Shown here piece by piece: positions 1 to 64,000 of a DNA stretch of 64,000 bases. The notes under the pieces were generated by a model, which was not told where the DNA came from, did no database searches, and was given only the letters and a program-made list of their open reading frames with translations. The position numbers and the translations under genes are program-made. Origin of the DNA: an uncultured Actinomycetes bacterium (GTDB lineage Bacteria > Actinomycetota > Acidimicrobiia > Acidimicrobiales > RAAP-2); NCBI GenBank assembly GCA_903875425.1, contig CAIQWC010000003.1:1-64000 (forward strand). The letters run 5' to 3'. Each line of letters starts with the position of its first letter. Positions within the stretch are counted from its first letter, which is position 1.

Positions 1-69
1 ACCGCATGATCCAATTTCAAATTTTCGGTTGCAAAATGGTTGCACTTCTGTTGAAGAAGTGAGTTTCAA

Positions 70-145
70 TGGTGGAGGTAAGGGGATTTGAACCCCTGAC
101 CCCTTGACTGCCAGTCAAGTGCTCTACCAACTGAGCTATACCCCC
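70..145 (-). tRNA. tRNA-Ala (anticodon GGC)
   Basis: Read on the minus strand this folds as a complete tRNA with the anticodon loop CTGGCAG (anticodon GGC). The acceptor stem GGGGGTA pairs with TACCTCC and contains the G3:U70 wobble pair that identifies alanine tRNAs. The discriminator base is A, and the CCA end is encoded at 70-72. It decodes GCC alanine codons. Confidence 0.96.
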
Positions 146-156
146 GTGGACGAATT

Positions 157-162
157 AGTTTA
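157..162 (-). promoter_or_regulatory. Probable -10 box of tRNA-Ala
   Basis: TAAACT on the minus strand lies 11 nt upstream of the first tRNA base, the distance expected for a short 5' leader. No convincing -35 box is visible. Confidence 0.45.
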
Positions 163-258
163 GCAGTGACGAATCCCCCCCTTCGTCGGAGGCGCAGCAG
201 CGATCGCCCCTTGGAGGGGAGGCTCGAGGGTAACTTCGCTGTTCGATCTATCTCAGAC

Positions 259-1572
259 TTAGCGGGTAGTGCTTTCACCGCGTTGCGGACGGATCGTGCC
301 TCTGAGCGCTGTCATCAGGTTCAGCGGAGTGACGATCTCCTGCTGATTAATTTCTGCAAGTGACTGTTTCTGGTGGGTGAGTATTCCCCAAATAAAAACG
401 CCGAGGAGCGTCGCCCCAACGGACATCAATGCAATATTGATTGAAAACTTGTCCGACAACAAACCAATGAGTGCCTCGCTGACAGGAATAATGATCATGG
501 GCAGGAGAGCGAATAACTCGAGGATAGAAGTCTCTGATTCTTTTTGAGAACTCACTTGGACGAGCGCAGTGAGGATTGACGTCTGTAGCGAGACCAGAAA
601 TCCGAGAGGAAGTAGAACCAACCCAACGAGGATCAAGCTCAGGGTGTGAGTTAGCGACGCGTAATAGCTCATCACAAGAAAAATGAGGAAGAAGAGCATC
701 ATGACCATGCCCACCCAAATAACAGCGCTCCACTTGACTCGCTGATGCAGAAATCGAATAGATCCAACAATGAAGAGTCCGCCAAAAACAAATGCCATGT
801 TCAAGATGGAAACGCCGGAGGCCCCCTTGCCTAGATGATCTGCGATACTCGGAAACAGCACCACGATGCTCCCCACCAGTGTGACCGTTGCAAACATCAA
901 AAAGGCACTCCTTAGCCCTGGGCTTTTCCTTAGAACAGGGAAAGCGAGGCTCATGGTCTCGTGTTCTAGGTTGTGGGTCCGGTCATGGAACCGAGGCAGT
1001 ACCACCGTGGCGAGAGCAAGGGAACTCAACGCGTTGATGATAAAGGTCCACAGGGGGCCGAAGATGTCAAGCAGGGCGCCACCTGCGAGAAATCCGATGA
1101 CGGCTGAGATAGCAACAGATCTCAGAATTTTACTGTTGTACTCAGGGACCTTGGCGAGAGGAGCAAGGTTGCGGATAAGCATATTTTTGCTGGGCCCCTG
1201 AAGCCCAATTGCGCTTCCTTGTGCAAACTCCCATATCAGCAGCGTCACCATATGCAACTTGCCAACCATGGCCATTGCGGCGGGAAGCACGGTTACGAGC
1301 CCAACTGCGGTCTCGCTGAAGATAAAGATTTTGGTCGCCCCAAATCGCGAGGACAGGCGAGTGGAAAGCGGTCCGAGTAAGACGGCAGGAACAAAGAAGC
1401 AAATAGAGGGAAATGACGTCGACAAAACGGAGTGGGTTTGATGAAAAATGATAAATGTTGTCGCGATCCACGCCATCGAGCTTCCAAAGGAACTGAATCC
1501 TGAAGCAAGTACAAAGAGTTGGCTGATGCCATACCTAGGTGGGTTCGAACTACTGGTCTGACTCAGGGGCAT
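259..1572 (-). CDS. MFS transporter
   Basis: The 437-residue protein is almost entirely hydrophobic helices, with about 12 predicted membrane segments and a short cytoplasmic linker near residue 205. This is the size and layout of major facilitator superfamily permeases of the drug-exporter or enterobactin-exporter-like group. The substrate cannot be told from the sequence. The ATG start has a purine-rich stretch (AGAAAG) about 10 nt upstream, so the mRNA appears leadered. It stands alone between tRNA-Ala and the CMD-like gene. Confidence 0.8.
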   Translation of the reverse strand: MPLSQTSSSNPPRYGISQLFVLASGFSSFGSSMAWIATTFIIFHQTHSVLSTSFPSICFFVPAVLLGPLSTRLSSRFGATKIFIFSETAVGLVTVLPAAMAMVGKLHMVTLLIWEFAQGSAIGLQGPSKNMLIRNLAPLAKVPEYNSKILRSVAISAVIGFLAGGALLDIFGPLWTFIINALSSLALATVVLPRFHDRTHNLEHETMSLAFPVLRKSPGLRSAFLMFATVTLVGSIVVLFPSIADHLGKGASGVSILNMAFVFGGLFIVGSIRFLHQRVKWSAVIWVGMVMMLFFLIFLVMSYYASLTHTLSLILVGLVLLPLGFLVSLQTSILTALVQVSSQKESETSILELFALLPMIIIPVSEALIGLLSDKFSINIALMSVGATLLGVFIWGILTHQKQSLAEINQQEIVTPLNLMTALRGTIRPQRGESTTR

Positions 1573-1726
1573 CGTGTGGATCTTTCTGCGGCCCTGTCAT
1601 TACGCTAGAGATTACTGCTTGCCTAGAGCGCCATGTGTAGCCGACGTTATCCCTGGATTCCCCACCAGGAGCACGATCATGCCCATGTGACGTGCATCTT
1701 GGATCAGCCGGTGTGGCGCTGAACAA

Positions 1727-2395
1727 CTATTCAAGCCTTTGTGTCGGAGCCGGCAGGGGTGTCCGCCATACCCGTAACGACAGAGCAAGAAGCTGGTAGT
1801 AGCTAATGAGCGTCAGCAACTCTCCGAGCCTCTGATCGCTGAAGACCTCAACGAAGTGCTCTTGTGAGAGATCATCGAGATCGTGCTCCTCGAGGAGTTG
1901 AAGGACGGTAGCCATGATGAGGGATTCTTCGGACGAAAACGTCGCTGGGAACTGACCTCGCTCAAGTGCGTTGATCTCTTGCTGGCTAAGGCCTGATTTG
2001 AGCGCAATCCTTGAGTGGGCGTAGAACTCGAAAGCACTGTGTTGGGCTACCGCAAGCGTCAGAATGGCAATTTCGCGTTCGCGATCAGTAAATCCTGTGT
2101 GGAAGCGAACCGCGGCGCCGAGTTGCTGCACAGCATCGCCGAGTACGGGATTCAACAGCATGGCGTTAAAAGGACCCTCCAGCCGACCTGACGAATCGGT
2201 GATGGAAAGCGCCGAGTTCTTTGAGCGTGGACCACCCGTAATTTTTTCATAGAGCGCCGATTGGGCCTCGTCGAGCATCTCTGGGGTTAGCCATGGCAGC
2301 TTCCCATGATGGGAGACGTTATCGCTGGCGTACGGTGATAGCGAGTCCTTTTCCTTCTCGCTATCGTCTCGGTGCTTACTAGGTTCTGTGGTCAT
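1727..2395 (-). CDS. Carboxymuconolactone decarboxylase (CMD/AhpD-like) family protein
   Basis: A 222-residue soluble protein with a polar N-terminal tail of about 30 residues. Residues 103-140 match the CMD/AhpD-fold signature, with a TDREREIAIL stretch followed by E123-F-Y-A-H127. The CxxC redox pair of true AhpD is absent, so it belongs to the ExxxH subgroup, often annotated as gamma-carboxymuconolactone decarboxylase or peroxidase-related. Exact substrate unknown. An AAAGGA ribosome binding site lies 7 nt before the ATG. It is divergent from the mycofactocin-type SDR at 2700, so the two may share regulation (inference). Confidence 0.75.
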   Translation of the reverse strand: MTTEPSKHRDDSEKEKDSLSPYASDNVSHHGKLPWLTPEMLDEAQSALYEKITGGPRSKNSALSITDSSGRLEGPFNAMLLNPVLGDAVQQLGAAVRFHTGFTDREREIAILTLAVAQHSAFEFYAHSRIALKSGLSQQEINALERGQFPATFSSEESLIMATVLQLLEEHDLDDLSQEHFVEVFSDQRLGELLTLISYYQLLALSLRVWRTPLPAPTQRLE

Positions 2396-2699
2396 CGCTC
2401 ATTCCTTTGCCAAGGGTTCACTGACTCGCTAACGCTTGTCATAGCGAGTAATCCATCCTTGCTCATGGTGCGAGAGCGAAGATACTGACAAGCAAGCGCG
2501 TGCTGTAGCCCCCTCATTATGGCTGCTTTCTTGAACTTCGGCCTACGCGGCACCTAGCTGTGTTTTGTGGAGCATCGTGCCCCAAGGAGCTTGATGTGCG
2601 GAGATTCTAAGTATCAGATATCTTGCTTACCTAGTGCCAAGAGGCGCTGTCGGATGGTGAACGAACGATTCGGCAAATCTAAGGGGGAGTGAGATCGAC
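2396..2699. other. Divergent intergenic region between the CMD-like gene and the SDR
   Basis: This 304-bp gap holds no credible gene. It contains ribosome binding sites for both flanking genes: AAAGGA on the minus strand at 2403-2408 and AAGGGGGAG at 2681-2689. Around 2614 a short palindrome AGATATCT sits in an AT-rich stretch and could be an operator for a TetR-type regulator, but this is only a guess. No terminator is seen. Confidence 0.4.
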
Positions 2700-3548
2700 A
2701 TGAAAATTCTTGAAGGCAAGGTTGCATTCGTTACCGGAGCCGCACGAGGTCAAGGACGCTGCCATGCGCTGACCCTTGCTCGGGCCGGTGCTGACATCAT
2801 TGCGTTAGATCTCGCCGAATCGATCGACACCGTACCGTTTCCCGGTGCGACGAAGGATGAGTTAGCCGAAACGGTTCGTGACATTGAAGCCCTCGGCCAG
2901 CGTGCCCTCAGCATTCAAGCTGACGTACGGTCACAAACCCAACTCGATGATGCGGTGAGCCGCGCGATTACTGAGTTCGGAAACATTGACATCCTGATCG
3001 CGAATGCTGGTATTTGGGGCTTGGCACCGTTTTGGGAGATTACCGATAGTGAATGGGACAACATGATCGACATCAACTTGAGCGGGGTTTGGCGTTCCAC
3101 CAAAGCGGTGACTCCCCACATGATTGAGCGAGGTTCCGGCGTCATCATCATGACCTCCTCAATCAACGGTATGGAGCCCTGCATGAATTATGCCCACTAC
3201 GTTGCTGCCAAGCACGGTGTGCTTGGCCTCATGAAAAACGTGGCTCTTGAACTCGCCCCTCATGGGATTCGTTGCAATGCGGTCTGCCCCGGAGCCGTCG
3301 ACACGGTGATGTTGAATTGGCAGGGCGCCTATGACTTGTTTGCCGGCCATGAGGGTGGCACGCGTGACGATTTTGTTCGTGCAGGACACTCCTTCCACGC
3401 ACTTAAAGATGTCGGCATGCTCGATCCTCAGGTCGTCGCTGACGCGACGCTATGGCTTGTCTCGGATCAGGCTGCAGTGATCACCGGAGTCGCACTTCCC
3501 ATCGAAGCTGGCCACATGCTCTTGACCGGTAGTAGCGACCCCAGTTAG
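2700..3548 (+). CDS. Mycofactocin-type SDR family oxidoreductase
   Basis: A 282-residue classical short-chain dehydrogenase. The nucleotide-binding motif TGAARGQG is at residues 12-19, NAG at 102-104, and the catalytic S154, Y167 and K171 show the normal spacing. The GAARGQGR start and the insertion at residues 41-58, including FPGATKDELAETV, are features of the mycofactocin-coupled carveol-dehydrogenase-like subfamily. Members hold their NAD tightly and are thought to pass electrons to the peptide-derived cofactor mycofactocin. No mycofactocin biosynthesis gene is in the window. A strong ribosome binding site sits 10 nt upstream of the ATG. The substrate is probably an alcohol but unknown. 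Confidence 0.85.
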   Translation: MKILEGKVAFVTGAARGQGRCHALTLARAGADIIALDLAESIDTVPFPGATKDELAETVRDIEALGQRALSIQADVRSQTQLDDAVSRAITEFGNIDILIANAGIWGLAPFWEITDSEWDNMIDINLSGVWRSTKAVTPHMIERGSGVIIMTSSINGMEPCMNYAHYVAAKHGVLGLMKNVALELAPHGIRCNAVCPGAVDTVMLNWQGAYDLFAGHEGGTRDDFVRAGHSFHALKDVGMLDPQVVADATLWLVSDQAAVITGVALPIEAGHMLLTGSSDPS

Positions 3549-3622
3549 GCGCTGATCACCGTGATTGAGTAAGGATTGGTATGAGCCAGCCTCGTTAGGG
3601 GTAGTGACGTAACGCGGTGGCC

Positions 3623-3628
3623 TAACAT
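3623..3628 (+). promoter_or_regulatory. -10 box of leuS (leaderless spacing)
   Basis: TAACAT ends 6 nt before the leuS ATG, so transcription would start at or next to the start codon. There is no ribosome binding site. Confidence 0.6.
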
Positions 3629-3634
3629 TGGCCA

Positions 3635-6088
3635 ATGGCAAGAGCCTTTCGAGTAACTGAGATTGAGTCCAAATGGCAGGCCTTTTGGCTCGAGAACGGG
3701 ACCTATGAGGTCGATAACGACGACCCTAGGCCGTCGTTTTATGCGCTGTGCATGTATCCCTATCCTTCGGGGTCGGCTCATCAAGGCCATGTGCGTAACT
3801 ACACCTTCGGTGACTTAAACGTCCGATATCAGACAATGAAGGGCTTCGCCGTGTTGTCGCCCTTTGGCTTTGACTCCTTTGGCCTGCCGGCTGAGAACGC
3901 AGCAATTAAGACTGGCCGTCACCCTCGAGAATTCACTGACGAGCGTATTGAAGAGTTGCGGGCCAGTGTTCGCAAACTTGGCGCAGTCTATGACTGGCGC
4001 CGCGAAGTTCGTAGTCACGATCCTCGCTACATTCGTTGGAGTCAGGCAATTTTCTTGAAGTTCTACGAAGCCGGTTTGGTCTATCGGAAGATGGCACCGG
4101 TTAACTGGTGCCCTGGCTGCACAACGGTCTTGGCAAACGAACAAGTCTTAGCTGACGGGACCTGTGATCGCTCCGGCGACATTGTCGAGAAGCGCGATTT
4201 GGAGCAGTGGTTCTTCCGAATTACCGCTTACGCCGATGAACTCCTCGCCATGCTCGATGATCTTGAGTGGCCTGAACGCGTCAAGACCATGCAGCGAAAC
4301 TGGATTGGTCGCAGTGAAGGCGCTGAGTTGACCTTGAAGGTTGAAGGTCATGACGATCTTGGTATTGAGGTCTTCACCACGCGACCTGATACAAGTTTTG
4401 GTATGACCTACGCCGTACTTGCTCCTGAGCACCCCTTGGTTGAAGCCATCACCACCGCACAATGTCGATCTGCCGTTGATGCGTTGCGTGAATCCGCGGC
4501 GGGGGCATCTGAAATTGAGCGTACGAGTTCGGACAATAAGACCCTTGATAAGCGGGGTGCTTATACGGGGGCAAACGTCATCAACCCCTTTACCGGCCAA
4601 GCCATCCCCGTCTATGTAGCCGACTACGTTCTCATGGGATATGGCACCGGAGCCATTATGGCGGTACCAGCCGAAGACGAGCGAGACTTTGCTTTCGCCA
4701 CCACGTATGGCCTACCGATTATTCGAACCACCGAACCCAAAGGCGGTCTCCCCGCTGACTTTGAAGGGGCCTACACGGGAAGTGGGATAAAAGTAAATTC
4801 GGGATTTCTTGATGGCCTCAGCGTTCCAGTTGCGAAATCGAAGGCCATTGCGTGGCTCGAGTCTGAAGGCATAGGGCGAGGTACCGTCAACTATCGACTT
4901 CGTGACTGGCTGGTGTCGCGACAACGCTTCTGGGGCTGCCCAATTCCAATCGTCTACTGCGATACCTGTGGTGCCCTCCCCGTACCCGATGATCAGTTGC
5001 CGGTGCTAGCGCCTGACGATGTTGCCTTCGTTCCCTCGGGACAGAGCCCCTTGGCTACCCACCAAGGCTTTATATCAACCACCTGTCCTCATTGTGGCAA
5101 GGCAGCGCGTCGCGAATCCGACACGATGGATACCTTCGTTGACTCGTCGTGGTACTTCCTCCGCTTCTGCGATCCCTTTAGCGATGACGTGCCCTTCTCA
5201 CCAGAAGCCGTTCAGCGCTGGATGCCTGTTGATCAATACATCGGTGGCATTGAGCACGCCATTCTCCACTTGCTCTACGCGCGATTCTTCACCAAGGCCC
5301 TCATTGATGTGGGCTTCGCTCCTGGCATCGAGCGCGAGCCGTTCAAGCGCTTATTCACCCAAGGCATGATCCGTATGGACGGATCCAAGATGTCGAAATC
5401 GAAAGGTAACTTGGTTGCTCCCACGAAGTACTACGAGACGGTGGGCGCCGATGGGCTTCGGCTCTTCCATCTCTTTGTGGGCCCCCCTGCTGATGATTTT
5501 GACTGGACCGATCAGACCGACCAAGTTATTGACGGTTGCGCACGGTTCCTTGATCGTCTCTGGCGCTTGGCTGTCGCTGACGTCATTTCGGGTTCCGGGG
5601 GCAAAGACGACGAGATGCGTCGCATGACGCACAGGATCATTAAGAAAGTTACCGATGACCTTGATCGCTGGAGCTACAACACTGCGGTAGCTGGACTCAT
5701 GGAACTACTGAATGCCACGATGAAGGCACGTGCAGAATCCGAACTCGGCGAAGATGTCCTCAATCATGCCGTTGACACCCTGATTCAGTTGCTCGCACCC
5801 ATGGCCCCACACGTAACCGCTGAACTCTGGGAGATGCGTCACGGAACTCATGTACACGAGCAAGAGTGGCCCACCTACGACCCTGACCTCGTAACCGAAG
5901 ATACCGTCACCATGGTGGTGCAGGTGAATGGCAAGGTGAAAACCAAGTTTGAGGTTGCGGCTGATATCTCAGACGATGCTGCTATTGCCTTGGCGCTAGG
6001 TGATGAGGCGATCATGAGCGAACTTGGTGGTAGGGAACCATCGCGCGTCATTGCGCGTCCTCCAAAACTGGTAAATATCGTTCGCTGA
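3635..6088 (+). CDS. leuS: Leucyl-tRNA synthetase
   Basis: An 817-residue class I synthetase that charges tRNA-Leu. The HIGH-type motif HQGH lies at residues 49-52 after PYPSG, and KMSKS lies near residue 585. Between them are a zinc-ribbon-like CPGCTTVL stretch, the CP1 editing domain with the threonine-rich TTRPDT motif, and the WYFLRF catalytic-core segment. The C-terminal anticodon-binding and LeuRS-specific domains are complete. The length is normal for the bacterial form. The start is set by a -10 box 6 nt upstream, suggesting a leaderless transcript. The downstream metallopeptidase gene overlaps its stop codon. Confidence 0.98.
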   Translation: MARAFRVTEIESKWQAFWLENGTYEVDNDDPRPSFYALCMYPYPSGSAHQGHVRNYTFGDLNVRYQTMKGFAVLSPFGFDSFGLPAENAAIKTGRHPREFTDERIEELRASVRKLGAVYDWRREVRSHDPRYIRWSQAIFLKFYEAGLVYRKMAPVNWCPGCTTVLANEQVLADGTCDRSGDIVEKRDLEQWFFRITAYADELLAMLDDLEWPERVKTMQRNWIGRSEGAELTLKVEGHDDLGIEVFTTRPDTSFGMTYAVLAPEHPLVEAITTAQCRSAVDALRESAAGASEIERTSSDNKTLDKRGAYTGANVINPFTGQAIPVYVADYVLMGYGTGAIMAVPAEDERDFAFATTYGLPIIRTTEPKGGLPADFEGAYTGSGIKVNSGFLDGLSVPVAKSKAIAWLESEGIGRGTVNYRLRDWLVSRQRFWGCPIPIVYCDTCGALPVPDDQLPVLAPDDVAFVPSGQSPLATHQGFISTTCPHCGKAARRESDTMDTFVDSSWYFLRFCDPFSDDVPFSPEAVQRWMPVDQYIGGIEHAILHLLYARFFTKALIDVGFAPGIEREPFKRLFTQGMIRMDGSKMSKSKGNLVAPTKYYETVGADGLRLFHLFVGPPADDFDWTDQTDQVIDGCARFLDRLWRLAVADVISGSGGKDDEMRRMTHRIIKKVTDDLDRWSYNTAVAGLMELLNATMKARAESELGEDVLNHAVDTLIQLLAPMAPHVTAELWEMRHGTHVHEQEWPTYDPDLVTEDTVTMVVQVNGKVKTKFEVAADISDDAAIALALGDEAIMSELGGREPSRVIARPPKLVNIVR

Positions 6089-6645
6089 TGGCTAGAGCGC
6101 AAGCGCTACGGGTTGAATATCGCCAAGCGAGCCTGACCACGCCAGCTCTAGAGATTCGCTACTCAGCAAAACGACGCCGTACCGCCACTGCCTGGTGGGA
6201 GGGAGCGACCTTGGTCGTAGCCTTGCCGGCTCGGATGTTGGTGGTAGATCGCGAGCCAACCATTCAGTGGCTCATCGAAAAGTCCTCCAAGCATCGACCC
6301 GCCCTCCACAAGGGCGACCAAGGTTTACTGGAGCGAGCCCAAGAACTCAGTGGCCGCTACGACCTTGGGGTTGAACCCCGTTCGGTGCGCTTTGTGTCGA
6401 ATCAGAAGAAACGCTGGGGTTCGTGTACACCTCTGACGGGAGAAATTCGGCTTTCGGATCGTCTGAAGCTAGTTCCCGCTTGGGTGCTCGATGCGGTCTT
6501 GGTGCACGAACTCGCGCACTTAGCCGTCGATGATCACTCAGCGGCGTTCCATAGCCTGGCTAACCGATTCGAGCGACAAGATGAGGCAACGATATTTCTT
6601 GAAGGATTCCAACTCGGACTTACCGCGCACGATACGCAGGCTTAA
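6088..6645 (+). CDS. YgjP-like (DUF45/M48-type) metallopeptidase
   Basis: A 185-residue protein with the zinc-binding H140-E-L-A-H144 motif, a third likely ligand H155 and the RWGSC segment near 109-113, all typical of the YgjP/DUF45 family. Family members are predicted zinc proteases, often linked to restriction-modification or stress, but the physiological substrate is not known. Its ATG overlaps the leuS stop (TGATG), so it is translationally coupled to leuS. Its stop interlocks with the stop of the convergent PAC2 gene in TTAA. Confidence 0.85.
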   Translation: MARAQALRVEYRQASLTTPALEIRYSAKRRRTATAWWEGATLVVALPARMLVVDREPTIQWLIEKSSKHRPALHKGDQGLLERAQELSGRYDLGVEPRSVRFVSNQKKRWGSCTPLTGEIRLSDRLKLVPAWVLDAVLVHELAHLAVDDHSAAFHSLANRFERQDEATIFLEGFQLGLTAHDTQA

Positions 6646-7529
6646 TTGCCCTCTTCTCGAAGGAATTGCTCAAATTCGGCAACGAGTTCATCTCCAGTAG
6701 GGAGTTCATCGACCCCCAAGGTGTTTCCTTCCGCAGCATCTAAGGTGAGTTCAAGCGAGTGGACCATGCTCTCATGCTCTGGATTCGTAGAAATTAAGTC
6801 GTCAACTTCGCGCCGAGACGAATCAGCAGCCCGGAGCATTTCTCCTGCGTCGAAGCGCAGAGCGCCAACCACGTTGACTCCTTCAATGAGAGCGGCTGAG
6901 GCTTGCGGAAAACTCATACCGGCAACGTAGTGGGGGACGCGTGCCCACAAGGTAATGCAATCGATACCGGCTTCTCCACATGCCAACTCAATTGCTGAAC
7001 CTATGCCAGCGGGAACTTCAATCTCGCCCGCGGCCATGCCAACATTCTCGAGTAAGTGTCTCGACTCGACTGGTACGGTACCAGCGAGTTTCACCGGTCG
7101 AGTATGGGGCGCAGGCGCAGGAAACGCACCGAGCCCCATAATGATTCGTACGTCAAAACGCTGGGCGAGGTCGATGACAGAATCAACGAAGGGAGCCCAG
7201 CGAGTATCGGGCTCTGGCCCAATAAGGAACAACACATCATTACCGTCGAGGTCCTTGCCGGCGCGTAGCTCAATCTCCGGCCAACTAAGCCCTTGATTAA
7301 CGCCATCGACGATGCGCACGATGGGTCGTCGAGCACGCTGATCCAGAAATTCATCTGCGTCGAAGCAGGCCACCAAGGTGGTCGGACCAGATTCGAGGAG
7401 GGCATTCATAGCCGACGAAGCACCAAGACCAGCATCGATCCAGCCCTCAAGGGCGATGATGAGGGCAGCTTCGTTCAGGCTGACATCCTCGATGAGTTCG
7501 TAGAGAAGTTCTGAGTCAAATTCGTTCAT
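6642..7529 (-). CDS. PAC2 family protein
   Basis: A 295-residue soluble protein related to the PAC2 (proteasome assembly chaperone 2-like) family common in actinobacteria. Visible features are the N-terminal EGWIDAGLGASSAMN segment, a central MGLGAFPAPAPHTRPV loop and the WARVPHYVAG stretch. Bacterial function is unproven, although PAC2 proteins occur in actinobacteria that carry proteasome or Pup systems. It is cotranscribed with the upstream phosphotransferase gene (8-nt gap). Confidence 0.82.
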   Translation of the reverse strand: MNEFDSELLYELIEDVSLNEAALIIALEGWIDAGLGASSAMNALLESGPTTLVACFDADEFLDQRARRPIVRIVDGVNQGLSWPEIELRAGKDLDGNDVLFLIGPEPDTRWAPFVDSVIDLAQRFDVRIIMGLGAFPAPAPHTRPVKLAGTVPVESRHLLENVGMAAGEIEVPAGIGSAIELACGEAGIDCITLWARVPHYVAGMSFPQASAALIEGVNVVGALRFDAGEMLRAADSSRREVDDLISTNPEHESMVHSLELTLDAAEGNTLGVDELPTGDELVAEFEQFLREEGN

Positions 7530-7537
7530 GGGAACCC

Positions 7538-8575
7538 TTAGTCAAGCAGTTCTGCGGCGGCTTGGGTCAGCGCTGCGATGTGGGCGGGAAAGTGGGCCAC
7601 AGAACCGCGATTTCCGCCTCCCGCTCCGCTCACTTGGCGGAAGTAGACACCCTGAAGGATACAGGCCAAACGCCAAAAGGCGAAGGCGCGGTAATAGTCG
7701 ATCTGAGAGAGGTCAAAGGGACTCACCGCTGCGTAGGCGGCGAGCAGCTCATCGCGAGAGGCAAAGCCAGGAGCGGCCGAGGGGGATTCATCGGTGAGTG
7801 CGAACAGGGTATCGGTAGGCTCTGGCCAGTAAATGAGCATCATGCCGACATCAGCCAAGGGGTCCCCCAAGGTGCAAATCTCCCAGTCGAGAATTGCCTT
7901 TACCGCACCTTGTGCATCGATCACGGTATTCGAGAGGCGGTAGTCACCGTGGACGATGGTGCCGGCTTGCTGGTCGGGGATGGATTCACCGAGTCGAGCA
8001 GCGACCTTCTCTACGAGGCCATCGCTGACGGTGTCGAGTTTCATCTGCTCGTACTGACGTGACCAGCGTTTTAATTGTCGCGCTACGTAATGTTCGGTCT
8101 TAGCAAATTCTCCGAGCCCCACGTCGGCTGGCACCACGCGGTGAAGTTCGGCGAGCGTGTGGGCCAGGTTGGAACCCGCTGCAGCGCGAAGTTCCGCACT
8201 CTGAGCCATGGCCTCGGTCTCGTTTCGCAAGATGATGCCGTCTACAAAATCCATAAGGTAGAAAGGATGCTCATTGATTAAAGGATCGGTACAGATCCCG
8301 TAGACGCGCGGGGCTGGTATCGCACCGCGCTCGAGTGCCTTGAGGAGGGTGTGCTCGCGAACCATGTCGTGAGCCGTCGGCAAGATGTGCCCCGTTGGAG
8401 GTCGGCGAAGGGCCAGGACGCGGCCCGAAGCATCGGTGACTCGGTACGTTAAATTAGAACGACCGCCTGCAATAAGGGTAAAGACGTAGGGACTGGTGAA
8501 GGAATCGATGGTTGCGTCGAGCCATGCACTGACCTTCGCCACGTCAATACCGATGATGGTTCCTTGCTCCTCCAC
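7538..8575 (-). CDS. Phosphotransferase (APH/ACAD10-type kinase fold) family protein
   Basis: A 345-residue protein with an aminoglycoside-phosphotransferase fold. The N-terminal lobe has the LTYRVTDASG and LALRRPP segments. The catalytic loop is VHGDYRLSN and the metal-binding segment is ILDWEICTLGDPLADVG. This pattern is typical of the ACAD10/FadE36-like proteins that accompany acyl-CoA dehydrogenases in actinobacteria, where a role in hydroxy-acid or lipid catabolism is suspected. Antibiotic resistance is not implied. The GTG start follows a TAGCGT -10 box by 7 nt, so it is probably leaderless. Confidence 0.83.
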   Translation of the reverse strand: MEEQGTIIGIDVAKVSAWLDATIDSFTSPYVFTLIAGGRSNLTYRVTDASGRVLALRRPPTGHILPTAHDMVREHTLLKALERGAIPAPRVYGICTDPLINEHPFYLMDFVDGIILRNETEAMAQSAELRAAAGSNLAHTLAELHRVVPADVGLGEFAKTEHYVARQLKRWSRQYEQMKLDTVSDGLVEKVAARLGESIPDQQAGTIVHGDYRLSNTVIDAQGAVKAILDWEICTLGDPLADVGMMLIYWPEPTDTLFALTDESPSAAPGFASRDELLAAYAAVSPFDLSQIDYYRAFAFWRLACILQGVYFRQVSGAGGGNRGSVAHFPAHIAALTQAAAELLD

Positions 8576-8582
8576 GGCACTG

Positions 8583-8627
8583 ACGCTAGTGCGTCACGGT
8601 GGGTAATCGGGTCCTGAGTAGTACGCT
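8583..8627. promoter_or_regulatory. Divergent leaderless promoters of the phosphotransferase and thioredoxin genes
   Basis: Two -10 boxes face away from each other in this 58-bp gap. TAGCGT on the minus strand (8583-8588) ends 7 nt before the phosphotransferase GTG. TACGCT on the plus strand (8622-8627) ends 6 nt before the thioredoxin ATG. There is no room for a leader with a ribosome binding site on either side. Confidence 0.6.
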
Positions 8628-8633
8628 CGGGCC

Positions 8634-9335
8634 ATGGTCGACGTTACGGATGCCAGTTTTCAGACTGACGTTATCGAACGATCCCATCAGATCGTTGTCA
8701 TCGTTGACCTATGGGCGACGTGGTGTGAGCCTTGCAAGACCTTGGGCCCTCTTCTCGAGGCGGGTGTCGAGCGTCGGGCCGGCCAGATGGAGCTTGCCAA
8801 GGTAGAGGTAGACACGAGTCCGATGACGGCTGAGATGTTCCAGGTGCAATCGATCCCTGCGGTCTATGCCCTTAAAGATGGGATCGTGATTGATGGATTC
8901 GTCGGCTCGCGGCCCGAAGCTGAGATCGAGGCGTTTCTTGATCGCGTAGCTCCCAACGAGGCCGACGCCCTGGCCGCGCTCGGAGACGAAGGATCGCTCC
9001 GTAGAGCCTTAGCGATTGATAACGCTCATGTCCTAGCGACCACGAAACTCGCTGAGCTCTTGCTTGCTCGCGACGAGCCAGACGAAGCGCTTAGTGTCAT
9101 TGCTCGTGTGCCCGAGAACGCCGAGTTACATAATCTGGCTGCCCGGGCCCGCTTGATGAAAGCCGATGTTGATCTCTCCACGACGTCAATCACGACCGCA
9201 CTCGAGGCACTACTTGATGTCGTTCATGGCGATGAGGGGGCTCGCAAGGAATATCTGGATCTGCTGGAGGCCTTAGGGCCAGAAAATTTAGAAACGGCGC
9301 GATACCGCAAGGCTCTAACCTCCCGACTCTTCTAG
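8634..9335 (+). CDS. Thioredoxin-TPR protein (YbbN/CnoX-like)
   Basis: A 233-residue cytoplasmic protein. Residues 1-105 form a thioredoxin domain with active-site W30-C31-E-P-C34 and the cis-proline motif SIPAVYAL. The remainder is a helical TPR-like domain of the YbbN/CnoX type. In other bacteria such proteins act as redox-linked holdases that protect substrates under oxidative stress. Here the CEPC motif is complete, so disulfide activity is possible. It is followed 9 bp later by the FolP2-like gene, which has its own -10 box. Confidence 0.85.
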   Translation: MVDVTDASFQTDVIERSHQIVVIVDLWATWCEPCKTLGPLLEAGVERRAGQMELAKVEVDTSPMTAEMFQVQSIPAVYALKDGIVIDGFVGSRPEAEIEAFLDRVAPNEADALAALGDEGSLRRALAIDNAHVLATTKLAELLLARDEPDEALSVIARVPENAELHNLAARARLMKADVDLSTTSITTALEALLDVVHGDEGARKEYLDLLEALGPENLETARYRKALTSRLF

Positions 9336-9338
9336 TCT
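9333..9338 (+). promoter_or_regulatory. -10 box of the folP2-like gene (leaderless spacing)
   Basis: TAGTCT overlaps the stop codon of the thioredoxin gene and ends 6 nt before the GTG start of the next gene. Confidence 0.55.
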
Positions 9339-9344
9339 TTACCT

Positions 9345-10196
9345 GTGCTCACTCCCATATCCGCTCCAACCTTGGCCCTTGGATCCCGCGTCTACGACAC
9401 CTCGTCACGTGCCTTAGTGATGGGGATTCTTAACCGGACTCCGGATTCCTTCTTCGATCAAGGTGCGAATTTTGCTTTTGATTCCTTTTTAAAAAAAGCC
9501 GAACAACTCGTTCTTGACGGAGCCGATCTGCTCGACGTTGGCGGGGTAAAAGCCGGGCCCGGTGAAGAAGTAACGGAAGCCGAAGAACTCGATCGTGTTG
9601 TTAGTTCAGTTGCTGAAATTGCCAAGCGCTTTGATGTCCCAATCTCTATCGATACTTGGAGAGCGTCGGTGGCGAAAGCGTGCTTTGAACAAGGTGCTGT
9701 CGTTGGTAACGATATATCGGGATTCGCTGATCCCGAATACCTCTCGGTGGCGTCATCTGCTGGAGCCTCGGTTGTGGCAACGCACATTCGCCTGAAACCT
9801 CGGGTGGCTGATCCCAATCCTGAGTACAACAATCTCTTGGAGGACGTCACGACGTTTTTGCTAGATCGTGCCGCCCAAGCTCACGCCGCAGGCATACCGA
9901 AAGAACGAATCATTATTGATGCGGGCTTAGACCTTGGGAAAACTGCATCGCAGTCGATTCGTTTGCTCCGAGGTAGTGACCAACTCGCCTCGCAGGGTTA
10001 CCCCCTCTTACTTTCTGCTTCGAACAAGACCTGTCTTGGCGTACTGCTTGATTTGGAAGTTGGGGAACGACGGGACGCATCGCTAGCTGCGAATGCACTG
10101 GGAATCTTACGAGGGTGTCGTATCTTGCGAGTCCATGACGTTGCCGGTGTGGTGAGCGTGCGTGACACCTTGGCACAGGTCTTGGAGTCGCGGTGA
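9345..10196 (+). CDS. Dihydropteroate synthase homologue, FolP2 type
   Basis: A 283-residue TIM-barrel protein of the DHPS family. It has NRTPDSF at 30-36, DVGGVKAGPG at 64-73, a DxGxDxGK-like loop at 192-199, SASNK at 224-228 and RVHDV at 262-266. In true DHPS the second motif reads GGESTRPG and the fourth GxSRK. The GGVKAGPG/SNK versions are those of mycobacterial FolP2, which is reported to lack DHPS activity. No other folate gene is adjacent; it overlaps holA by 4 bp. I therefore expect a DHPS-like protein of unknown function rather than the main folate enzyme. GTG start, probably leaderless. Confidence 0.85.
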   Translation: MLTPISAPTLALGSRVYDTSSRALVMGILNRTPDSFFDQGANFAFDSFLKKAEQLVLDGADLLDVGGVKAGPGEEVTEAEELDRVVSSVAEIAKRFDVPISIDTWRASVAKACFEQGAVVGNDISGFADPEYLSVASSAGASVVATHIRLKPRVADPNPEYNNLLEDVTTFLLDRAAQAHAAGIPKERIIIDAGLDLGKTASQSIRLLRGSDQLASQGYPLLLSASNKTCLGVLLDLEVGERRDASLAANALGILRGCRILRVHDVAGVVSVRDTLAQVLESR

Positions 10197-11185
10197 ACAA
10201 CACCGCACAGGTGATCTTGGTCAAAGGTGACGACGAAGCCGTCGTCGCGAGCGAGTTACGCATCGTCCTCGAAGCCCTGATCGGCACGAGAGATGCCACG
10301 CTCGTGGTTGAAGAACATGGCGATGGGGGAGCGGGGAAAGTCAACGAGGTTCTTGACGTCGCAACCGCGGTGGACGCCTTTACGACCGCTCCGTTCTTGA
10401 TGGACCGCCGCATTGTGGTGCTGCGCGACGTTGGACGAGTCAATGCCGACGGAGCCAAGCAGTTACTTGATTCCATGGCGCAGGCCCCTGAGACGTGCTT
10501 TCTCGTGATGGCCCAGTGGCGAGGCAAGATGCCTGTGGGCTTAACGAAGGCGGTTAACGCTCACGGTGAACTCATCGACGTCGCGGTATCTCAGGGGGCC
10601 GCGAAGAAGAAATACCTCTCGGAGCACCTGAAATCGGCTCCCGTAAGACTCAATGCTGCTGCAGCAGCAGCGCTCGCCGAACACCTCGGTGAGGATCTCG
10701 GTCGCCTTGGCGGCTTGCTCGATACCTTGGCGCAAGCCTATGGAGATGGCGTCACCATCGATCCTGCAATGCTTGAGCCATTCTTAGGCGCTCGTGGCAA
10801 TGTCCCTATCTATGAACTCACGGGCAAGATCGAAGACGGCAAGGTGGGTGAGTCGCTGAACACCTTGACACGCATGATGGGCCCTGGGGGAACGTCAGCC
10901 CACCAAGTGGTGGCGCTGCTCGATAAATACTTCACTCGGGTTGCCCGCCTCGATGGCTCAGGGGTGCGCTCGGGAGACGAGGCCGCTGAATTACTAGGCG
11001 TGTCATCATTCCCAGGGAAGAAACTCTTTGCCTTATCCAAAAAGATGGATCACGAAAAGATCGTCAAGGCACTGAATCTGATCGGGGACGCTGACTTGGA
11101 TCTCAAGGGAATGTCAGGGCTGTCGGAACAAGCGATCGCAGAAGTGTTGGTAACGAGGTTGGCCCGTGAGGTGGGCTCGAACTAG
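10193..11185 (+). CDS. holA: DNA polymerase III delta subunit
   Basis: A 330-residue clamp-loader delta subunit. The N-terminal segment ILVKGDDEAVVASELRIVL and the DAFTTAPFLMDRRIVVLRDVGR stretch are typical of the family. The C-terminal helical bundle (about 210-330) forms the pentamer collar. Together with tau/gamma and delta-prime it opens the beta clamp for loading on DNA. The GTG start overlaps the stop of the FolP2-like gene (GGTGA). Confidence 0.9.
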   Translation: MNNTAQVILVKGDDEAVVASELRIVLEALIGTRDATLVVEEHGDGGAGKVNEVLDVATAVDAFTTAPFLMDRRIVVLRDVGRVNADGAKQLLDSMAQAPETCFLVMAQWRGKMPVGLTKAVNAHGELIDVAVSQGAAKKKYLSEHLKSAPVRLNAAAAAALAEHLGEDLGRLGGLLDTLAQAYGDGVTIDPAMLEPFLGARGNVPIYELTGKIEDGKVGESLNTLTRMMGPGGTSAHQVVALLDKYFTRVARLDGSGVRSGDEAAELLGVSSFPGKKLFALSKKMDHEKIVKALNLIGDADLDLKGMSGLSEQAIAEVLVTRLAREVGSN

Positions 11186-11200
11186 GTCGACCCAAGGGTG

Positions 11201-11464
11201 TTACTTGGCGGCGTTGAGCGCGTTGAGGCGACGCATGAGGCGTCCCTTGCGGTTGGAAGCCTGGTTCTTGTGGATGACACCCTTGGCCGCAGCTTTGTCG
11301 ATCCGCTTAATTGCCAAACGTACTGCTTCGGCATTCTCTTCGCTACCTACCGTTGCCACCGCGTTCTTGGTCCGGGTCTTGATCTCAGAGCGCACAGCCT
11401 TGTTCGCAATGCGAAGTCGTTCGTTCTGACGGTTGCGCTTGATCTGACTCTTGATGTTTGCCAC
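11201..11464 (-). CDS. rpsT: 30S ribosomal protein S20
   Basis: An 87-residue basic protein starting ANIKSQIKRNRQNERLR after the initiator, as S20 proteins do, and ending in a lysine/arginine-rich helical tail. It binds 16S rRNA early in 30S assembly. I chose the GTG at 11464 because it gives the standard N-terminus and has AAGGA 7 nt upstream. The open frame extends another 79 codons upstream, but that part does not resemble a protein. It converges on holA with only 15 bp between the stops. Confidence 0.95.
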   Translation of the reverse strand: MANIKSQIKRNRQNERLRIANKAVRSEIKTRTKNAVATVGSEENAEAVRLAIKRIDKAAAKGVIHKNQASNRKGRLMRRLNALNAAK

Positions 11465-11525
11465 GAAAAAATCCTTGGGTTCGATCCGTCGGGACACCCC
11501 GATGAGGGGCCCATACGGAGTTTCC

Positions 11526-11576
11526 ATGCTAGCAGGCACGCAACGAGGGGGCTGTCGCCCGCAGAACCGATAGCCT
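11526..11576. promoter_or_regulatory. Divergent promoters of rpsT and lepA
   Basis: On the minus strand TAGCAT (11526-11531) is a likely -10 for rpsT, giving a leader of about 55 nt that includes the AAGGA site. On the plus strand TAGCCT (11571-11576) ends 9 nt before the lepA GTG, giving almost no leader. Confidence 0.5.
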
Positions 11577-11585
11577 AAAGGTCTC

Positions 11586-13397
11586 GTGGCTGCCCAAAAA
11601 TCCATCACTGCACTTGAAATTGCCAAAATTCGCAATTTCTCTATTATCAGCCATGTCGACCATGGCAAATCCACCCTGTCCGATCGAATCCTTGAAATCA
11701 CGGGGGCCGTCGACGCGCGCCAGATGCGGGCTCAGTACCTGGACTCTATGGATATTGAGCGCGAGCGCGGCATCACCATCAAGGCCCAGAACGTTCGCGT
11801 GAGCTTCGAGGGCCATACCCTTCACCTCATCGACACCCCTGGCCACGTCGACTTTGGCTATGAAGTCTCTCGATCCCTAGCGGCTTGTGAAGGTGCGGTG
11901 CTCTTGGTTGATGCGTCCCAAGGTATTCAGGCACAGACCTTGGCGAACTGTTACCAAGCGCTCGAGAACAATCTCGAGATCGTGGCGTGCATGAACAAGA
12001 TCGATCTGCCCGCTGCCGACCCTGGTCGCTGCGCCACCGAAATTGAAAACGTATTGGGCATCCCAGCCGAACAGGTACTCTCCATCTCTGCCAAAACCGG
12101 AGAAGGTGTTCCGGAATTACTGCGCGCCATCATCGATCGAGTCCCCGCGCCCCAAGGGGATCCCGATGCTCCGCTCCAAGCACTGATCTTTGACTCAAGT
12201 TTCGACCAGTATCGAGGAGTCATTTCCTCCTTGCGGGTTATGACTGGCACCATGCGTCGCGAAGACAAACTCCGATTCATTCAGGCCAACAAGACACATG
12301 AAATCGAAGAAATTGGTGCTCGCACACCGGTGCCGGTTCCCCTCGACGCCATTGGTCCCGGTGAAGTTGGCTACCTCATCGCCGGCATCAAGTCGGTCGT
12401 GGACGCGCGTTCGGGTGAAACGGTCACCACAGCGATTGGCGGGGCCACCGAGGCTCTCACGGGATACCGCGACCCCAAACCCATGGTGTTTTGTGGCCTC
12501 TATCCCATTGATGGCGATGATCTACCCGACATGCGCGACGCCCTCGACAAGCTCAAGCTCAACGATGCCAGCGTGACCTTTGAGCCCGAGAGCTCACACG
12601 CCTTGGGTTTTGGCTTTCGTTGCGGCTTCCTCGGCCTCCTTCACATGGAGATCGTGAAAGAACGCCTTGAGCGCGAATTCAACCTTGATCTGATCGCCAC
12701 GGCACCAAGCGTCGTCTACCGTGCGTTTCTCACCGATGGCTCCATGCAGGTGATCGATAATCCCGTTGAGTTACCTGAATCAACGAAGCTCGATCACATC
12801 GACGAGCCAATGCTGTCAATCACGATTCTTTCGCCCTCGGAGTACACCGGTACCATCATGGAGCTGTGCCAATCACGCCGGGCGGACATGACCAAGATGG
12901 AGTATCTCAGTCCTGAGCGCGTGGAACTCGTGTACGCGATCCCCTTGGCAGAGGTTGTCATGGACTTCTTCGATGCACTCAAATCTCGAACCAAGGGCTA
13001 CGCCTCGCTCGACTATGAGCCCACCGAATACCAGACGTCAGAGTTGGTGCGCGTTGACATCTTGATCAACCACACGCCCGTTGATGCGTTCTCGACGATC
13101 GTGCATCGCTCGAGTGCCGAGTATTACGGCCGCCGCATGGCAGAACGTCTGAAGGAACTGATCCCCCAGCAGATGTTCGAAGTACCCATCCAAGCCGCTA
13201 TCGGGGCCCGGGTCATCGCGAGAGAAACGGTCCGGGCGCGCCGCAAAGATGTCTTGGCTAAGTGTTATGGCGGCGATATCACGCGAAAGCGCAAGCTCTT
13301 AGAGAAGCAAAAAGAGGGCAAGAAGCGCATGAAAAACCTCGGAAGGGTCGAAGTTCCCCAAGAAGCCTTCGTGGCCGCCCTCAAACTCGAGGATTAG
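11586..13397 (+). CDS. lepA: Elongation factor 4 (LepA) GTPase
   Basis: A 603-residue translational GTPase. G1 SHVDHGKST is near residue 22, the switch/G2 region ERERGITI near 58, G3 DTPGHVDF near 80 and NKID near 135. LepA-specific C-terminal segments include [11 protein letters not shown], the SPxEYTG stretch and the basic tail [20 protein letters not shown]. It binds ribosomes and is implicated in initiation or back-translocation. The start is GTG, close behind a -10 box. Confidence 0.97.
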
Positions 13398-13410
13398 GCG
13401 CCGGAATTGG

Positions 13411-13437
13411 TTAGCACTCGGTAGACTTGAGTGCTAG
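13411..13437 (+). promoter_or_regulatory. CIRCE operator (HrcA binding site)
   Basis: TTAGCACTC, 9 nt, GAGTGCTAG. This matches the CIRCE consensus with one mismatch at the last base. It abuts the hrcA ATG at 13438. A -10-like TAGACT (13422-13427) lies inside the spacer, so bound HrcA would cover the promoter directly. Confidence 0.93.
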
Positions 13438-14517
13438 ATGACTGCTTCTGAACCCAACACCCGACGTCGCAGTGACGACGATCTCGACGACCGTAAGGCC
13501 GCCATTATTCAAGCCGTGGTTGAGGAGTACATCGGTACTGGCCAAGCCGTGGGCTCCAGCCACGTCGCTAACGCCAACGCTGTTCAAGTCTCCTCGGCCA
13601 CGGTTCGCTCCGAAATGGTTGCCCTCGAGCGCGAGGGATACCTTGTTCAGCCACACACCAGTGCAGGACGTATTCCAACCGATAAGGGCTTTCGCTACTT
13701 TGTAGATCACCTGGCGCAACCGGGCAACCTTGAGCCTGGCCAACGCGCGCAAGTCTCCAACTTCTTCACGCAAGTTCAAGGCGGACTCGAGGACGTTCTT
13801 GAGCGCACATCCTCGCTGCTCTCAGACATGACTCGATATGCAGCCGTAGTTGTTGGGCCCAGCCACGAGACCACAACTGTTAAGTCTGCACAGATTGTGA
13901 ACCTGGGCGCTCGACGCGTCATCGCGCTCTGCGTGCTCAGCGATGGTGCGGTAGAGAATTTTAGTTTTGAAATCGCCGAAGAACTCGACGACGTGACCAT
14001 AGGTGCCGCGTCGGTCAATCTCCATAATCAACTAGTAGGTATCACGCTCGGAGTCCCACCTGTGCTGGGCGAATCGGGAACAAGAGCGGTCGATGAGCTG
14101 GTGTCCATGGCAGCAGCTGGATTGATGGCGGCAGCCAATGCAGATATCGAGGCGGTGTACGTCGGGGGATCGTCGCGTCTCGCCCATTCCTTCGACGCCA
14201 TAGAAACTGTGAGAGGTGTACTGAGCATCCTTGAACAGCAACTCGTCGTGGTCTCGCTCCTTCGTGACGTGCTCGATAGTGGGTTGAGCGTAGCGATTGG
14301 TTCCGAGCATGGCTACGAGCAACTCGCGAGTTGCGCCGTCGTCGTTGCCCCGGTCGAGATCGATGGTGTATCCGCGGGTGCTGTTGGCCTGTTAGGACCA
14401 ACGCGTATGGACTACGCCCAGGCAATGGCAGCAGCGGAAGTCGTAAGTCGTCAACTAGCCGAGCACATTGGCGCCGAGCGCGGCCTCTCGATACCAGGAG
14501 AGACGGCTCGTGGCTGA
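13438..14517 (+). CDS. hrcA: Heat-inducible transcription repressor HrcA
   Basis: A 359-residue repressor of class I heat-shock genes. An N-terminal winged helix (about residues 18-90) contains the VEEYIGTGQAVGSSHV and SSATVRSEM segments, followed by the HTSAGRIPTDKGFRYFVD motif; a GAF-like dimerisation domain follows. It has about 17 extra polar residues before the usual start. The CIRCE site immediately upstream shows autoregulation. There is no ribosome binding site between CIRCE and the ATG, so the transcript is leaderless or nearly so. It heads the hrcA-dnaJ operon; dnaK, grpE and groEL are not in the window. Confidence 0.96.
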   Translation: MTASEPNTRRRSDDDLDDRKAAIIQAVVEEYIGTGQAVGSSHVANANAVQVSSATVRSEMVALEREGYLVQPHTSAGRIPTDKGFRYFVDHLAQPGNLEPGQRAQVSNFFTQVQGGLEDVLERTSSLLSDMTRYAAVVVGPSHETTTVKSAQIVNLGARRVIALCVLSDGAVENFSFEIAEELDDVTIGAASVNLHNQLVGITLGVPPVLGESGTRAVDELVSMAAAGLMAAANADIEAVYVGGSSRLAHSFDAIETVRGVLSILEQQLVVVSLLRDVLDSGLSVAIGSEHGYEQLASCAVVVAPVEIDGVSAGAVGLLGPTRMDYAQAMAAAEVVSRQLAEHIGAERGLSIPGETARG

Positions 14518-15631
14518 CGATTTTTACGTTCTGCTTGGGATTTCTCGAAATGCCAGTGCCGACGAGATAAAGAAGGCCTATCGGCGCCTAGCTCGCGAGC
14601 TTCACCCCGATACGAACCCCGATCCAGCGGCGGAGGAGCGTTTCAAGGAAATCTCCATGGCCTACGAAGTGCTCTCGGATCCTCAGCGCCGCCAGCAATA
14701 CGACACCTACGGTGATCCTCGCGATCGCATGCAAGGTGGCGGATCTCCCTTTGATTCAGGCATGGGTTTTGGCGATATTTTTGATGCTTTTTTCTCTCAA
14801 ATGGGAGGCCAAGGACCTGGTGCTCGCCGTCGTGGTCCCGTGGCTGGTTCTGATGTCGAAGTAGTGATGGACCTTGATTTGGGTGAAGCCGCCTTTGGAG
14901 CGCAACGCGATCTCAGCGTCAGAATTCCGGTGAGTTGCCCCGAATGCGAGGGTACTGGCGCCGCTTCAGGTTCAGCGCCTTCGACCTGCAGTGATTGTGG
15001 CGGTGTTGGAGAGGTTCGCCGTATCCGCCAGTCACTACTGGGCCAGATGGTGACTTCGGCACCGTGTGGACGCTGTGGGGGTTTCGGGAGCGTCATTGCT
15101 TCGCCGTGTTCTCAGTGCCGCGGCGATGGGCGAGTGACGCAAGAGCGAACGCTCACCGTTGATGTACCGCAAGGGGTTGAGAACGGTACCACCTTGCGGC
15201 TCAGCGATCACGGTGCCGCAGGACCCCGTGGTGGTCCCCGGGGCTCGCTCTACGTGCACCTTCGCGTGGCTGATGACGCTCGCTTTGAGCGTTCGGGAGA
15301 TGATCTTCACACCACCGTTCACGTTGCGGTAAGTCAAGCCGCCCTTGGGGCGTCGATCGAGGTGAAAACCTTGGAAGGACCCCTCACCGTTCGCGTCGAT
15401 CCTGGTAGCCAATCTGGGTTGGTGACAAAAATTAAGGGCCAAGGGGTACCGCACTTGCATGGCCGGGGTCGTGGGGATCTCTACGTTCATCTTCTCGTCG
15501 ATACCCCAACCCAACTGAGCGAAGAGCAAATGGTGCTGCTTGCACAACTAGCTGAGGTACGGGGCGAAGCTATCGACCCTCCCGAGGAACACCACGGTCT
15601 CTTGTCAAAGATTCGCTCGGCCTTGTCGTGA
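14510..15631 (+). CDS. dnaJ: Chaperone protein DnaJ
   Basis: A 373-residue type I DnaJ. J-domain residues 4-67 carry HPD at 32-34. A short G/F-rich linker follows, then four zinc-finger repeats CPECEGTG, CSDCGGVG, CGRCGGFG and CSQCRGDG, and the C-terminal substrate-binding domains. It stimulates DnaK ATPase and binds unfolded proteins. I chose GTG at 14510, overlapping the hrcA stop by 8 bp, because translation from there gives the normal ADDFYVLLG N-terminus. It is under CIRCE control via hrcA. Confidence 0.96.
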   Translation: MADDFYVLLGISRNASADEIKKAYRRLARELHPDTNPDPAAEERFKEISMAYEVLSDPQRRQQYDTYGDPRDRMQGGGSPFDSGMGFGDIFDAFFSQMGGQGPGARRRGPVAGSDVEVVMDLDLGEAAFGAQRDLSVRIPVSCPECEGTGAASGSAPSTCSDCGGVGEVRRIRQSLLGQMVTSAPCGRCGGFGSVIASPCSQCRGDGRVTQERTLTVDVPQGVENGTTLRLSDHGAAGPRGGPRGSLYVHLRVADDARFERSGDDLHTTVHVAVSQAALGASIEVKTLEGPLTVRVDPGSQSGLVTKIKGQGVPHLHGRGRGDLYVHLLVDTPTQLSEEQMVLLAQLAEVRGEAIDPPEEHHGLLSKIRSALS

Positions 15632-16335
15632 GCAGTCCCGGATCGCAGCGACGGGCGATCTGTTCGGCACAAGTCTTTACCGATGATCTCAAGAGTCCGA
15701 GCATGAATGATCTCGATTGCCACCACCTGATCAAAGTCCGGCGGTTGCGCGATGGCGAAGAAATCGTTGCTAGTGATGGCCTTGGTGGGTGGCGAGTGTG
15801 CGTCTTGATGGGAGATGATATCGAGGCGGTGGGGGAGATTGAGTACGAACCACCGAGCAGCTCCTTCTCGATAGCGATGGCACCGGTTAAGGGCGAGCGT
15901 TCCGAATGGGCGGTGGCCAAACTCACGGAACTCGGCGCAGGCACTATTTCGGCGCTCATTACCGACCATGCTGCGATTCGCTGGGACGAGCAACAGGCGA
16001 TCAAAGTTCTCGAGCGCTGGAAGCGCGTAAGCGTGGAAGCAGCCTGTCAGTCACGACAAGTTTACTTACCGACTATCACGGGACCCCTCGGCTTGGCAGA
16101 TCTCGTCGGCCCCGGTCTGGCGATGGGCGCCTTAGGGGGCAGGCGGATAAGCACGGAAGTTTCGACCATCGCCATTGGGCCGGAAGGGGGATGGAGTGAG
16201 TCAGAACGCGGCCTCGGCATCGATTGCGTGGAGTTAGCGGGAAGCGTGCTTCGAACTGAGACCGCGGCGGTAGCCGCTGGTGCGCTTCTTGGATGGCTTC
16301 GAAGCGGTACGGTTCCCCTGAGTGATATTTCCTAG
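15628..16335 (+). CDS. rsmE: 16S rRNA (uracil(1498)-N3)-methyltransferase
   Basis: A 235-residue SPOUT methyltransferase. The C-terminal knot contains IAIGPEGGWSESE and the LRTETAAVAA segment that binds S-adenosylmethionine, and a PUA-like N-terminal domain precedes it. It methylates U1498 of 16S rRNA. The GTG start overlaps the dnaJ stop (GTGA), the common dnaJ-rsmE arrangement in actinobacteria. Confidence 0.93.
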   Translation: MSSPGSQRRAICSAQVFTDDLKSPSMNDLDCHHLIKVRRLRDGEEIVASDGLGGWRVCVLMGDDIEAVGEIEYEPPSSSFSIAMAPVKGERSEWAVAKLTELGAGTISALITDHAAIRWDEQQAIKVLERWKRVSVEAACQSRQVYLPTITGPLGLADLVGPGLAMGALGGRRISTEVSTIAIGPEGGWSESERGLGIDCVELAGSVLRTETAAVAAGALLGWLRSGTVPLSDIS

Positions 16336-16350
16336 AGGAGACGCAAAACC

Positions 16351-16713
16351 TTGGTGACCCCAGCAGCTGATTGCTTGTTCTGCAAAATTCTTGCAGGCGA
16401 GATCCCATCGATCGCGGTCTATGAAAACGATGTCGTCTATTGCTTTCGCGATATTGCTCCCGCGGCGCCTTCACACGTGTTAGTGATCCCGAGAAGCCAT
16501 ATTGAAAATGCTCATCACGTCACCGTGGCTGATGCGGAGACGCTCGCGGCTATGTTTGGCGCTGCTCAAGAGGTGGCTCGCCTTGAAGGCATAGAGCCTG
16601 AAGATCGCGGGTACCGTTTAGTTATGAATGTTGGGAAGGACGCGCAGAATTCGGTTCCTCATCTCCACCTTCACGTTCTCGGTGGCCGACACCTCGAATG
16701 GCCCCCTGGATGA
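16351..16713 (+). CDS. HIT family nucleotide-binding protein
   Basis: A 120-residue histidine-triad protein of the HinT/PKCI branch. CLFCKILAGEIPS is near the N-terminus and the catalytic triad HLHLHVLGG near residue 107. Members hydrolyse adenosine phosphoramidates and related nucleotide conjugates. Translation starts at TTG 16351 or GTG 16354, behind a GAGGAG site at 16335-16340. It lies between rsmE and phoH in the heat-shock/ribosome-maturation operon. Confidence 0.92.
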   Translation: MVTPAADCLFCKILAGEIPSIAVYENDVVYCFRDIAPAAPSHVLVIPRSHIENAHHVTVADAETLAAMFGAAQEVARLEGIEPEDRGYRLVMNVGKDAQNSVPHLHLHVLGGRHLEWPPG

Positions 16714-17699
16714 GTTCTTCTATCCGTACTGACGCGACACCAAGTGGTGTTCCGGTTGCGATTGCGGTCGTGCCGCACGTTCATCTCATGGCTGCCCTAC
16801 TCGGCCACCGCGATGAACAGCTCCGCCAAGTCGAAGAGGCATTTCCTGATTCACGCATCACGGTGCAAGGTAATCAAATTGAAATCATTGGCCCTAACGC
16901 CGAACAGATTGCCCGGCTCTTTGATGAGTTGGTCATTCTGCTCGAATCTGGCCAAACCCTTGACTCATTGAAGGTTGAGCGCTCCCTCGATATGGCTCGC
17001 CAAAACCTTCGCGCTTCTGAGGTCATGGGCACCACCGTGATGAAGTCATCGCGGGGCAAGCCGGTACGCCCCAATACCGCGGGCCAAAAGCTCTACTGTG
17101 ACGCGATCGCCAAAAATACCATCACCTTCGGCTTGGGTCCCGCGGGTACTGGAAAGAGTTACCTTGCTGTCGCCCTAGCGGTCGAGGCCTTGCAATCAAA
17201 AAAGGTTCAGCGCATCGTGTTGACGCGACCGGCGGTCGAAGCAGGTGAGCGTCTAGGTTTCTTACCCGGTGACATGATGGCCAAGGTCGACCCGTACTTG
17301 CGTCCACTCTATGATGCCCTTTTCGACATGCTCGAGGCCGAAGGTGCGCAACGTCTGATCGAAAAGGGAGCCATTGAAGTTGCCCCCTTGGCGTTCATGC
17401 GAGGCCGTACCCTGAATTCAAGCTTCATTATCTTGGATGAGGCTCAAAATACGAGTCCCGAGCAGATGAAAATGTTCCTCACTCGTATTGGCTTCGGCTC
17501 GAAAGCTGTCATCACGGGTGACGTCACCCAGGTCGATGTTCCCGGTGGACGCTCGGGACTACAGGGTCTTGAAGCCATTATTGGCCACATCGATGACATT
17601 GAGTTCGTTCATCTCACGAAGCGTGACGTGGTGAGACACAAGATTGTGGCCGACATTGTCGACGCCTACGATCGGGCGTCGCAAAAGGATGAGCATTGA
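16710..17699 (+). CDS. phoH: PhoH-like ATPase
   Basis: A PhoH family protein of about 329 residues. An N-terminal KH-like segment precedes the ATPase domain, which has Walker A GPAGTGKS, the VLTRPAVEAGERLGFLPGD motif, Walker B FIILDEAQN and the ITGDVTQVD motif. It is thought to act with YbeY in RNA processing. I prefer ATG 16710, which overlaps the HIT stop as ATGA; an in-frame ATG 12 bp earlier is also possible. Confidence 0.92.
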   Translation: MSSSIRTDATPSGVPVAIAVVPHVHLMAALLGHRDEQLRQVEEAFPDSRITVQGNQIEIIGPNAEQIARLFDELVILLESGQTLDSLKVERSLDMARQNLRASEVMGTTVMKSSRGKPVRPNTAGQKLYCDAIAKNTITFGLGPAGTGKSYLAVALAVEALQSKKVQRIVLTRPAVEAGERLGFLPGDMMAKVDPYLRPLYDALFDMLEAEGAQRLIEKGAIEVAPLAFMRGRTLNSSFIILDEAQNTSPEQMKMFLTRIGFGSKAVITGDVTQVDVPGGRSGLQGLEAIIGHIDDIEFVHLTKRDVVRHKIVADIVDAYDRASQKDEH

Positions 17700-18205
17700 A
17701 TATCGATGTCTTCGGGGCTGACGAACAGCAGGACTTCGAGATAGATCTTGAGGCTTTCACACAGCTCCTTGCCTTCGCCTTGGCGGCTGAAGGCGTCAGG
17801 CCTCCTGCAGAGGTGAATTTGCTCTTCGTCGATAACGACACCATTGCCGCACTCAATCACTCACACATGGGAAAGGCTGGTCCCACCGATGTGCTGAGTT
17901 TCCCCATCGATGACGAGCCACGGCCACCGGGCCGAAATCCCGATGCTGGAAATGCAGGGCCGGGTGGTGATAGTGCGCCGGAGCAACTGCGCATGGTCGG
18001 CGATATCGTGATCGCTCCGAGCGTCGCTGCGCTCAATGCGGTAGAACACGAGGCGACCCTCGAGGAGGAACTTTCCCTCTTGGTGGTCCACGGAGCCCTT
18101 CACCTTTTGGGATGGGATCACGGGGAAGACAGCGAAGCGGAAGCCATGGAAGCTCGTGAGCAAGGATTACTCACAGCCTTTGCCTCATCCAAAGGACAAG
18201 GGTGA
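17696..18205 (+). CDS. ybeY: Endoribonuclease YbeY
   Basis: A 169-residue YbeY with the zinc-binding signature HGALHLLGWDH and the preceding TDVLSFPID segment. It matures 16S rRNA 3' ends and takes part in ribosome quality control. It is slightly longer than usual because of a proline/glycine-rich insertion at about residues 77-100. It starts at TTG, overlapping the phoH stop. The phoH-ybeY-CNNM-era order is conserved across bacteria. Confidence 0.94.
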   Translation: MNIDVFGADEQQDFEIDLEAFTQLLAFALAAEGVRPPAEVNLLFVDNDTIAALNHSHMGKAGPTDVLSFPIDDEPRPPGRNPDAGNAGPGGDSAPEQLRMVGDIVIAPSVAALNAVEHEATLEEELSLLVVHGALHLLGWDHGEDSEAEAMEAREQGLLTAFASSKGQG

Positions 18206-19488
18206 TTGCCGCCACCTTCAGTGGCGTCGACATCGTCTACGTCATCATCATTGCGGCGCTGCTCTTGGCGTCCGGGGCGCTAGCGGCGGCCGAAACGGCG
18301 CTCGTTCGCACCTCACGAGTCAAAGCCAAAAGTTTGCAAGAGGAACGTCGACGAGGCGCTGATGCCCTCGTCGACCTTGTGCAACATCCCGAAAAGTTTC
18401 TTAATCCGGTACTACTGCTCGTCTTGATTTGCCAGCTGGTCTCCGCGACGCTGATTGGCGTATTGGCTTCCAACTGGTTGGGCTCGTGGGGCGTGCTCGT
18501 TGCCACGCTCTTCGAAGTCATCGTGATTTTCGTATTATTTGAAGCGGTACCGAAGAACTGGTCGGTCCATCACCCCGAGCGCGCTGCTTTGGCGGCGGCC
18601 CCGGTGGTGCGAGCGGTCATTAAGTTCCCCGTCATCAAAGCCATCTCAACGGTCTTAATTGGCTTAGCGGACTTGATTCTTGGTCGCCGAGGGGAGAATG
18701 CTCACATCTCTATGGTTACCGAGTCTGAGCTGCTCGCCATGGCTGACGTGGCACAAGCCGAATCGGTCATTGACTCTGAAGAGCGCCAATTTATCCACTC
18801 GGTAATTGATTTCGGCGACACGGTGGTTCGAGAAGTGATGGTACCGCGTCCTGATCTCGTAGCACTAGAGAACACCATTACTGTCAGCGGAGCACTCGTT
18901 GAAGCTCTCGAAGCTGGTTTCTCGAGGCTTCCGGTCTACGAGGAGTCCATCGATAACGTTGTGGGGCTGGCCTACATTCGCGACCTGATGCGCTTGGAGC
19001 GAGATGGCCGAGGCGATGAATTGATCATCACCCACCTTCGAAGCGCCACCTTCGTACCAGAAACGAAACCCGTCACAGCCCTGTTGCGCGAAATGCAACG
19101 CGAGCGTATCCACCTCGTGGTGATCGTGGACGAATACGGCGGTACCGCAGGCGTAGCAACCTTAGAAGACTTAATCGAAGAGCTCATTGGCGAGATTGAC
19201 GATGAGTTCGACAAGGCTTCAGCAACGGCATCGAAGATTGATGACCGTACCTACCTCGTTCCAGGTCGCATGTCGATTGATGAAGTCGACGACCTCATTG
19301 GTCACGAGCTACCCAAGGGTGGCTTCGACACCATCGGTGGCCTGCTTATGGATTTACTCGGCGCTTTCCCCGAAGCTGGCGAATCGGTAGAAGCGCCCGG
19401 TGCCAGGCTTACGGCGATGGAGATTGATGGTCGAAAGATCGAGACCGTGCAGATTGTGCTCGCAGCGTCATCAGGCGAGGACGCCTAG
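18202..19488 (+). CDS. CNNM/CorC-type transporter with CBS domains (TlyC/hemolysin C family)
   Basis: A 428-residue membrane protein. A DUF21/CNNM transmembrane domain with about four helices occupies residues 1-170. A CBS pair (about 205-330) follows, with MVPRPDLVAL and VVIVDEYGGTAGVATLEDLIEE, then a C-terminal CorC/HlyC transporter-associated domain to about residue 420. Relatives export magnesium or cobalt; the old name hemolysin C is not a good guide to function. The GTG start overlaps the ybeY stop. Confidence 0.92.
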   Translation: MIAATFSGVDIVYVIIIAALLLASGALAAAETALVRTSRVKAKSLQEERRRGADALVDLVQHPEKFLNPVLLLVLICQLVSATLIGVLASNWLGSWGVLVATLFEVIVIFVLFEAVPKNWSVHHPERAALAAAPVVRAVIKFPVIKAISTVLIGLADLILGRRGENAHISMVTESELLAMADVAQAESVIDSEERQFIHSVIDFGDTVVREVMVPRPDLVALENTITVSGALVEALEAGFSRLPVYEESIDNVVGLAYIRDLMRLERDGRGDELIITHLRSATFVPETKPVTALLREMQRERIHLVVIVDEYGGTAGVATLEDLIEELIGEIDDEFDKASATASKIDDRTYLVPGRMSIDEVDDLIGHELPKGGFDTIGGLLMDLLGAFPEAGESVEAPGARLTAMEIDGRKIETVQIVLAASSGEDA

Positions 19489-20384
19489 TGCGATCAGGAT
19501 TCGTGGCGGTCGTCGGCCGACCCAACGTAGGAAAATCCACCTTAGTAAACGCCTTTGTTGGGGAAAAAGTAACCATCACCTCAGCGAAACCAAACACCAC
19601 GCGCCACCAGATTCGTGGTGTCTTCACTGATGATCGCGCCCAAGTGGTCTTCGTCGACACACCAGGTATTCATCGGCCCCGCACCAAACTCGGAGAGCGG
19701 TTGAATGAGTCGGCCTTTGCCGCCTTCGAAGGCGTTGACCTCGTGTTAGCGCTCGTAGAAGCCCACAGCGACATTGGTCCTGGTGACCGCTTAGTGCTGA
19801 ATCACAGCATTGAAGCGGCCCGGCGTTTTGAACTACCGCTCTATGTCGTGGTCAACAAGATTGACCGAGCCGGCGCGAACGGTACGGCTGATCAGCTCAT
19901 GAAAGTCAGCGCGGTAGTCGACGAGATCGGCCACGGTGTCCTTGCTGCAACGACCGATGCTATCGAATACTTCCCCGTTTCCGCTCGGAGCGGAAAGGGG
20001 GTAGAGCGGCTGTTGGACAGCATCATTGAACTCCTCGAAGAAGGACCGGCCTTTTACCCCGAAGACATGGCGAGCGATCAGAGCGAAACGGACTGGATTG
20101 CAGAGGTGGTCCGAGAGCAACTCTTGAGTCGTTGCCACGATGAATTACCCCACTCAATTTATTGTCGAGTAACCGAATACGAGCTTCCCCGTATTCGCGT
20201 CGAGATTCTCGTGGAGCGAGACAGCCAGAAGGGTATCGTCATCGGTAAGGGTGGCGAGATCTTGAAAGAAGTTGGTATCGCGGCTCGGAAACAACTCGCC
20301 GAAGGTATTCACCTCGAGCTCTATGTGCGAGTGGAGAAGGGCTGGCAAGGTCGCAGCGAAGTACTTGACCGCTTGGGTTTTTAA
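19488..20384 (+). CDS. era: GTPase Era
   Basis: A 298-residue GTPase for 30S assembly. G1 GRPNVGKS is at residues 10-17, G3 DTPG follows near 56 and NKID near 125. A C-terminal KH domain contains VIGKGGEILKEVG. It binds the 3' end of 16S rRNA. GTG start inside TAGTG, coupled to the CNNM gene. Its stop interlocks with that of the convergent helicase gene (TTAA). Confidence 0.97.
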   Translation: MRSGFVAVVGRPNVGKSTLVNAFVGEKVTITSAKPNTTRHQIRGVFTDDRAQVVFVDTPGIHRPRTKLGERLNESAFAAFEGVDLVLALVEAHSDIGPGDRLVLNHSIEAARRFELPLYVVVNKIDRAGANGTADQLMKVSAVVDEIGHGVLAATTDAIEYFPVSARSGKGVERLLDSIIELLEEGPAFYPEDMASDQSETDWIAEVVREQLLSRCHDELPHSIYCRVTEYELPRIRVEILVERDSQKGIVIGKGGEILKEVGIAARKQLAEGIHLELYVRVEKGWQGRSEVLDRLGF

Positions 20385-22294
20385 GCCTTCGCGATCCGAT
20401 GGAGGAATGCGAGGACCTCATCGCGATCTCGCGTTCGCTTAAAGGGCGGCAGTGCCTCGAGGAGTACCTTTCGATACCCCGCTGTGGCTAGGCGATCATC
20501 GAGAATGGCTACGACGCCTTCGTCGAGGATGGATCGAATCAATCGACCAGCACCCTGGGCCAACAAGGTTGCCGCACGGGGTAAGTCAATAATACTGAAG
20601 GCTCGATTGTCTCCTACCGCTGAACGCCGAGCTTGCAAGAGGGGGTCATCGGGACGACCAAAGGGGAGTCGGTCAATGATGACGAGCGAAAGGCTTCGAC
20701 CGGGCACGTCAAGGCCCTGCCACATGCCCATCGTGGCGAAGAGGCAGGCGTCCTCATGCTCGCGAAATTGCTCGATGAGTTGGGGAGCACTCGAAGCGTC
20801 GCGCTGAACCAAAATTGGATGTTCGACCGCTTTTTCAACGATGGACGAGACAATATCGAGCGCTCGATATGAAGTAAATAAGGCCAAGGTTCGTCCGCCG
20901 GCCGCATTGACCAGTTCAATGATTTCCGAGGCCATTTTTTCTTCGGCGTCGCCCGCTTTGCGATCACCGAGGCCTTCGGGGACATAGAGCAAACCTTGCG
21001 TGGCGAAGTCAAAGGGACTTCCTGCGTCAAGGTGGCGATATTCGCCGTCTGCTAGGCGCAGCCGCTCAGCAAAACGCGGAGGAATCGTCGCCGAAGTCAG
21101 AATCACCGTCGACTCGGCGAAGAGTTGTTCATGAAGCAGCGGTCCGACCTCAATGGGGGAGAGCACAAGGTGGCGTTGCGAGCGAAATCCTTGCACCCAG
21201 CAAACTTCTCCGGGCCGCTGTGCCGTGATCCGGCCGATCTCTTCGATGAGTGCCGTCGCCATCGAAATAGTTCTCGGCGCTTCGGTATTGGTGCCGGGAT
21301 CAACGTTTCTCAGTGAGCTGAGGAGCTTACGTAGGCTTTGATCACAACGTTGGAGCACCGAAGCGAGTGCGACATCGCGGCTTAGCTCAACGGGTGCCGC
21401 ATCAGGATGGGCGAGCAGCGCATCGGCGAGGTCGTCGCTGGCCGCGATGACCTCTGTGATCACGGTGGGGTCGGCTTTAAGCAAGGGCCTCGCGGAAACC
21501 GCCACCGTACGAAGTCGATTAGGGGGTAACTCAATGCCAAGGCACTGGGTCATAACGCCCTCGAGTTCGTGGGCCTCATCGATGACGATGAGGTGATGCT
21601 CGGGAAGCACAGAGCCAGCTGACGCTAAGTCCGCGCCGAGGAGGTGCAGATTAGTGATGACGATATCGGCTTCGCTCGCTTCGGCTCGAGCTCGTTCAGC
21701 AAAGCACCGAGAGCCCGAAGGGCAGGTAAAGACACCAGGGCATTCGCGGGGCCCTACCGAGACCATGGACCACGCTTTATCGGAGACGGGCTCGGCTAGG
21801 TCTGCGCGGTCGCCTGAGACCGTGGTGCCCTCCCACGTCATCAGCCTCTTCACCTGAGGGACTAGGCGCTCCGATTCGGCCACCTGTTCTTCTTGGTCCT
21901 CGAGACTTGATTGGAAGCCCCTAAGCCCCAACTCGACGACTCGTTGACGGCAGGCGTAGTTCTGGCGACCCTTGAGCACTGCCACGGAAGCACCGCCGAG
22001 TTCAGCCGCTACCAAGGGGGCATCTCGCTTGGCGAGTTGTTCTTGGAGCGCCTTGGTGGCCGTGGCGATGACTACGCGCTGACCCGCACGAATTGCGGGT
22101 ACGAGGTAGGCGAGGGATTTACCGGTGCCCGTTCCCGCCTGCACGATGAGGTGGGTTTTATCGGCGAAGGCGTCCTCCACGGCTTCTGCCATACGTACTT
22201 GACCGTGGCGAGACTCCCCGCCGCCAGGCAAGGCCGCAGTCACAGCGCCTAAGTCCTCGGCCGGGGTGGTGATGATGGGGGAATGCTTAGACAC
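20381..22294 (-). CDS. DinG/XPD-like ATP-dependent DNA helicase
   Basis: A superfamily 2 Rad3/XPD-type helicase of about 637 residues. Walker A QAGTGTGKS is near residue 50, the DEAH box in VIDEAHELEG near 240, and late motifs include FATMGMWQGLDVPG and QGAGRLIRS. Cysteines around residue 170-205 (CPGVFTCPSGSRCF) suggest an iron-sulfur cluster, as in DinG. It probably unwinds DNA during repair or at R-loops. I chose GTG 22294; the frame is open further upstream to 22348, but that part overlaps the divergent uppS promoter. Confidence 0.88.
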   Translation of the reverse strand: MSKHSPIITTPAEDLGAVTAALPGGGESRHGQVRMAEAVEDAFADKTHLIVQAGTGTGKSLAYLVPAIRAGQRVVIATATKALQEQLAKRDAPLVAAELGGASVAVLKGRQNYACRQRVVELGLRGFQSSLEDQEEQVAESERLVPQVKRLMTWEGTTVSGDRADLAEPVSDKAWSMVSVGPRECPGVFTCPSGSRCFAERARAEASEADIVITNLHLLGADLASAGSVLPEHHLIVIDEAHELEGVMTQCLGIELPPNRLRTVAVSARPLLKADPTVITEVIAASDDLADALLAHPDAAPVELSRDVALASVLQRCDQSLRKLLSSLRNVDPGTNTEAPRTISMATALIEEIGRITAQRPGEVCWVQGFRSQRHLVLSPIEVGPLLHEQLFAESTVILTSATIPPRFAERLRLADGEYRHLDAGSPFDFATQGLLYVPEGLGDRKAGDAEEKMASEIIELVNAAGGRTLALFTSYRALDIVSSIVEKAVEHPILVQRDASSAPQLIEQFREHEDACLFATMGMWQGLDVPGRSLSLVIIDRLPFGRPDDPLLQARRSAVGDNRAFSIIDLPRAATLLAQGAGRLIRSILDEGVVAILDDRLATAGYRKVLLEALPPFKRTRDRDEVLAFLHRIAKA

Positions 22295-22303
22295 AGTCCT
22301 AGC

Positions 22304-22358
22304 ACCGTAGCGAATTCCGGGCCTCCCACCAACGACCACCACGCCCACCCACTAGCGT
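22304..22358. promoter_or_regulatory. Divergent promoters of the helicase and uppS
   Basis: On the minus strand TACGGT (22304-22309) ends 9 nt before the helicase GTG. On the plus strand TAGCGT (22353-22358) ends 6 nt before the uppS GTG. Both genes appear to lack a leader. Confidence 0.5.
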
Positions 22359-22364
22359 CGAAGT

Positions 22365-23129
22365 GTGCCTCGTACGCCCAAACAGCAATTTGAGACCTTC
22401 TTGGACCCTACAATCCCTTCTGAGATCGATGCTTCGCGTATTCCGACCCATGTGGCTTGCGTGATGGATGGAAACGGCCGCTGGGCCAATCAGCGGGGCT
22501 TGCCCCGCACGGACGGTCACGCCGCAGGCGAAGAGGCCCTGGTCGACTGTGTCGATGGAGCGCTCGAGCTGGGCGTGTCGTGGCTCACGCTCTATGCCTT
22601 CTCAACGGAGAACTGGAAGCGTCCCGTCGACGAGGTCCGCTACCTCATGGGATTTAACGAAGGCTTACTCATGAGGCGACGCGATGAACTCAATGAAAAA
22701 GGCGTGCGAATTCAATTCGCCGGTCGTCGTGACTGGCGCGTACCGAAGCGAGTACTCAAGCGCATGGATGAAGCTCAGGCGCTCACCCAAGATAATCGCC
22801 GTCTGACCTTGACGATGGCCTTCAACTACGGCGGCCGAGCGGAGATTGTCGATGCGGTCAAGGCCATGGTGGCTGATGGAGTGAGTGAGGCGAAGGTTTC
22901 AGAGCAACAGATTCGCAAGTATCTCTATCACCCTGAGATGCCCGACCCCGACCTCGTCGTTCGCACGTCGGGGGAATTTCGTATCTCGAACTTTTTACTC
23001 TGGCAGATCGCCTACTCAGAGTTGATCTTTCCCGATGTACTGTGGCCTGACTTTCGTCGACACGATCTCTACCAAGCGGTCTTGGAGTACCAGCGCAGAG
23101 AGCGGCGCTACGGAGGTTTGGAGACCTGA
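22365..23129 (+). CDS. uppS: Isoprenyl (undecaprenyl-type) diphosphate synthase
   Basis: A 254-residue cis-prenyltransferase. MDGNGRWA near residue 34 carries the catalytic aspartate, LTLYAFSTENWKRP follows, and the C-terminal PDLVVRTSGEFRISNFLLWQ ends the catalytic core. It makes the long polyprenyl diphosphate carrier for cell-wall synthesis. Actinobacteria can have two such enzymes with different chain lengths; which one this is cannot be seen. It heads uppS-membrane protein-recO-photolyase-hemW. Confidence 0.94.
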   Translation: MPRTPKQQFETFLDPTIPSEIDASRIPTHVACVMDGNGRWANQRGLPRTDGHAAGEEALVDCVDGALELGVSWLTLYAFSTENWKRPVDEVRYLMGFNEGLLMRRRDELNEKGVRIQFAGRRDWRVPKRVLKRMDEAQALTQDNRRLTLTMAFNYGGRAEIVDAVKAMVADGVSEAKVSEQQIRKYLYHPEMPDPDLVVRTSGEFRISNFLLWQIAYSELIFPDVLWPDFRRHDLYQAVLEYQRRERRYGGLET

Positions 23130-23359
23130 TGCTTAAGTGGATTCTGTTCGGACTCGGTGCGTGCTTTCTCCTTGGCGTGTTTGGCACTGTGATGTTTGTG
23201 CTCCACGGCTTCCTCGTATTTTTTGTGATTATCGCCGCCGTCGCATTGCTCGTAGGTCTCGGTAACTATTTAAATTCGGTACTGGGGATTAAGTACAAAG
23301 CCCAAAAGTTCAACGACCCTCACCGTGATCGGGGAGACACCCCCGGCGAGGCCCCGTGA
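23129..23359 (+). CDS. Small two-helix membrane protein
   Basis: A 76-residue protein of unknown function. Residues 2-52 are hydrophobic with a glycine break, forming two predicted membrane helices. A charged C-terminal tail (KYKAQKFNDPHRDRGD) probably faces the cytoplasm. Its ATG overlaps the uppS stop (TGATG) and its own stop overlaps recO, so it is translated as part of the operon and is likely real. Confidence 0.75.
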   Translation: MLKWILFGLGACFLLGVFGTVMFVLHGFLVFFVIIAAVALLVGLGNYLNSVLGIKYKAQKFNDPHRDRGDTPGEAP

Positions 23360-24078
23360 GTCAGGTCCGCGATATCGGGCTTGTGCTTCGCACCTATCGT
23401 CTCGGTGAGGCAGATCGCATCGTGGTGATCATGACCCAAGCTCACGGCAAGGTTCGTTGTGTAGCAAAGGGAGTCCGTAAAGTTGGCTCTCGTTTTGGGG
23501 CGCGCCTTGAACCCATCACCTACATCGATGTGGCCTTTTGGAAGGGTCGTAGCGAACTAGGAGTCATCAACCAAGTCGAAGTCCTTAATCGTTATAACTC
23601 GATTCGCTCTGATTACGACCGCATGAACGCGGCAATGTCCATGCTTGAGGTGACTGACCACGTCACCCAAGATGCCCATCCCGACGAGCGCCTTCTAGAA
23701 ACGCTCATTCGAGCGCTAACGGTCCTGAACGATGACCGCAAGGATCCGCAACTCGTTGCCGCGGCGTATTTTCTTCGCGTCCTCGATCTTGATGGTGCTC
23801 GGCCTGAAGTAGAGGCATGTGTCTCTTGCGGCGAAGACCAAGGCATCGTGGCGTTCGATTTCTTAGAAGGCGGCGTGTTATGTCGATCATGTCGTCAGGG
23901 TCGACCGGTATCTCCTGAGGCGCTCGGGTTGTTGCGCCGGATCTTCGGTGGAGATCTCGGCACGGTTTTAGAAGAGACGGCACCCGAAGGAGTGCTCGAA
24001 CTAAGGGCAATCAGCGTTGAAGCTATGGAAATTCACCTCGATAGGCGACTTCGAAGCGTACGGTCCCTAGGATCATGA
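23356..24078 (+). CDS. recO: DNA repair protein RecO
   Basis: A 240-residue recombination mediator. An N-terminal OB fold (about 1-80) includes GLVLRTYRLGEADRIVV, followed by a helical domain. A four-cysteine zinc motif is present: CVSCGEDQG and CRSC near residues 155-182. It helps load RecA onto SSB-coated DNA with RecR. The GTG start overlaps the preceding gene by 4 bp. Confidence 0.94.
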   Translation: MSQVRDIGLVLRTYRLGEADRIVVIMTQAHGKVRCVAKGVRKVGSRFGARLEPITYIDVAFWKGRSELGVINQVEVLNRYNSIRSDYDRMNAAMSMLEVTDHVTQDAHPDERLLETLIRALTVLNDDRKDPQLVAAAYFLRVLDLDGARPEVEACVSCGEDQGIVAFDFLEGGVLCRSCRQGRPVSPEALGLLRRIFGGDLGTVLEETAPEGVLELRAISVEAMEIHLDRRLRSVRSLGS

Positions 24079-25499
24079 GCGTGAGTAATGGCCCCGCGAT
24101 CATGTGGTTTCGACGCGATCTTCGTCTCGGCGACCACCCCGCTCTCCATGAAGCGGTCAAGCTCGGCGGCGAAGCAGGAGTCGTCGGTGTCTTTGTCCTT
24201 GACGATGCCCTCTTGGCACCGTCGGGTAAGCCACGAGCTCAGTTTTTAGCGGGCTGCCTCGACGCACTCAATGACTCTATGGATGGTCATCTTGTTATCT
24301 TGAAGGGTGATCCGACCATTGTTATTCCCGATTTGGCCCAAGGGCTGAACGCACCGGCAGTTGTGGTGAGCGCTGATTTTGGACCCTATGGGCAGCGACG
24401 AGACAGTGGTGTCGAAGCAATTTTGGGACTGGACCGCATTGCCTTCGAGCGCGTGGGGTCGTCCTACGCCGTCGACCCTGGCACGGTACTGTCGGAAAAA
24501 GGAGCACCCCTCAAGGTATTTACTGCCTTTCGTCGGCGGTGGGAATTATTAGGCCCCCACATCGTGCTGCCCGTTCCTGAGGTGTCCTGGGTGGACTTTC
24601 CCTCGATGGCCACAACGAGCCAAATTGTCGAAGACGCAGGACGCTCGAGGCCTGCGCGCTTCGAAGGGCTTGCACACGACGCTACCCCAGGCTCCTTTCA
24701 GCCGGGCGAAGCAGCAGCGTTGGATCGACTCAATGAGTTTGCTGGCGCCAAGGCGCTTCACTACCGAGCGATGCGCGACATGATGGCAGAGCCTGGGACC
24801 TCAGGGTTAAGTCCCTACCTACGATTTGGCTGTATCCACCCTCGAACGGCACTCAACGCGGTGGCTGGTGATGACGAAGGATCTGTCACCTTCCGCTCGG
24901 AGATTGCTTGGCGCGAGTTCTATGCCGATGTCCTCTTTCACGAACCTCGCTCTGCGAGGGAAACCTTGCAGCCATCATTGCGTAGCTTACGGTGGGACAG
25001 CGGCCCGATAGCTGTCGAACACTTCCAAGCCTGGGCTCGTGGCGAGACGGGAATTCCCCTCGTTGATGCGGGCATGCGGCAACTCTTGGCCGAAGGCTGG
25101 ATGCATAATCGTACGCGCATGATTTGCGCGAGTTTTCTGGTTAAGCACCTTCACATCGACTGGCGTTGGGGCGCACGCTGGTTTATGGATCGACTGATCG
25201 ATGGAGATCTCGCCTCTAACAGTCACGGTTGGCAGTGGACGGCGGGGACCGGTACTGATGCTGCGCCGTTTCATCGCATCTTTTCACCTATCGCTCAGGC
25301 CGAACGTTTTGACGTGGCCGGTAGCTACATTCGGCGTTACGTTACCGAACTAGCTAGCGTGGAACCACCGCAGCTTTACCAGCCAGGAGGGGGAAGCGGT
25401 CTGCTTCGCCCCGAGGCGTACCCTGAAGCCATCGTTGAGTTGAAAGCGGAACGAGAAGAAGCGCTCGCTCGCTTCGCTGAAGCCCGCGGCAAGTCGTGA
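24075..25499 (+). CDS. phr: Deoxyribodipyrimidine photolyase (class I)
   Basis: A 474-residue cryptochrome/photolyase family protein. The N-terminal antenna domain begins IMWFRRDLRLGDHPAL. The FAD domain contains LSPYLRFGCIHPR, the WREFYADV segment, WMHNRTRM and SNSHGWQWTAGTGTDAAP. The asparagine before HGW matches the flavin-contacting Asn378 of E. coli photolyase, and the tryptophans of the electron-transfer chain are present. It repairs UV-induced pyrimidine dimers using blue light. It overlaps recO upstream and hemW downstream by 4 bp each. Confidence 0.93.
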   Translation: MSVSNGPAIMWFRRDLRLGDHPALHEAVKLGGEAGVVGVFVLDDALLAPSGKPRAQFLAGCLDALNDSMDGHLVILKGDPTIVIPDLAQGLNAPAVVVSADFGPYGQRRDSGVEAILGLDRIAFERVGSSYAVDPGTVLSEKGAPLKVFTAFRRRWELLGPHIVLPVPEVSWVDFPSMATTSQIVEDAGRSRPARFEGLAHDATPGSFQPGEAAALDRLNEFAGAKALHYRAMRDMMAEPGTSGLSPYLRFGCIHPRTALNAVAGDDEGSVTFRSEIAWREFYADVLFHEPRSARETLQPSLRSLRWDSGPIAVEHFQAWARGETGIPLVDAGMRQLLAEGWMHNRTRMICASFLVKHLHIDWRWGARWFMDRLIDGDLASNSHGWQWTAGTGTDAAPFHRIFSPIAQAERFDVAGSYIRRYVTELASVEPPQLYQPGGGSGLLRPEAYPEAIVELKAEREEALARFAEARGKS

Positions 25500-26572
25500 C
25501 CAAGGCCAACTCGGACTACGGGGTATACCTCCACGTCCCGTTTTGCCGGCAACGGTGCGACTACTGCGCTTTTGTCACCTATATCGATCGGGACCATGAT
25601 CGAGCAGCATACGTAGATGGCGTGATTCGAGAGCTCCGAGAACAACAGCGTCCAGCCACGTCGGTATTTTTTGGAGGCGGCACCCCATCAATGCTGGACG
25701 CTCACCACGTAGCTCGCATCTTGAGCGTCATTGACCGTAGCGATGATGCCGAAGTGACCCTAGAACTCAATCCTGAGGATGCCCATCCCACCTACCTTCG
25801 AGATATCCGTGAGGCGGGTGTGACCAGACTGAGCGTCGGGATTCAGTCGACTGCCTCCCATGTGCTCAGGGCACTAGGGCGAGTACACCGCGCTGATGGT
25901 GCTCGAGCGCTTAGTCAGATGATTGACGCGATTGGCTTTGTGTCATGGTCTATGGATCTCATCGTCGGAACCGTTGGCGAAAGCGATAGGGATCTCATGG
26001 AAAGTATCGAGACGGTGCTTGATCATGGGGCCGCGCCACCGCATCTTTCGGCGTACTTACTAACTCCAGAGCGCGCCACAGCGCTCGGCAAAGACCGACG
26101 GCGACACCCTGATGAAGAAACGCTCGCTGACCGCTACCTCTTGCTTAGTGAGGCACTCGAAGCGCGCGGCTATGGCTGTTACGAGATCTCGAATTTCGCG
26201 AAACCCGGGCACGAATGTCGACATAATCTTTTGTACTGGAACCAAGGTGACTATCTCGGCGTCGGGCCAGCCGCCCATGGTCATCACCACGGGAGACGGT
26301 CATGGAGAATTGCGAACCTTGACACCTGGCTCCACCATGTGGCATTAGAGATATCGACAGAAGCCGGTTTTGAACTCGTCGATGCTGCTGCGGCACACTT
26401 GGAGCGGGCAGCGCTGGCCTTGAGAACACGAGAGGGCGTGCCAGCCCAGATGTTGCCCAATGCTCGTGAGCTAGACGCGTTCGTTAGCCTTCGTGGAGAT
26501 CGGGTCGTGTTGACCCCGCGAGGACGGCTTATGGCCGACGAGATTGCACGCCGGCTCGAGATCACCGCGTAA
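25496..26572 (+). CDS. hemW: Radical SAM protein HemW (HemN-like)
   Basis: A 358-residue radical SAM enzyme. The cluster motif CRQRCDYC is at residues 18-25, followed by FFGGGTPSML and the LELNPEDAHPTYL segment. The C-terminal HemN-like domain contains YEISNFAKPGHECRHNLLYW. HemW proteins are heme chaperones rather than coproporphyrinogen oxidases. The GTG start overlaps the photolyase stop. Confidence 0.9.
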   Translation: MTKANSDYGVYLHVPFCRQRCDYCAFVTYIDRDHDRAAYVDGVIRELREQQRPATSVFFGGGTPSMLDAHHVARILSVIDRSDDAEVTLELNPEDAHPTYLRDIREAGVTRLSVGIQSTASHVLRALGRVHRADGARALSQMIDAIGFVSWSMDLIVGTVGESDRDLMESIETVLDHGAAPPHLSAYLLTPERATALGKDRRRHPDEETLADRYLLLSEALEARGYGCYEISNFAKPGHECRHNLLYWNQGDYLGVGPAAHGHHHGRRSWRIANLDTWLHHVALEISTEAGFELVDAAAAHLERAALALRTREGVPAQMLPNARELDAFVSLRGDRVVLTPRGRLMADEIARRLEITA

Positions 26573-26600
26573 TGGCTACGGAGCCTCGCTCCTGAGGCCC

Positions 26601-26606
26601 TAGGCT
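26601..26606 (+). promoter_or_regulatory. -10 box of glyS (near-leaderless)
   Basis: TAGGCT ends 8 nt before the glyS ATG. No ribosome binding site intervenes. Confidence 0.55.
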
Positions 26607-26614
26607 CTTGTGCC

Positions 26615-27940
26615 ATGAGTGACCCTAGTGAAACGAACGACCCGAGCTTGATGGAGAAAGTCGTAAACCTGTCCAAGCGACGTGGTTTCATCTTCCCCTC
26701 CGCTGAAATTTACGGCGGTTTCCGCTCGACCTACGACTATGGCCCGTTGGGCGTCTTGATGCTCCGCAACGTCAAAAACGCATGGTGGCGATCGATGGTT
26801 CAGTATCGCGATGATGTCGTGGGCTTGGATGCAGCGATCCTGTCGCCACCAACGGTATGGGCAGCATCGGGTCATCTGGGCAATTTTTCTGACCCCATGG
26901 TGGATTGCCGTAATTGCAAGGAACGCCACCGCGCTGATCACATTGGCGATACCTGTCCTCAGTGTGGATCCAAGGACTTAACGGAAGCTCGAGATTTTCA
27001 ATTGATGTTCAAGACCCACGCTGGTCCCGTCGAACACGATGCTTCGGTGGCGTACCTGCGCCCCGAGACCGCCCAGGGCATGTTTATTAATTTTCTCAAT
27101 GTTCAGACCACGACGCGAAAGAAGCCGCCCTTTGGCATCGCTCAGATTGGTAAGAGCTTTCGAAACGAAATCACTCCTGGGAACTTCGTTTTCCGAACTC
27201 GTGAGTTCGAACAGATGGAAATGGAGTTCTTCGTACCACCCGAAGAAGCCACCACCTGGTACGAATATTGGATCAAGGCTCGTCACGACTGGTATCTCGA
27301 TTTAGGAATGCCGGCAGAGAAACTTCGCCTGAGACCCCATGACGATGACGAATTAAGTCACTACTCGGCAGGAACTACCGACGTTGAGTTTGCCTTTCCT
27401 TGGGGCTGGGGCGAGCTCGAAGGTATCGCGAACCGGACAGACTTTGACCTCAAGGCCCATGAGGCGGCCTCCGGAACGAAGCTTCAATACTTCGATCAAA
27501 CGAGCGACACGTGGTATACGCCCTACGTGATCGAGCCTGCGGCGGGGGCCACTCGGGCCATGATGGCCTTTTTGATTGCGGCCTATCAAGAAGATGAGGT
27601 TGGTGGCGAACTTCGTAGTGTCTTGAAGTTGGACTGGCGCTTAGCGCCCTATCAAGTTGCCGTGCTGCCCTTGTCTAAAAAGGACGAATTGGAGCCCACC
27701 GCTCGAGCGGTGCTCTCGATGCTGCAGCCTCACTTCCAATGTGACTATGACGTCACTCAATCCATTGGGCGTCGGTACCGTCGCCAAGACGAAGTGGGGA
27801 CACCGTGGTGTGTCACGGTCGATTTCGACAGTCTGGATGACAACTGTGTGACGGTGCGTGACCGCGATAGCACTGAGCAGGTGCGAGTTCCTATCGAGGG
27901 ACTCGTGGCTGAGTTAATCAGCCGAACCGCGAAGATCTAA
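26615..27940 (+). CDS. glyS: Glycyl-tRNA synthetase (dimeric class II type)
   Basis: A 441-residue alpha2-type synthetase. Motif 1 region IYGGFRSTYDYGPLG is followed by zinc ligands CRNC and CPQC (about residues 97-116), motif 2 around SFRNEITPGNFVFRTREF, and an anticodon-binding domain at the C-terminus. It charges tRNA-Gly. The length is standard for the actinobacterial enzyme. Its TAA stop overlaps the stop of the convergent ABC permease gene. Confidence 0.96.
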   Translation: MSDPSETNDPSLMEKVVNLSKRRGFIFPSAEIYGGFRSTYDYGPLGVLMLRNVKNAWWRSMVQYRDDVVGLDAAILSPPTVWAASGHLGNFSDPMVDCRNCKERHRADHIGDTCPQCGSKDLTEARDFQLMFKTHAGPVEHDASVAYLRPETAQGMFINFLNVQTTTRKKPPFGIAQIGKSFRNEITPGNFVFRTREFEQMEMEFFVPPEEATTWYEYWIKARHDWYLDLGMPAEKLRLRPHDDDELSHYSAGTTDVEFAFPWGWGELEGIANRTDFDLKAHEAASGTKLQYFDQTSDTWYTPYVIEPAAGATRAMMAFLIAAYQEDEVGGELRSVLKLDWRLAPYQVAVLPLSKKDELEPTARAVLSMLQPHFQCDYDVTQSIGRRYRRQDEVGTPWCVTVDFDSLDDNCVTVRDRDSTEQVRVPIEGLVAELISRTAKI

Positions 27941-28743
27941 GCCATCTTCCGGTAGCGACGGACAGCCAAGGGAGCGAGCACCAGCACGATACCGGCTGAC
28001 CAAGCTAGAGATTTCCAGATTATGCCAGGCATGGCGTAGTGACCACCGAGCATCAAACTTCGCGCCGCATCGGCGACGATGGTGACGGGCTGGTTGTTGG
28101 CAAAGGCTTGTAGCCAACCAGGCATCGTCGCCGTGGGTACGAAGGCCGACGAAGCGAAGGTCAGGGGGAACAGGAGGGGAAAGCTCATGAGCTGGGCAGT
28201 TTCTGCGCTTGCCGCCGTTAAGCCAATGATGGCAAAACCCCACATGAGCCCATAGGCAAAAAACAGCATCAGGAGCGCGGCGACGATATAGTTTCCGACC
28301 CCACCGCTAGGGCGAAAACCAACCGCAAAGCCGACAGCAGTGAGAATACAAATCACCAAGATGTTTCTACATACGTCAGCCGACGTTCGCCCTCCCAAGA
28401 CAGCAGCGCGGGACATCGGTAAAGCGCGAAATCGCTCGAGCAGACCCGTCTGAAGGTCTTCGGCTAATCCAATAGCCGTCGAGATCGCCCCAAAACACAT
28501 GGTCTGGACAAAGATGCCCGGCATGAGGAAATTCACGTAACTCCCGCCGGGAACAGGAATTGCGCCGGAGAATACGTAGCGGAATAACAGCACGAACATG
28601 ATGGGCTGCAAACTGGAAAAAAACAGGGCCTCAGGCGTTCGCATCAGACGGATGAGGTTGCGCTTGGTGACGACGGCGATGTCACTGATCGTCCACGTAA
28701 GGAAGTTGCCCGAGGAAGGGGGCGCAAAGGCGATATCGGTCAT
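27937..28743 (-). CDS. ABC-2 type exporter permease (DrrB-like)
   Basis: A 268-residue membrane protein with six predicted helices, an N-terminal cytoplasmic segment with RNLIRLMRTPEALFFSSLQP and the central ERFRALPMSRAAVLGGR loop of the daunorubicin-resistance DrrB family. With the ATPase encoded just upstream (4-bp overlap) it would form an exporter for a drug or lipid. The substrate is unknown. Confidence 0.87.
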   Translation of the reverse strand: MTDIAFAPPSSGNFLTWTISDIAVVTKRNLIRLMRTPEALFFSSLQPIMFVLLFRYVFSGAIPVPGGSYVNFLMPGIFVQTMCFGAISTAIGLAEDLQTGLLERFRALPMSRAAVLGGRTSADVCRNILVICILTAVGFAVGFRPSGGVGNYIVAALLMLFFAYGLMWGFAIIGLTAASAETAQLMSFPLLFPLTFASSAFVPTATMPGWLQAFANNQPVTIVADAARSLMLGGHYAMPGIIWKSLAWSAGIVLVLAPLAVRRYRKMA

Positions 28744-29750
28744 AGTGACTCCTTGGAAGCGCGGCGCCCTCGGCTGGTACTGGTTTCGACAACTGCTTGG
28801 GTATCGACCTCGGTTGGCTTGCCCGTCAAGGACAAGAACACATCATCGAGACTGGGCTCACGCAGCGTCAGTCCTACGACAGCTACCTGGCCCGAGTCAA
28901 GGCGGCGTAAGGCCTCAGCGGCTCGCTTGGGCCCTTCTTCGACGGTTAGCTCGACGGTGTTGCCGTCGAAGTGGGGAGGCTTGGGAGATAGGTCGGTGAG
29001 GAGATCTGCGGCCTGACGAGCCTCCTCGGGGGAACCAGTGCTGATAGCCAGCACCGTGGCCCCCATATCGGCTTTTAGCTCGGCTGGGGTTCCGTGGGCG
29101 ATGACCTTACCCTGATCGATGACGACAATGTCCTCGGCGAGGCGATCCGCTTCTTCGAGGTACTGCGTGGTGAGCAACACCGTGGTGCCGCCACGCACGA
29201 GCCCTTCAATAACCTCCCAGAGGCCCAGACGGCTCTGGGGGTCAAGGCCCGTAGTGGGTTCGTCCAAAAACAAAATTGGTGGTGAGGAGACAAGGGCGGC
29301 AGCGAGGTCCAAGCGGCGACGCATGCCGCCTGAGTAGGTCTTGAGCGTTCTGCCGCCAGCGTCGGCGAGGTCAAACTGCTCGAGTAACTCGGTGGCGCGA
29401 CGTTTCACAAAGTCGCTGGGCAGATGGCAGAGTCTTCCCACCATCGTGATGTTCTCGATGCCCGTCAAACTTTCGTCGACGGTCGCGAATTGTCCCGCGA
29501 GACCAATAATCCGCCGAACCTTGGCTGCGTCTTTGACAACGTCAAGGCCCAGAATCTTTGCGGTGCCACTATCGGGTTGCAACGTGGTGGACAAGATGCG
29601 AACCGCGGTTGTTTTCCCGGCACCGTTGGGTCCAAGGAGCCCCACAACTTGCCCACGGTTTACCGTGAGGTCAAATCCGTCAAGGGCCTTTACTTGGCCC
29701 TTGCGGAAGGTCTTGTAGAGACCGGTGGCCTCGACAGCAAGTTCCGTCAT
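28740..29750 (-). CDS. ABC exporter ATP-binding protein (DrrA-like)
   Basis: A 336-residue ATPase. Walker A GPNGAGKT is near residue 39, signature YSGGMRRRLDLA near 143 and Walker B ILFLDEPTTGLDPQS after it. The C-terminal regulatory extension of about 110 residues, including EGPKRAAEALRRL and LREPSLDDVFLSLTG, is that of the DrrA/CcmA-type drug exporters. A TAACCT -10 box 7 nt upstream suggests leaderless translation. It forms an operon with the permease gene. Confidence 0.9.
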   Translation of the reverse strand: MTELAVEATGLYKTFRKGQVKALDGFDLTVNRGQVVGLLGPNGAGKTTAVRILSTTLQPDSGTAKILGLDVVKDAAKVRRIIGLAGQFATVDESLTGIENITMVGRLCHLPSDFVKRRATELLEQFDLADAGGRTLKTYSGGMRRRLDLAAALVSSPPILFLDEPTTGLDPQSRLGLWEVIEGLVRGGTTVLLTTQYLEEADRLAEDIVVIDQGKVIAHGTPAELKADMGATVLAISTGSPEEARQAADLLTDLSPKPPHFDGNTVELTVEEGPKRAAEALRRLDSGQVAVVGLTLREPSLDDVFLSLTGKPTEVDTQAVVETSTSRGRRASKESL

Positions 29751-29757
29751 CGTCTCA

Positions 29758-29763
29758 AGGTTA
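29758..29763 (-). promoter_or_regulatory. -10 box of the DrrA-like gene (leaderless spacing)
   Basis: TAACCT on the minus strand ends 7 nt before the ATG at 29750. Confidence 0.5.
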
Positions 29764-29778
29764 GCGATGAACGGGTCT

Positions 29779-30699
29779 CTAGCGATACTTAATCTGAGAT
29801 TGCGTCGATTTTGACTTAAGTCTCACGTTGATCCTGACAGCTTGCTCTACTAACCAATAGCAGAGTCCGTCAGGAATGGACGTAACGCCCGCGGCGTTGA
29901 ACCACCAGCGATCATGAAGGAGTTTCGAGAGTCGACGTCGGGCTCGCTCGCGTGTCCTTGGCCGGGGAGGAGGAGAAAAATGCAGGGGTGCCGGAAAAGA
30001 CTTGGTGGATAAAAATGCCGTCATTTCTGCATTGCCCATCGATACGCGGGTGCGTACACGGATAAGTCCCGGTAAGTTTTTTGCTACCCGGGTAACGGAA
30101 ACGGCTTCAGGGACAATGATGCGTTCTTCAAGCAAGAAATGCTCGTCAAAGAAATAGTCACCGGCAATCAAGTTAGGAAAGCGGTCGAAGCGAGCCCTCC
30201 CTGCTCGATTCGTGCCAAAGAAACCCTTTCCGGCAACCGAGTGCATGCCCCAGTTCTTGTGCCCCGGGAAGCGATCGCGCATGCGGTAGTACGCCTTGAC
30301 TGGCCAACTCGACGCTGACCAGTCAAGTACGACACGGGGCGCCACGGCAACAGCTTCTTCCCTTCTCGCTGCGGTAACGAGCAGATCGATTTCTTCAGGG
30401 CTCATGACGACGTCAGCGTCACAGTAAAAGCGCGGGTAAATATCTCCAGCAAGATCGTCACCGGCGTTGTAGCCCTCGAGTTGGCTAGCAATATCTGTCT
30501 CGTAGACCACAACGCCAGGGAATGATCGAGCAACCTCGGCCGTTCGGTCGCGACAGCCATTAGCCACAACAATCACCCGGTAATGGCCGGATTTGATCTT
30601 GGCCTCAAAGGCCTGAAGAAAAGAGGCGATACGCGCTTCCTCGTTATGGGAGGGCACGATGAAGGCCGCAATTTCGGTCTCTGCGTTGTTCTCGCCCAT
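29779..30699 (-). CDS. Family 2 glycosyltransferase
   Basis: A 306-residue GT-A fold protein. It starts AAFIVPSHNEEARIASFLQAF, has IVVANGCRDRTAEVA and a DADV metal-binding motif (YCDADVVMSPEE) near residue 113. The LIAGDYFFDEHFLLEE segment lies in the acceptor region. It is cytoplasmic or peripheral, with no clear membrane helix. The sugar donor and acceptor are unknown. It is divergent from dnaG and separate from the ABC exporter. Confidence 0.83.
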   Translation of the reverse strand: MGENNAETEIAAFIVPSHNEEARIASFLQAFEAKIKSGHYRVIVVANGCRDRTAEVARSFPGVVVYETDIASQLEGYNAGDDLAGDIYPRFYCDADVVMSPEEIDLLVTAARREEAVAVAPRVVLDWSASSWPVKAYYRMRDRFPGHKNWGMHSVAGKGFFGTNRAGRARFDRFPNLIAGDYFFDEHFLLEERIIVPEAVSVTRVAKNLPGLIRVRTRVSMGNAEMTAFLSTKSFPAPLHFSPPPRPRTRERARRRLSKLLHDRWWFNAAGVTSIPDGLCYWLVEQAVRINVRLKSKSTQSQIKYR

Positions 30700-30708
30700 G
30701 AACGAGAA

Positions 30709-30786
30709 ACGCTAACACCCAGAAGCGCAGGATTCGGGCTGGGCCTAGAGCATGGTGGAACACGAACGCTATTCCGGCGGTACCCT
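30709..30786. promoter_or_regulatory. Divergent promoters of the GT2 gene and dnaG
   Basis: On the minus strand TAGCGT (30709-30714) ends 9 nt before the glycosyltransferase ATG. On the plus strand TACCCT (30781-30786) ends 6 nt before the dnaG ATG, which sets the dnaG start and argues against longer N-terminal extensions. Confidence 0.5.
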
Positions 30787-30792
30787 CTCTTG

Positions 30793-32643
30793 ATGGCCGT
30801 GCCCCCCGAAGAGATCGCCCAGGTTCGAGCGGCGACTGACATTGTCGGGCTTATTGGCGAGCAAGTCGCGCTCAAGAAGGCTGGTCGGCGATGGAGTGGT
30901 CTGTGTCCTTTCCACGGAGAGAAGAGCCCTTCGTTCTCGGTGAATGCCGAGGAAGGGTTGTTTTATTGCTTCGGATGCCACAAATCAGGCGATGCAATCA
31001 CCTTTGTTCGAGAGACCCAAGGTCTTGATTTCATCGATGCTGTTCGTCTCCTGGCAGATCGCTCGGGGATCATCCTCCACGAAGACGAGAAGGCTTCGGG
31101 TGCCTCCAAGGATCGTGCTCACCTACTCAGCGCCATGGAACAAGCGGTGGAATTTTTTCACCAGCGACTCTTGTCATCGCCCGATGCCGGAAGGGCTCGT
31201 GACTATCTGCGCAGCCGTGGCTATGACGGCGAAACGGTGCGTGAATTCAAATTGGGTTGGGCACCTGACGAGTGGGATCACTTAGCGAAGCACTTAAAAG
31301 TTTCCGACGAGATTCTGGAGAAATCCGGTTTGGGCTTCGTTAATCGACGGGGTCGCCAACAAGACTTTTTGCGAGCACGGATCGTCTTCCCGATCTTTGA
31401 TCCAGGTGGCCGCGCTATCGCGGTAGGCGGTCGAATCTTGCCGATAGAGCCAGGAGCACCCTTGCCGGAGCGCCCTGAACCTAAATACAAGAATTCTCCG
31501 GAAACGCCCATCTATTCAAAACGTCGCACCCTCTATGGACTCAACTGGGCGAAGAAGGCGATCGTAGAAACCAGTGAGATCATTGTTTGCGAGGGCTACA
31601 CCGACGTCATTGCCTTTTTCGGCGCTCAATTACCTCGAGCGGTAGCGACCTGTGGCACTGCATTGGCCGAAGAGCACTTCGCCGTAATGCGTAACTTCGC
31701 CAAACGAATTGTGCTTGCCTACGACGCCGATGCTGCGGGCCAGAATGCGACGAGTCGTGTCTATGAGTGGGAGCGAAAGCACGATATTGATGTGGCAGTC
31801 TGCCAACTCCCCGTGGGCACGGACCCAGCGGACCTTGCTCGCAAAGACCCAGGAGCACTGCGAGACGCTGTGGCTAACGCGAAACCGTTTTTGCGTTTTC
31901 GCGTAGACCGGGTGCTTGATCAAAGTAATCTCGACACCCCTGAAGGCCGCGCTCGGGCCGCTGAACAAGCCTTGAGCGTTATTGCAGAACATCCCGATGA
32001 GTTAGTCCGCGATCAATATCTCATTGATGTCGCTGACCACTGTCGTCTAGACGCTGCCATGCTGAGGGATCGTCTCGTCAAGCATCGAACGGGTGAGCGC
32101 ATCCTCGCAACGCATGAGCGCACCAACTCGGGCCAAGCAGAGCGCAGTGAAGAGCGCTCTGAGCAAGCGGTGGTCGAAGACCCTCGCGATCGACCAGGAC
32201 TTGAGGCACTGCGCTTGGCGGTTCATCGGCCAGATCTCGTGGCCGGGCGACTCGAAGCCTTCTTATTTTCTAACGAGGATCAGCACAAGGCGGCTGAAGT
32301 GCTCTTGGCGACCGAGACGGTGGCCGATGCGATTGCGGCAGCCCCACCTGCCGCCGCCGCCCTGCTTCGCCGGGTCACCGTCGAAGAGCCCACCATTGAT
32401 GAAGATGTAAGCGATCCGGTAGGGCCGGTGATAGCGCAACTCCTCCGCGTGCTCGTTCGCCAGCGCATCGCTGAGCTCCAACTGGGGCTCAGAAGAGGCG
32501 AAGGCGACGTTTCTGTCGCGGCCAAAACGATTGGTGCTTTACAGCTAGCGATAGAGGATCTGGGCAACGAAGAATCTACTGTCGAGGCAGAAGCTTGGCT
32601 TCTTGAATGGTTCGCTCATGACCTTGAGGGTACTGATGCATGA
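30793..32643 (+). CDS. dnaG: DNA primase
   Basis: A 616-residue primase. The CHC2-type zinc finger has CPFHGEKSPSF and CFGCHKSGD (about residues 40-65). The TOPRIM core includes EGYTDVIAF and VLAYDADAAGQ (about 265-320). A C-terminal helicase-interacting domain follows. It makes RNA primers at the fork. The frame is open 70 codons further upstream, but the chosen ATG gives the normal AVPPEEIAQVRAATDIV start. It overlaps rpoD by 8 bp, the classical dnaG-rpoD pairing. Confidence 0.96.
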   Translation: MAVPPEEIAQVRAATDIVGLIGEQVALKKAGRRWSGLCPFHGEKSPSFSVNAEEGLFYCFGCHKSGDAITFVRETQGLDFIDAVRLLADRSGIILHEDEKASGASKDRAHLLSAMEQAVEFFHQRLLSSPDAGRARDYLRSRGYDGETVREFKLGWAPDEWDHLAKHLKVSDEILEKSGLGFVNRRGRQQDFLRARIVFPIFDPGGRAIAVGGRILPIEPGAPLPERPEPKYKNSPETPIYSKRRTLYGLNWAKKAIVETSEIIVCEGYTDVIAFFGAQLPRAVATCGTALAEEHFAVMRNFAKRIVLAYDADAAGQNATSRVYEWERKHDIDVAVCQLPVGTDPADLARKDPGALRDAVANAKPFLRFRVDRVLDQSNLDTPEGRARAAEQALSVIAEHPDELVRDQYLIDVADHCRLDAAMLRDRLVKHRTGERILATHERTNSGQAERSEERSEQAVVEDPRDRPGLEALRLAVHRPDLVAGRLEAFLFSNEDQHKAAEVLLATETVADAIAAAPPAAAALLRRVTVEEPTIDEDVSDPVGPVIAQLLRVLVRQRIAELQLGLRRGEGDVSVAAKTIGALQLAIEDLGNEESTVEAEAWLLEWFAHDLEGTDA

Positions 32644-33820
32644 GCATGTATTGACGGAGGTACTCCGTCAGCAGATCGATGATGCGCTAACGCAACGGGG
32701 TGGTGCGGAAACACTGACGCAAGAAGTCTTCGACGAGCTCGTCGATGAACTCGCCGTTGACGATCAAGACTTTCAAGCCATGGTTAGCTACCTGACCGAG
32801 CGCGGTTATCGTTTCGATGAAAGCGTGGAACCAGAAATTCAGCCGGCAAGGCTGCGTGGACGTGAAATAAAAGGCCAGGGGAGCGAGGACGCGGTTTCCG
32901 CCTATCTCGCGGAAATTGGCCATACGGCCTTACTTAGCTCGGATGACGAAGCCCTGTTGGCAAGGACCTTGCAGCAAGGTTTAGTTGCTAGCGAACGCTT
33001 GGCACTCCATGAAGCAAGCGTGGAGGCCGAGGCTGAGCAACTTCTTGGATCTAGGCAAATCCGAAATCTCAAGTTGCAGATTCGGCGAGGTGAGCAAGCT
33101 CGCGACGAGTTAATCCGCGCCAACCTGCGCCTGGTTGTTTCTATCGCTAAAAAGTACCGAAATCGAGGCATGGCCTTTCTCGATCTCATCCAAGAGGGCA
33201 ACCTCGGCCTGATGCGTGCGGTGGAGCGTTTCGATCCCGAGCGCGGTTTCAAAATGTCCACCTACGCCACCTGGTGGATCCGTCAAGCCATCACGAGAGC
33301 AATCGCTGACCAGGTTCGAACCATTCGAATCCCCGTTCACCTCATGGAACAGATCACGAGTGCGGTGGCTACTCAGCGACGGTTGACCCAGGAGCTAGGG
33401 CGAGACGCAACCGTAGACGAGGTAGCGCAAGAACTTGGCATGACCGCCGAGAAAGTCCGTGAGTTTCTTCGACTTAACCAAGATACGGTGAGCCTTGAGC
33501 AGCCGGTGGGTGACGATAATTTCTCGCTTTCGGACTTGATCGAAGACGCCACGACAGCAAGCCCGGAAGAGGAAGCGTCTAAGCATCTGCTCGAAGACAC
33601 CTTGCGCGGCGTACTCGGTGATCTCAGTGAGCGAGAGCGTCTCGTGGTGGCGATGCGCTTCGGGCTTGGCGGCACCAGGGTGGCGACCTTGGAAGAAGTA
33701 GGTCGGGAATTCGGCATTACAAGGGAGCGCGTGCGTCAAATTGAAGCCAAAACTATGGCTAAGTTGCGGCGCCCAGAGAACGCGGCAGCGCTCCGTACCT
33801 TTCTGGGGGTCTCCGATTAG
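32636..33820 (+). CDS. rpoD: Principal RNA polymerase sigma factor
   Basis: A 394-residue sigma-70. Region 1.1 is short, region 1.2 is SEDAVSAYLAEIGH, and regions 2.1-2.4 include LRLVVSIAKKYRNRGMAFLDL and FKMSTYATWWIRQAITRAI. Region 3 follows, then region 4.2 with TLEEVGREFGITRERVRQIE. The lack of a large non-conserved insert fits actinobacteria. Linkage to dnaG and the full set of regions identify it as the housekeeping sigma factor, presumably the one reading the TANNNT boxes found throughout the window. Confidence 0.95.
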   Translation: MHEHVLTEVLRQQIDDALTQRGGAETLTQEVFDELVDELAVDDQDFQAMVSYLTERGYRFDESVEPEIQPARLRGREIKGQGSEDAVSAYLAEIGHTALLSSDDEALLARTLQQGLVASERLALHEASVEAEAEQLLGSRQIRNLKLQIRRGEQARDELIRANLRLVVSIAKKYRNRGMAFLDLIQEGNLGLMRAVERFDPERGFKMSTYATWWIRQAITRAIADQVRTIRIPVHLMEQITSAVATQRRLTQELGRDATVDEVAQELGMTAEKVREFLRLNQDTVSLEQPVGDDNFSLSDLIEDATTASPEEEASKHLLEDTLRGVLGDLSERERLVVAMRFGLGGTRVATLEEVGREFGITRERVRQIEAKTMAKLRRPENAAALRTFLGVSD

Positions 33821-33827
33821 AGACCCC

Positions 33828-33860
33828 GCAGGCAGAAGCCTTTGGTGGGCCTGCTAGATT
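33828..33860 (+). promoter_or_regulatory. Inverted repeat and -10 box upstream of tRNA-Asn
   Basis: GCAGGC (33828-33833) and GCCTGC (33849-33854) form a 6-bp stem with a 15-nt loop just after the rpoD stop. TAGATT follows directly at 33855-33860 and is a likely -10 box for the tRNA at 33874. The hairpin may be a weak rpoD terminator or have no role. Confidence 0.4.
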
Positions 33861-33873
33861 CGGGTCTCGTTAT

Positions 33874-33945
33874 TCCGAGGTAGCTCAATGGCAGAGCACG
33901 CGACTGTTAATCGTGTGGTTGAGAGTTCGAGTCTCTCCCTCGGAG
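33874..33945 (+). tRNA. tRNA-Asn (anticodon GTT)
   Basis: A complete 72-nt cloverleaf. Acceptor TCCGAGG pairs with CCTCGGA, the anticodon loop is CTGTTAA (GTT) and the T-loop TTCGAGT is normal. The discriminator is G, as expected for asparagine. CCA is not encoded, unlike tRNA-Ala at the left edge. Confidence 0.95.
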
Positions 33946-33986
33946 CGTTGTCACACAGAGCCTTTTGACCGTTGCCGGAGGGGACT

Positions 33987-34238
33987 ATGGCTGAGTCCAA
34001 ACAAGAACTTTGGTTCACGAGAGCCGAAACGTTCCCTGGCTTCCGTCCCCTCACGTGGCAGGCAAAAGTGCTGATCGGCTTCTATGCGTTCTTGGTGGTG
34101 TTGGCAGTTCCCATCTACGTGACGACGAATCTTGTCATGATGGTCGTGGTTGTCGCCTTTTACACCATCGTCTTTGGGGGTGTCGTCTACGTCAAATCAG
34201 ACATCCGACCTCCTGAGCCACCGCCAGAGGGTCGCTAA
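33987..34238 (+). CDS. Small two-helix membrane protein
   Basis: An 83-residue protein of unknown function. Residues 1-25 are polar with WFTRAETFPGFRPLTWQ; two membrane helices follow (about 26-45 and 49-69), then a proline-rich tail ending PPEPPPEGR. GGAGGGG at 33977-33983 supports the ATG at 33987. I do not recognise the family with certainty. Confidence 0.7.
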   Translation: MAESKQELWFTRAETFPGFRPLTWQAKVLIGFYAFLVVLAVPIYVTTNLVMMVVVVAFYTIVFGGVVYVKSDIRPPEPPPEGR

Positions 34239-34245
34239 CGCTGTT

Positions 34246-35337
34246 TTAACAGCCTGGGCTGATCGATAGGGGTTGGGCCGTCATCGTATTGTTACGAAGC
34301 CCTGGAGTCGATACTGAACAGGTCCACGAATTGGGCTGGGCCATGACGCTAAAGAAGTCTCGTGCCGAACTCGACATGTAATCAGCCGGCGGTTTGTTGT
34401 AGCCCGGCAAGGTCAAAATGAATTTGGTCGAGCGGTGGTGTTGCGCCGAACCGAAGACACCTATCGTGGGCCATTCGGGATTGATATCGAGCTGCATCCC
34501 GGTGACGATCCCTGCTGCAACCTCAGCGTGGGCGAGCTGCGCGGGGAGCGTTCCGGTCATGGTGGCGATATAGATGACGTTGCCCTTCGCGTCGAGGCCA
34601 AGGCCCGAACGCGGCTGTGCCCCGATGGCGGCAAGGGTGGCTCCCCAGTTGCCCCAAGCCGGGTTCTCGGCTAGCGCGGTGAGCTGGCCACCAGCCACCA
34701 TGAGGGGAAGGTTTTGGCGACAAGAGATTGCTGCGAAATTTTTACGCGGCAACCCAGCCCCCCATGCCGCAATCTTGAGTTGACCAAGATTATTGATACA
34801 TGCGGTAGCCATTCCCGGTTGCATGGCTTCGATAACTTTTCCGTCGAGGATGACGCCCCCCGATTTCGCATCTGCTTTGAAGCCCCCATTAAAGGCCGCC
34901 AAGACGCCAACGCGGAGTTCTCCGTCCGAAATTACCGGCTTAGCATCGGCGGGAACTCCGCTTGAGGTCCCGGGAGGATCAATGGTGCCTCCGTGAAGGT
35001 GAAACGCAGTGGTGCGAGCCCTAAAGCGCACCACGGTGTAAGGAATGCCTGCATAGATAATCGTTCTTCTGTCCACCATGACGCCTCGTGGGGATCGGGC
35101 GAGAACGGACCAACCTCGTTGAGGAAGCTCGAGAGGCAAGGTTGTCGTGGTGGTGGATGTCGACGTAGAAGTGGTGTCGCTTGTAGACGGCGTCGACGTT
35201 GTAGGGCTGCTTGAATCGAATAAAGCAGCATGGCTACGGGTATCGGCAGAAGCCATAGAACCGACAAAGGCCAGAGAACCACTAGCAAGAGCAATTACCG
35301 CCAGGGCAACAGTGACTTTTTTCAAGGTGATATCCAT
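34246..35337 (-). CDS. Secreted phosphodiester glycosidase (NAGPA/DUF2233) family protein
   Basis: A protein of about 363 residues. An N-terminal signal peptide (VTVALAVIALASGSLAFVGSMASA) leads into a serine/threonine-rich linker (about residues 40-68). The DUF2233/NAGPA domain follows, with VLAAFNGGFKADAKSGGVILDG, GLGLDAKGNVIYIATM and LDINPEWPTIGVF. Relatives cleave phosphodiester-linked sugars or act on wall polymers. Translation probably starts at the ATG behind TGAGGAA. It lies back-to-back with the pst phosphate-uptake operon, so a role in releasing phosphate from wall material is conceivable (inference). Confidence 0.82.
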   Translation of the reverse strand: MDITLKKVTVALAVIALASGSLAFVGSMASADTRSHAALFDSSSPTTSTPSTSDTTSTSTSTTTTTLPLELPQRGWSVLARSPRGVMVDRRTIIYAGIPYTVVRFRARTTAFHLHGGTIDPPGTSSGVPADAKPVISDGELRVGVLAAFNGGFKADAKSGGVILDGKVIEAMQPGMATACINNLGQLKIAAWGAGLPRKNFAAISCRQNLPLMVAGGQLTALAENPAWGNWGATLAAIGAQPRSGLGLDAKGNVIYIATMTGTLPAQLAHAEVAAGIVTGMQLDINPEWPTIGVFGSAQHHRSTKFILTLPGYNKPPADYMSSSARDFFSVMAQPNSWTCSVSTPGLRNNTMTAQPLSISPGC

Positions 35338-35712
35338 TTCCTCAGACACGTTGGTGTTCGACAACCGTATCGGAGAAATCAAGAACCTTGGTTTCAGCCC
35401 GAATCTTGCTTGCACTAGGTATAGCTCTGTCCGGCACGGCTCGATAGGGCCTCGGTAGTGGCGGCCGGCCCCATGGCCGGAGTTGGCGTTGTGCAGTCCA
35501 AAATCTCCACATTTTGTTTCCTCAGATTTTGGAGAGACCGGAACCAGGGGATTTTAGGGAAAAACCTACATGTTCGTGTGCTGGCCGCCTCTGAGAAAAA
35601 GACATCAAAAGATTACCTAAAGATCTTGCTTAGAACATCGATTACACGGAAATTTCAGGCGGCCTTGATCTACCGTGAGTCTCGGAGTTCAACAACCAAA
35701 GGAGATCATTTC
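35338..35712. other. Intergenic region upstream of pstS
   Basis: This 375-bp gap between the divergent phosphodiester glycosidase gene and pstS is AT-rich towards pstS. It contains the inverted repeat at 35497-35533 and the pstS ribosome binding site AAGGAG at 35699-35704. A possible -10 TACCGT lies at 35671-35676. I could not find a clear pair of Pho-box direct repeats by eye. A frame open across the region does not look coding. Confidence 0.5.
35497..35533. repeat. 10-bp perfect inverted repeat upstream of pstS
   Basis: TCCAAAATCT (35497-35506) and AGATTTTGGA (35524-35533) are perfect reverse complements separated by 17 nt. The repeat lies about 180 bp before the pstS start. It could be an operator read by a dimeric regulator or a transcript hairpin. 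Confidence 0.8.
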
Positions 35713-36918
35713 ATGAGAATTACTCAGCAGCTAACCCGAGGCCTGGTGCTCTCCGGAGCAACCCTCGCTATCTCGGCTGCGCTGATTATCCCATCGGGTG
35801 CGGCAACCGATCCAATTTTAGGCCATGACCTGACATCGGCCGCAGGAACCGTAACCTCAGCAGGATCGACATTCGACGCCCCGCTGCTGAACGTTGCCCA
35901 GCCGGCCTACGGAACACGAAACACGCACGCAACGATCTCTGCCTACGGCGGAGGAGGTTCGGGAGCGGGCGAAACTGCAGTTGTAACCGGAACCGCAATC
36001 CTTGGCTTCTCTGATGTTCCCCTTCGGACCCTCGATCTTAATGCTAAGGCATCGAGCCACTGGGATCAGAATATTGCAGACTTCGTTCAGGTACCGGTGG
36101 CCCTTGGCGGCGTTGCCATCGTCTTCAATAACCCGACTATTTCGAAGTCGGTGTACTACAAAATGAGTGGCTTGGTATTAACCTCTGGCATTCTTGCCAA
36201 GATCTATAAGGGCCAAATCACGAAGTGGAACGATTCGGCGATCTGCGCGGTTAACCCGGTGTGGGTAGTGAAGCATAACTGCAAGCTTCCGAACACCACC
36301 CTCACTGCGGTTGCACGGAGCGACTCGTCGGGTACGACCTTTGCCTTCACGAACTACTTGAATAACGCACAGCCAAGTCTTTGGGCAACGCAACCATCGA
36401 AGGTCAGCATTGCGGGTAACGGCATCTTGGGCGCTGCTGGCAACGGTGGTATCGCTGCAACGATTGGTTCTGAACCAGGGACGCTTGGTTACCTCGAGTA
36501 CAGCTACATTGCCTTGGGTAACCATTTGAGCATGGCCAAGTTGGTCAACCAAGCCGGCAAGGTTGTCAAGTGCAACACCACGACGGTCGCTGCTGCGGCT
36601 GCCCACAAGGGTGCTGTTGCTCCTGATAACCAGACCTGGAGATTCTCTATTGTCAACCAAGGTGGCGCCCACTCGTGGCCGATTTCGACCTACTCATGGG
36701 CCATCATCAAGAAGACCCAAACCGACTCCGCTAACGGTACGGTTGCAGTTAAGTTCCTTGACTGGCTCAGCCACACAGCACCCACTGGTTTTGCGTCTTT
36801 CGGTCAGGATTACGCGGCCCAAGAGGGTTACGTTTCCCTCCCGGCTAACGTTCAGGCCCTGGCCCGCACCAACCTGCTTCAGGTGGTCGATGGCAGTGGA
36901 AACAAGTTACTTAAGTAG
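35713..36918 (+). CDS. pstS: Phosphate ABC transporter substrate-binding protein
   Basis: A 401-residue exported binding protein. A signal peptide covers about residues 1-34 (LVLSGATLAISAALIIPSGAA); there is no obvious lipobox cysteine. The mature protein contains AGSTFDAPLL, YGGGGSGAG, the SDVPL segment and ARSDSSGTTFAFTNYL, all typical phosphate-binding loops of PstS. The ATG has a clear AAGGAG site 8 nt upstream, so this gene is leadered, in contrast to many neighbours. The longer frame from 35458 is rejected because it lacks coding character. Confidence 0.95.
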   Translation: MRITQQLTRGLVLSGATLAISAALIIPSGAATDPILGHDLTSAAGTVTSAGSTFDAPLLNVAQPAYGTRNTHATISAYGGGGSGAGETAVVTGTAILGFSDVPLRTLDLNAKASSHWDQNIADFVQVPVALGGVAIVFNNPTISKSVYYKMSGLVLTSGILAKIYKGQITKWNDSAICAVNPVWVVKHNCKLPNTTLTAVARSDSSGTTFAFTNYLNNAQPSLWATQPSKVSIAGNGILGAAGNGGIAATIGSEPGTLGYLEYSYIALGNHLSMAKLVNQAGKVVKCNTTTVAAAAAHKGAVAPDNQTWRFSIVNQGGAHSWPISTYSWAIIKKTQTDSANGTVAVKFLDWLSHTAPTGFASFGQDYAAQEGYVSLPANVQALARTNLLQVVDGSGNKLLK

Positions 36919-36947
36919 TACTAAAACAGGAGTATTCGAACTGCCTA

Positions 36948-37913
36948 ATGGTTGACGTGATCAACAATTCAGCGTTTAAGAATTCAGACTTGGCCTTGGG
37001 GGATCGCCCCAAGGCCAAGTCTGATTTGCCATTCCGTTTCCTCGTACGCGGTGTTGCTATCGCATTTGCAGTGGTCATTATTCTTTTTATTTGGAGCATT
37101 GTTCACCAATCGCTCCCAACCTGGAGCAGCCAAGGCCTTGGTTTCATAACCAACACCACGTGGTCGCCAAGTACGAATCAGTATGGAGCCGCTCCGCTCA
37201 TTTTGGGAACTTTGATTACAGCGTTCATTGCGCTACTCATCGCGGTACCCGTTGGTCTCGGTACAGCGCTCGTCATTACCTTTTTACTTCCGAGACGTGT
37301 TCGTACGTTCATGACGAGTTTAGTGGAGCTCCTTGCGGCGATCCCCTCGGTGGTCTATGGCCTTTGGGGACTGATCGTGCTCGTTCCAATTTTTTCCAAT
37401 ACCATCGAGCCCGCGCTTCAATCATGGACTGGTGGCATCGGGCTCTTCTCGGGCGCGACGCAAGGACTCGGTCTTCTCTTGGCTGGTCTCGTGCTTGCCG
37501 TCATGGTGCTGCCGACCATCGTGGCTATTTCTCGTGACGTTTTTGCTGCCGTACCTACTGAACTTATTGAAGGCGGCCTCTCGCTGGGAGCCACGAGATC
37601 CCAGGTACTCGTGAAAGTGGTACTTCCAACGGCAAAGACTGGCATATTGGGTGCGGTATCGCTGGGTGCTGGTCGCGCACTGGGGGAAACGATTGCGGTG
37701 GCCATGGTGATTGGATCGAGTCCGCAAATGCCGCATTCACTGTTCTCAGTGGGTGCCACGCTTGCATCAATTATCGCGACGCAATTTATCGATGCTTCCG
37801 CACCACAACTCGCTGCGCTGGGAGCTTGTGCATTAATTTTGATGGTGTTCACCGCTTCGGTTAATGCGGTTGCGCGAAGTCTGGTCAGCCGTACGGCAAA
37901 GGTCGGCGCATGA
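36948..37913 (+). CDS. pstC: Phosphate ABC transporter permease PstC
   Basis: A permease of up to 321 residues with six membrane helices (the first at about residues 31-51) and the EAA-like loop SLGATRSQVLVKVVLPTAKTGI. It forms the membrane channel with PstA. The chosen ATG at 36948 places a perfect 18-bp inverted repeat inside codons 13-26. A TTG at 37026 just after the repeat is an alternative start that would leave the hairpin in the intergenic space; the AGGAG at 36927 is rather far (16 nt) from the ATG. The start therefore is uncertain, the gene is not. Confidence 0.92.
   Translation: MVDVINNSAFKNSDLALGDRPKAKSDLPFRFLVRGVAIAFAVVIILFIWSIVHQSLPTWSSQGLGFITNTTWSPSTNQYGAAPLILGTLITAFIALLIAVPVGLGTALVITFLLPRRVRTFMTSLVELLAAIPSVVYGLWGLIVLVPIFSNTIEPALQSWTGGIGLFSGATQGLGLLLAGLVLAVMVLPTIVAISRDVFAAVPTELIEGGLSLGATRSQVLVKVVLPTAKTGILGAVSLGAGRALGETIAVAMVIGSSPQMPHSLFSVGATLASIIATQFIDASAPQLAALGACALILMVFTASVNAVARSLVSRTAKVGA
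36984..37024 (+). repeat. Perfect 18-bp inverted repeat at the 5' end of pstC
   Basis: TCAGACTTGGCCTTGGGG (36984-37001), a 5-nt loop GATCG, and CCCCAAGGCCAAGTCTGA (37007-37024). All 18 positions pair. There is no T-run afterwards, so it is not a textbook terminator. It may stabilise pstS mRNA 3' ends or limit pstC translation. Confidence 0.95.
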
Positions 37914-38839
37914 GCGTGACTGATCTCCTACAACTTCCTCCCGACCCGATCTACGATCGGCGTCGCACGGTACAAACCATGGCTGCAGCCTCGATTAGAC
38001 GCCGGAAGCTTCGTAATCGTATCTTTACTGGCTCGATTATCGCGTGCTTAGTGGTAGCGCTCGTTCCCTTATTCTTCGTGCTCTTGACCATTATCGAGAA
38101 AGGTATTTCAGCGATCACTTGGGGGTTCATCACGAAGACTCCGGTACAGCCGACGATCTTCGCGCAGAATAATATCGGCGGAGTCGGTAATGCGATCGTG
38201 GGCACCTTGGTCATCGTTGGCTTAGCAGCGGTACTTGCCATACCGGTAGGAATCATCGTGAGCATCTACCTGGCCGAATCTGACAACAAGATCGCAAATA
38301 GCTTTCGGGCGGTAATTGAAATTTTGACCGGCTTACCATCGATTCTCTTAGGGGTCTTTGCGTACTCCTACATCGTGCTGACCACCCACACCTATTCGGG
38401 ATGGGCTGGATCGTTTGCGTTGGCGATATTGATGATTCCCGTGATTACGAAGGCCTCAGAAAATGCGATTCGAAGCGTACCGGCAACGTTGACCGAAGCA
38501 GGTCTTTCGCTCGGAGCACGATCATCAACGGTGATTCGGAAAGTCGTAGTCCCCGCCGCCGCTCCTGGCATTATTACGGGTGTTCTCTTGGGGCTCGCTA
38601 GGGCGATTGGTGAGACGGCGCCGGTGTTGTTAGTAATCGGTGCATCGCTGAATTTCGAATTTAATCCCTTGCACCCCATGCCAGCCCTGCCAACCACGAT
38701 TTATAACTACGCAGGCTCTGCTTATGCGAGCCAACGCACCGCTGCTTGGGGCGTTGCCTTCATTTTGGTGGTTTTAGTGCTGGCTTTGAGTCTAGGTAGT
38801 CGTTTGATTTCAGCTCGTATGAGGAAGGAACGTCACTAA
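37910..38839 (+). CDS. pstA: Phosphate ABC transporter permease PstA
   Basis: A 309-residue permease. A cytoplasmic N-terminus of about 40 residues precedes six membrane helices; [28 protein letters not shown] is the coupling loop that contacts PstB. It partners PstC. The ATG overlaps the pstC stop (ATGA) and its own stop overlaps pstB. Confidence 0.95.
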
Positions 38840-39684
38840 TGGAGGAACCGATGGAGAGCGTTGAACTTGTTTCAGATTCAGGTACGCACGGTGGAGGCCT
38901 TGCACTCGATCTCGCGCCAGCAATGCGCCTCAAGGATGTGGCGGTTTCCTTTAACGGACGAACCGCGGTTCGAAACGTCACGTTTGAGGTCGCCACGAAC
39001 AAGGTGACGTCCATGATTGGACCGTCGGGTTCCGGTAAGACAACCTTGCTGCGTGCGCTGAATCGACTCCACGACCTCACCAAGGGTGCTGAGGTAACGG
39101 GCGAAATCATTCTTGGTACGACCGACATCTATAACGGGGGAATCCCCACCACCTTGCTTCGCTCACGCGTGGGCATGGTATTTCAGAGGCCAAATCCTTT
39201 CCCTACCATGTCGATCTACGACAATGTGGTCTCGGGGCTGCGCTTTAATGGCATCAAGAAGAAAGCATTACTCGACGAAGCTGCAGAGTCGGCGCTCATC
39301 TCAGCTGCTCTGTGGGACAGCGTGAATAATCGGATGAAGGCACACGCTTCGACGCTGTCGGGCGGGGAACAGCAGCGTCTGTGCATCGCCCGAGCACTGG
39401 CCGTTGAACCGGAGATCTTGCTGATGGATGAGCCGACCTCCTCGCTTGACCCTATTTCGACTCAGCGTATTGAAGAACTGATGAGCGAACTCAAGAATCG
39501 CGTGACGATCGTTATCGTCACTCACAACATGCAACAAGCCGCTCGTGTATCTGATGATTGCGCATTCTTGTTGATGGGCGAGGACAGGGCCGGCGAGCTC
39601 ATTGAATTTGCTCCTACGAAGAAGATTTTCTCAGAACCTACTGACCCACGTACCCTTGAGTACATTGAGGGCCGCTTTGGTTGA
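38839..39684 (+). CDS. pstB: Phosphate ABC transporter ATP-binding protein PstB
   Basis: A 281-residue ATPase. Walker A GPSGSGKT is near residue 61, [17 protein letters not shown] marks the Q-loop of PstB proteins, the signature is LSGGEQQRL, and Walker [13 protein letters not shown] is followed by the switch histidine in [10 protein letters not shown]. It energises phosphate import. An N-terminal extension of about 30 residues precedes the ABC core. No phoU follows, unlike many pst operons. Confidence 0.96.
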
Positions 39685-39906
39685 TCGCTACATCCTTGGC
39701 TAGTTCCAACCAGGGCTGATGCACCACGTTGCGGCCTTGGATTTTGTCGGGGTGCAAAAGAACGAGCGCCGAGACCAGAGGATTGTCGTCGGTACCGTAT
39801 TTCGAGCGGCTGACACTCCTTAACACGACTGCGTTACCCAAAACCCTTGCTGCCACGAGTTGCAACCTGATGCTTCTTCCCGGTATTGCAACCGTATCGG
39901 TAGAGT

Positions 39907-40017
39907 TTGGCGGAGTTGGTGTGTTGTGAACACGGCACGGGTGGCCGAGGGCGCACCGTAGCGGCCATCCATTGGCGAGATAGCGCTTTCGTTAAGCCAC
40001 CTCTCGATATTGGCCAC
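39907..40017 (-). pseudogene. Possible 5' fragment of adenylosuccinate lyase (purB)
   Basis: The minus-strand frame from 40017 reads with NESAISPMDGRYG followed by about 17 residues including RAVFTTHQ. SP(L/I/M)DGRY near the N-terminus is characteristic of the long form of adenylosuccinate lyase. Resemblance ends within about 35 residues and the frame stops at 39820. I read this as a decayed or cut-off remnant. The match is short and the call is tentative. Confidence 0.3.
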
Positions 40018-40035
40018 ACACCCTTAGTTGTGAAC

Positions 40036-40072
40036 GGAGCGGTAGCTCAGTCGGTCACAACAGGGGACTCAT
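40036..40072 (+). pseudogene. 5' half of a CAT-anticodon tRNA (remnant)
   Basis: This 37-nt stretch aligns without gaps to the first 37 nt of the intact tRNA at 42226, with 31 identical positions, including TAGCTCAGTCGGT and GGGACTCAT with the anticodon. The match ends just after the anticodon; no anticodon 3' stem, T-arm or acceptor 3' strand is recognisable downstream. It has the same orientation as the intact gene. It cannot make a tRNA. Confidence 0.75.
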
Positions 40073-40305
40073 CAGGCCTTTGTTCTCCTGAGCGACAAGT
40101 CTGATATTCCTGGGGCACGTGGGGTTCTCCGGGAGTGGTGGGAAAAAAGAGATTACCTTTTGTTAGCGAATTGACCTGGTCTTGTTTGGGATCGTTGCGG
40201 CGGATCTCGGGCGCATATCGCTCGTGGTTTTCGCAGCGCCTTTAATTGGTGAGTCTGTGAAACAGGCTTCCAACATTGGCGGTTTGTTTGGCACGGAGCG
40301 CGAGA

Positions 40306-41802
40306 CTAGCTGATCGAACGTCTGCGCCGAAGCAGGAGAACGCCGGCAACAGTCAGTGCGGCGCTAGAACCAAGGAGAGGTCCAAAAGGACTGCCGGTCT
40401 TGGCTAGTTCGCTTACTGAGTGGGCAACGGAAGGAACTGGAGCGACCGAGACGGTTGTCGTTGCCCAAGGACCGAGGTAGGCACCGTTAGAGGCTCTGAC
40501 TTTCAAGGTATACGTGGTGCCAGATTTGAGGCCGTGATATACCACTGAGCTCATTGAAGTCTCCGAGATCGAGACTCCTTGAGAAGGGGAGATGCCGACG
40601 GTGTAGTCGCTGACGGGGGCATTGCCACTGACCGACGGCGGTGTCCACGTCAGTGTTGCATCCCCATTTTTTTGGACTGTCGCACCCGTGATGACCGGCG
40701 CAGAAGGGTAGGCCATAAGTCGCTCAATTGTGTCGTCGAGATATTCTGCAGCCCAAACATTCGTTCCATCGAAGTACACGCCGGAGGCGGCTCCGCCGTT
40801 GGTTGGTGGTGGCAGCGTAAGGTCGATGGTCGTTGAAGAAGATGGATCGCTGCTTAAAAATCCGGTCAATGTGCCAGGAGCAGATGATCCACCAGCAACC
40901 CATGTGTAGGTGCCGTCTGCCGCCACCATAGTTGTATTCACCCCGGCATCAATACCCGCATTGACGACTGAACCATCGGAAAGATTAAGTTCGTCAAGCC
41001 TGTGGACAGAGAGTAGCCAGAGATGCGTCGAATCCGCAGACATAGAAAAGACATCGTTGACAGTCGTTGTTGTCACTAGGGGTTGGCGCAATACCGTCGT
41101 GGAGCTGTTAACGGCGTACTCGGCGAGTCCATCGGAACTCCCGGTTCCATAGGCGAGCCAGAGGTTTGACCCCACTAATGCTTCAGCAGAGACGAGGCCA
41201 GGCTCCCCAGTGATTGGGGTAACGCTAGGAGTTCCCGTTGCTGTTGGGTCCACCTTCAGGAGGGAACCGTCACCGAGGCGAAGCCACAAGCTGGTCCCGT
41301 CGAACAGGATTTGAGCCGCGAACGCTGGGGTGTTGGTCAGTGGCCATTCCCCCGTGATGGCAGGACCACCACTTGCTAGTGGGTTGATTCTGATGAGATA
41401 AGGAATGTTTGACCCATTGTGCCCCGATGCCCACACGGAACCGTTTGCGTAGGCAATGCCTGGTGTTGCAGTCAGGGTTCCTAAGTTGCCGTAGTTATTC
41501 GCGAGCGAGAGATCGCTCCAGCAAGAAAAATCATTTGTTGATGGCTTCACTTCAGCAATTTGAGATCCATTCAGTGGTGCCCAAACGTTTGTTCCATCCG
41601 AAGTCATGGTGCCGATTGGTAGTCCATCGCTGCCTGAACACCGACCACTCGAAGAGTTCCAGGTGGCTTGAGGAGCGTTCGACGCCGCTCCAGCCACCGA
41701 GACACTTGAGAGGGCGGTGATCGAAGCCAAGAGGACCGCGATGACCGCAGAGATGGCTCGTAAACCTCGGGTCTTTAGAAATAGTTGTTGAGTCGCGATC
41801 AC
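40306..41802 (-). CDS. Sortase-anchored surface protein with beta-propeller-like repeats and an FN3 domain
   Basis: A 498-residue exported protein. A signal peptide lies at about 15-40 (AISAVIAVLLASITALSSVSVAGAA). Residues 45-365 contain repeated units such as GTNVWAPLNGSQIAEV, GTSLWLRLGDGSLLKV and GTNVWAAEYLDDTIERL, resembling a virginiamycin-B-lyase/NHL-type beta propeller. A fibronectin type III domain follows (about 370-460). The C-terminus has LAKTG at 466-470, a hydrophobic helix and RRRRSIS, the pattern of a class E sortase (LAxTG) substrate. Function is probably adhesion or binding on the cell surface. GTG start. Confidence 0.83.
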   Translation of the reverse strand: MIATQQLFLKTRGLRAISAVIAVLLASITALSSVSVAGAASNAPQATWNSSSGRCSGSDGLPIGTMTSDGTNVWAPLNGSQIAEVKPSTNDFSCWSDLSLANNYGNLGTLTATPGIAYANGSVWASGHNGSNIPYLIRINPLASGGPAITGEWPLTNTPAFAAQILFDGTSLWLRLGDGSLLKVDPTATGTPSVTPITGEPGLVSAEALVGSNLWLAYGTGSSDGLAEYAVNSSTTVLRQPLVTTTTVNDVFSMSADSTHLWLLSVHRLDELNLSDGSVVNAGIDAGVNTTMVAADGTYTWVAGGSSAPGTLTGFLSSDPSSSTTIDLTLPPPTNGGAASGVYFDGTNVWAAEYLDDTIERLMAYPSAPVITGATVQKNGDATLTWTPPSVSGNAPVSDYTVGISPSQGVSISETSMSSVVYHGLKSGTTYTLKVRASNGAYLGPWATTTVSVAPVPSVAHSVSELAKTGSPFGPLLGSSAALTVAGVLLLRRRRSIS

Positions 41803-42225
41803 CTCATGAGTATCCCATAAAAAAACTTTTTAATTTCATTCTCCTAGGCTTTTCTTGGCACACAAGACGCATCTTTGTTTGGTTTCGTTAAGGAGGCGAG
41901 AACCGCACGCACCCTCAATGCCGCCATGCGTGGAGCCTTGGAGATACTGGCGATAAAAAACGGGGTTCCACCTTCGGCCAGCAGGTTGGTGAGAGCCAGT
42001 TCCCTGACGCCGCCGCCGACAAAGGTCCTAGTTTCGGTTTCCCGTTGAGTCGACGAGCTGTTGCTTTGCACGCCCTGCGTATCTCACTAAGCCGAGGCCG
42101 AGGTACTGCAAGTAGGCTGGGCGCTGATCGAAAGGCTCGGTGGCTTAGTGTTGCCGGCGAAATACGGACGCAAGAAGTCATCGGGTCTCGCGATTGCAAG
42201 AGAAGGCTTTCGAAAATAAGTCTTA
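41803..42225. other. Intergenic region between the surface protein gene and the CAT tRNA
   Basis: A 423-bp region. Near 41809-41814 a minus-strand GATACT lies 6 nt before the surface-protein GTG and may be its -10 box. Two overlapping minus-strand frames (41844-42071 and 41915-42199) have no recognisable family and are doubtful. An inverted repeat lies at 42085-42150. Otherwise nothing can be assigned. Confidence 0.4.
42085..42150. repeat. 9-bp inverted repeat upstream of the CAT tRNA
   Basis: CACTAAGCC (42085-42093) and GGCTTAGTG (42142-42150) are exact reverse complements, 48 nt apart. GCCGAG and CTCGGT next to the arms give some further pairing. It may be a folded RNA, an operator or chance. 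Confidence 0.5.
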
Positions 42226-42299
42226 GGGGCTGTAGCTCAGTCGGTTAGAGCAAGGGACTCATAATCCCTCGGTCGTGGGTTCGAGCCCCACCGGCCCCA
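42226..42299 (+). tRNA. tRNA with CAT anticodon (elongator Met or Ile2)
   Basis: A complete 74-nt cloverleaf. Acceptor GGGGCTG pairs with CGGCCCC with one wobble, the anticodon loop is CTCATAA, the T-arm GTGGG-TTCGAGC-CCCAC is perfect and the discriminator is A. It is not the initiator: position 1 pairs with 72, and the anticodon stem closes with A-T. Whether it is elongator Met or lysidine-modified Ile2 cannot be settled by eye. CCA is not encoded. Confidence 0.93.
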
Positions 42300-42397
42300 C
42301 TGGAGTTTAGTAACCATGGTTTAGTACCTTGGCTCTAATCCACCTTCCGAGAAACATGAATTGCGGTTCGCACCATAATTTTTCGTCTGGCTGTGTC

Positions 42398-42430
42398 ATT
42401 CGTTCTCCGATTCGTTCTCCGATTCTTTCC
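42398..42430 (+). repeat. Short tandem repeat (12 bp, 2.7 copies)
   Basis: ATTCGTTCTCCG occurs twice in tandem (42398-42409 and 42410-42421) followed by the partial copy ATTCTTTCC. It lies about 35 bp before the small ORF at 42463. Confidence 0.85.
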
Positions 42431-42462
42431 TCAAAGTCGCACCCATCGGTCATACTGTCGCC

Positions 42463-42699
42463 ATGCGCTATCTCGTCACCGGTCGGTATGGCCGCCACAA
42501 GAGAACCTTCCACATTGACGCTCCAGACCTTGCTGTAGCCCGTTCTGAGGCCCTTGCCCTTGCCAAGTTCTACGGCTCTGGCACCGAGAACTACACATCG
42601 CAGACATGGCGACTAGGGGCGATCACCGTCGAATCTGAAGTTGAGGGCTCAGGTAGAGAGGTAAGGGGCGCTAGGCCTGATTTGAGGTTGCTGCCGTAG
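42463..42699 (+). CDS. Small hypothetical protein
   Basis: A 78-residue frame beginning MRYLVTGRYGRHKRTFHID, with an alternating hydrophobic/basic pattern and a charged tail. A TACTGT -10-like box ends 4 nt before the ATG, in line with leaderless neighbours. No family is recognised and codon evidence is weak, so it may not be a gene. Confidence 0.35.
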   Translation: MRYLVTGRYGRHKRTFHIDAPDLAVARSEALALAKFYGSGTENYTSQTWRLGAITVESEVEGSGREVRGARPDLRLLP

Positions 42700-42914
42700 T
42701 CCTCGGGGTTGAGCAGGTCGTTGACGACTCGTTTGAAATTCTTGTCACCAAGATTTTTGATACTTAGATGAGCCGCACGTGGCGATCTGGGTCCAACACG
42801 CTACGCAGGCTTCGAATCTGTCCCATGAGTTCCACCACGCTTGCTGCGTTGATGGTTTCAGAAAACTAAGCGGGTATCCCCAGTCTTCGGAGTGTTTTTT
42901 GGGAACATTTCGCT

Positions 42915-43391
42915 ATGCCTGTTGACTACGCCCATAACCAACATCCTCGCATTGAAGAGCGAAAATTCGAGAAGCCGATCAAGGTCCGTGACCAAGCGCA
43001 AGTCGGCGAAGGATTTTTTGCCCGACTCAATGCGAAGGTAGGGCTGAAGATCACCCTGGTGGTTGGAACCATGTGGGCTGCCTACGCATTCGCCTTGATT
43101 GCTTTGTTATCACTTCCCTCGACGATTTCGTCTGGATCACTCTTCGAAATTGTGGTTTGGATTTCGTCAAGCTTCTTGCAGTTAGTGCTTCTTCCCATCA
43201 TCATCGTGGGCCAGAATATTCAAGCGAGGGCTGCTGATAAACGATCTGAAGCGACCTACAAAGATGCCGATGCCGTGCTTCATGAAGCCCGCGAGATTCA
43301 AAAGCATCTCAAAGCCCAAGACGCTGAAATTGAGCGAATTCTCGGTCTGCTCAATGACCGACTCAACGCCAGCGAAGGTAGCGCCTCTTAA
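42915..43391 (+). CDS. DUF1003-like membrane protein
   Basis: A 158-residue protein. A polar N-terminus of about 40 residues is followed by two membrane helices (about 46-68 and 74-96) with a short turn. The second ends in the IVGQNIQARAADKRSEATYKD motif typical of DUF1003 proteins. A C-terminal coiled coil (about 112-150) contains EIQKHLKAQDAEIERIL. The function of the family is unknown. Its stop interlocks with that of the convergent gene (TTAA). Confidence 0.75.
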   Translation: MPVDYAHNQHPRIEERKFEKPIKVRDQAQVGEGFFARLNAKVGLKITLVVGTMWAAYAFALIALLSLPSTISSGSLFEIVVWISSSFLQLVLLPIIIVGQNIQARAADKRSEATYKDADAVLHEAREIQKHLKAQDAEIERILGLLNDRLNASEGSAS

Positions 43392-44185
43392 CGCCGTCGC
43401 CAACTCGGCATGAGGCCAGGTACCCGTTCAACGTAGTCGTGGTATCCCGACTTCACCTCTATGAGATGGCGCTCAAGAAGTTCCTTGCCTGAAACCTTAA
43501 TTAAAAGCCATGTCATGGTGATGGGGGAGACGATCGTGAGTACTCCTTGCCACGTGCTAGCGGCGATGAAAAATAGTCCCCACCACACCAAGATTTCCCC
43601 CAAGTAATTCGGGTGGCGACTGTGTGCCCAAAGTCCTGTTTGCATCACGCCTTGTCGGTTCTGCTTTCGAAAGTGTGCAAGTTGTGCATCAGCCAAAAAC
43701 TCAAGACCAATACCAAGCACGCTTAGGAAAGCGCCGATTAGAAGTTGGGGTGTGAAGGCCGTGTTTTCAGAGATGGCAACGACGAGGGGACTTGCTACGA
43801 TGACCATGATGATCCCTTGAAGGCCATAGACGACGGTGATGAGTCTCGTGATGCGCGCTGCACCGCGTCGATCACCGATCAGGGCTGCGTAGCGGGCGTC
43901 TTCGGGCTCTCCGCGCGAACGCCAGGCAAGGTAGCCGCCTAGACGTAGTGACCAGGCCAAGATGATTACCAGCACCGTGAGCGCTGAAGCGTGATAGGGC
44001 CGAGTCTGATAGAGCCACGTCGCTCCAGCGATGGCGAGGAAGCCAAGGGGCCAAAAGACGTCGACGTCTCTGACGCGACCCCGGGCGAGCCCGAGAAGAA
44101 ATGCGGTAGCCATGACCGCGCTCGCTACGACGAGGCTGAGCACGAGCGCTGCGGTGACGGAGTGGGGAGCAATGGTGGCGTTCAT
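43388..44185 (-). CDS. DUF1295 (steroid 5-alpha-reductase-like) membrane protein
   Basis: A 265-residue protein with about six membrane helices. The C-terminal motif LWAHSRHPNYLGEILVWWGLF is the family signature shared with isoprenylcysteine methyltransferases and steroid reductases. Substrate unknown. I chose the ATG at 44185 because TAATCT lies 7 nt upstream; the frame runs on to 44281, but that part would overlap the divergent MFS gene. Confidence 0.85.
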   Translation of the reverse strand: MNATIAPHSVTAALVLSLVVASAVMATAFLLGLARGRVRDVDVFWPLGFLAIAGATWLYQTRPYHASALTVLVIILAWSLRLGGYLAWRSRGEPEDARYAALIGDRRGAARITRLITVVYGLQGIIMVIVASPLVVAISENTAFTPQLLIGAFLSVLGIGLEFLADAQLAHFRKQNRQGVMQTGLWAHSRHPNYLGEILVWWGLFFIAASTWQGVLTIVSPITMTWLLIKVSGKELLERHLIEVKSGYHDYVERVPGLMPSWRRR

Positions 44186-44192
44186 GGAGCCG

Positions 44193-44236
44193 AGATTAGG
44201 CGCCTCACCGAAGTAGAGGGCTACGCCTCCTAGGCT
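44193..44236. promoter_or_regulatory. Divergent promoters of the DUF1295 and MFS genes
   Basis: On the minus strand TAATCT (44193-44198) ends 7 nt before the DUF1295 ATG. On the plus strand TAGGCT (44231-44236) ends 10 nt before the MFS ATG. Confidence 0.5.
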
Positions 44237-44246
44237 TGGGGCCACT

Positions 44247-45650
44247 ATGGCTGTGCGTTCTCGAATCGTTCGACTCCGCACCCTCGGGGCCGAAGCCTTT
44301 GCTGATCTCTTTGATCAGGGCTCTGCCTTCGGTCGCCTGGCCCTGGTTCAAGTGCTGATGATCGCGGGCGACATGCTGGTCACCATCTCGTTAGCGGGAT
44401 CACTATTTTTCTCGATTTCGCCAACTGAGGCCAAGTCCAAGGTATTGCTGTACTTACTCCTAACGATCGCCCCCTTTGCCGTGGTCTCTCCCTTGCTCGG
44501 GCCATTGATCGACCGCTCACGGGGAGCGCGCAAGGCAATGGTGGTCTTCTCGGCCATCGGCCGCGCGGCTCTTTGTCCCTTTATGGCCCGAGATATTCAT
44601 TCGTTTTTGCTGTTCCCTGAAGCGTTTCTGATCTTGGTGCTCTCAAAGCTGTACTTGGTCACTCGCGGCGCTTTGGTTCCCGAAATTGCCGATGCCGACC
44701 ACGAAGCCCGTGGCCACGAAGCAGCCGATGCGTACTTGAACGAGGGCTCCACCCAAGGGAAGCGTCATGGCCTCGCTGGTTGGAATGCACAACTCACCTT
44801 GCTCGGCACCCTCGCGGGCTTCGCTATCTCTATTCCAGGCATCACCTTGCTTAAGACAGCGGGGGCAGAGAGCGTGCTCATCTTTGACACCGTGGTGTTC
44901 GTCATTGCTGGCTTTGCCGGGTTACGACTCATCTTGCCCAAGCGTCGTCATCGCTCCGAAGCCTTTATGGACCATACCGAGATGTCATGGGAGGTGCCGA
45001 GCTTCGACGAAGCCTATGACGAAGCCGATGCGTGGGAGGACGGGAATGACCCAGATCTCGTGGCTCTTGCTCCGGTGACGCATCCTGAAGTCATCCTGGG
45101 TTTGAGCGCCAATTCGATTTTACGAGGGGTGGCGGGTTTCCTCGTATTCCTATTGGCCTTCGGGCTCAGGAGAACTCACGCAGCGCTCTATTGGTACGGC
45201 TTGGCACTCGGGGCTTCTGGAGTAGGCGCACTGATCGGTCTCGCGCTCGTTCCTCGACTTCGTCGCTTCATGCGCGAGCCCCAAATGTTGCTGTTGAGTC
45301 TCGTGATGGTGTGCCTGAGCGCCATCGGAGCAGCCGAGCTTGGGGGATTACCCGTGCAGGCCGTGCTGAGTCTGATGGTGGGTATTGTCGGAGCTATTGG
45401 CCAACCAAGCTTTGATGCTATGACGCAACGCTACGTACCCGCAGCCGCCCAAGGTCGAGCCTTCGCCCGCTTCGCCACCCGTCAGCAACTGATCTGGGTG
45501 ATTGGGGCCGTGATACCGGTTGCTATCGCTTTGTCATTTGTGAGTGGCGATTGGATCATCGCCGCCATTTCTGGCATGGCGGCGATCTGGTACCTGATTG
45601 CTCGCATTCGACGGGTTCCTAAGGGTCGGCGGATGCAAGCCAACGATTAA
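44247..45650 (+). CDS. MFS transporter
   Basis: A 467-residue membrane protein of the major facilitator fold with about 12 helices and a central acidic linker (about 240-270, with [17 protein letters not shown]). The [20 protein letters not shown] segment is the conserved loop 2-3. The substrate is not evident. Its stop interlocks with pckG (TTAA). Confidence 0.82.
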
Positions 45651-47440
45651 CGCAAGCGACGCTCTAAGTCGTTGACGGCCTCAAGTAACGCACCGGGTAA
45701 CCGATCACCAAATTGGGCGAAGTGCTCACGAATGAGGGGTACCTCGGCTCGCCATTCGTCGTGATCAACACGGAGCAGCTCCGCCAAATCAGCATCGCTG
45801 ACATCAAGGCCGTCAACGTTGATCGCTTCGGGGGTTGGGAGGTACCCGATGGGTGTTTCGACGGCTGCTGCACGTCCGGCGACGCGCTCGAAGACCCACT
45901 CAAGGACGCGGGAGTTCTCCCCGTAGCCTGGCCACAGCCAGCGACCCTCAGCATCCTTGCGGAACCAGTTGACGTAGAAGATCTTGGGCAGTTTCGACGC
46001 CTCGCCCTTGGCGCCAACGTCGAGCCAGTGTCCGAAGTAGTCGGCCATGTTGTAGCCACAAAAGGGCAGCATGGCGAAAGGATCCCGACGTAGGTTCCCG
46101 ACGGCTCCCGCAGCGGCCGCGGTGGTCTCTGACGCCATGATGGAGCCGAGGAAGACACCGTGGTCCCAGTTGAATGATTCAAAGACCAGCGGGACGACTG
46201 ATGCACGCCGCCCCCCAAAGAGTACGGCTGAGATGGGCACACCAATGGGGTCTTGCCATTCAGATGCAATAGCGGGATCTTGGGCTGCGGGCACGGTGAA
46301 TCGCGCATTGGGGTGCGCGGCGGGCTTACCCGATGCAGGGTCGTAGCTATTGCCCTGCCAGTCGGTAAGACCCTCTGGCTGCTCGCCATCCATGCCTTCC
46401 CACCACACGTCGCCGTCAGCCGTGAGTGCGGTGTTGGTGAAGAGCGTATTGGCCTCGACGGTCAACATCGCGTTGGGATTCGTGTGCATCGAGGTGCCAG
46501 GAGCCACGCCGAAGAAGCCAGCTTCGGGGTTAATGCCATAGAGGCGTCCGTCAGCCCCGAACTTCATCCAGCAAATATCGTCGCCAACGGTCTCAACTTT
46601 CCAGTCAGGCAGGGTTGGGATCAACATGGCGAGGTTGGTCTTGCCACAGGCCGAGGGGAAAGCGGCGGTGACGTACTTGGTTTCGCCCGCCGGTGACGTG
46701 AGTTTCAAGATCAACATGTGCTCGGCGAGCCAGCCGTCATCGCGGGCCATAGCGCTGGCAATACGAAGGGCAAAGCACTTCTTGCCGAGCAGAGCGTTAC
46801 CGCCGTATCCAGAACCATACGACATGATCTCGCGGCTCTCGGGGAAGTGAACGATGTACTTAACTTCTTTGTTGCAGGGCCAAGGCATATCGGGCTCGCC
46901 TTCGGCGAGGGGATGACCAACCGAGTGCAAGCAGGGTACAAAGTCTCCGTCGTCACCGAGAACGTCGAGGGCACCTTGGCCCATCCGAGTCATGATGCGC
47001 ATAGAAACGGCTACGTAGGGGGAGTCAGTGAGTTCAACGCCTATGTGAGCGATGCTCGAACCGAGGGGTCCCATGGAGAAGGGAATCACGTACATGGTGC
47101 GGCCCTTCATCGAACCTTCGAAGAGGCCGTGCAAGGTTGCACGCATCTCGGTTGGATCAGCCCAGTTGTTGGTGGGGCCTGCATCGATTTCTTTTTCAGA
47201 GCAGATGTAGGTACGGTCTTCGACACGGGCTACGTCGGCGGGGTCGGATGCGGCGTAGTAGCTATTGGGTCGTTTGGCTTCAGAGAGTTTGGTAAAGATT
47301 CCTTGGTCGACGAGCAACTGACAGAGCTGGTCGTACTCTTCGGCGGAACCGTCACACCAGTGAATGGCATTTGGCTTGGTGAGCGCTGCGACCTCATTAA
47401 CCCAATTGATTAACTTGGCATTCTTCGTTGGCACTGACAT
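45647..47440 (-). CDS. pckG: Phosphoenolpyruvate carboxykinase (GTP)
   Basis: A 597-residue GTP-dependent PEPCK. It contains the kinase-1a loop [13 protein letters not shown], the guanine-binding region and the [10 protein letters not shown] and [14 protein letters not shown] segments. It converts oxaloacetate to PEP in gluconeogenesis. GAGGAGGAA lies 7 nt before the ATG, one of the strongest ribosome binding sites in the window, suggesting high expression. The GTP type fits actinobacteria. Confidence 0.97.
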
Positions 47441-47506
47441 GACTTCGTTCCTCCTCGAAGATCAACGTCCTGTCTTGCGGCAGAGCGTCGTGCTAGGCAA
47501 TAAACC

Positions 47507-48460
47507 ATGACCTCGGCCTTTCAAAACCCCGCCCCCCCCGCGGGACCGAGCAACCGAGAATCTGGCGTTGTTGAGCGTATCCGCAATTTGATAGGGGTCG
47601 GCGACACGGCGGCTGAGGGGGAGATTTTCTTCGGTGACGACGCCGCTATCTTGTCGCCCCCGCCTGGCCAGGCGCTGGTGGCCTGCACCGATGCGGCCGT
47701 GATGGGTGTCCACATCGATCCTGCATTATTTGGTTCCCACGACCTGGGTTGGCGGGCCATGATGGCCACGCTTTCGGACATCGCAGCCATGGGGGCTGAA
47801 CCCTGGAGGGCTCTCGTGACGGTAATTGGCCCCAAGGCCGATGACCTCATCTTGGCCATGGAAGGCGCCCAAGCAGCAGCTGAAGCAGGGCTGACGACCA
47901 TTGTTGGTGGTGACGTGAGCTCAGGCTCTGAGTTAAGTGTTTCGGTCACGGCTCTGGGCTTGCTTGATGGCTCAGCGCTGACTCGTAGCGGTGCGCGAGT
48001 GGGCGACACCGTGTTGCTCACCGGTGCCCTCGGGGCGTCAGCGGCGGGTCTTAGGCTGGCCCGTCGCGGAGAAGGACTCGAGCAAGCGTTGGTGGAGCGA
48101 CACATAAGGCCCCGTCCGAAGTTGCGCGAGGGCGCTCTCGCACGCGCTCTTGGGGCAAGCGCAGCCATTGATATTTCAGATGGGTTCAGCCTCGATCTTG
48201 GCCGCGTGGCTGAGCTCTCAGGCGTCGGGGTGGAGATTCACGAACTATGGGTAGCCGACGGCGCGAGCAAGTCCGAAGCGCTCAGCGGCGGTGAGGACTA
48301 TGAACTCATTATGGTGACGAATGCACCAGAGGAGCTCATCAAAGGTTTTGCCAAGGCGGGACTCCCATCGCCACGGTCGGTGGGCAACATTGTCAAGACC
48401 AGGGGGATGTGGCTGAATGGTCAGGTACTAGAGCCGTCAGGCTTTGATCATCGCCTCTAA
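47507..48460 (+). CDS. thiL: Thiamine-monophosphate kinase
   Basis: A 317-residue ATP-dependent kinase of the AIR-synthase fold. FFGDDAAIL near residue 46, the aspartate-containing CTDAAVMGVH, GGDVSSG and IDISDGFSLDLG bind Mg-ATP and thiamine phosphate. It makes the cofactor thiamine diphosphate. A TAGGCA box ends 7 nt before the ATG, so it may be leaderless. It is divergent from pckG. Confidence 0.93.
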   Translation: MTSAFQNPAPPAGPSNRESGVVERIRNLIGVGDTAAEGEIFFGDDAAILSPPPGQALVACTDAAVMGVHIDPALFGSHDLGWRAMMATLSDIAAMGAEPWRALVTVIGPKADDLILAMEGAQAAAEAGLTTIVGGDVSSGSELSVSVTALGLLDGSALTRSGARVGDTVLLTGALGASAAGLRLARRGEGLEQALVERHIRPRPKLREGALARALGASAAIDISDGFSLDLGRVAELSGVGVEIHELWVADGASKSEALSGGEDYELIMVTNAPEELIKGFAKAGLPSPRSVGNIVKTRGMWLNGQVLEPSGFDHRL

Positions 48461-48482
48461 GGGCGAGATCACGCCATGATGC

Positions 48483-48698
48483 CTACTTGCTGGCAGGGAT
48501 TTGGCGACGCTGCGGCTTCGTGATTCGCCCAGCTCGCAAACACGAGGTGCAGACGTTGACGCGACGGGGGGTACCGCCAATGAGGGCACGCACGCGCTGG
48601 ATATTAGGGTCCCAACGACGCTTGGTTCGACGGTGTGAGTGACTCACATTCATGCCGAAGTTGGGCTTCTTGCCACAAAGTTCGCAGACAGCAGCCAT
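48483..48698 (-). CDS. rpmB: 50S ribosomal protein L28
   Basis: A 71-residue L28 starting MAAVCELCGKKPNFG and containing SHSHRRTKRRWDPN. It keeps two CxxC pairs (CELC and CTSC), so it is the zinc-binding C+ form. The frame extends 23 codons upstream without resemblance to L28. The transcript is divergent from fakA, the usual neighbour of rpmB in many bacteria. Confidence 0.95.
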   Translation of the reverse strand: MAAVCELCGKKPNFGMNVSHSHRRTKRRWDPNIQRVRALIGGTPRRVNVCTSCLRAGRITKPQRRQIPASK

Positions 48699-48783
48699 GT
48701 TGGGGACCTCCTGATAGGTAGCCACCTTGGCCACCAGTGGGCGGCGGGTCACGAAAGTGCCCGCCAAGAACGAACTGACAGAT

Positions 48784-48789
48784 TAGCAT
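48784..48789 (+). promoter_or_regulatory. -10 box of fakA (near-leaderless)
   Basis: TAGCAT ends 8 nt before the ATG at 48798 and defines the start of the fakA operon. Confidence 0.5.
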
Positions 48790-48797
48790 CAACGGCG

Positions 48798-50447
48798 ATG
48801 AGCGGCCCCGCCACCCTTTCTCCGACCCATGTCGCCCAGATTCTCAAAACCTTCCGAGACCTGCTGCGTAGCCACCAAGAGGTGGTTAACCGGCTCAACG
48901 TCTATCCGGTGCCCGACGGCGATACGGGCACCAACATGGCGCTCACCCTTGAATCGGTGGTGGCTGAGATAGAAGCGCTTGATGCCAGTTCGAGCATGGC
49001 GTCAGTGTGCAAGGCCATAAGCCACGGATCTCTGATGGGCGCCCGGGGCAACTCTGGGGTGATCTTGTCGCAAATGTTGCGGGGTATTGCTGAGACCTTC
49101 ACGTCTCTTGAGGTTATCGACGGAGTAGCGCTCGCTACGGCCCTCAGCCATGCCGACGTGTTGGCACGTCGCGCGGTCGTTCGACCAGTCGAAGGAACGA
49201 TACTTAGTGTGGCCAAGGCCGCGGGCGAGGGAGCGACCGACGCAGCAGCGAGTTCAGCAAGCTTGGGCGATGTTGCCCGCGGGGCCAGAGCGAAGGCGGC
49301 CGAAGCTTTGGCCTACACGCCCGAACAGCTACCGGTCTTGAAGCGAGCCGGCGTCGTGGATTCGGGTGGAACCGGATTTGTCTTGTTGCTCGATGCACTC
49401 TGTCACCACTGTGCAGGTGACGCGCTACCGGTGTCACCATCACCTGATTCAATCAAACTAAACGCGATGGAGACGACCCCCCACGGTGGTCATGATGCAA
49501 TCACTGATCTTCGCTACGAAGTGATGTACCTGCTTGAAGCGCCCGATGACACCATCGCCGCTTTTAAGCAGGTGTGGGCTGGAATCGGTGACTCCATTGT
49601 GGTGGTTGGTGGTGACGGTATCTACAACTGTCACATTCATACCGACGATGTCGGCGCCGCTGTCGAGGCCGCCATTGAGGTAGGGCGACCAAAGGACATT
49701 CGGGTTACCGACTTGATGGAACAAGTGGTCGAAGAGCGCTGGGTGCGCGAAGGCGCTGCCGAGGAGCGCGAAGAGCCCGCCGGTCCTCCCCCTGCCACCG
49801 CAGTCGTGGCAGTGGTGAGTGGCGATGGAATTGGACGAATTTTCGGGTCGCTTGGGGTTGCCAAGCTAGTGAAGGGCGGACAATCGCTGAATCCGTCGAC
49901 TGCAGAACTCGTGGAAGCGGTGAAGGTAACGGGATCGGCTGGTGTGGTGATCTTGCCGAACAACAAAAACATCATCCCCGTGGCGCTTCAAGTCAATGAT
50001 CTCGTTGACGTCAAGGTGAGCGTCGTTGCTACCCAAAGCATGGTTGAAGGTTTTGCGGCCTTACTGAGTTACGACCCCGATGCTGATGTTGTGAGTAATG
50101 CGGCGTCGATGCGCGAGATGGCCTCCTCCGTAGTTGCCGCGGAGGTCACCAAAGCCGTTCGAGACACCGAGGTAGACCTCGGTTCGGTAAGGCAGGGCGA
50201 TTGGATTGGACTATCCGGAGAAGGCATTCTTGCCATCGCTGATTCGCTCAGCGTATGTGTCACAAAGTTGCTTGACGCCTTAGTCACCGAGAGTCATGAA
50301 CTGATCACCGTGATCGAAGGTGAAGGATCATCAGCGGCTGACACTCGGCGCATTAGTGAGTGGCTAGCGGAAGAGCACCCAGGGGTCTCCGTTGAGGTCC
50401 ACCATGGAGGACAGCCGCTCTACCCCTACCTCTTCGGGATCGAGTGA
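48798..50447 (+). CDS. fakA: Fatty acid kinase FakA (DAK2/DhaL domain protein)
   Basis: A 549-residue protein. An N-terminal DhaL/DAK2 domain (about 1-200) carries VPDGDTGTNMALTLESV and SLMGARGNSGVILSQ. A central linker and a C-terminal DegV-like FakA domain follow, with VVGGDGIYNCHIHTDD and ILPNNKNI. FakA phosphorylates fatty acids held by a FakB protein for incorporation into phospholipid through PlsX/PlsY; plsX lies in the same cluster. No fakB is in the window. I chose ATG 48798 over the longer frame that overlaps rpmB. Confidence 0.92.
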   Translation: MSGPATLSPTHVAQILKTFRDLLRSHQEVVNRLNVYPVPDGDTGTNMALTLESVVAEIEALDASSSMASVCKAISHGSLMGARGNSGVILSQMLRGIAETFTSLEVIDGVALATALSHADVLARRAVVRPVEGTILSVAKAAGEGATDAAASSASLGDVARGARAKAAEALAYTPEQLPVLKRAGVVDSGGTGFVLLLDALCHHCAGDALPVSPSPDSIKLNAMETTPHGGHDAITDLRYEVMYLLEAPDDTIAAFKQVWAGIGDSIVVVGGDGIYNCHIHTDDVGAAVEAAIEVGRPKDIRVTDLMEQVVEERWVREGAAEEREEPAGPPPATAVVAVVSGDGIGRIFGSLGVAKLVKGGQSLNPSTAELVEAVKVTGSAGVVILPNNKNIIPVALQVNDLVDVKVSVVATQSMVEGFAALLSYDPDADVVSNAASMREMASSVVAAEVTKAVRDTEVDLGSVRQGDWIGLSGEGILAIADSLSVCVTKLLDALVTESHELITVIEGEGSSAADTRRISEWLAEEHPGVSVEVHHGGQPLYPYLFGIE

Positions 50448-52636
50448 GCGAAGGCCGAAGCCTGAGATACCTCTCGGCCATCGAGGTCGAGCACTTAAGC
50501 ACTGCGTCGCCACGAAAAGTCTCGGCCCTGAAGGCAGCGGGAATTGAATCAATTTTCGATCTTCTCTGGCACTATCCCCGGCGTTACATCGACCGATCTC
50601 GCCAAGCCGACGTTGCCGATGCGCTTACCGGTGAAAAAGTTGTGGTGCTCGCCACCGTGCAACGAGTCAGCCCTCGCAGGACCAAGCAAGGTCGTTCGCT
50701 CGTCGAGGTAGAAGTCGCTGATGCCACGGGTGTCCTTCGGGTGGTCTTTTTTAACCAGGCCTGGCGAGCAAAGCAGCTTCGTTTCGGAACGGAAGCACTC
50801 TTTGATGGGACGATTGATAGCTTCCGAGGCGAGCGCCAAATGACGAACCCTGTTGTCGATGTGCTGGTCGGTACCGAAGGACAGCGCAGTGGCTATCAAA
50901 AAACTGATCGTGTCATCCCGATTTATCCTCAGTCCGCCAAAGGGGGTCTCACCAGTTGGAACTACGGCGTATTGATCGAAGAAGCACTTCGTCGCACGGT
51001 GGCCTTTGCTGATCCTCTTGAGGAAACTGAGCTTGATCGATTCGACTTGCTTGATCGCGGTAACGCGATGCGGGCCATTCATCAGCCCGAATCGCTTGAG
51101 GAAGTAGAACCTGCTCGCCGGCGCCTCGCCTTTGACGAACTATTTCGTCTTCAGCTCGCGCTGCGCCTTCGCCGCGCACAACTTCAGCGCGACGCCAGAG
51201 GTATCGCTCACCGCGTTGATCCTTCCGAGGCGCAGGGAGGTGCGCACCAGGAGAGTTTCGTGAGCCAATTTCTGAGCTCGCTGGACTTCGAACCCACGAG
51301 CGCCCAACGACGGGTCATCGGGGAGATTGCTGTCGACCTCGCATCAGGGCTGCCGATGAATCGACTCCTTCAAGGCGATGTGGGATCGGGCAAGACCGTG
51401 GTGGCGATCGCCACCATGCTGGCTGCAGTTCAAGGTGGCCACCAAGCAGCATTAATGGCCCCGACCGAAGTATTGGCCGAACAGCACTACCTCGGGATCT
51501 CAGCCCTGCTCCAAGACTTCGTTATCAAAGACGATCAGCATTTGGGCGGTACCCGCAGCCTCGATGTCCGCCTCCTGACAGGAAGCGTCCCGGTAGCCAA
51601 ACGGCGTGTTATCGCCGAGGGCATCGCTGGCGGTGACGTCGACATTGTGATTGGAACGCAAGCGCTCCTCAGCGCCGATGTGTCGTTTGGCGATTTAGGC
51701 GTTGTGGTGGTCGATGAGCAACATCGATTTGGTGTCGAGCAGCGGGCGGCGCTGCGCGAAAGCGGTCGACGCTCTCGGGCTGGTGCGGACCCAGACTTAC
51801 TCATCATGACCGCTACGCCAATTCCGCGGACCGCGGCCATGGTGGCTTTCGGCGACCTCGAGATGTCGGTTCTCGATGAGATGCCTCAAGGTCGAACTCC
51901 CATCGTGACCCACTGGGTGCGAACGGAAATGGAAGATCTTGGAGTGTGGGAGAGAGTGCGTGAAGAAATCGCAGATGGTCGGCAGGCCTACGTGGTGTGT
52001 CCCTTGGTGGAGGGATCAGACCGAGTAGCGGCTCGTTCAGCGAGCGAGGAGTTCGAACGACTCGGCAGTCATGAGCTTGCCGGATTACGACTTGGCCTCA
52101 TGCACGGGCAGATGAAGACGGTAGATAAAGAAGCGGTGATGGCGGCGTTTCGCAAGCATGAGATTGATGTACTCGTTGCTACCACCGTCATTGAAGTTGG
52201 CGTAGATGTTCCTAATGCCACGGTGATGGTTATCGAAGACGCGGGCCGCTTCGGCATTGCGCAACTCCATCAACTCAGGGGACGCGTGGGCCGTGGCGCA
52301 AAGCAGAGCTACTGCTTCTTGCTCGCCGGCCAAGAGACATCCGCTGACGCCAAGACGCGCTTAGGGGCGCTCGAAGCGACGACGGATGGTTTCGCCTTGG
52401 CGGAAATTGACCTTGATCTTCGAGGCGAAGGCACGATTCTGGGAAGTCGTCAAAAAGGTCGTAGCGACTTGAACCTTGCCAAACTAAGCCGAGACCAAGA
52501 TCTCATGGAGATGGCGCGTGCGTTAGCCATTGAAATTGTTGGTGAAGATGGATCCTTGGGGGGACGTCAACAGCTCGCTGATGAACTTGAACTCACCCTC
52601 GATCCAGATGATGCTGCCTTTCTCTTTAAGAGCTAG
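50444..52636 (+). CDS. recG: ATP-dependent DNA helicase RecG
   Basis: A 730-residue helicase. An N-terminal wedge/OB domain (about 60-150) includes LLWHYPRRYIDRS. Helicase motif I is LLQGDVGSGKTVVA, motif II VVVDEQHRFGVEQR, and motif VI QLRGRVGRG. It remodels stalled forks and Holliday junctions. The GTG start overlaps the fakA stop (GTGA). Confidence 0.96.
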   Translation: MSEGRSLRYLSAIEVEHLSTASPRKVSALKAAGIESIFDLLWHYPRRYIDRSRQADVADALTGEKVVVLATVQRVSPRRTKQGRSLVEVEVADATGVLRVVFFNQAWRAKQLRFGTEALFDGTIDSFRGERQMTNPVVDVLVGTEGQRSGYQKTDRVIPIYPQSAKGGLTSWNYGVLIEEALRRTVAFADPLEETELDRFDLLDRGNAMRAIHQPESLEEVEPARRRLAFDELFRLQLALRLRRAQLQRDARGIAHRVDPSEAQGGAHQESFVSQFLSSLDFEPTSAQRRVIGEIAVDLASGLPMNRLLQGDVGSGKTVVAIATMLAAVQGGHQAALMAPTEVLAEQHYLGISALLQDFVIKDDQHLGGTRSLDVRLLTGSVPVAKRRVIAEGIAGGDVDIVIGTQALLSADVSFGDLGVVVVDEQHRFGVEQRAALRESGRRSRAGADPDLLIMTATPIPRTAAMVAFGDLEMSVLDEMPQGRTPIVTHWVRTEMEDLGVWERVREEIADGRQAYVVCPLVEGSDRVAARSASEEFERLGSHELAGLRLGLMHGQMKTVDKEAVMAAFRKHEIDVLVATTVIEVGVDVPNATVMVIEDAGRFGIAQLHQLRGRVGRGAKQSYCFLLAGQETSADAKTRLGALEATTDGFALAEIDLDLRGEGTILGSRQKGRSDLNLAKLSRDQDLMEMARALAIEIVGEDGSLGGRQQLADELELTLDPDDAAFLFKS

Positions 52637-52661
52637 TGGCCACGTCGTTTTAAAGTTTCGC

Positions 52662-52667
52662 TAGGTT
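52662..52667 (+). promoter_or_regulatory. -10 box of rsmD (leaderless spacing)
   Basis: TAGGTT ends 7 nt before the rsmD GTG. The same CTAGGTTCTC string appears before smc. Confidence 0.55.
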
Positions 52668-52674
52668 CTCTGTC

Positions 52675-53208
52675 GTGAGAGTGATTAGCGGTCAATCAAA
52701 GGGCAGAGCGCTCAAGGCATCACTGCCGAGCACCATTCGGCCGACTTCTGATCGAGTCAAAGAGGCCATATTCGACATTCTGGGCTCCCTCGGTGGCGTC
52801 GACGACCTCGTCGTCGTTGATCTGTTTTGTGGCTCAGGAGCGTTGGGTATTGAGGCGTTGAGTCGTGGCGCGCAGAAGGTGCTCTTCGTCGACGAAGACC
52901 CCGCAGCCATTGCCGCGACGAGAGAGAATCTCAGTGCGGTGGGCCTCGATGACGCGAACGCGGAATTTAAGCGCGCCAGCCTTGGCTCCTACGTACCGCC
53001 TGCGGCCGACCTGATTTTCATGGATCCGCCGTACTCGATGACTAATCTGACGCCGATTATCGCGACCTTGGATGCGAGATGGTTGGTCATTGAGTCTCGC
53101 GTAGAGCCTGAACCCCCACAAGGGTGGGCGTTCCTGAAGAACAAGCGCTACGGAAGTACGCTCGTAAGCGTGATGATTCCCACTTCAGATGAGCAGAGCG
53201 TCTCGTGA
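52675..53208 (+). CDS. rsmD: 16S rRNA (guanine(966)-N2)-methyltransferase
   Basis: A 177-residue Rossmann methyltransferase. SAM motif VDLFCGSGALGIEALSRG is near residue 44 and the catalytic MDPPYSM near 118. It modifies G966 of 16S rRNA. The rsmD-coaD coupling (4-bp overlap) is conserved widely. Confidence 0.94.
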   Translation: MRVISGQSKGRALKASLPSTIRPTSDRVKEAIFDILGSLGGVDDLVVVDLFCGSGALGIEALSRGAQKVLFVDEDPAAIAATRENLSAVGLDDANAEFKRASLGSYVPPAADLIFMDPPYSMTNLTPIIATLDARWLVIESRVEPEPPQGWAFLKNKRYGSTLVSVMIPTSDEQSVS

Positions 53209-53696
53209 GTACCGTTGCTCTTGTCCCCGGGTCCTTTGATCCGTTTCATAACGGCCACCTTGAGGTCGTCGAGCGCGCCACCAAGCTCTTCGATGAAGTC
53301 GTTGTGGCCGCAATTCGCAACCCCCAGAAGTCCACCCAACTCTTTGAACTCGAAGAGCGCCAGGACATGATCGCCGAGTCGCTCGCTCACCTGCCTAGCG
53401 TTCGAATCGTTTCGGTTTCGACATTGCTTGTCAATGTGGCGCGTGATGTTAACGCCAGCGCCATCGTCAAAGGGCTGCGCGTGGTCACCGACTTTGAGTC
53501 TGAGTTACAAATGGCCCAGATGAACAGACAACTCTCAGGAGTCGAAACGCTTTTTATCCCCACGTCGTCGGCTCACTCTTTCGTGGCATCGCGTCTCTTG
53601 CGAGAAGTGTCACGCTACGGCGGTGACGTCTCGGCCTTTGTGCCGGCCCCGGTGAATCAACGACTGATTGAAAAGTTTGGAGTACCCCACCAATGA
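53205..53696 (+). CDS. coaD: Phosphopantetheine adenylyltransferase
   Basis: A 163-residue nucleotidyltransferase with PGSFDPFHNGH (the HxGH motif) at residues 8-18 and the C-terminal substrate loop SFVASRLLREV. It makes dephospho-CoA in coenzyme A synthesis. GTG start, overlapping rsmD and the next gene. Confidence 0.95.
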   Translation: MSTVALVPGSFDPFHNGHLEVVERATKLFDEVVVAAIRNPQKSTQLFELEERQDMIAESLAHLPSVRIVSVSTLLVNVARDVNASAIVKGLRVVTDFESELQMAQMNRQLSGVETLFIPTSSAHSFVASRLLREVSRYGGDVSAFVPAPVNQRLIEKFGVPHQ

Positions 53697-54274
53697 GTTA
53701 CGACGAGTACGGTGCCGAAAGAGATCCGTATACCGCAGCCCCTGTGCAGAACCGCGATATTGAAACCCTGCTGCGTGATCTCATCGACCTTGTGTCGACT
53801 GCGAAACCTATGCCGCTGTCGGGATCAGTCTTGATTAGCCGTGAGGAAGTACTCGATTTACTCGACGAAGTCATCGCGAGTGTTCCTGAAGAGCTCCGAC
53901 AGGCGCGGTGGTTACTGCGCGAAAAAGAGGAATTCTTGGCTGGACAACGACGGGAAGCCGATGCGTTAATGGAGCAAGTCAAGCAACACGCTGAGCGCAT
54001 GGTTTCTCGAACTGAACTGGTTCGTATGGCGCAAGAGACCGCCGACCGTATTGTCGAAGATGCGCGAGAATCGTCGCGTCGCCTTCGAAACGAGGCAGAT
54101 GATTACTGTGATCAGAAACTCGCTGGTATGGAGATCGTATTGAACCGCGTACTCAAGACGGTTGAAGCTGGCCGTGACAAACTCAAGCCCGCTCTTGATC
54201 CGGCAATGGCTCCTGACATCGAACTCGGCGATGAGCAAGAGGGTGCTGACTTTTTCGATCAGGACGAGCGCTAG
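53693..54274 (+). CDS. SepIVA-like DivIVA-domain coiled-coil protein
   Basis: A 193-residue cytoplasmic protein. Residues 50-70 contain LISREEVLDLLDEVIASVP, followed by a long charged coiled coil (about 75-165) rich in ELVRMAQETADRIVEDARESS-type repeats, and an acidic tail. The position directly before the DUF177-rnc-fpg-smc-ftsY genes is that of Rv2927c (SepIVA), a septum-associated protein of mycobacteria. Homology is inferred from architecture and context. Linkage to coaD suggests coordination of growth and division. Confidence 0.72.
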   Translation: MSYDEYGAERDPYTAAPVQNRDIETLLRDLIDLVSTAKPMPLSGSVLISREEVLDLLDEVIASVPEELRQARWLLREKEEFLAGQRREADALMEQVKQHAERMVSRTELVRMAQETADRIVEDARESSRRLRNEADDYCDQKLAGMEIVLNRVLKTVEAGRDKLKPALDPAMAPDIELGDEQEGADFFDQDER

Positions 54275-54276
54275 GC

Positions 54277-54810
54277 ATGGCCATGGCGGCCTTCTCTATC
54301 GGGGTTGCCGCGTTGCGGCGCCAACTAGGCGCGACGCAAGCGTTTCTGATTTGTGATGTGTTCGATCCCGAGAATCTCTATGGGGCCGTTACCCGTGGTG
54401 AGTCCTCGGTCGCGCCGGGTGCAGAGGCAAGCATTGAAGGACAGCTCGAATCGATACACAAAGGCGTGGTGGTTACCGCTACCGTGGGCGCTCCGTGGGT
54501 GGGCGAGTGCCGACGCTGCGCACTCGCCATTGGGGGGGCGTTGGAAGTGGCGGTGCGGGAGCGTTTCTTAGAAGGCGCCTCCGACGAAGATGAGGCGTAC
54601 CCCTTGGAGGGGGAAATATTGGATCTCTTCGAACTCGTTCGAGACTCGCTGCTCCTCGAACTCCCTATTGCCCCCCTATGCCGTCAGGACTGCAAGGGCC
54701 TGTGTGTGACCTGCGGAGCAGACCGCAATGAGGGCGATTGTGGCTGCGATCCGCCCATGGATCCGAGATGGGCTAGTCTAGAGACCCTGCGTTCGCCAGA
54801 TCAGGCGTAG
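54277..54810 (+). CDS. YceD/DUF177 family protein
   Basis: A 177-residue protein with the DUF177 core (CRRCALAIGG near residue 72, LFELVRDSLLLELPIAPLC) and cysteine-rich CKGLCVTCGADRNEGDCGC near the C-terminus. The family is linked to 23S rRNA maturation and L32 or fatty-acid gene clusters, and rpmF follows here as usual. Start at ATG 54277 or 54283. Confidence 0.88.
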   Translation: MAMAAFSIGVAALRRQLGATQAFLICDVFDPENLYGAVTRGESSVAPGAEASIEGQLESIHKGVVVTATVGAPWVGECRRCALAIGGALEVAVRERFLEGASDEDEAYPLEGEILDLFELVRDSLLLELPIAPLCRQDCKGLCVTCGADRNEGDCGCDPPMDPRWASLETLRSPDQA

Positions 54811-54840
54811 CGCGATAGATAGTTCGCCCCTGTGATGAAC

Positions 54841-54862
54841 CGCTGATCTGCGAGGATCGGCG
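54841..54862 (+). promoter_or_regulatory. Leader hairpin upstream of rpmF
   Basis: CGCTGATC, a 6-nt loop TGCGAG, and GATCGGCG form an 8-bp stem with one G-U pair, ending 9 nt before the GGAG ribosome binding site of rpmF. It may be a ribosomal-protein control element or an RNA processing site (inference). Confidence 0.5.
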
Positions 54863-54883
54863 ACCAATTCGGAGAAAAAGACC

Positions 54884-55063
54884 ATGGCAGTTCCCAAGCG
54901 CAAGACTTCTAAGGCCAAGACTCGTAGCCGTCGTGCTGCTAACTGGACCCTGAGCGCACCATCACGTTCGGTGTGTCCTCACTGCCTTACCGCGAAGGTG
55001 CCCCACATCGTTTGTCCTAGTTGTGGTTGGTACAAGGGTCGCCAGGCCATCGAGGTCGACTGA
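54884..55063 (+). CDS. rpmF: 50S ribosomal protein L32
   Basis: A 59-residue L32 beginning MAVPKRKTSKAKTRSRRA. It has a four-cysteine zinc ribbon (CPHC and CPSC at residues 31-34 and 44-47), so it is the zinc-binding form, matching the zinc form of L28 in this genome. GGAG lies 9 nt before the ATG. It sits in the standard yceD-rpmF-plsX order. Confidence 0.96.
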   Translation: MAVPKRKTSKAKTRSRRAANWTLSAPSRSVCPHCLTAKVPHIVCPSCGWYKGRQAIEVD

Positions 55064-55064
55064 G

Positions 55065-56051
55065 TTGACGGATTTGGCGACGTTGCCCGTTGCCGTTGAT
55101 GCCATGGGAGGCGACTTTGCCCCCAGCGAAATTATTGCCGGCGCCAAGCGCGCCCAAGAGGAATTCGGTATTGACGTTGTCCTAGTGGGGCCACCCGCCC
55201 TCGTCGGTGACACCCTTGGTCTTGACATCGTTTCATGTACCGAGGTGATTGCGATGGATGACGAACCGGGTTCGTCGGTTCGGACAAAGAAGGATTCCTC
55301 GCTCGTTCGCACGGCTGAGCTCGTGCGCGACGCGAAAGCCTGCGCCATGGTGTCGGCTGGAAACACCGGGGCCACCATGGGCTCTGCGCTCTTGCGCATG
55401 GGTCGTATCAAGGGGGTGCAGCGACCCTGTATCGCGACGAAACTCCCGCGTTTTGGTCGCCAACCCGGAACCTTCGTGGATGCGGGAGCTAATACCGAGT
55501 GCACGCCGGCGATGTTGGTTCAGTTTGCAAGAATGGCGTCTGCCTTCGCTACGGTCCGCTACGGCATCGAGAATCCGACGGTCTCCTTGCTCTCTAATGG
55601 TGAAGAATCGAAGAAGGGCACGGCGCTGGTAAAAGAAACCCATGAGCTGCTCAGCGCTTCAGGGCTACATTTCGTAGGCAACTGCGAAGGTCGAGACCTC
55701 CTAGGTAATTCGACTGACGTGGTGGTCACCGATGGATTTACCGGAAACGTGGCGCTCAAAGCCATGGAAGGCACCCTGGCCTTACTCTTCGGTGAGTTGT
55801 TCAAGATTTTTGGAACGAACGACGAGACCAAAGCAGCCACCGACGTGTTGTTGCCGTACTTGATGCCCATCGCCGAACAACTTGATCCTGATAATGCCGG
55901 TGGTGCGATGTTGCTGGGCTTAGAGGGCGTTTGCATCATCAGTCACGGCTCTTCTTCAGCGAAAGCCATCATGAACGCTATTAAAGTAGGCCATGACATG
56001 GCCGTCGGCGGCGTTACCGCGTCGCTGCGTCAGGCCATATCAGGGGCCTAA
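55065..56051 (+). CDS. plsX: Phosphate acyltransferase PlsX
   Basis: A 328-residue enzyme that converts acyl-ACP to acyl-phosphate for phospholipid synthesis. Key segments are VAVDAMGGDFAPSEI, SAGNTGATMGSAL, LSNGEESKKGT and VVTDGFTGNVALKAMEG. I chose TTG 55065, one base after the rpmF stop; the frame continues upstream inside rpmF. It lies just before acpP, whose product supplies its substrate. Confidence 0.93.
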   Translation: MTDLATLPVAVDAMGGDFAPSEIIAGAKRAQEEFGIDVVLVGPPALVGDTLGLDIVSCTEVIAMDDEPGSSVRTKKDSSLVRTAELVRDAKACAMVSAGNTGATMGSALLRMGRIKGVQRPCIATKLPRFGRQPGTFVDAGANTECTPAMLVQFARMASAFATVRYGIENPTVSLLSNGEESKKGTALVKETHELLSASGLHFVGNCEGRDLLGNSTDVVVTDGFTGNVALKAMEGTLALLFGELFKIFGTNDETKAATDVLLPYLMPIAEQLDPDNAGGAMLLGLEGVCIISHGSSSAKAIMNAIKVGHDMAVGGVTASLRQAISGA

Positions 56052-56077
56052 TCCGCCATAGTCCATTCCAAAATCGC

Positions 56078-56083
56078 TATGAT
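56078..56083 (+). promoter_or_regulatory. -10 box of acpP (leadered)
   Basis: TATGAT, close to the perfect consensus, with a leader of about 37 nt and a GAGAGG ribosome binding site before the acpP GTG. It contrasts with the leaderless promoters around it. Confidence 0.55.
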
Positions 56084-56126
56084 GCGCCCCATCGCTACCG
56101 ATACCAAGTTATGAGAGGACGTTCTC

Positions 56127-56423
56127 GTGCCTGCAGAAACCCATTCCGAAGGCGCTCCCATGAGCCGCCAAGAGGTCTTTGACCTGATTCGTGAGCAATT
56201 GGCGGACATTTTGGAGATTGAGCCCGGCTCTATTGCTGAGGGATCGAGCTTTGCTGACGATCTCGACGCAGATTCCCTCGCCTTGATTGAGCTCGTTGAG
56301 GCGCTCGAAGAGGACCTCGCGGAGCGCTCCGTGGGCTTCCGTATTGACGACGAAGACCTTGAAGACCTCAAGACCGTTCGAGATGCTGTCGACTACGTGT
56401 CGGCCAAGCTCGGGACGGACTGA
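56127..56423 (+). CDS. acpP: Acyl carrier protein
   Basis: A 98-residue acidic four-helix protein with the phosphopantetheine attachment serine in DLDADSLALIEL (near residue 51). It carries acyl chains in fatty-acid synthesis. GTG 56127 has a ribosome binding site 9 nt upstream; an internal ATG at 56160 would give a shorter, more usual length. Confidence 0.94.
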   Translation: MPAETHSEGAPMSRQEVFDLIREQLADILEIEPGSIAEGSSFADDLDADSLALIELVEALEEDLAERSVGFRIDDEDLEDLKTVRDAVDYVSAKLGTD

Positions 56424-56436
56424 CCTGCTTCTTCTC

Positions 56437-57120
56437 GTGGCCGAAACAGCCCAAGAGCTGGCACTTCGCTTGGATCTGCACTTTACCGATCCTGGTGTGG
56501 TGGAACTTGCCCTGACGCACCCGAGTTATGCCGTAGAACACGATGTCGAATCGAATCAACGGCTTGAGTTCCTCGGTGACGCGGTCTTGGATTTGGCCGT
56601 TGCTCGGCACCTCTACGAGCGTTGTCCAAGCTTCAATGAAGGTCAGTTGTCCAAGATCCGTATCGGCGTCGTGAACGAAGCTGTCTTGGCTGCGGTTGCG
56701 AGCGAACTCAAGATAGGACCCGCGCTCAGGATGGGCCGCGGCGCAGAGACCGAGGCTCTCTTCGAGCAGCCCTCGGTCTTGGCTGATGCCTTTGAAGCCT
56801 TACTCGGCGCGCTCTACCTCGACGGGGGAGTCGAGGAGGCGAGTCGCTTCGCCATTGCGCAACTCGAACCTTGGATAGCGGCGGCGGTAGCCAATCCAGG
56901 GGGCGAAGATGCGAAGTCGAAACTCAATGAGTGGGCCCAAGCTACGACCCAACACATGCCACGCTATGTCCTGATCGCCACAGGCGCCGACCACGATCCC
57001 ACCTTTCGAGCAGAGGTATTCGTTGGCGACGCCTTGATGGGTAGTGGTCAAGGACGATCTAAGAAACTCGCAGAACAAGAGGCGGCAGCGGCCGCATGGA
57101 AGGTGGTTGAGGGTGGCTGA
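56437..57120 (+). CDS. rnc: Ribonuclease III
   Basis: A 227-residue double-strand RNA nuclease. The catalytic signature NQRLEFLGDAVLDLAV is near residue 36, ADAFEALLGALYLDGG supplies further metal ligands, and a C-terminal double-stranded RNA-binding domain has GSGQGRSKKLAEQEAAAAAW. It processes rRNA precursors. I chose GTG 56437, 13 nt after acpP, because the longer frame overlaps acpP without homology. Confidence 0.95.
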   Translation: MAETAQELALRLDLHFTDPGVVELALTHPSYAVEHDVESNQRLEFLGDAVLDLAVARHLYERCPSFNEGQLSKIRIGVVNEAVLAAVASELKIGPALRMGRGAETEALFEQPSVLADAFEALLGALYLDGGVEEASRFAIAQLEPWIAAAVANPGGEDAKSKLNEWAQATTQHMPRYVLIATGADHDPTFRAEVFVGDALMGSGQGRSKKLAEQEAAAAAWKVVEGG

Positions 57121-58018
57121 GCTTCCTGAGATCGAAGTAATAAGACAACAACTTTCTAAAGAAATCGTTGGGCGCAAGGTTAAAGCCGCCGCCATTACGA
57201 ACTCAAAGACGGTGGCGATGAACAAGACAGCCAAGGGCTTCCGGGATTTGCTCGAAGGTCGAATCGTCAAAGACGTCATGCGCCTCGGTGGCTCCTTGGT
57301 GTGCGCTTTGGATTCGGGAAATGCCTGGGTCATCACCTTGGGCGAGACCGGCCAGCTGCGGCGTACTAAGTCAGCGAAGGAAGCCAAGGAGAAGCACACC
57401 GCGGCGATCATGTCCTTCACGGTGGGTGGTGAGCTTCGCCTCGTAGATCCCAAGGGTCAGGCTCGGATGTTCGTATCGCTCCCGCCAGCGGAAGGTTCAA
57501 CCTTGACCATTTCAGGTTCTGCGGCAATCGCCGTGGGCGGCGAAGGTCGCAACACCCGCCTCCGGGTTCCAGAACTGGCCATGTTGGGCTTTGACCCCAT
57601 GGAAGATGTCATGAGCTGGGAGCGCTTCGCCATTGTGCTCAGAGCCAAATCAGTTTCGGTTCGTAGTTTCTTGGTCAACCAAGAAATGGTCTCGGGCGTC
57701 GGTGACCTCTACGCCGACGAAATTCTGTTTGGCTCAGGGCTCAATCCCTCCCGCTTGACCGATTCCCTATCGACAACGGAAGTTCGGCGCCTTTGGCGCA
57801 GTCTCGTCGAGCTGCTGGCCGAGTCCATCAAGCATGCGGGGGCCAGCATTGAGGGCGATAACACCTTTAGAGACGTCTTTGGCAAGACGGGTAACTTCGG
57901 CCAGTTCATTGAAGTCCATGGCCGAGACGGTGAATCGTGCCGGCGGTGCCGCCGCGAGATCGTCAAGATCAAGTCCGGAACCCGGACGATCTACGTGTGT
58001 GAACACTGCCAGATCTGA
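57113..58018 (+). CDS. Fpg/Nei family protein with degenerate active site
   Basis: A 301-residue protein with the Fpg (MutM) architecture: an N-terminal beta-sandwich, a helix-two-turn-helix domain (GVGDLYADEILF at 195-206) and a C-terminal zinc finger (C276, C279, C296, C299). The N-terminus reads AELPEIEV after the initiator, so alanine replaces the catalytic Pro1. The catalytic lysine position (RRAK in E. coli) reads RLGG, HLGMSG reads TLGETG, and GVGN reads GVGD. DNA binding seems retained; base excision is doubtful. The GTG start overlaps the rnc stop. It occupies the usual place of fpg between rnc and smc. Confidence 0.85.
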   Translation: MAELPEIEVIRQQLSKEIVGRKVKAAAITNSKTVAMNKTAKGFRDLLEGRIVKDVMRLGGSLVCALDSGNAWVITLGETGQLRRTKSAKEAKEKHTAAIMSFTVGGELRLVDPKGQARMFVSLPPAEGSTLTISGSAAIAVGGEGRNTRLRVPELAMLGFDPMEDVMSWERFAIVLRAKSVSVRSFLVNQEMVSGVGDLYADEILFGSGLNPSRLTDSLSTTEVRRLWRSLVELLAESIKHAGASIEGDNTFRDVFGKTGNFGQFIEVHGRDGESCRRCRREIVKIKSGTRTIYVCEHCQI

Positions 58019-58070
58019 CCGGCGAGGCTTGGCGGTAGCAGTGTTGCTCCCTCGCCCCCCGCAGGGTTGC

Positions 58071-58076
58071 TAGGTT
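58071..58076 (+). promoter_or_regulatory. -10 box of smc (leaderless spacing)
   Basis: TAGGTT ends 7 nt before the smc ATG. Confidence 0.55.
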
Positions 58077-58083
58077 CTCCCCG

Positions 58084-61000
58084 ATGTATCTCAAGCGTTT
58101 AACCATGAAGGGCTTCAAGTCCTTTGCTGACCCCACGACCCTAGAATTCGAGCCCGGCATTACGGTCGTGGTTGGCCCCAATGGGTCGGGGAAGTCAAAT
58201 GTTGTTGACGCTGTGACCTGGGTGCTTGGCGCTCAAGGCCCGCGCTCCATGAGAAGCGCGAAAATGGAAGACGTTATTTTCGCGGGGACATCGTCGCGTC
58301 CCGCGCTCGGTCGCTCCGAGGTTGCCTTAACGATCGATAACGCTGACGGTCGCCTTCCTGTGGATATGGCAGAAGTCACGATCAGTCGCACCTTGTTTCG
58401 TTCAGGGGATTCCGAGTACGCAATCAATGGTGCACCGTGTCGCTTGCTTGACATTCAAGAGATGCTGAGTGATTCAGGCGTTGGTCGCCAGCAACACATG
58501 ATTGTTGGTCAAGGCCAACTCGCCAATGTGCTTGATGCTCGCCCCGAAGAGCGCCGAGCCATTATTGAAGAAGCAGCGGGTGTTTTGAAGCACCGTCGCC
58601 GCAAAGAGCGGGCTGAACGACGATTGGCTGCAACGCAGGAGAACCTCGAACGCCTCGGTGATTTGGTGCGCGAGGTTCGTCGCCAGATGAGGCCCCTCGA
58701 ACGCCAAGCAGTCGCCGCTCGTCAATACGGAGCCCTCGCCGAAGAGCGCTATGCACTGCGGCTCCACCTTGCTGGTCGTGACTACGCACGCTACCAAGCA
58801 CGTCGCGAGGAAATCGCTACGCTGCTGCGCACCTCAGGAACTACCGAACATGAGCTTCGACAAAAGCTCGCTGAGCTCGATGCGCAGGCAACTGCGACGG
58901 CTGCGAATCTGACCCACGATCAAGCCCAAGATCTCGCGAAGTCGGTGGCTGACGTGCAAGGGCTCGTAGAACGCGCCCGTGGCCTCGACGCCGTTCTTGA
59001 GCAGCGGGCACAACGGGTGAAGCAGAGCCTTGACGCAGCGGCTGACGAAGATGTGGTGGCTTCTCTGGAAACCGATTCCGCCAAAGTCCGCTCGGAGATC
59101 ATGGTGGTGGACGAGACCGTAGAAGCGCTCAGCCCTGAGCGAGGCGCCTTGCGTGACGCAGAGGGAGCACTCGAGCGTGCTGAGAATGAGTATGAAGCCA
59201 CGTGGGGAGGCGGAGAGGACGAAGATGCCCTTGAGGCGCTACGCCGCGCGTCGGAGCGCGCCGAACTACTCGAGCGAGCAGCGAGTGTGCGTAACGAGCA
59301 ACTCACCAAGGTAACGGAACGCATTGGTCGCATTGAGGAAGTGTTGTCTCACTCAGAGAGCTTGCGCGATGAGGCCGATGCAGCGCTCACGAGTGCGACT
59401 GAGCGAGCGACATCGCTTGCTGAGACCCTTGAAGCCGCCCAGAGCATCGAGGCTGAAACAGCGCAGGTCCTCGAGGCCGCCGAGGAGACAGCATCAAAAG
59501 CGGAGGAAAAAAGTGCTCGGAGTTCGGCTCGGGCCGAGGCATTAGGTCGTGCCCTCGATGAGTTGAGCGGTCGCAGTTCACAAGCTGCCCTGAAAGAACT
59601 CAAGGGTGTCGTTGGTTCCCTCGTTGAGCTCATGGTGGTGGAGCCTGGCTGGGAACGAGCTATTGAAGCTGCGGCGGGAGCCGCCGTGGCCGCGGTGGTC
59701 GTGGATTCACGTAGCTCCGCTCGGGAAGCCTTGGAGCGTCTTCGTCGCGACGGCGCAAACGGTTTGGTGTTGGCAGCGGGAGGCCGTAGCCAAAGCATCG
59801 ATGATCTTCCGAGCGGTGTCGAGCCAGTGCGTAGCCACGTATCGCTTCGCGAAGGAGCCCCCCGTGATCTCTCGGGAGTTCTCGATCAGCTCTTTGGTCA
59901 CGCCGTTCGGGTAGAAAGTGTCGAGATCGCAATCGATTTAGCGCTCGAGCGTCCCGAACTAGTCGTGGTCACGCAAACGGGAGACCGGTTTAGCTCTTCG
60001 GGCTGGAGGATTACGGCTGGTACGGGTGTCGTTACGGCACAGGCCGTAGCCGAAGCCACGCTAGCGGCGGCGAAAGCAAGCGAAGAAGCTGAGACCGCGC
60101 AACGCGGTCGTGGTGAAGCTCGCCAAGCGCACGATGCTGCCGTGGAATCATTGGCTCAGATCCGTCGTGAGCTCGACCTCCTTAGCGCGGATGCGCTGGT
60201 AGTAGAAGCTCGAGTTGCGACTGCTGTCGCGGCGATTGAGCGAGGTGTCGCTGAACGCGCCGAGGCCGCAGCATCGCAAGCCGAACTTTCCGAAGCCCTC
60301 GAAACTGAGCGTACGGCGCTTCGAGAAGTAGCCGAGCGGCTCCCTGAGCTCGAGCAAGCAGCATCGGTGGCTCAAGAGCGGGCCCGTTGGGCCGCGGAAG
60401 CCGCCGCGACCCTAGAAGCACATCGAAACCAAGTTCGCTCCATGCGGCAAGAACTCGAGGTTCGTACCGCTGAATTAGTAGAGCGTCGCCGCACGCTTTC
60501 TCAGCGCCTCGAAGAGGTGGAGCGCCGACTAGCCGGACACGTGGAAGCACGAAACCAAGCCGAGGCGCGACGCTTGCGGCTTGAAGCGAACCTAGCCGCT
60601 ATCGAGCGCCTCGCACAGATCACGAAGCGTTGCGGGGGAGAACTCGAGAGCCTGCTGGCTGCCCGCCGCAGCGCTTATGAGGCTGAGGTGCAATCGATGC
60701 GAGCGTCCAATGAGCGCCTCGAACAGCTTCGTCGCGATCGTGCAGGTGCCGAGACGGCCCTGAACGCCCACCAGGGGCGTAGCCGCGAACTCGAAATCGA
60801 ATCAGCCGAGGTTGCGATTCGCCTGGAGGCCACCGTAGAGCTGATTCGAAAGGATCTTGACGTAGATCCACTGATGGCTCTCGAGGCACCACTGCCCGAA
60901 CTACCCGAGAACATCTCGGCCGAGGAGCGAGCCCTGAGTCTCGAGGCACAACTCGACGCACTCGGACCTATTAACCCACTTGCACTCGAAGAGCTCAGCG

Positions 61001-61572
61001 TCCTTGAGGAGCGTTCAGGCGACTTAGAAACCCAAGTTAGTGATGTTCGTGACGCACGTCGGGATCTTCAAGAGGTGGTGCGAACCCTTGATGAGGAAAT
61101 CATGAACACGTTTGCGTCGGCAGCCGCTGACGTCAATGAACACTTCAGTGCACTCGTCGCGTTGTTGTTCCCCGGGGGACAAGGACGCATGGTACTCACC
61201 GACCCCGATGACTTACTCAATACGGGTGTCGAAATTGAAGTTCGTCCTTTGGGCAAGAACGTGAGACGTGTTTCACTTCTTTCAGGCGGTGAGCGATCGA
61301 TGGCGGCGCTGGCGTTCTTGTTCGCTATATTCCGTTCACGCCCTTCCCCCTTCTATCTGATGGACGAAGTTGAAGCCGCACTTGACGATGTCAACTTGCA
61401 CCGTTTCCTCGGCCTTCTCCAGGAATTCCGGAATGAAGCTCAGCTGATCGTGGTGTCGCACCAAAAGCGCACGATGGAGACCGGTGACGCGCTCTATGGC
61501 GTCACGATGGCACCGGGCGGGTCTAGCCAAGTCGTATCGCAAAAGGTTCCTAAGGCCCAGGTCCCGGCGTGA
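58084..61572 (+). CDS. smc: Chromosome segregation protein SMC
   Basis: A 1162-residue SMC ATPase. Walker A GPNGSGKSN is at 31-39. Two long coiled coils (about 170-490 and 660-1000) flank a hinge domain (about 510-650, with LKELKGVVGSLVEL and AVVVDSRSSAREALERL). The C-terminal head has the signature SLLSGGERSMAALA and Walker B YLMDEVEAALDD. With ScpA/ScpB it organises the chromosome. It is leaderless by its -10 spacing and overlaps ftsY by 4 bp. Confidence 0.97.
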   Translation: MYLKRLTMKGFKSFADPTTLEFEPGITVVVGPNGSGKSNVVDAVTWVLGAQGPRSMRSAKMEDVIFAGTSSRPALGRSEVALTIDNADGRLPVDMAEVTISRTLFRSGDSEYAINGAPCRLLDIQEMLSDSGVGRQQHMIVGQGQLANVLDARPEERRAIIEEAAGVLKHRRRKERAERRLAATQENLERLGDLVREVRRQMRPLERQAVAARQYGALAEERYALRLHLAGRDYARYQARREEIATLLRTSGTTEHELRQKLAELDAQATATAANLTHDQAQDLAKSVADVQGLVERARGLDAVLEQRAQRVKQSLDAAADEDVVASLETDSAKVRSEIMVVDETVEALSPERGALRDAEGALERAENEYEATWGGGEDEDALEALRRASERAELLERAASVRNEQLTKVTERIGRIEEVLSHSESLRDEADAALTSATERATSLAETLEAAQSIEAETAQVLEAAEETASKAEEKSARSSARAEALGRALDELSGRSSQAALKELKGVVGSLVELMVVEPGWERAIEAAAGAAVAAVVVDSRSSAREALERLRRDGANGLVLAAGGRSQSIDDLPSGVEPVRSHVSLREGAPRDLSGVLDQLFGHAVRVESVEIAIDLALERPELVVVTQTGDRFSSSGWRITAGTGVVTAQAVAEATLAAAKASEEAETAQRGRGEARQAHDAAVESLAQIRRELDLLSADALVVEARVATAVAAIERGVAERAEAAASQAELSEALETERTALREVAERLPELEQAASVAQERARWAAEAAATLEAHRNQVRSMRQELEVRTAELVERRRTLSQRLEEVERRLAGHVEARNQAEARRLRLEANLAAIERLAQITKRCGGELESLLAARRSAYEAEVQSMRASNERLEQLRRDRAGAETALNAHQGRSRELEIESAEVAIRLEATVELIRKDLDVDPLMALEAPLPELPENISAEERALSLEAQLDALGPINPLALEELSVLEERSGDLETQVSDVRDARRDLQEVVRTLDEEIMNTFASAAADVNEHFSALVALLFPGGQGRMVLTDPDDLLNTGVEIEVRPLGKNVRRVSLLSGGERSMAALAFLFAIFRSRPSPFYLMDEVEAALDDVNLHRFLGLLQEFRNEAQLIVVSHQKRTMETGDALYGVTMAPGGSSQVVSQKVPKAQVPA

Positions 61573-62705
61573 TCATCGCCATCGTTATCGCTGCGATCGT
61601 GGTGGTCGCCGCGATAATCGGATTTGGAATTCTCAACGCACGCTCCGCGGCGAGACTCGGTAGCGCTCCGAGCCCGGCATCTCTTCATGAGCCCAAGGCA
61701 CCGGGCATCAGCGATGCGTCCCATCCTGACGATGCGCTGCGCCATCAAGGAGATGCCGAGCCTGCAGCCCTTGGGTCGGACGATGACGAGGCGTCGCCCT
61801 CGTATCGCGAACGTCTTGGACGATCACGCGGAATCTTTGACGCTATCCGCTCCAAAGTGGGCCGCACTACGATCGATCAAGGCGACTTAGACGATCTAGA
61901 AGAAGCACTCATTCGCGCGGATATTGGCGTTTCAACAACGCAGAGGATCTTGACTCACGTCGCAGCGGCGAAGAAGGCCGGTGCCGAAGAAGACCTCCTT
62001 GGTTTAGTGCGCCATGAACTCTTGCGTCTCTTGACGACGAGTGCGGATGGTACGGCGATTAATCGTGATCTCGATGATGCTTCGAGTCAAGGGCGCGTAG
62101 CAGTATGGCTGTTCGTAGGCGTCAACGGCGTCGGGAAAACCACCACGATTGGCAAGATCGCGACGGCAAGGGCGTCTGCGGGCGACAAAATTGTGCTGGC
62201 CGCGGGGGACACCTTTCGCGCGGCCGCTGGTGAGCAGCTCGAAAACTGGGGTGAGCGTTCGGGCGCGGAAGTGATTCGTGGCGCAGAGGGTGCTGATCCC
62301 TCCGCGGTGATCTTCGACGCTATTCAACGAGCAAAGGCTCGCGACGCACGACTGGTTTTGGCGGATACGGCAGGCCGCCTGCACAACAAAGTGAATTTAG
62401 TGGAGGAACTCAAGAAGATTCGCCGAGTGGCTGATCGCGAACCCGGTGAGGTGAGAGAAACCCTTTTGGTGCTCGATGCCACTACTGGTCAAAACGGTCT
62501 TGTCCAAGCACGCGAATTCCTCGAAGCCACAGGCGTAACCGGTGTCGTGCTGACCAAGTTGGACGGATCGGCCAAGGGGGGCGTCGTGGTTGCGATCGAG
62601 GCGGAACTGGGTATTCCTGTCAAATTGGTTGGTCTCGGTGAACGAGCACCGGATCTCGTGGCCTTTGATCCCGACGCCTTCGTCGATGCTCTCTTGAGTC
62701 GCTGA
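61569..62705 (+). CDS. ftsY: Signal recognition particle receptor FtsY
   Basis: A 378-residue SRP receptor. A hydrophobic N-terminal segment (residues 1-22) suggests a membrane anchor, followed by an acidic linker. The NG domain has G1 GVNGVGKTTTIGK, the insertion-box region AAGDTFRAAAGEQLENW, DTAGR and TKLDGSAKGG. It receives ribosome-SRP complexes at the membrane. The GTG start overlaps the smc stop; ffh, its partner, lies next. Confidence 0.96.
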   Translation: MIIAIVIAAIVVVAAIIGFGILNARSAARLGSAPSPASLHEPKAPGISDASHPDDALRHQGDAEPAALGSDDDEASPSYRERLGRSRGIFDAIRSKVGRTTIDQGDLDDLEEALIRADIGVSTTQRILTHVAAAKKAGAEEDLLGLVRHELLRLLTTSADGTAINRDLDDASSQGRVAVWLFVGVNGVGKTTTIGKIATARASAGDKIVLAAGDTFRAAAGEQLENWGERSGAEVIRGAEGADPSAVIFDAIQRAKARDARLVLADTAGRLHNKVNLVEELKKIRRVADREPGEVRETLLVLDATTGQNGLVQAREFLEATGVTGVVLTKLDGSAKGGVVVAIEAELGIPVKLVGLGERAPDLVAFDPDAFVDALLSR

Positions 62706-62719
62706 CGCAAAGCCTCGGG

Positions 62720-62725
62720 TAGATT
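62720..62725 (+). promoter_or_regulatory. -10 box of ffh (near-leaderless)
   Basis: TAGATT ends 9 nt before the ffh ATG. Confidence 0.45.
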
Positions 62726-62734
62726 TGGTACTCG

Positions 62735-64000
62735 ATGTTTGACGCCCTCTCTGATCGCCTCGATTCAATAGCTAAGCGACTCAAAGGTCGTGGCCGCCTG
62801 AGCGAGGCCGACCTCGATGAGGCGCTCGGCGAGATCCGCACTGCGCTCCTTGATGCTGACGTTGACTTCGGGGTAGTTCGTGGCTTTGTCGCTGGCGTCA
62901 AGGACCGGCTCGTAGGAGTTGAACTCTCCAAGGCACTCTCGCCGGGACAGCAAGTAATCAAGGCGGTTCACGAGGAACTTATCCGCATCCTCGGCGGGGA
63001 AACGCTCAAGATCACCTACGCCCAGCGACCCCCAACGGTTATCTTGCTTGCCGGACTGCAAGGAGCTGGGAAGACCACCGCGGCGGCGAAACTAGCGCGG
63101 TGGTTCAAACAGCAAGGACGCAACCCCATTTTAGTGGCTGCTGATCTTCAACGCCCTGCAGCTGTCCAACAACTAGAGGTGCTCGGTGCGGCCATTGGCG
63201 TCTCCGTTATCAGTGATCCCGCTGGACCCGTCGCGTCAGCGAAGGCCGGACTCGATGAAGCCGCTCGCGTCGGCCGTGACGTTGTCATCGTCGACACCGC
63301 AGGCCGCTTAGCAATCGACGAAGCCTTGATGGATGAAGTTGCTGCGGTTTCGGTGGCGACGAAGCCTACGTATACCTTCTTGGTAATCGACGCGATGATC
63401 GGTCAAGACGCAGTCCAAACTGCTCTGGCCTTCCATGAGCGTCTCGAACTCGACGGTGTGATTCTTACGAAGCTCGACGGTGACGCACGTGGCGGCGTCG
63501 CGCTCAGTGTGGCCGAGGTGGTTGGCCGACCGATTGCCTTCGCGTCGACCGGAGAAAAGGTCGAAGACCTCGACTTGTTCCATCCAAATCGTATGGCGGA
63601 TCGAATCCTTGGCATGGGTGACATGTTGAGCTTGATTGAACAAGCCGAGGCGACCATGGATGCCGACGTGGTGTCTCGCTCAGCGGGCCGCATGATATCG
63701 GGCACCTTTACTCTTGATGATTTTCTTGATCAGCTCGGCCAGGTTCGCAAGATGGGATCAATGGGCGGAATTATGAAGTTGATGCCGGGGATGAGTAAAC
63801 AGATGCGTCAAGCCGCTGACCAGATTGATGATCGCCACCTTGACCGCCTCGAAGGCATGGTTCACTCGATGACAAAGGCGGAACGCAACGACCCCTCTGT
63901 CATCGACGGCTCGCGGCGTCGACGCATCGCCAACGGTGCTGGTGTGACAACGCAAGATATCAACCAACTACTGAACCAGTTCAAGCAAATGCAAAAGATG
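62735..64000 (+). CDS. ffh: Signal recognition particle protein Ffh (3' end cut by the window)
   Basis: The first 422 residues of Ffh. The N domain is followed by G1 LAGLQGAGKTT (near residue 107), AADLQRPAAVQQL, DTAGRLAIDE and TKLDGDARGG, and by most of the methionine-rich M domain (MGSMGGIMKLMPGMSKQMRQ), which binds 4.5S RNA and signal peptides. Only the C-terminal tail is missing. No SRP RNA gene is seen nearby. Confidence 0.96.
   Translation, partial: MFDALSDRLDSIAKRLKGRGRLSEADLDEALGEIRTALLDADVDFGVVRGFVAGVKDRLVGVELSKALSPGQQVIKAVHEELIRILGGETLKITYAQRPPTVILLAGLQGAGKTTAAAKLARWFKQQGRNPILVAADLQRPAAVQQLEVLGAAIGVSVISDPAGPVASAKAGLDEAARVGRDVVIVDTAGRLAIDEALMDEVAAVSVATKPTYTFLVIDAMIGQDAVQTALAFHERLELDGVILTKLDGDARGGVALSVAEVVGRPIAFASTGEKVEDLDLFHPNRMADRILGMGDMLSLIEQAEATMDADVVSRSAGRMISGTFTLDDFLDQLGQVRKMGSMGGIMKLMPGMSKQMRQAADQIDDRHLDRLEGMVHSMTKAERNDPSVIDGSRRRRIANGAGVTTQDINQLLNQFKQMQKM

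Follow-up and report, generated by a model that had tools for sequence, protein, structure and literature searches.

Few DNA repair enzymes have been studied as thoroughly as MutM, or Fpg, and a single job is ascribed to it. In the Lactococcus enzyme, Met75, Arg109 and Phe111 are reported to evert the base and to bend the DNA into a kink of about 60 degrees (PMC5422863). For Mycobacterium tuberculosis, another report describes Fpg1 (Rv2924c), which adjoins rnc, and Fpg2 (Rv0944), a truncated Fpg homologue that lacks the N-terminal part (PMC2734929). Known zincless fingers of Fpg/Nei proteins are described as playing the role of the zinc finger (PMC3188539).

The window, a stretch of 64,000 nucleotides, covers the opening 64 kb of contig C3 in a 1.61 Mb draft genome (G000). 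It contains a mutM gene in the order rnc, mutM, smc, ftsY (56437-62705, with ftsY beginning at 61569, after smc), preceded by an acyl-carrier-protein gene and plsX (Table 1). The neighbours are what we take them to be from recognition of their translations; family libraries were scanned with the MutM protein only. The end of rnc and the GTG of mutM share the 8 nt GTGGCTGA, which include the rnc stop codon. The protein of the closest named relative, the metagenome bin "uncultured actinobacterium isolate AlinenLipids_bin-9699", is 90% identical.

Table 1. Coordinates of the mutM gene, its neighbours and residues of interest in the window.
Feature	Coordinates	Strand	Basis or remark
Degenerate MutM/Fpg gene	57113..58018	+	301 aa, GTG start, TGA stop; open ORF
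rnc (RNase III), upstream neighbour	56437..57120	+	Overlaps MutM start by 8 nt
smc, downstream neighbour	58084..61572	+	Begins 65 nt past mutM stop
Ala2 replacing nucleophile Pro2	57116..57118	+	Alignment and start-codon check
Gly60 replacing Lys60 (phosphate clamp)	57290..57292	+	Alignment
Thr75 to Glu78 replacing H74...M77 (HLGM)	57335..57346	+	Alignment
Lys114-Gly115-Gln116 replacing R112...F114 (intercalation loop)	57452..57460	+	Alignment
Asp198 replacing Asn174	57704..57706	+	Alignment
Zinc finger C276, C279, C296, C299; R280 follows the first pair	57938..58009	+	Alignment
Helix 221-240 with subtype-specific R225, R226, R229, K240	57773..57832	+	Kept 23/23; proposed second functional surface, putative function

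Three Pfam domains were found in the protein above their curated cut-offs: Fapy_DNA_glyco (77.9/25.5 bits), H2TH (68.4/34.7) and zf-FPG_IleRS (21.4/21.3). The NCBIfam equivalog cut-offs for Fpg were missed (TIGR00577, 181.4 vs 203.3; NF002211, 189.7 vs 212), as were those for Endonuclease VIII/Nei (NF007763, 56.2 vs 252; NF040775, 48.6 vs 400 bits). MutM structures are its best solved relatives, both by sequence and by fold. An AF2 model (pLDDT 90.9, pTM 0.88), built on ten sequences that include canonical relatives (a four-sequence version gave a pLDDT of 54.4), superimposed on MutM 1r2y_A with Z 33.7 and an rmsd of 2.0 over 272 aligned residues. The protein is a MutM/Fpg orthologue at the ancestral locus, a MutM by descent, and its predicted MutM fold is intact in the model. 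Because several of the defining features tested fail, it should not, judging from the alignment, be filed as a formamidopyrimidine-DNA glycosylase by function.

Reference numbering below is that of B. stearothermophilus MutM (Bst), from which window numbering runs off. The alignment placed the substitutions P2A, K60G, H74T, M77E, R112K, F114Q and N174D in the window protein, and thereby bore out the losses at the Pro, Lys, HLGM and GVGN positions on which the original prediction was built. The intercalation residues R112 and F114, missing from that first list, are gone too; the residues that insert into the DNA, M77, R112 and F114, are replaced by E78, K114 and Q116. The phosphate clamp has G60 for K60 and D198 for N174, with R264 retained as R291. 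Also retained are E3, E6 and the four zinc cysteines; the last had been noted from the start, together with an arginine before the final cysteine pair, which is present in the window genome and is His in its nearest relative. An alternative start that restores Pro2, which had been named as a way for the prediction to fail, was ruled out, since no in-frame start codon between the upstream stop and 180 nt past 57113 has proline next. The nearest relative, G014 (90% identical), carries the same substitution set and the gene is under strong purifying selection (see below), so the substitutions are not a matter of chance or sequencing error. By this alignment the nucleophile, phosphate-clamp, void-filling and DNA-kinking residues are all gone. 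Since the catalytic residues and the equivalents of M77, R112 and F114, which serve in kinking and eversion in the Lactococcus enzyme, are replaced, chemistry and base eversion should both be disabled, though Glu3 is intact. The window protein has very likely ceased to be a base-excision glycosylase/AP lyase, and the proposed absence of normal Fpg chemistry is upheld at that strength.

A match to the window protein was found in 148 of the 150 genomes in its family (G079 and G082 had none; G036, G054, G073, G076, G134 and G135 had weak matches only). Syntenic orthologues were obtained from 142 genomes, 30 as search loci and 112 by region, with rnc upstream in 140/142 and smc downstream in 134/142. 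Five of the 142 are fragments and were left out of scoring (L156, L159, L160, L161, L162); the remaining 137 comprise 121 canonical and 16 degenerate copies. The catalytic positions are nearly invariant across the canonical orthologues. Among the 16 degenerates, K60, H74 and M77 are each kept once, R112 and F114 never and N174 twice, low retention that is partly built in because the copies were labelled by visual inspection of the motif table; R264 is kept in seven, P2 in ten and E3, E6 and each zinc Cys in all 16. The 11 columns that we term catalytic/eversion were likewise partly picked after the loss had been seen. The independent facts about the degenerates are the joint loss of these residues, its recurrence and the dN/dS ratios. 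Four family loci, L095, L097, L116 and L122 (G147, G110, G140 and G115), begin MPELAEVE, with Ala at the usual Pro5, and are otherwise canonical MutMs. A distant Fpg-like protein, L006 (JAUNRX010000064.1, 1393-2205), starts MIELPE with no N-terminal Pro and has several other active-site motifs missing or altered.

We calculated NG86 dN/dS ratios for pairs of degenerate copies and obtained 0.036 (L007/L008), 0.048 (L062/L064), 0.045 (L124/L134), 0.077 (L147/L148), 0.098 (L009/L011) and 0.148 (L141/L146) in the family; L232/L233, which belong to a different family, gave 0.036. With dS mostly near or above 1 the ratios are rough, and all are far from 1. They indicate strong purifying selection on the degenerate copies with no decay, in line with the earlier proposal that selection maintains this gene beside rnc and smc (dN/dS 0.036). 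One could suppose that a decaying mutM is simply held open, so that a stop or frameshift would not disturb translation of the downstream smc, and the overlap of its start with rnc by 8 nt and the start of smc 65 nt past its stop would fit such a placeholder. Selection, however, acts on the amino acids (dN/dS 0.036-0.148, with the dS values just given), which rules out a decaying gene, and in the window's own pair MutM is more conserved than rnc (90% vs 78% identity); this explanation is already contradicted and we regard it as very improbable. The degenerate copies do change at a somewhat higher rate than the canonical ones: where SMC identity is 0.90-0.97, MutM identity has a median of 0.94 over 51 canonical pairs and lies at 0.79-0.92 in the five degenerate pairs of that range. 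Net charge (canonical median 6, degenerates 1-7, p 0.0003 by a statistic that ignores kinship) hints weakly at lower values in the degenerates. The eight degenerate g10 genomes have a median size of 1.5 Mb vs 2.1 Mb in 64 canonical ones (Mann-Whitney p 2.2e-5, for about four independent events and sizes taken without completeness correction), a faint hint of small genomes as a cause of degeneration.

Did the degenerate state arise once? On the gene's own tree, made with the active-site columns removed, the label requires six changes, four of them forced by starred branches. A tree of rnc and the first 400 SMC residues, built from all 16 degenerate rows and a selection of 37 out of the 121 canonical ones, gave nine state changes, eight of them forced (bootstrap 5-95% range 9-9). 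The two trees disagree over the window lineage: in the gene tree G000/G014 group with G037/G045 (98), and the rnc and smc tree places G000/G014 outside the group where G037/G045 sit with canonical G053, G059, G026 and G006. Behind this conflict lies transfer or, alternatively, parallel change in which side-effects were shared. The direction would be from canonical to degenerate, because the reverse needs several residues to be regained.

Degenerate copies beside rnc and smc were also found in seven of 54 genomes from other families (G153, G303, G345, G232, G311, G427 and G357, from five families), a fraction that is not a prevalence since the 54 were picked for weak MutM scores. Three zinc cysteines are lost in six of these seven, and so in 6/23 of all degenerates. 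A tree of 81 chosen rows, made by a quick method and with long branches present, assigned 23/23 degenerates to one MutM subtype (57 rows) and none to the other type (24 rows); the label changes seven times, six of them forced. A single shared origin is ruled out by all three trees. It had been suggested that the same substitutions might define one conserved clade, and the result is the opposite, with several separate origins. Conversion to the degenerate state thus appears to have happened repeatedly at the rnc-smc locus and, among the rows compared, in one MutM subtype only. As a separate observation, many genomes of genus g81 (family f29), which are 0.6-1.1 Mb in size, are without any Fpg/Nei-like match, and eight copies checked in this genus have canonical active-site motifs and lie beside rnc and smc.

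The window genome also encodes, outside the window, a further MutM whose active site is complete (L001, G000:C40:131608-132447). We call this type Fpg-B; with its own profile it scores above 430 bits, the next score being 253. Fpg-B was found in exactly 9 of the 150 family genomes, with its catalytic residues present, and in a 296-genome class sample Fpg-B-level scores were restricted to G000 and G014. Within pairs the degenerate copy is the better conserved of the two, with identities for it and Fpg-B of 90 vs 63% (G000/G014), 86 vs 68% (G037/G045) and 91 vs 63% (G029/G056). The second MutM could have taken over repair, each freed copy being recruited to a task specific to its lineage. Such a history would account for the degenerate syntenic copies in 7/9 Fpg-B genomes as against 9/128 of the other scorable cases (Fisher p 2.4e-6), and for what look like early stages in the remaining two, G078 and G081, whose syntenic MutM has M77L (G078 also R112K). 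On phylogenetically independent pairs, however, the association is not significant. Nine of the 16 degenerate family genomes (eight g10 genomes and G072) have no Fpg-B, and G427, which is 98% complete, has no other H2TH protein besides its degenerate MutM. The same basic residues, moreover, are kept in every lineage (see below), which points to a shared older role. Independent recruitment is therefore quite unlikely in our estimate, and redundancy with Fpg-B is weakly indicated as a general cause of degeneration. Among the seven degenerate genomes from other families, three have another MutM-like protein with its motifs in place (L291, L292, L293), and G303, G345 and G357 have more distant relatives only.

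Several other repair proteins were noted in these genomes. MutY was not lost alongside, as a MutY-profile match was present in 32/32 genomes tested, none above the curated cut-off. MutY/EndoIII-like matches number one in all 12 g10 genomes and two in the 20 other genomes tested, a pattern that suggests a g10 without Nth-type EndoIII. An Fpg/Nei-like protein of the window genome that starts MPEILEIE (L003, G000:C40:179571 onward) recurs in the relatives examined. Three further Fpg/Nei-like proteins, L304, L305 and L306 (G357, G232 and G311), have in common an odd C-terminal tail, GK(I/V)LADNTTSKFLK.

We took the columns with 90% or higher conservation among 34 canonical subtype members and compared them with the 23 degenerates and 24 MutMs of the other type; the retention thresholds were chosen once the data had been seen a first time. 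Basic residues common to both MutM types are mostly lost in the degenerates (window numbering, with Bst numbering in parentheses; counts kept out of 23): R32 6, R35 3, R36 12, K60 1, H75 (H74) 1, H97 6, R114 (R112) 1, K184 13, H266 4 and R291 (R264) 10. Better kept among these general residues are R11 (22), R57 (23), R214 (23), R271 (19) and H95 (15). Among the subtype-specific basic residues R225, R226, R229, K240 and R280 are kept in 23/23, R84 in 21 and R211 in 16, and R280 persists where the preceding CxxC is lost. In the other type these five occur in 2 (R225), 12 (R226), 3 (R229), 5 (K240) and 3 (R280) of the 24. Subtype-specific columns as a whole are kept no better than general ones (11/27 vs 35/76 reach at least 20/23 degenerates), so the signal comes from individual residues, most of all those of the basic helix 221-240, and not from subtype features overall. 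MutMs of the other type also adjoin rnc and smc and are without this set, so operon position alone does not require it. The retained basic residues could form structural salt bridges, since helix 221-240 also contains E223 and E233. By these counts, the catalytic groove appears to be abandoned, and the scaffold and a separate basic set to be guarded.

Glu3 and Glu6 are kept in 23/23 degenerates and Pro2 in 13/23, so residual or changed chemistry may persist. The degenerates might on this ground be altered enzymes that still act on DNA with a changed chemistry or substrate, for instance as an AP lyase, or against a lesion that requires no MutM-like eversion, with Glu3 and any N-terminal amine (Pro, Ala, Asn or Met) as nucleophile. 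K60 alone is not the whole catalytic apparatus, and E. coli Lys57 mutants retain part of their activity. Against this, the clamp residues K60 and N174, H74 and the inserted M77, R112 and F114 are lost together, and the replacements vary by lineage (D, T, N, A or K for H74; D, P, E or A for N174), which does not have the look of one new active site. We consider an altered enzyme unlikely.

The original prediction also proposed a DNA-binding protein without glycosylase activity. As worded, this does not hold up well, because K60, H74, R112, F114, N174 and R32/R35/R36, the residues by which MutM holds and kinks DNA, are those lost across the degenerates. Canonical DNA binding is probably gone, and the basic set that is retained is a different, subtype-specific one.

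With the groove abandoned and the scaffold and basic set guarded, the simplest account is a second function, older than the losses and independent of the active site. We lean slightly towards the reading that this MutM subtype has a second, glycosylase-independent function in its C-terminal domain and that catalysis was repeatedly discarded. Such a function would need neither base flipping nor chemistry, and would sit at R225, R226, R229, K240 and R280, in helix 221-240 and at the zinc-finger base. The C-terminal module would probably make a nucleic-acid or protein contact linked to the operon products, and what it binds is a guess; by operon position, RNase III or SMC, or their nucleic acids, are natural candidate partners. 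The glycosylase half would be dispensable where other repair enzymes suffice; some of the lineages do carry another MutM, complete in its active site, in the same genome. More tentatively, and with a little less than even confidence, we suggest that the whole MutM subtype beside rnc and smc in this actinobacterial class is bifunctional, and that a task which a basic C-terminal surface performs, possibly upon the DNA or RNA that SMC or RNase III acts on, outlives the enzyme and so yields repeated pseudoenzymes.

That chemistry was lost repeatedly under continued strong selection on the remainder amounts to evidence from nature for a second job. From it comes a short list of residues that could be mutated in a canonical member, and the degenerates supply natural separation-of-function alleles. 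In such genomes, an annotation of "mutM present" is by itself no assurance that 8-oxoguanine is excised by MutM. A search by title and abstract opening, with most subscription journals outside it, found no published account of an inactive MutM in such a setting.

The window protein resembles B. stearothermophilus MutM (1r2y) in its fold, three domains, zinc cysteines and Glu3, and differs from MutM/Fpg in that it is without P2, K60, H74, M77, R112, F114 and N174 and falls below the Fpg equivalog cut-offs. NEIL3-type glycosylases have Val in place of the Pro, and NEIL3 is an active enzyme; both have a non-Pro N-terminal residue, but in the window protein the remaining active site is also gone. 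The locus is like that of M. tuberculosis Fpg1 (Rv2924c) in adjoining rnc (PMC2734929). Fpg2 (Rv0944) is likewise an actinobacterial Fpg homologue without a catalytic N-terminus (PMC2734929); unlike that truncated protein, the window protein is full length, altered by residue-by-residue substitution and the syntenic orthologue itself. The degenerates that have lost three zinc cysteines recall the zincless-finger Fpg/Nei proteins (PMC3188539), but the degenerates are also without an active site, and the window copy has all four cysteines.
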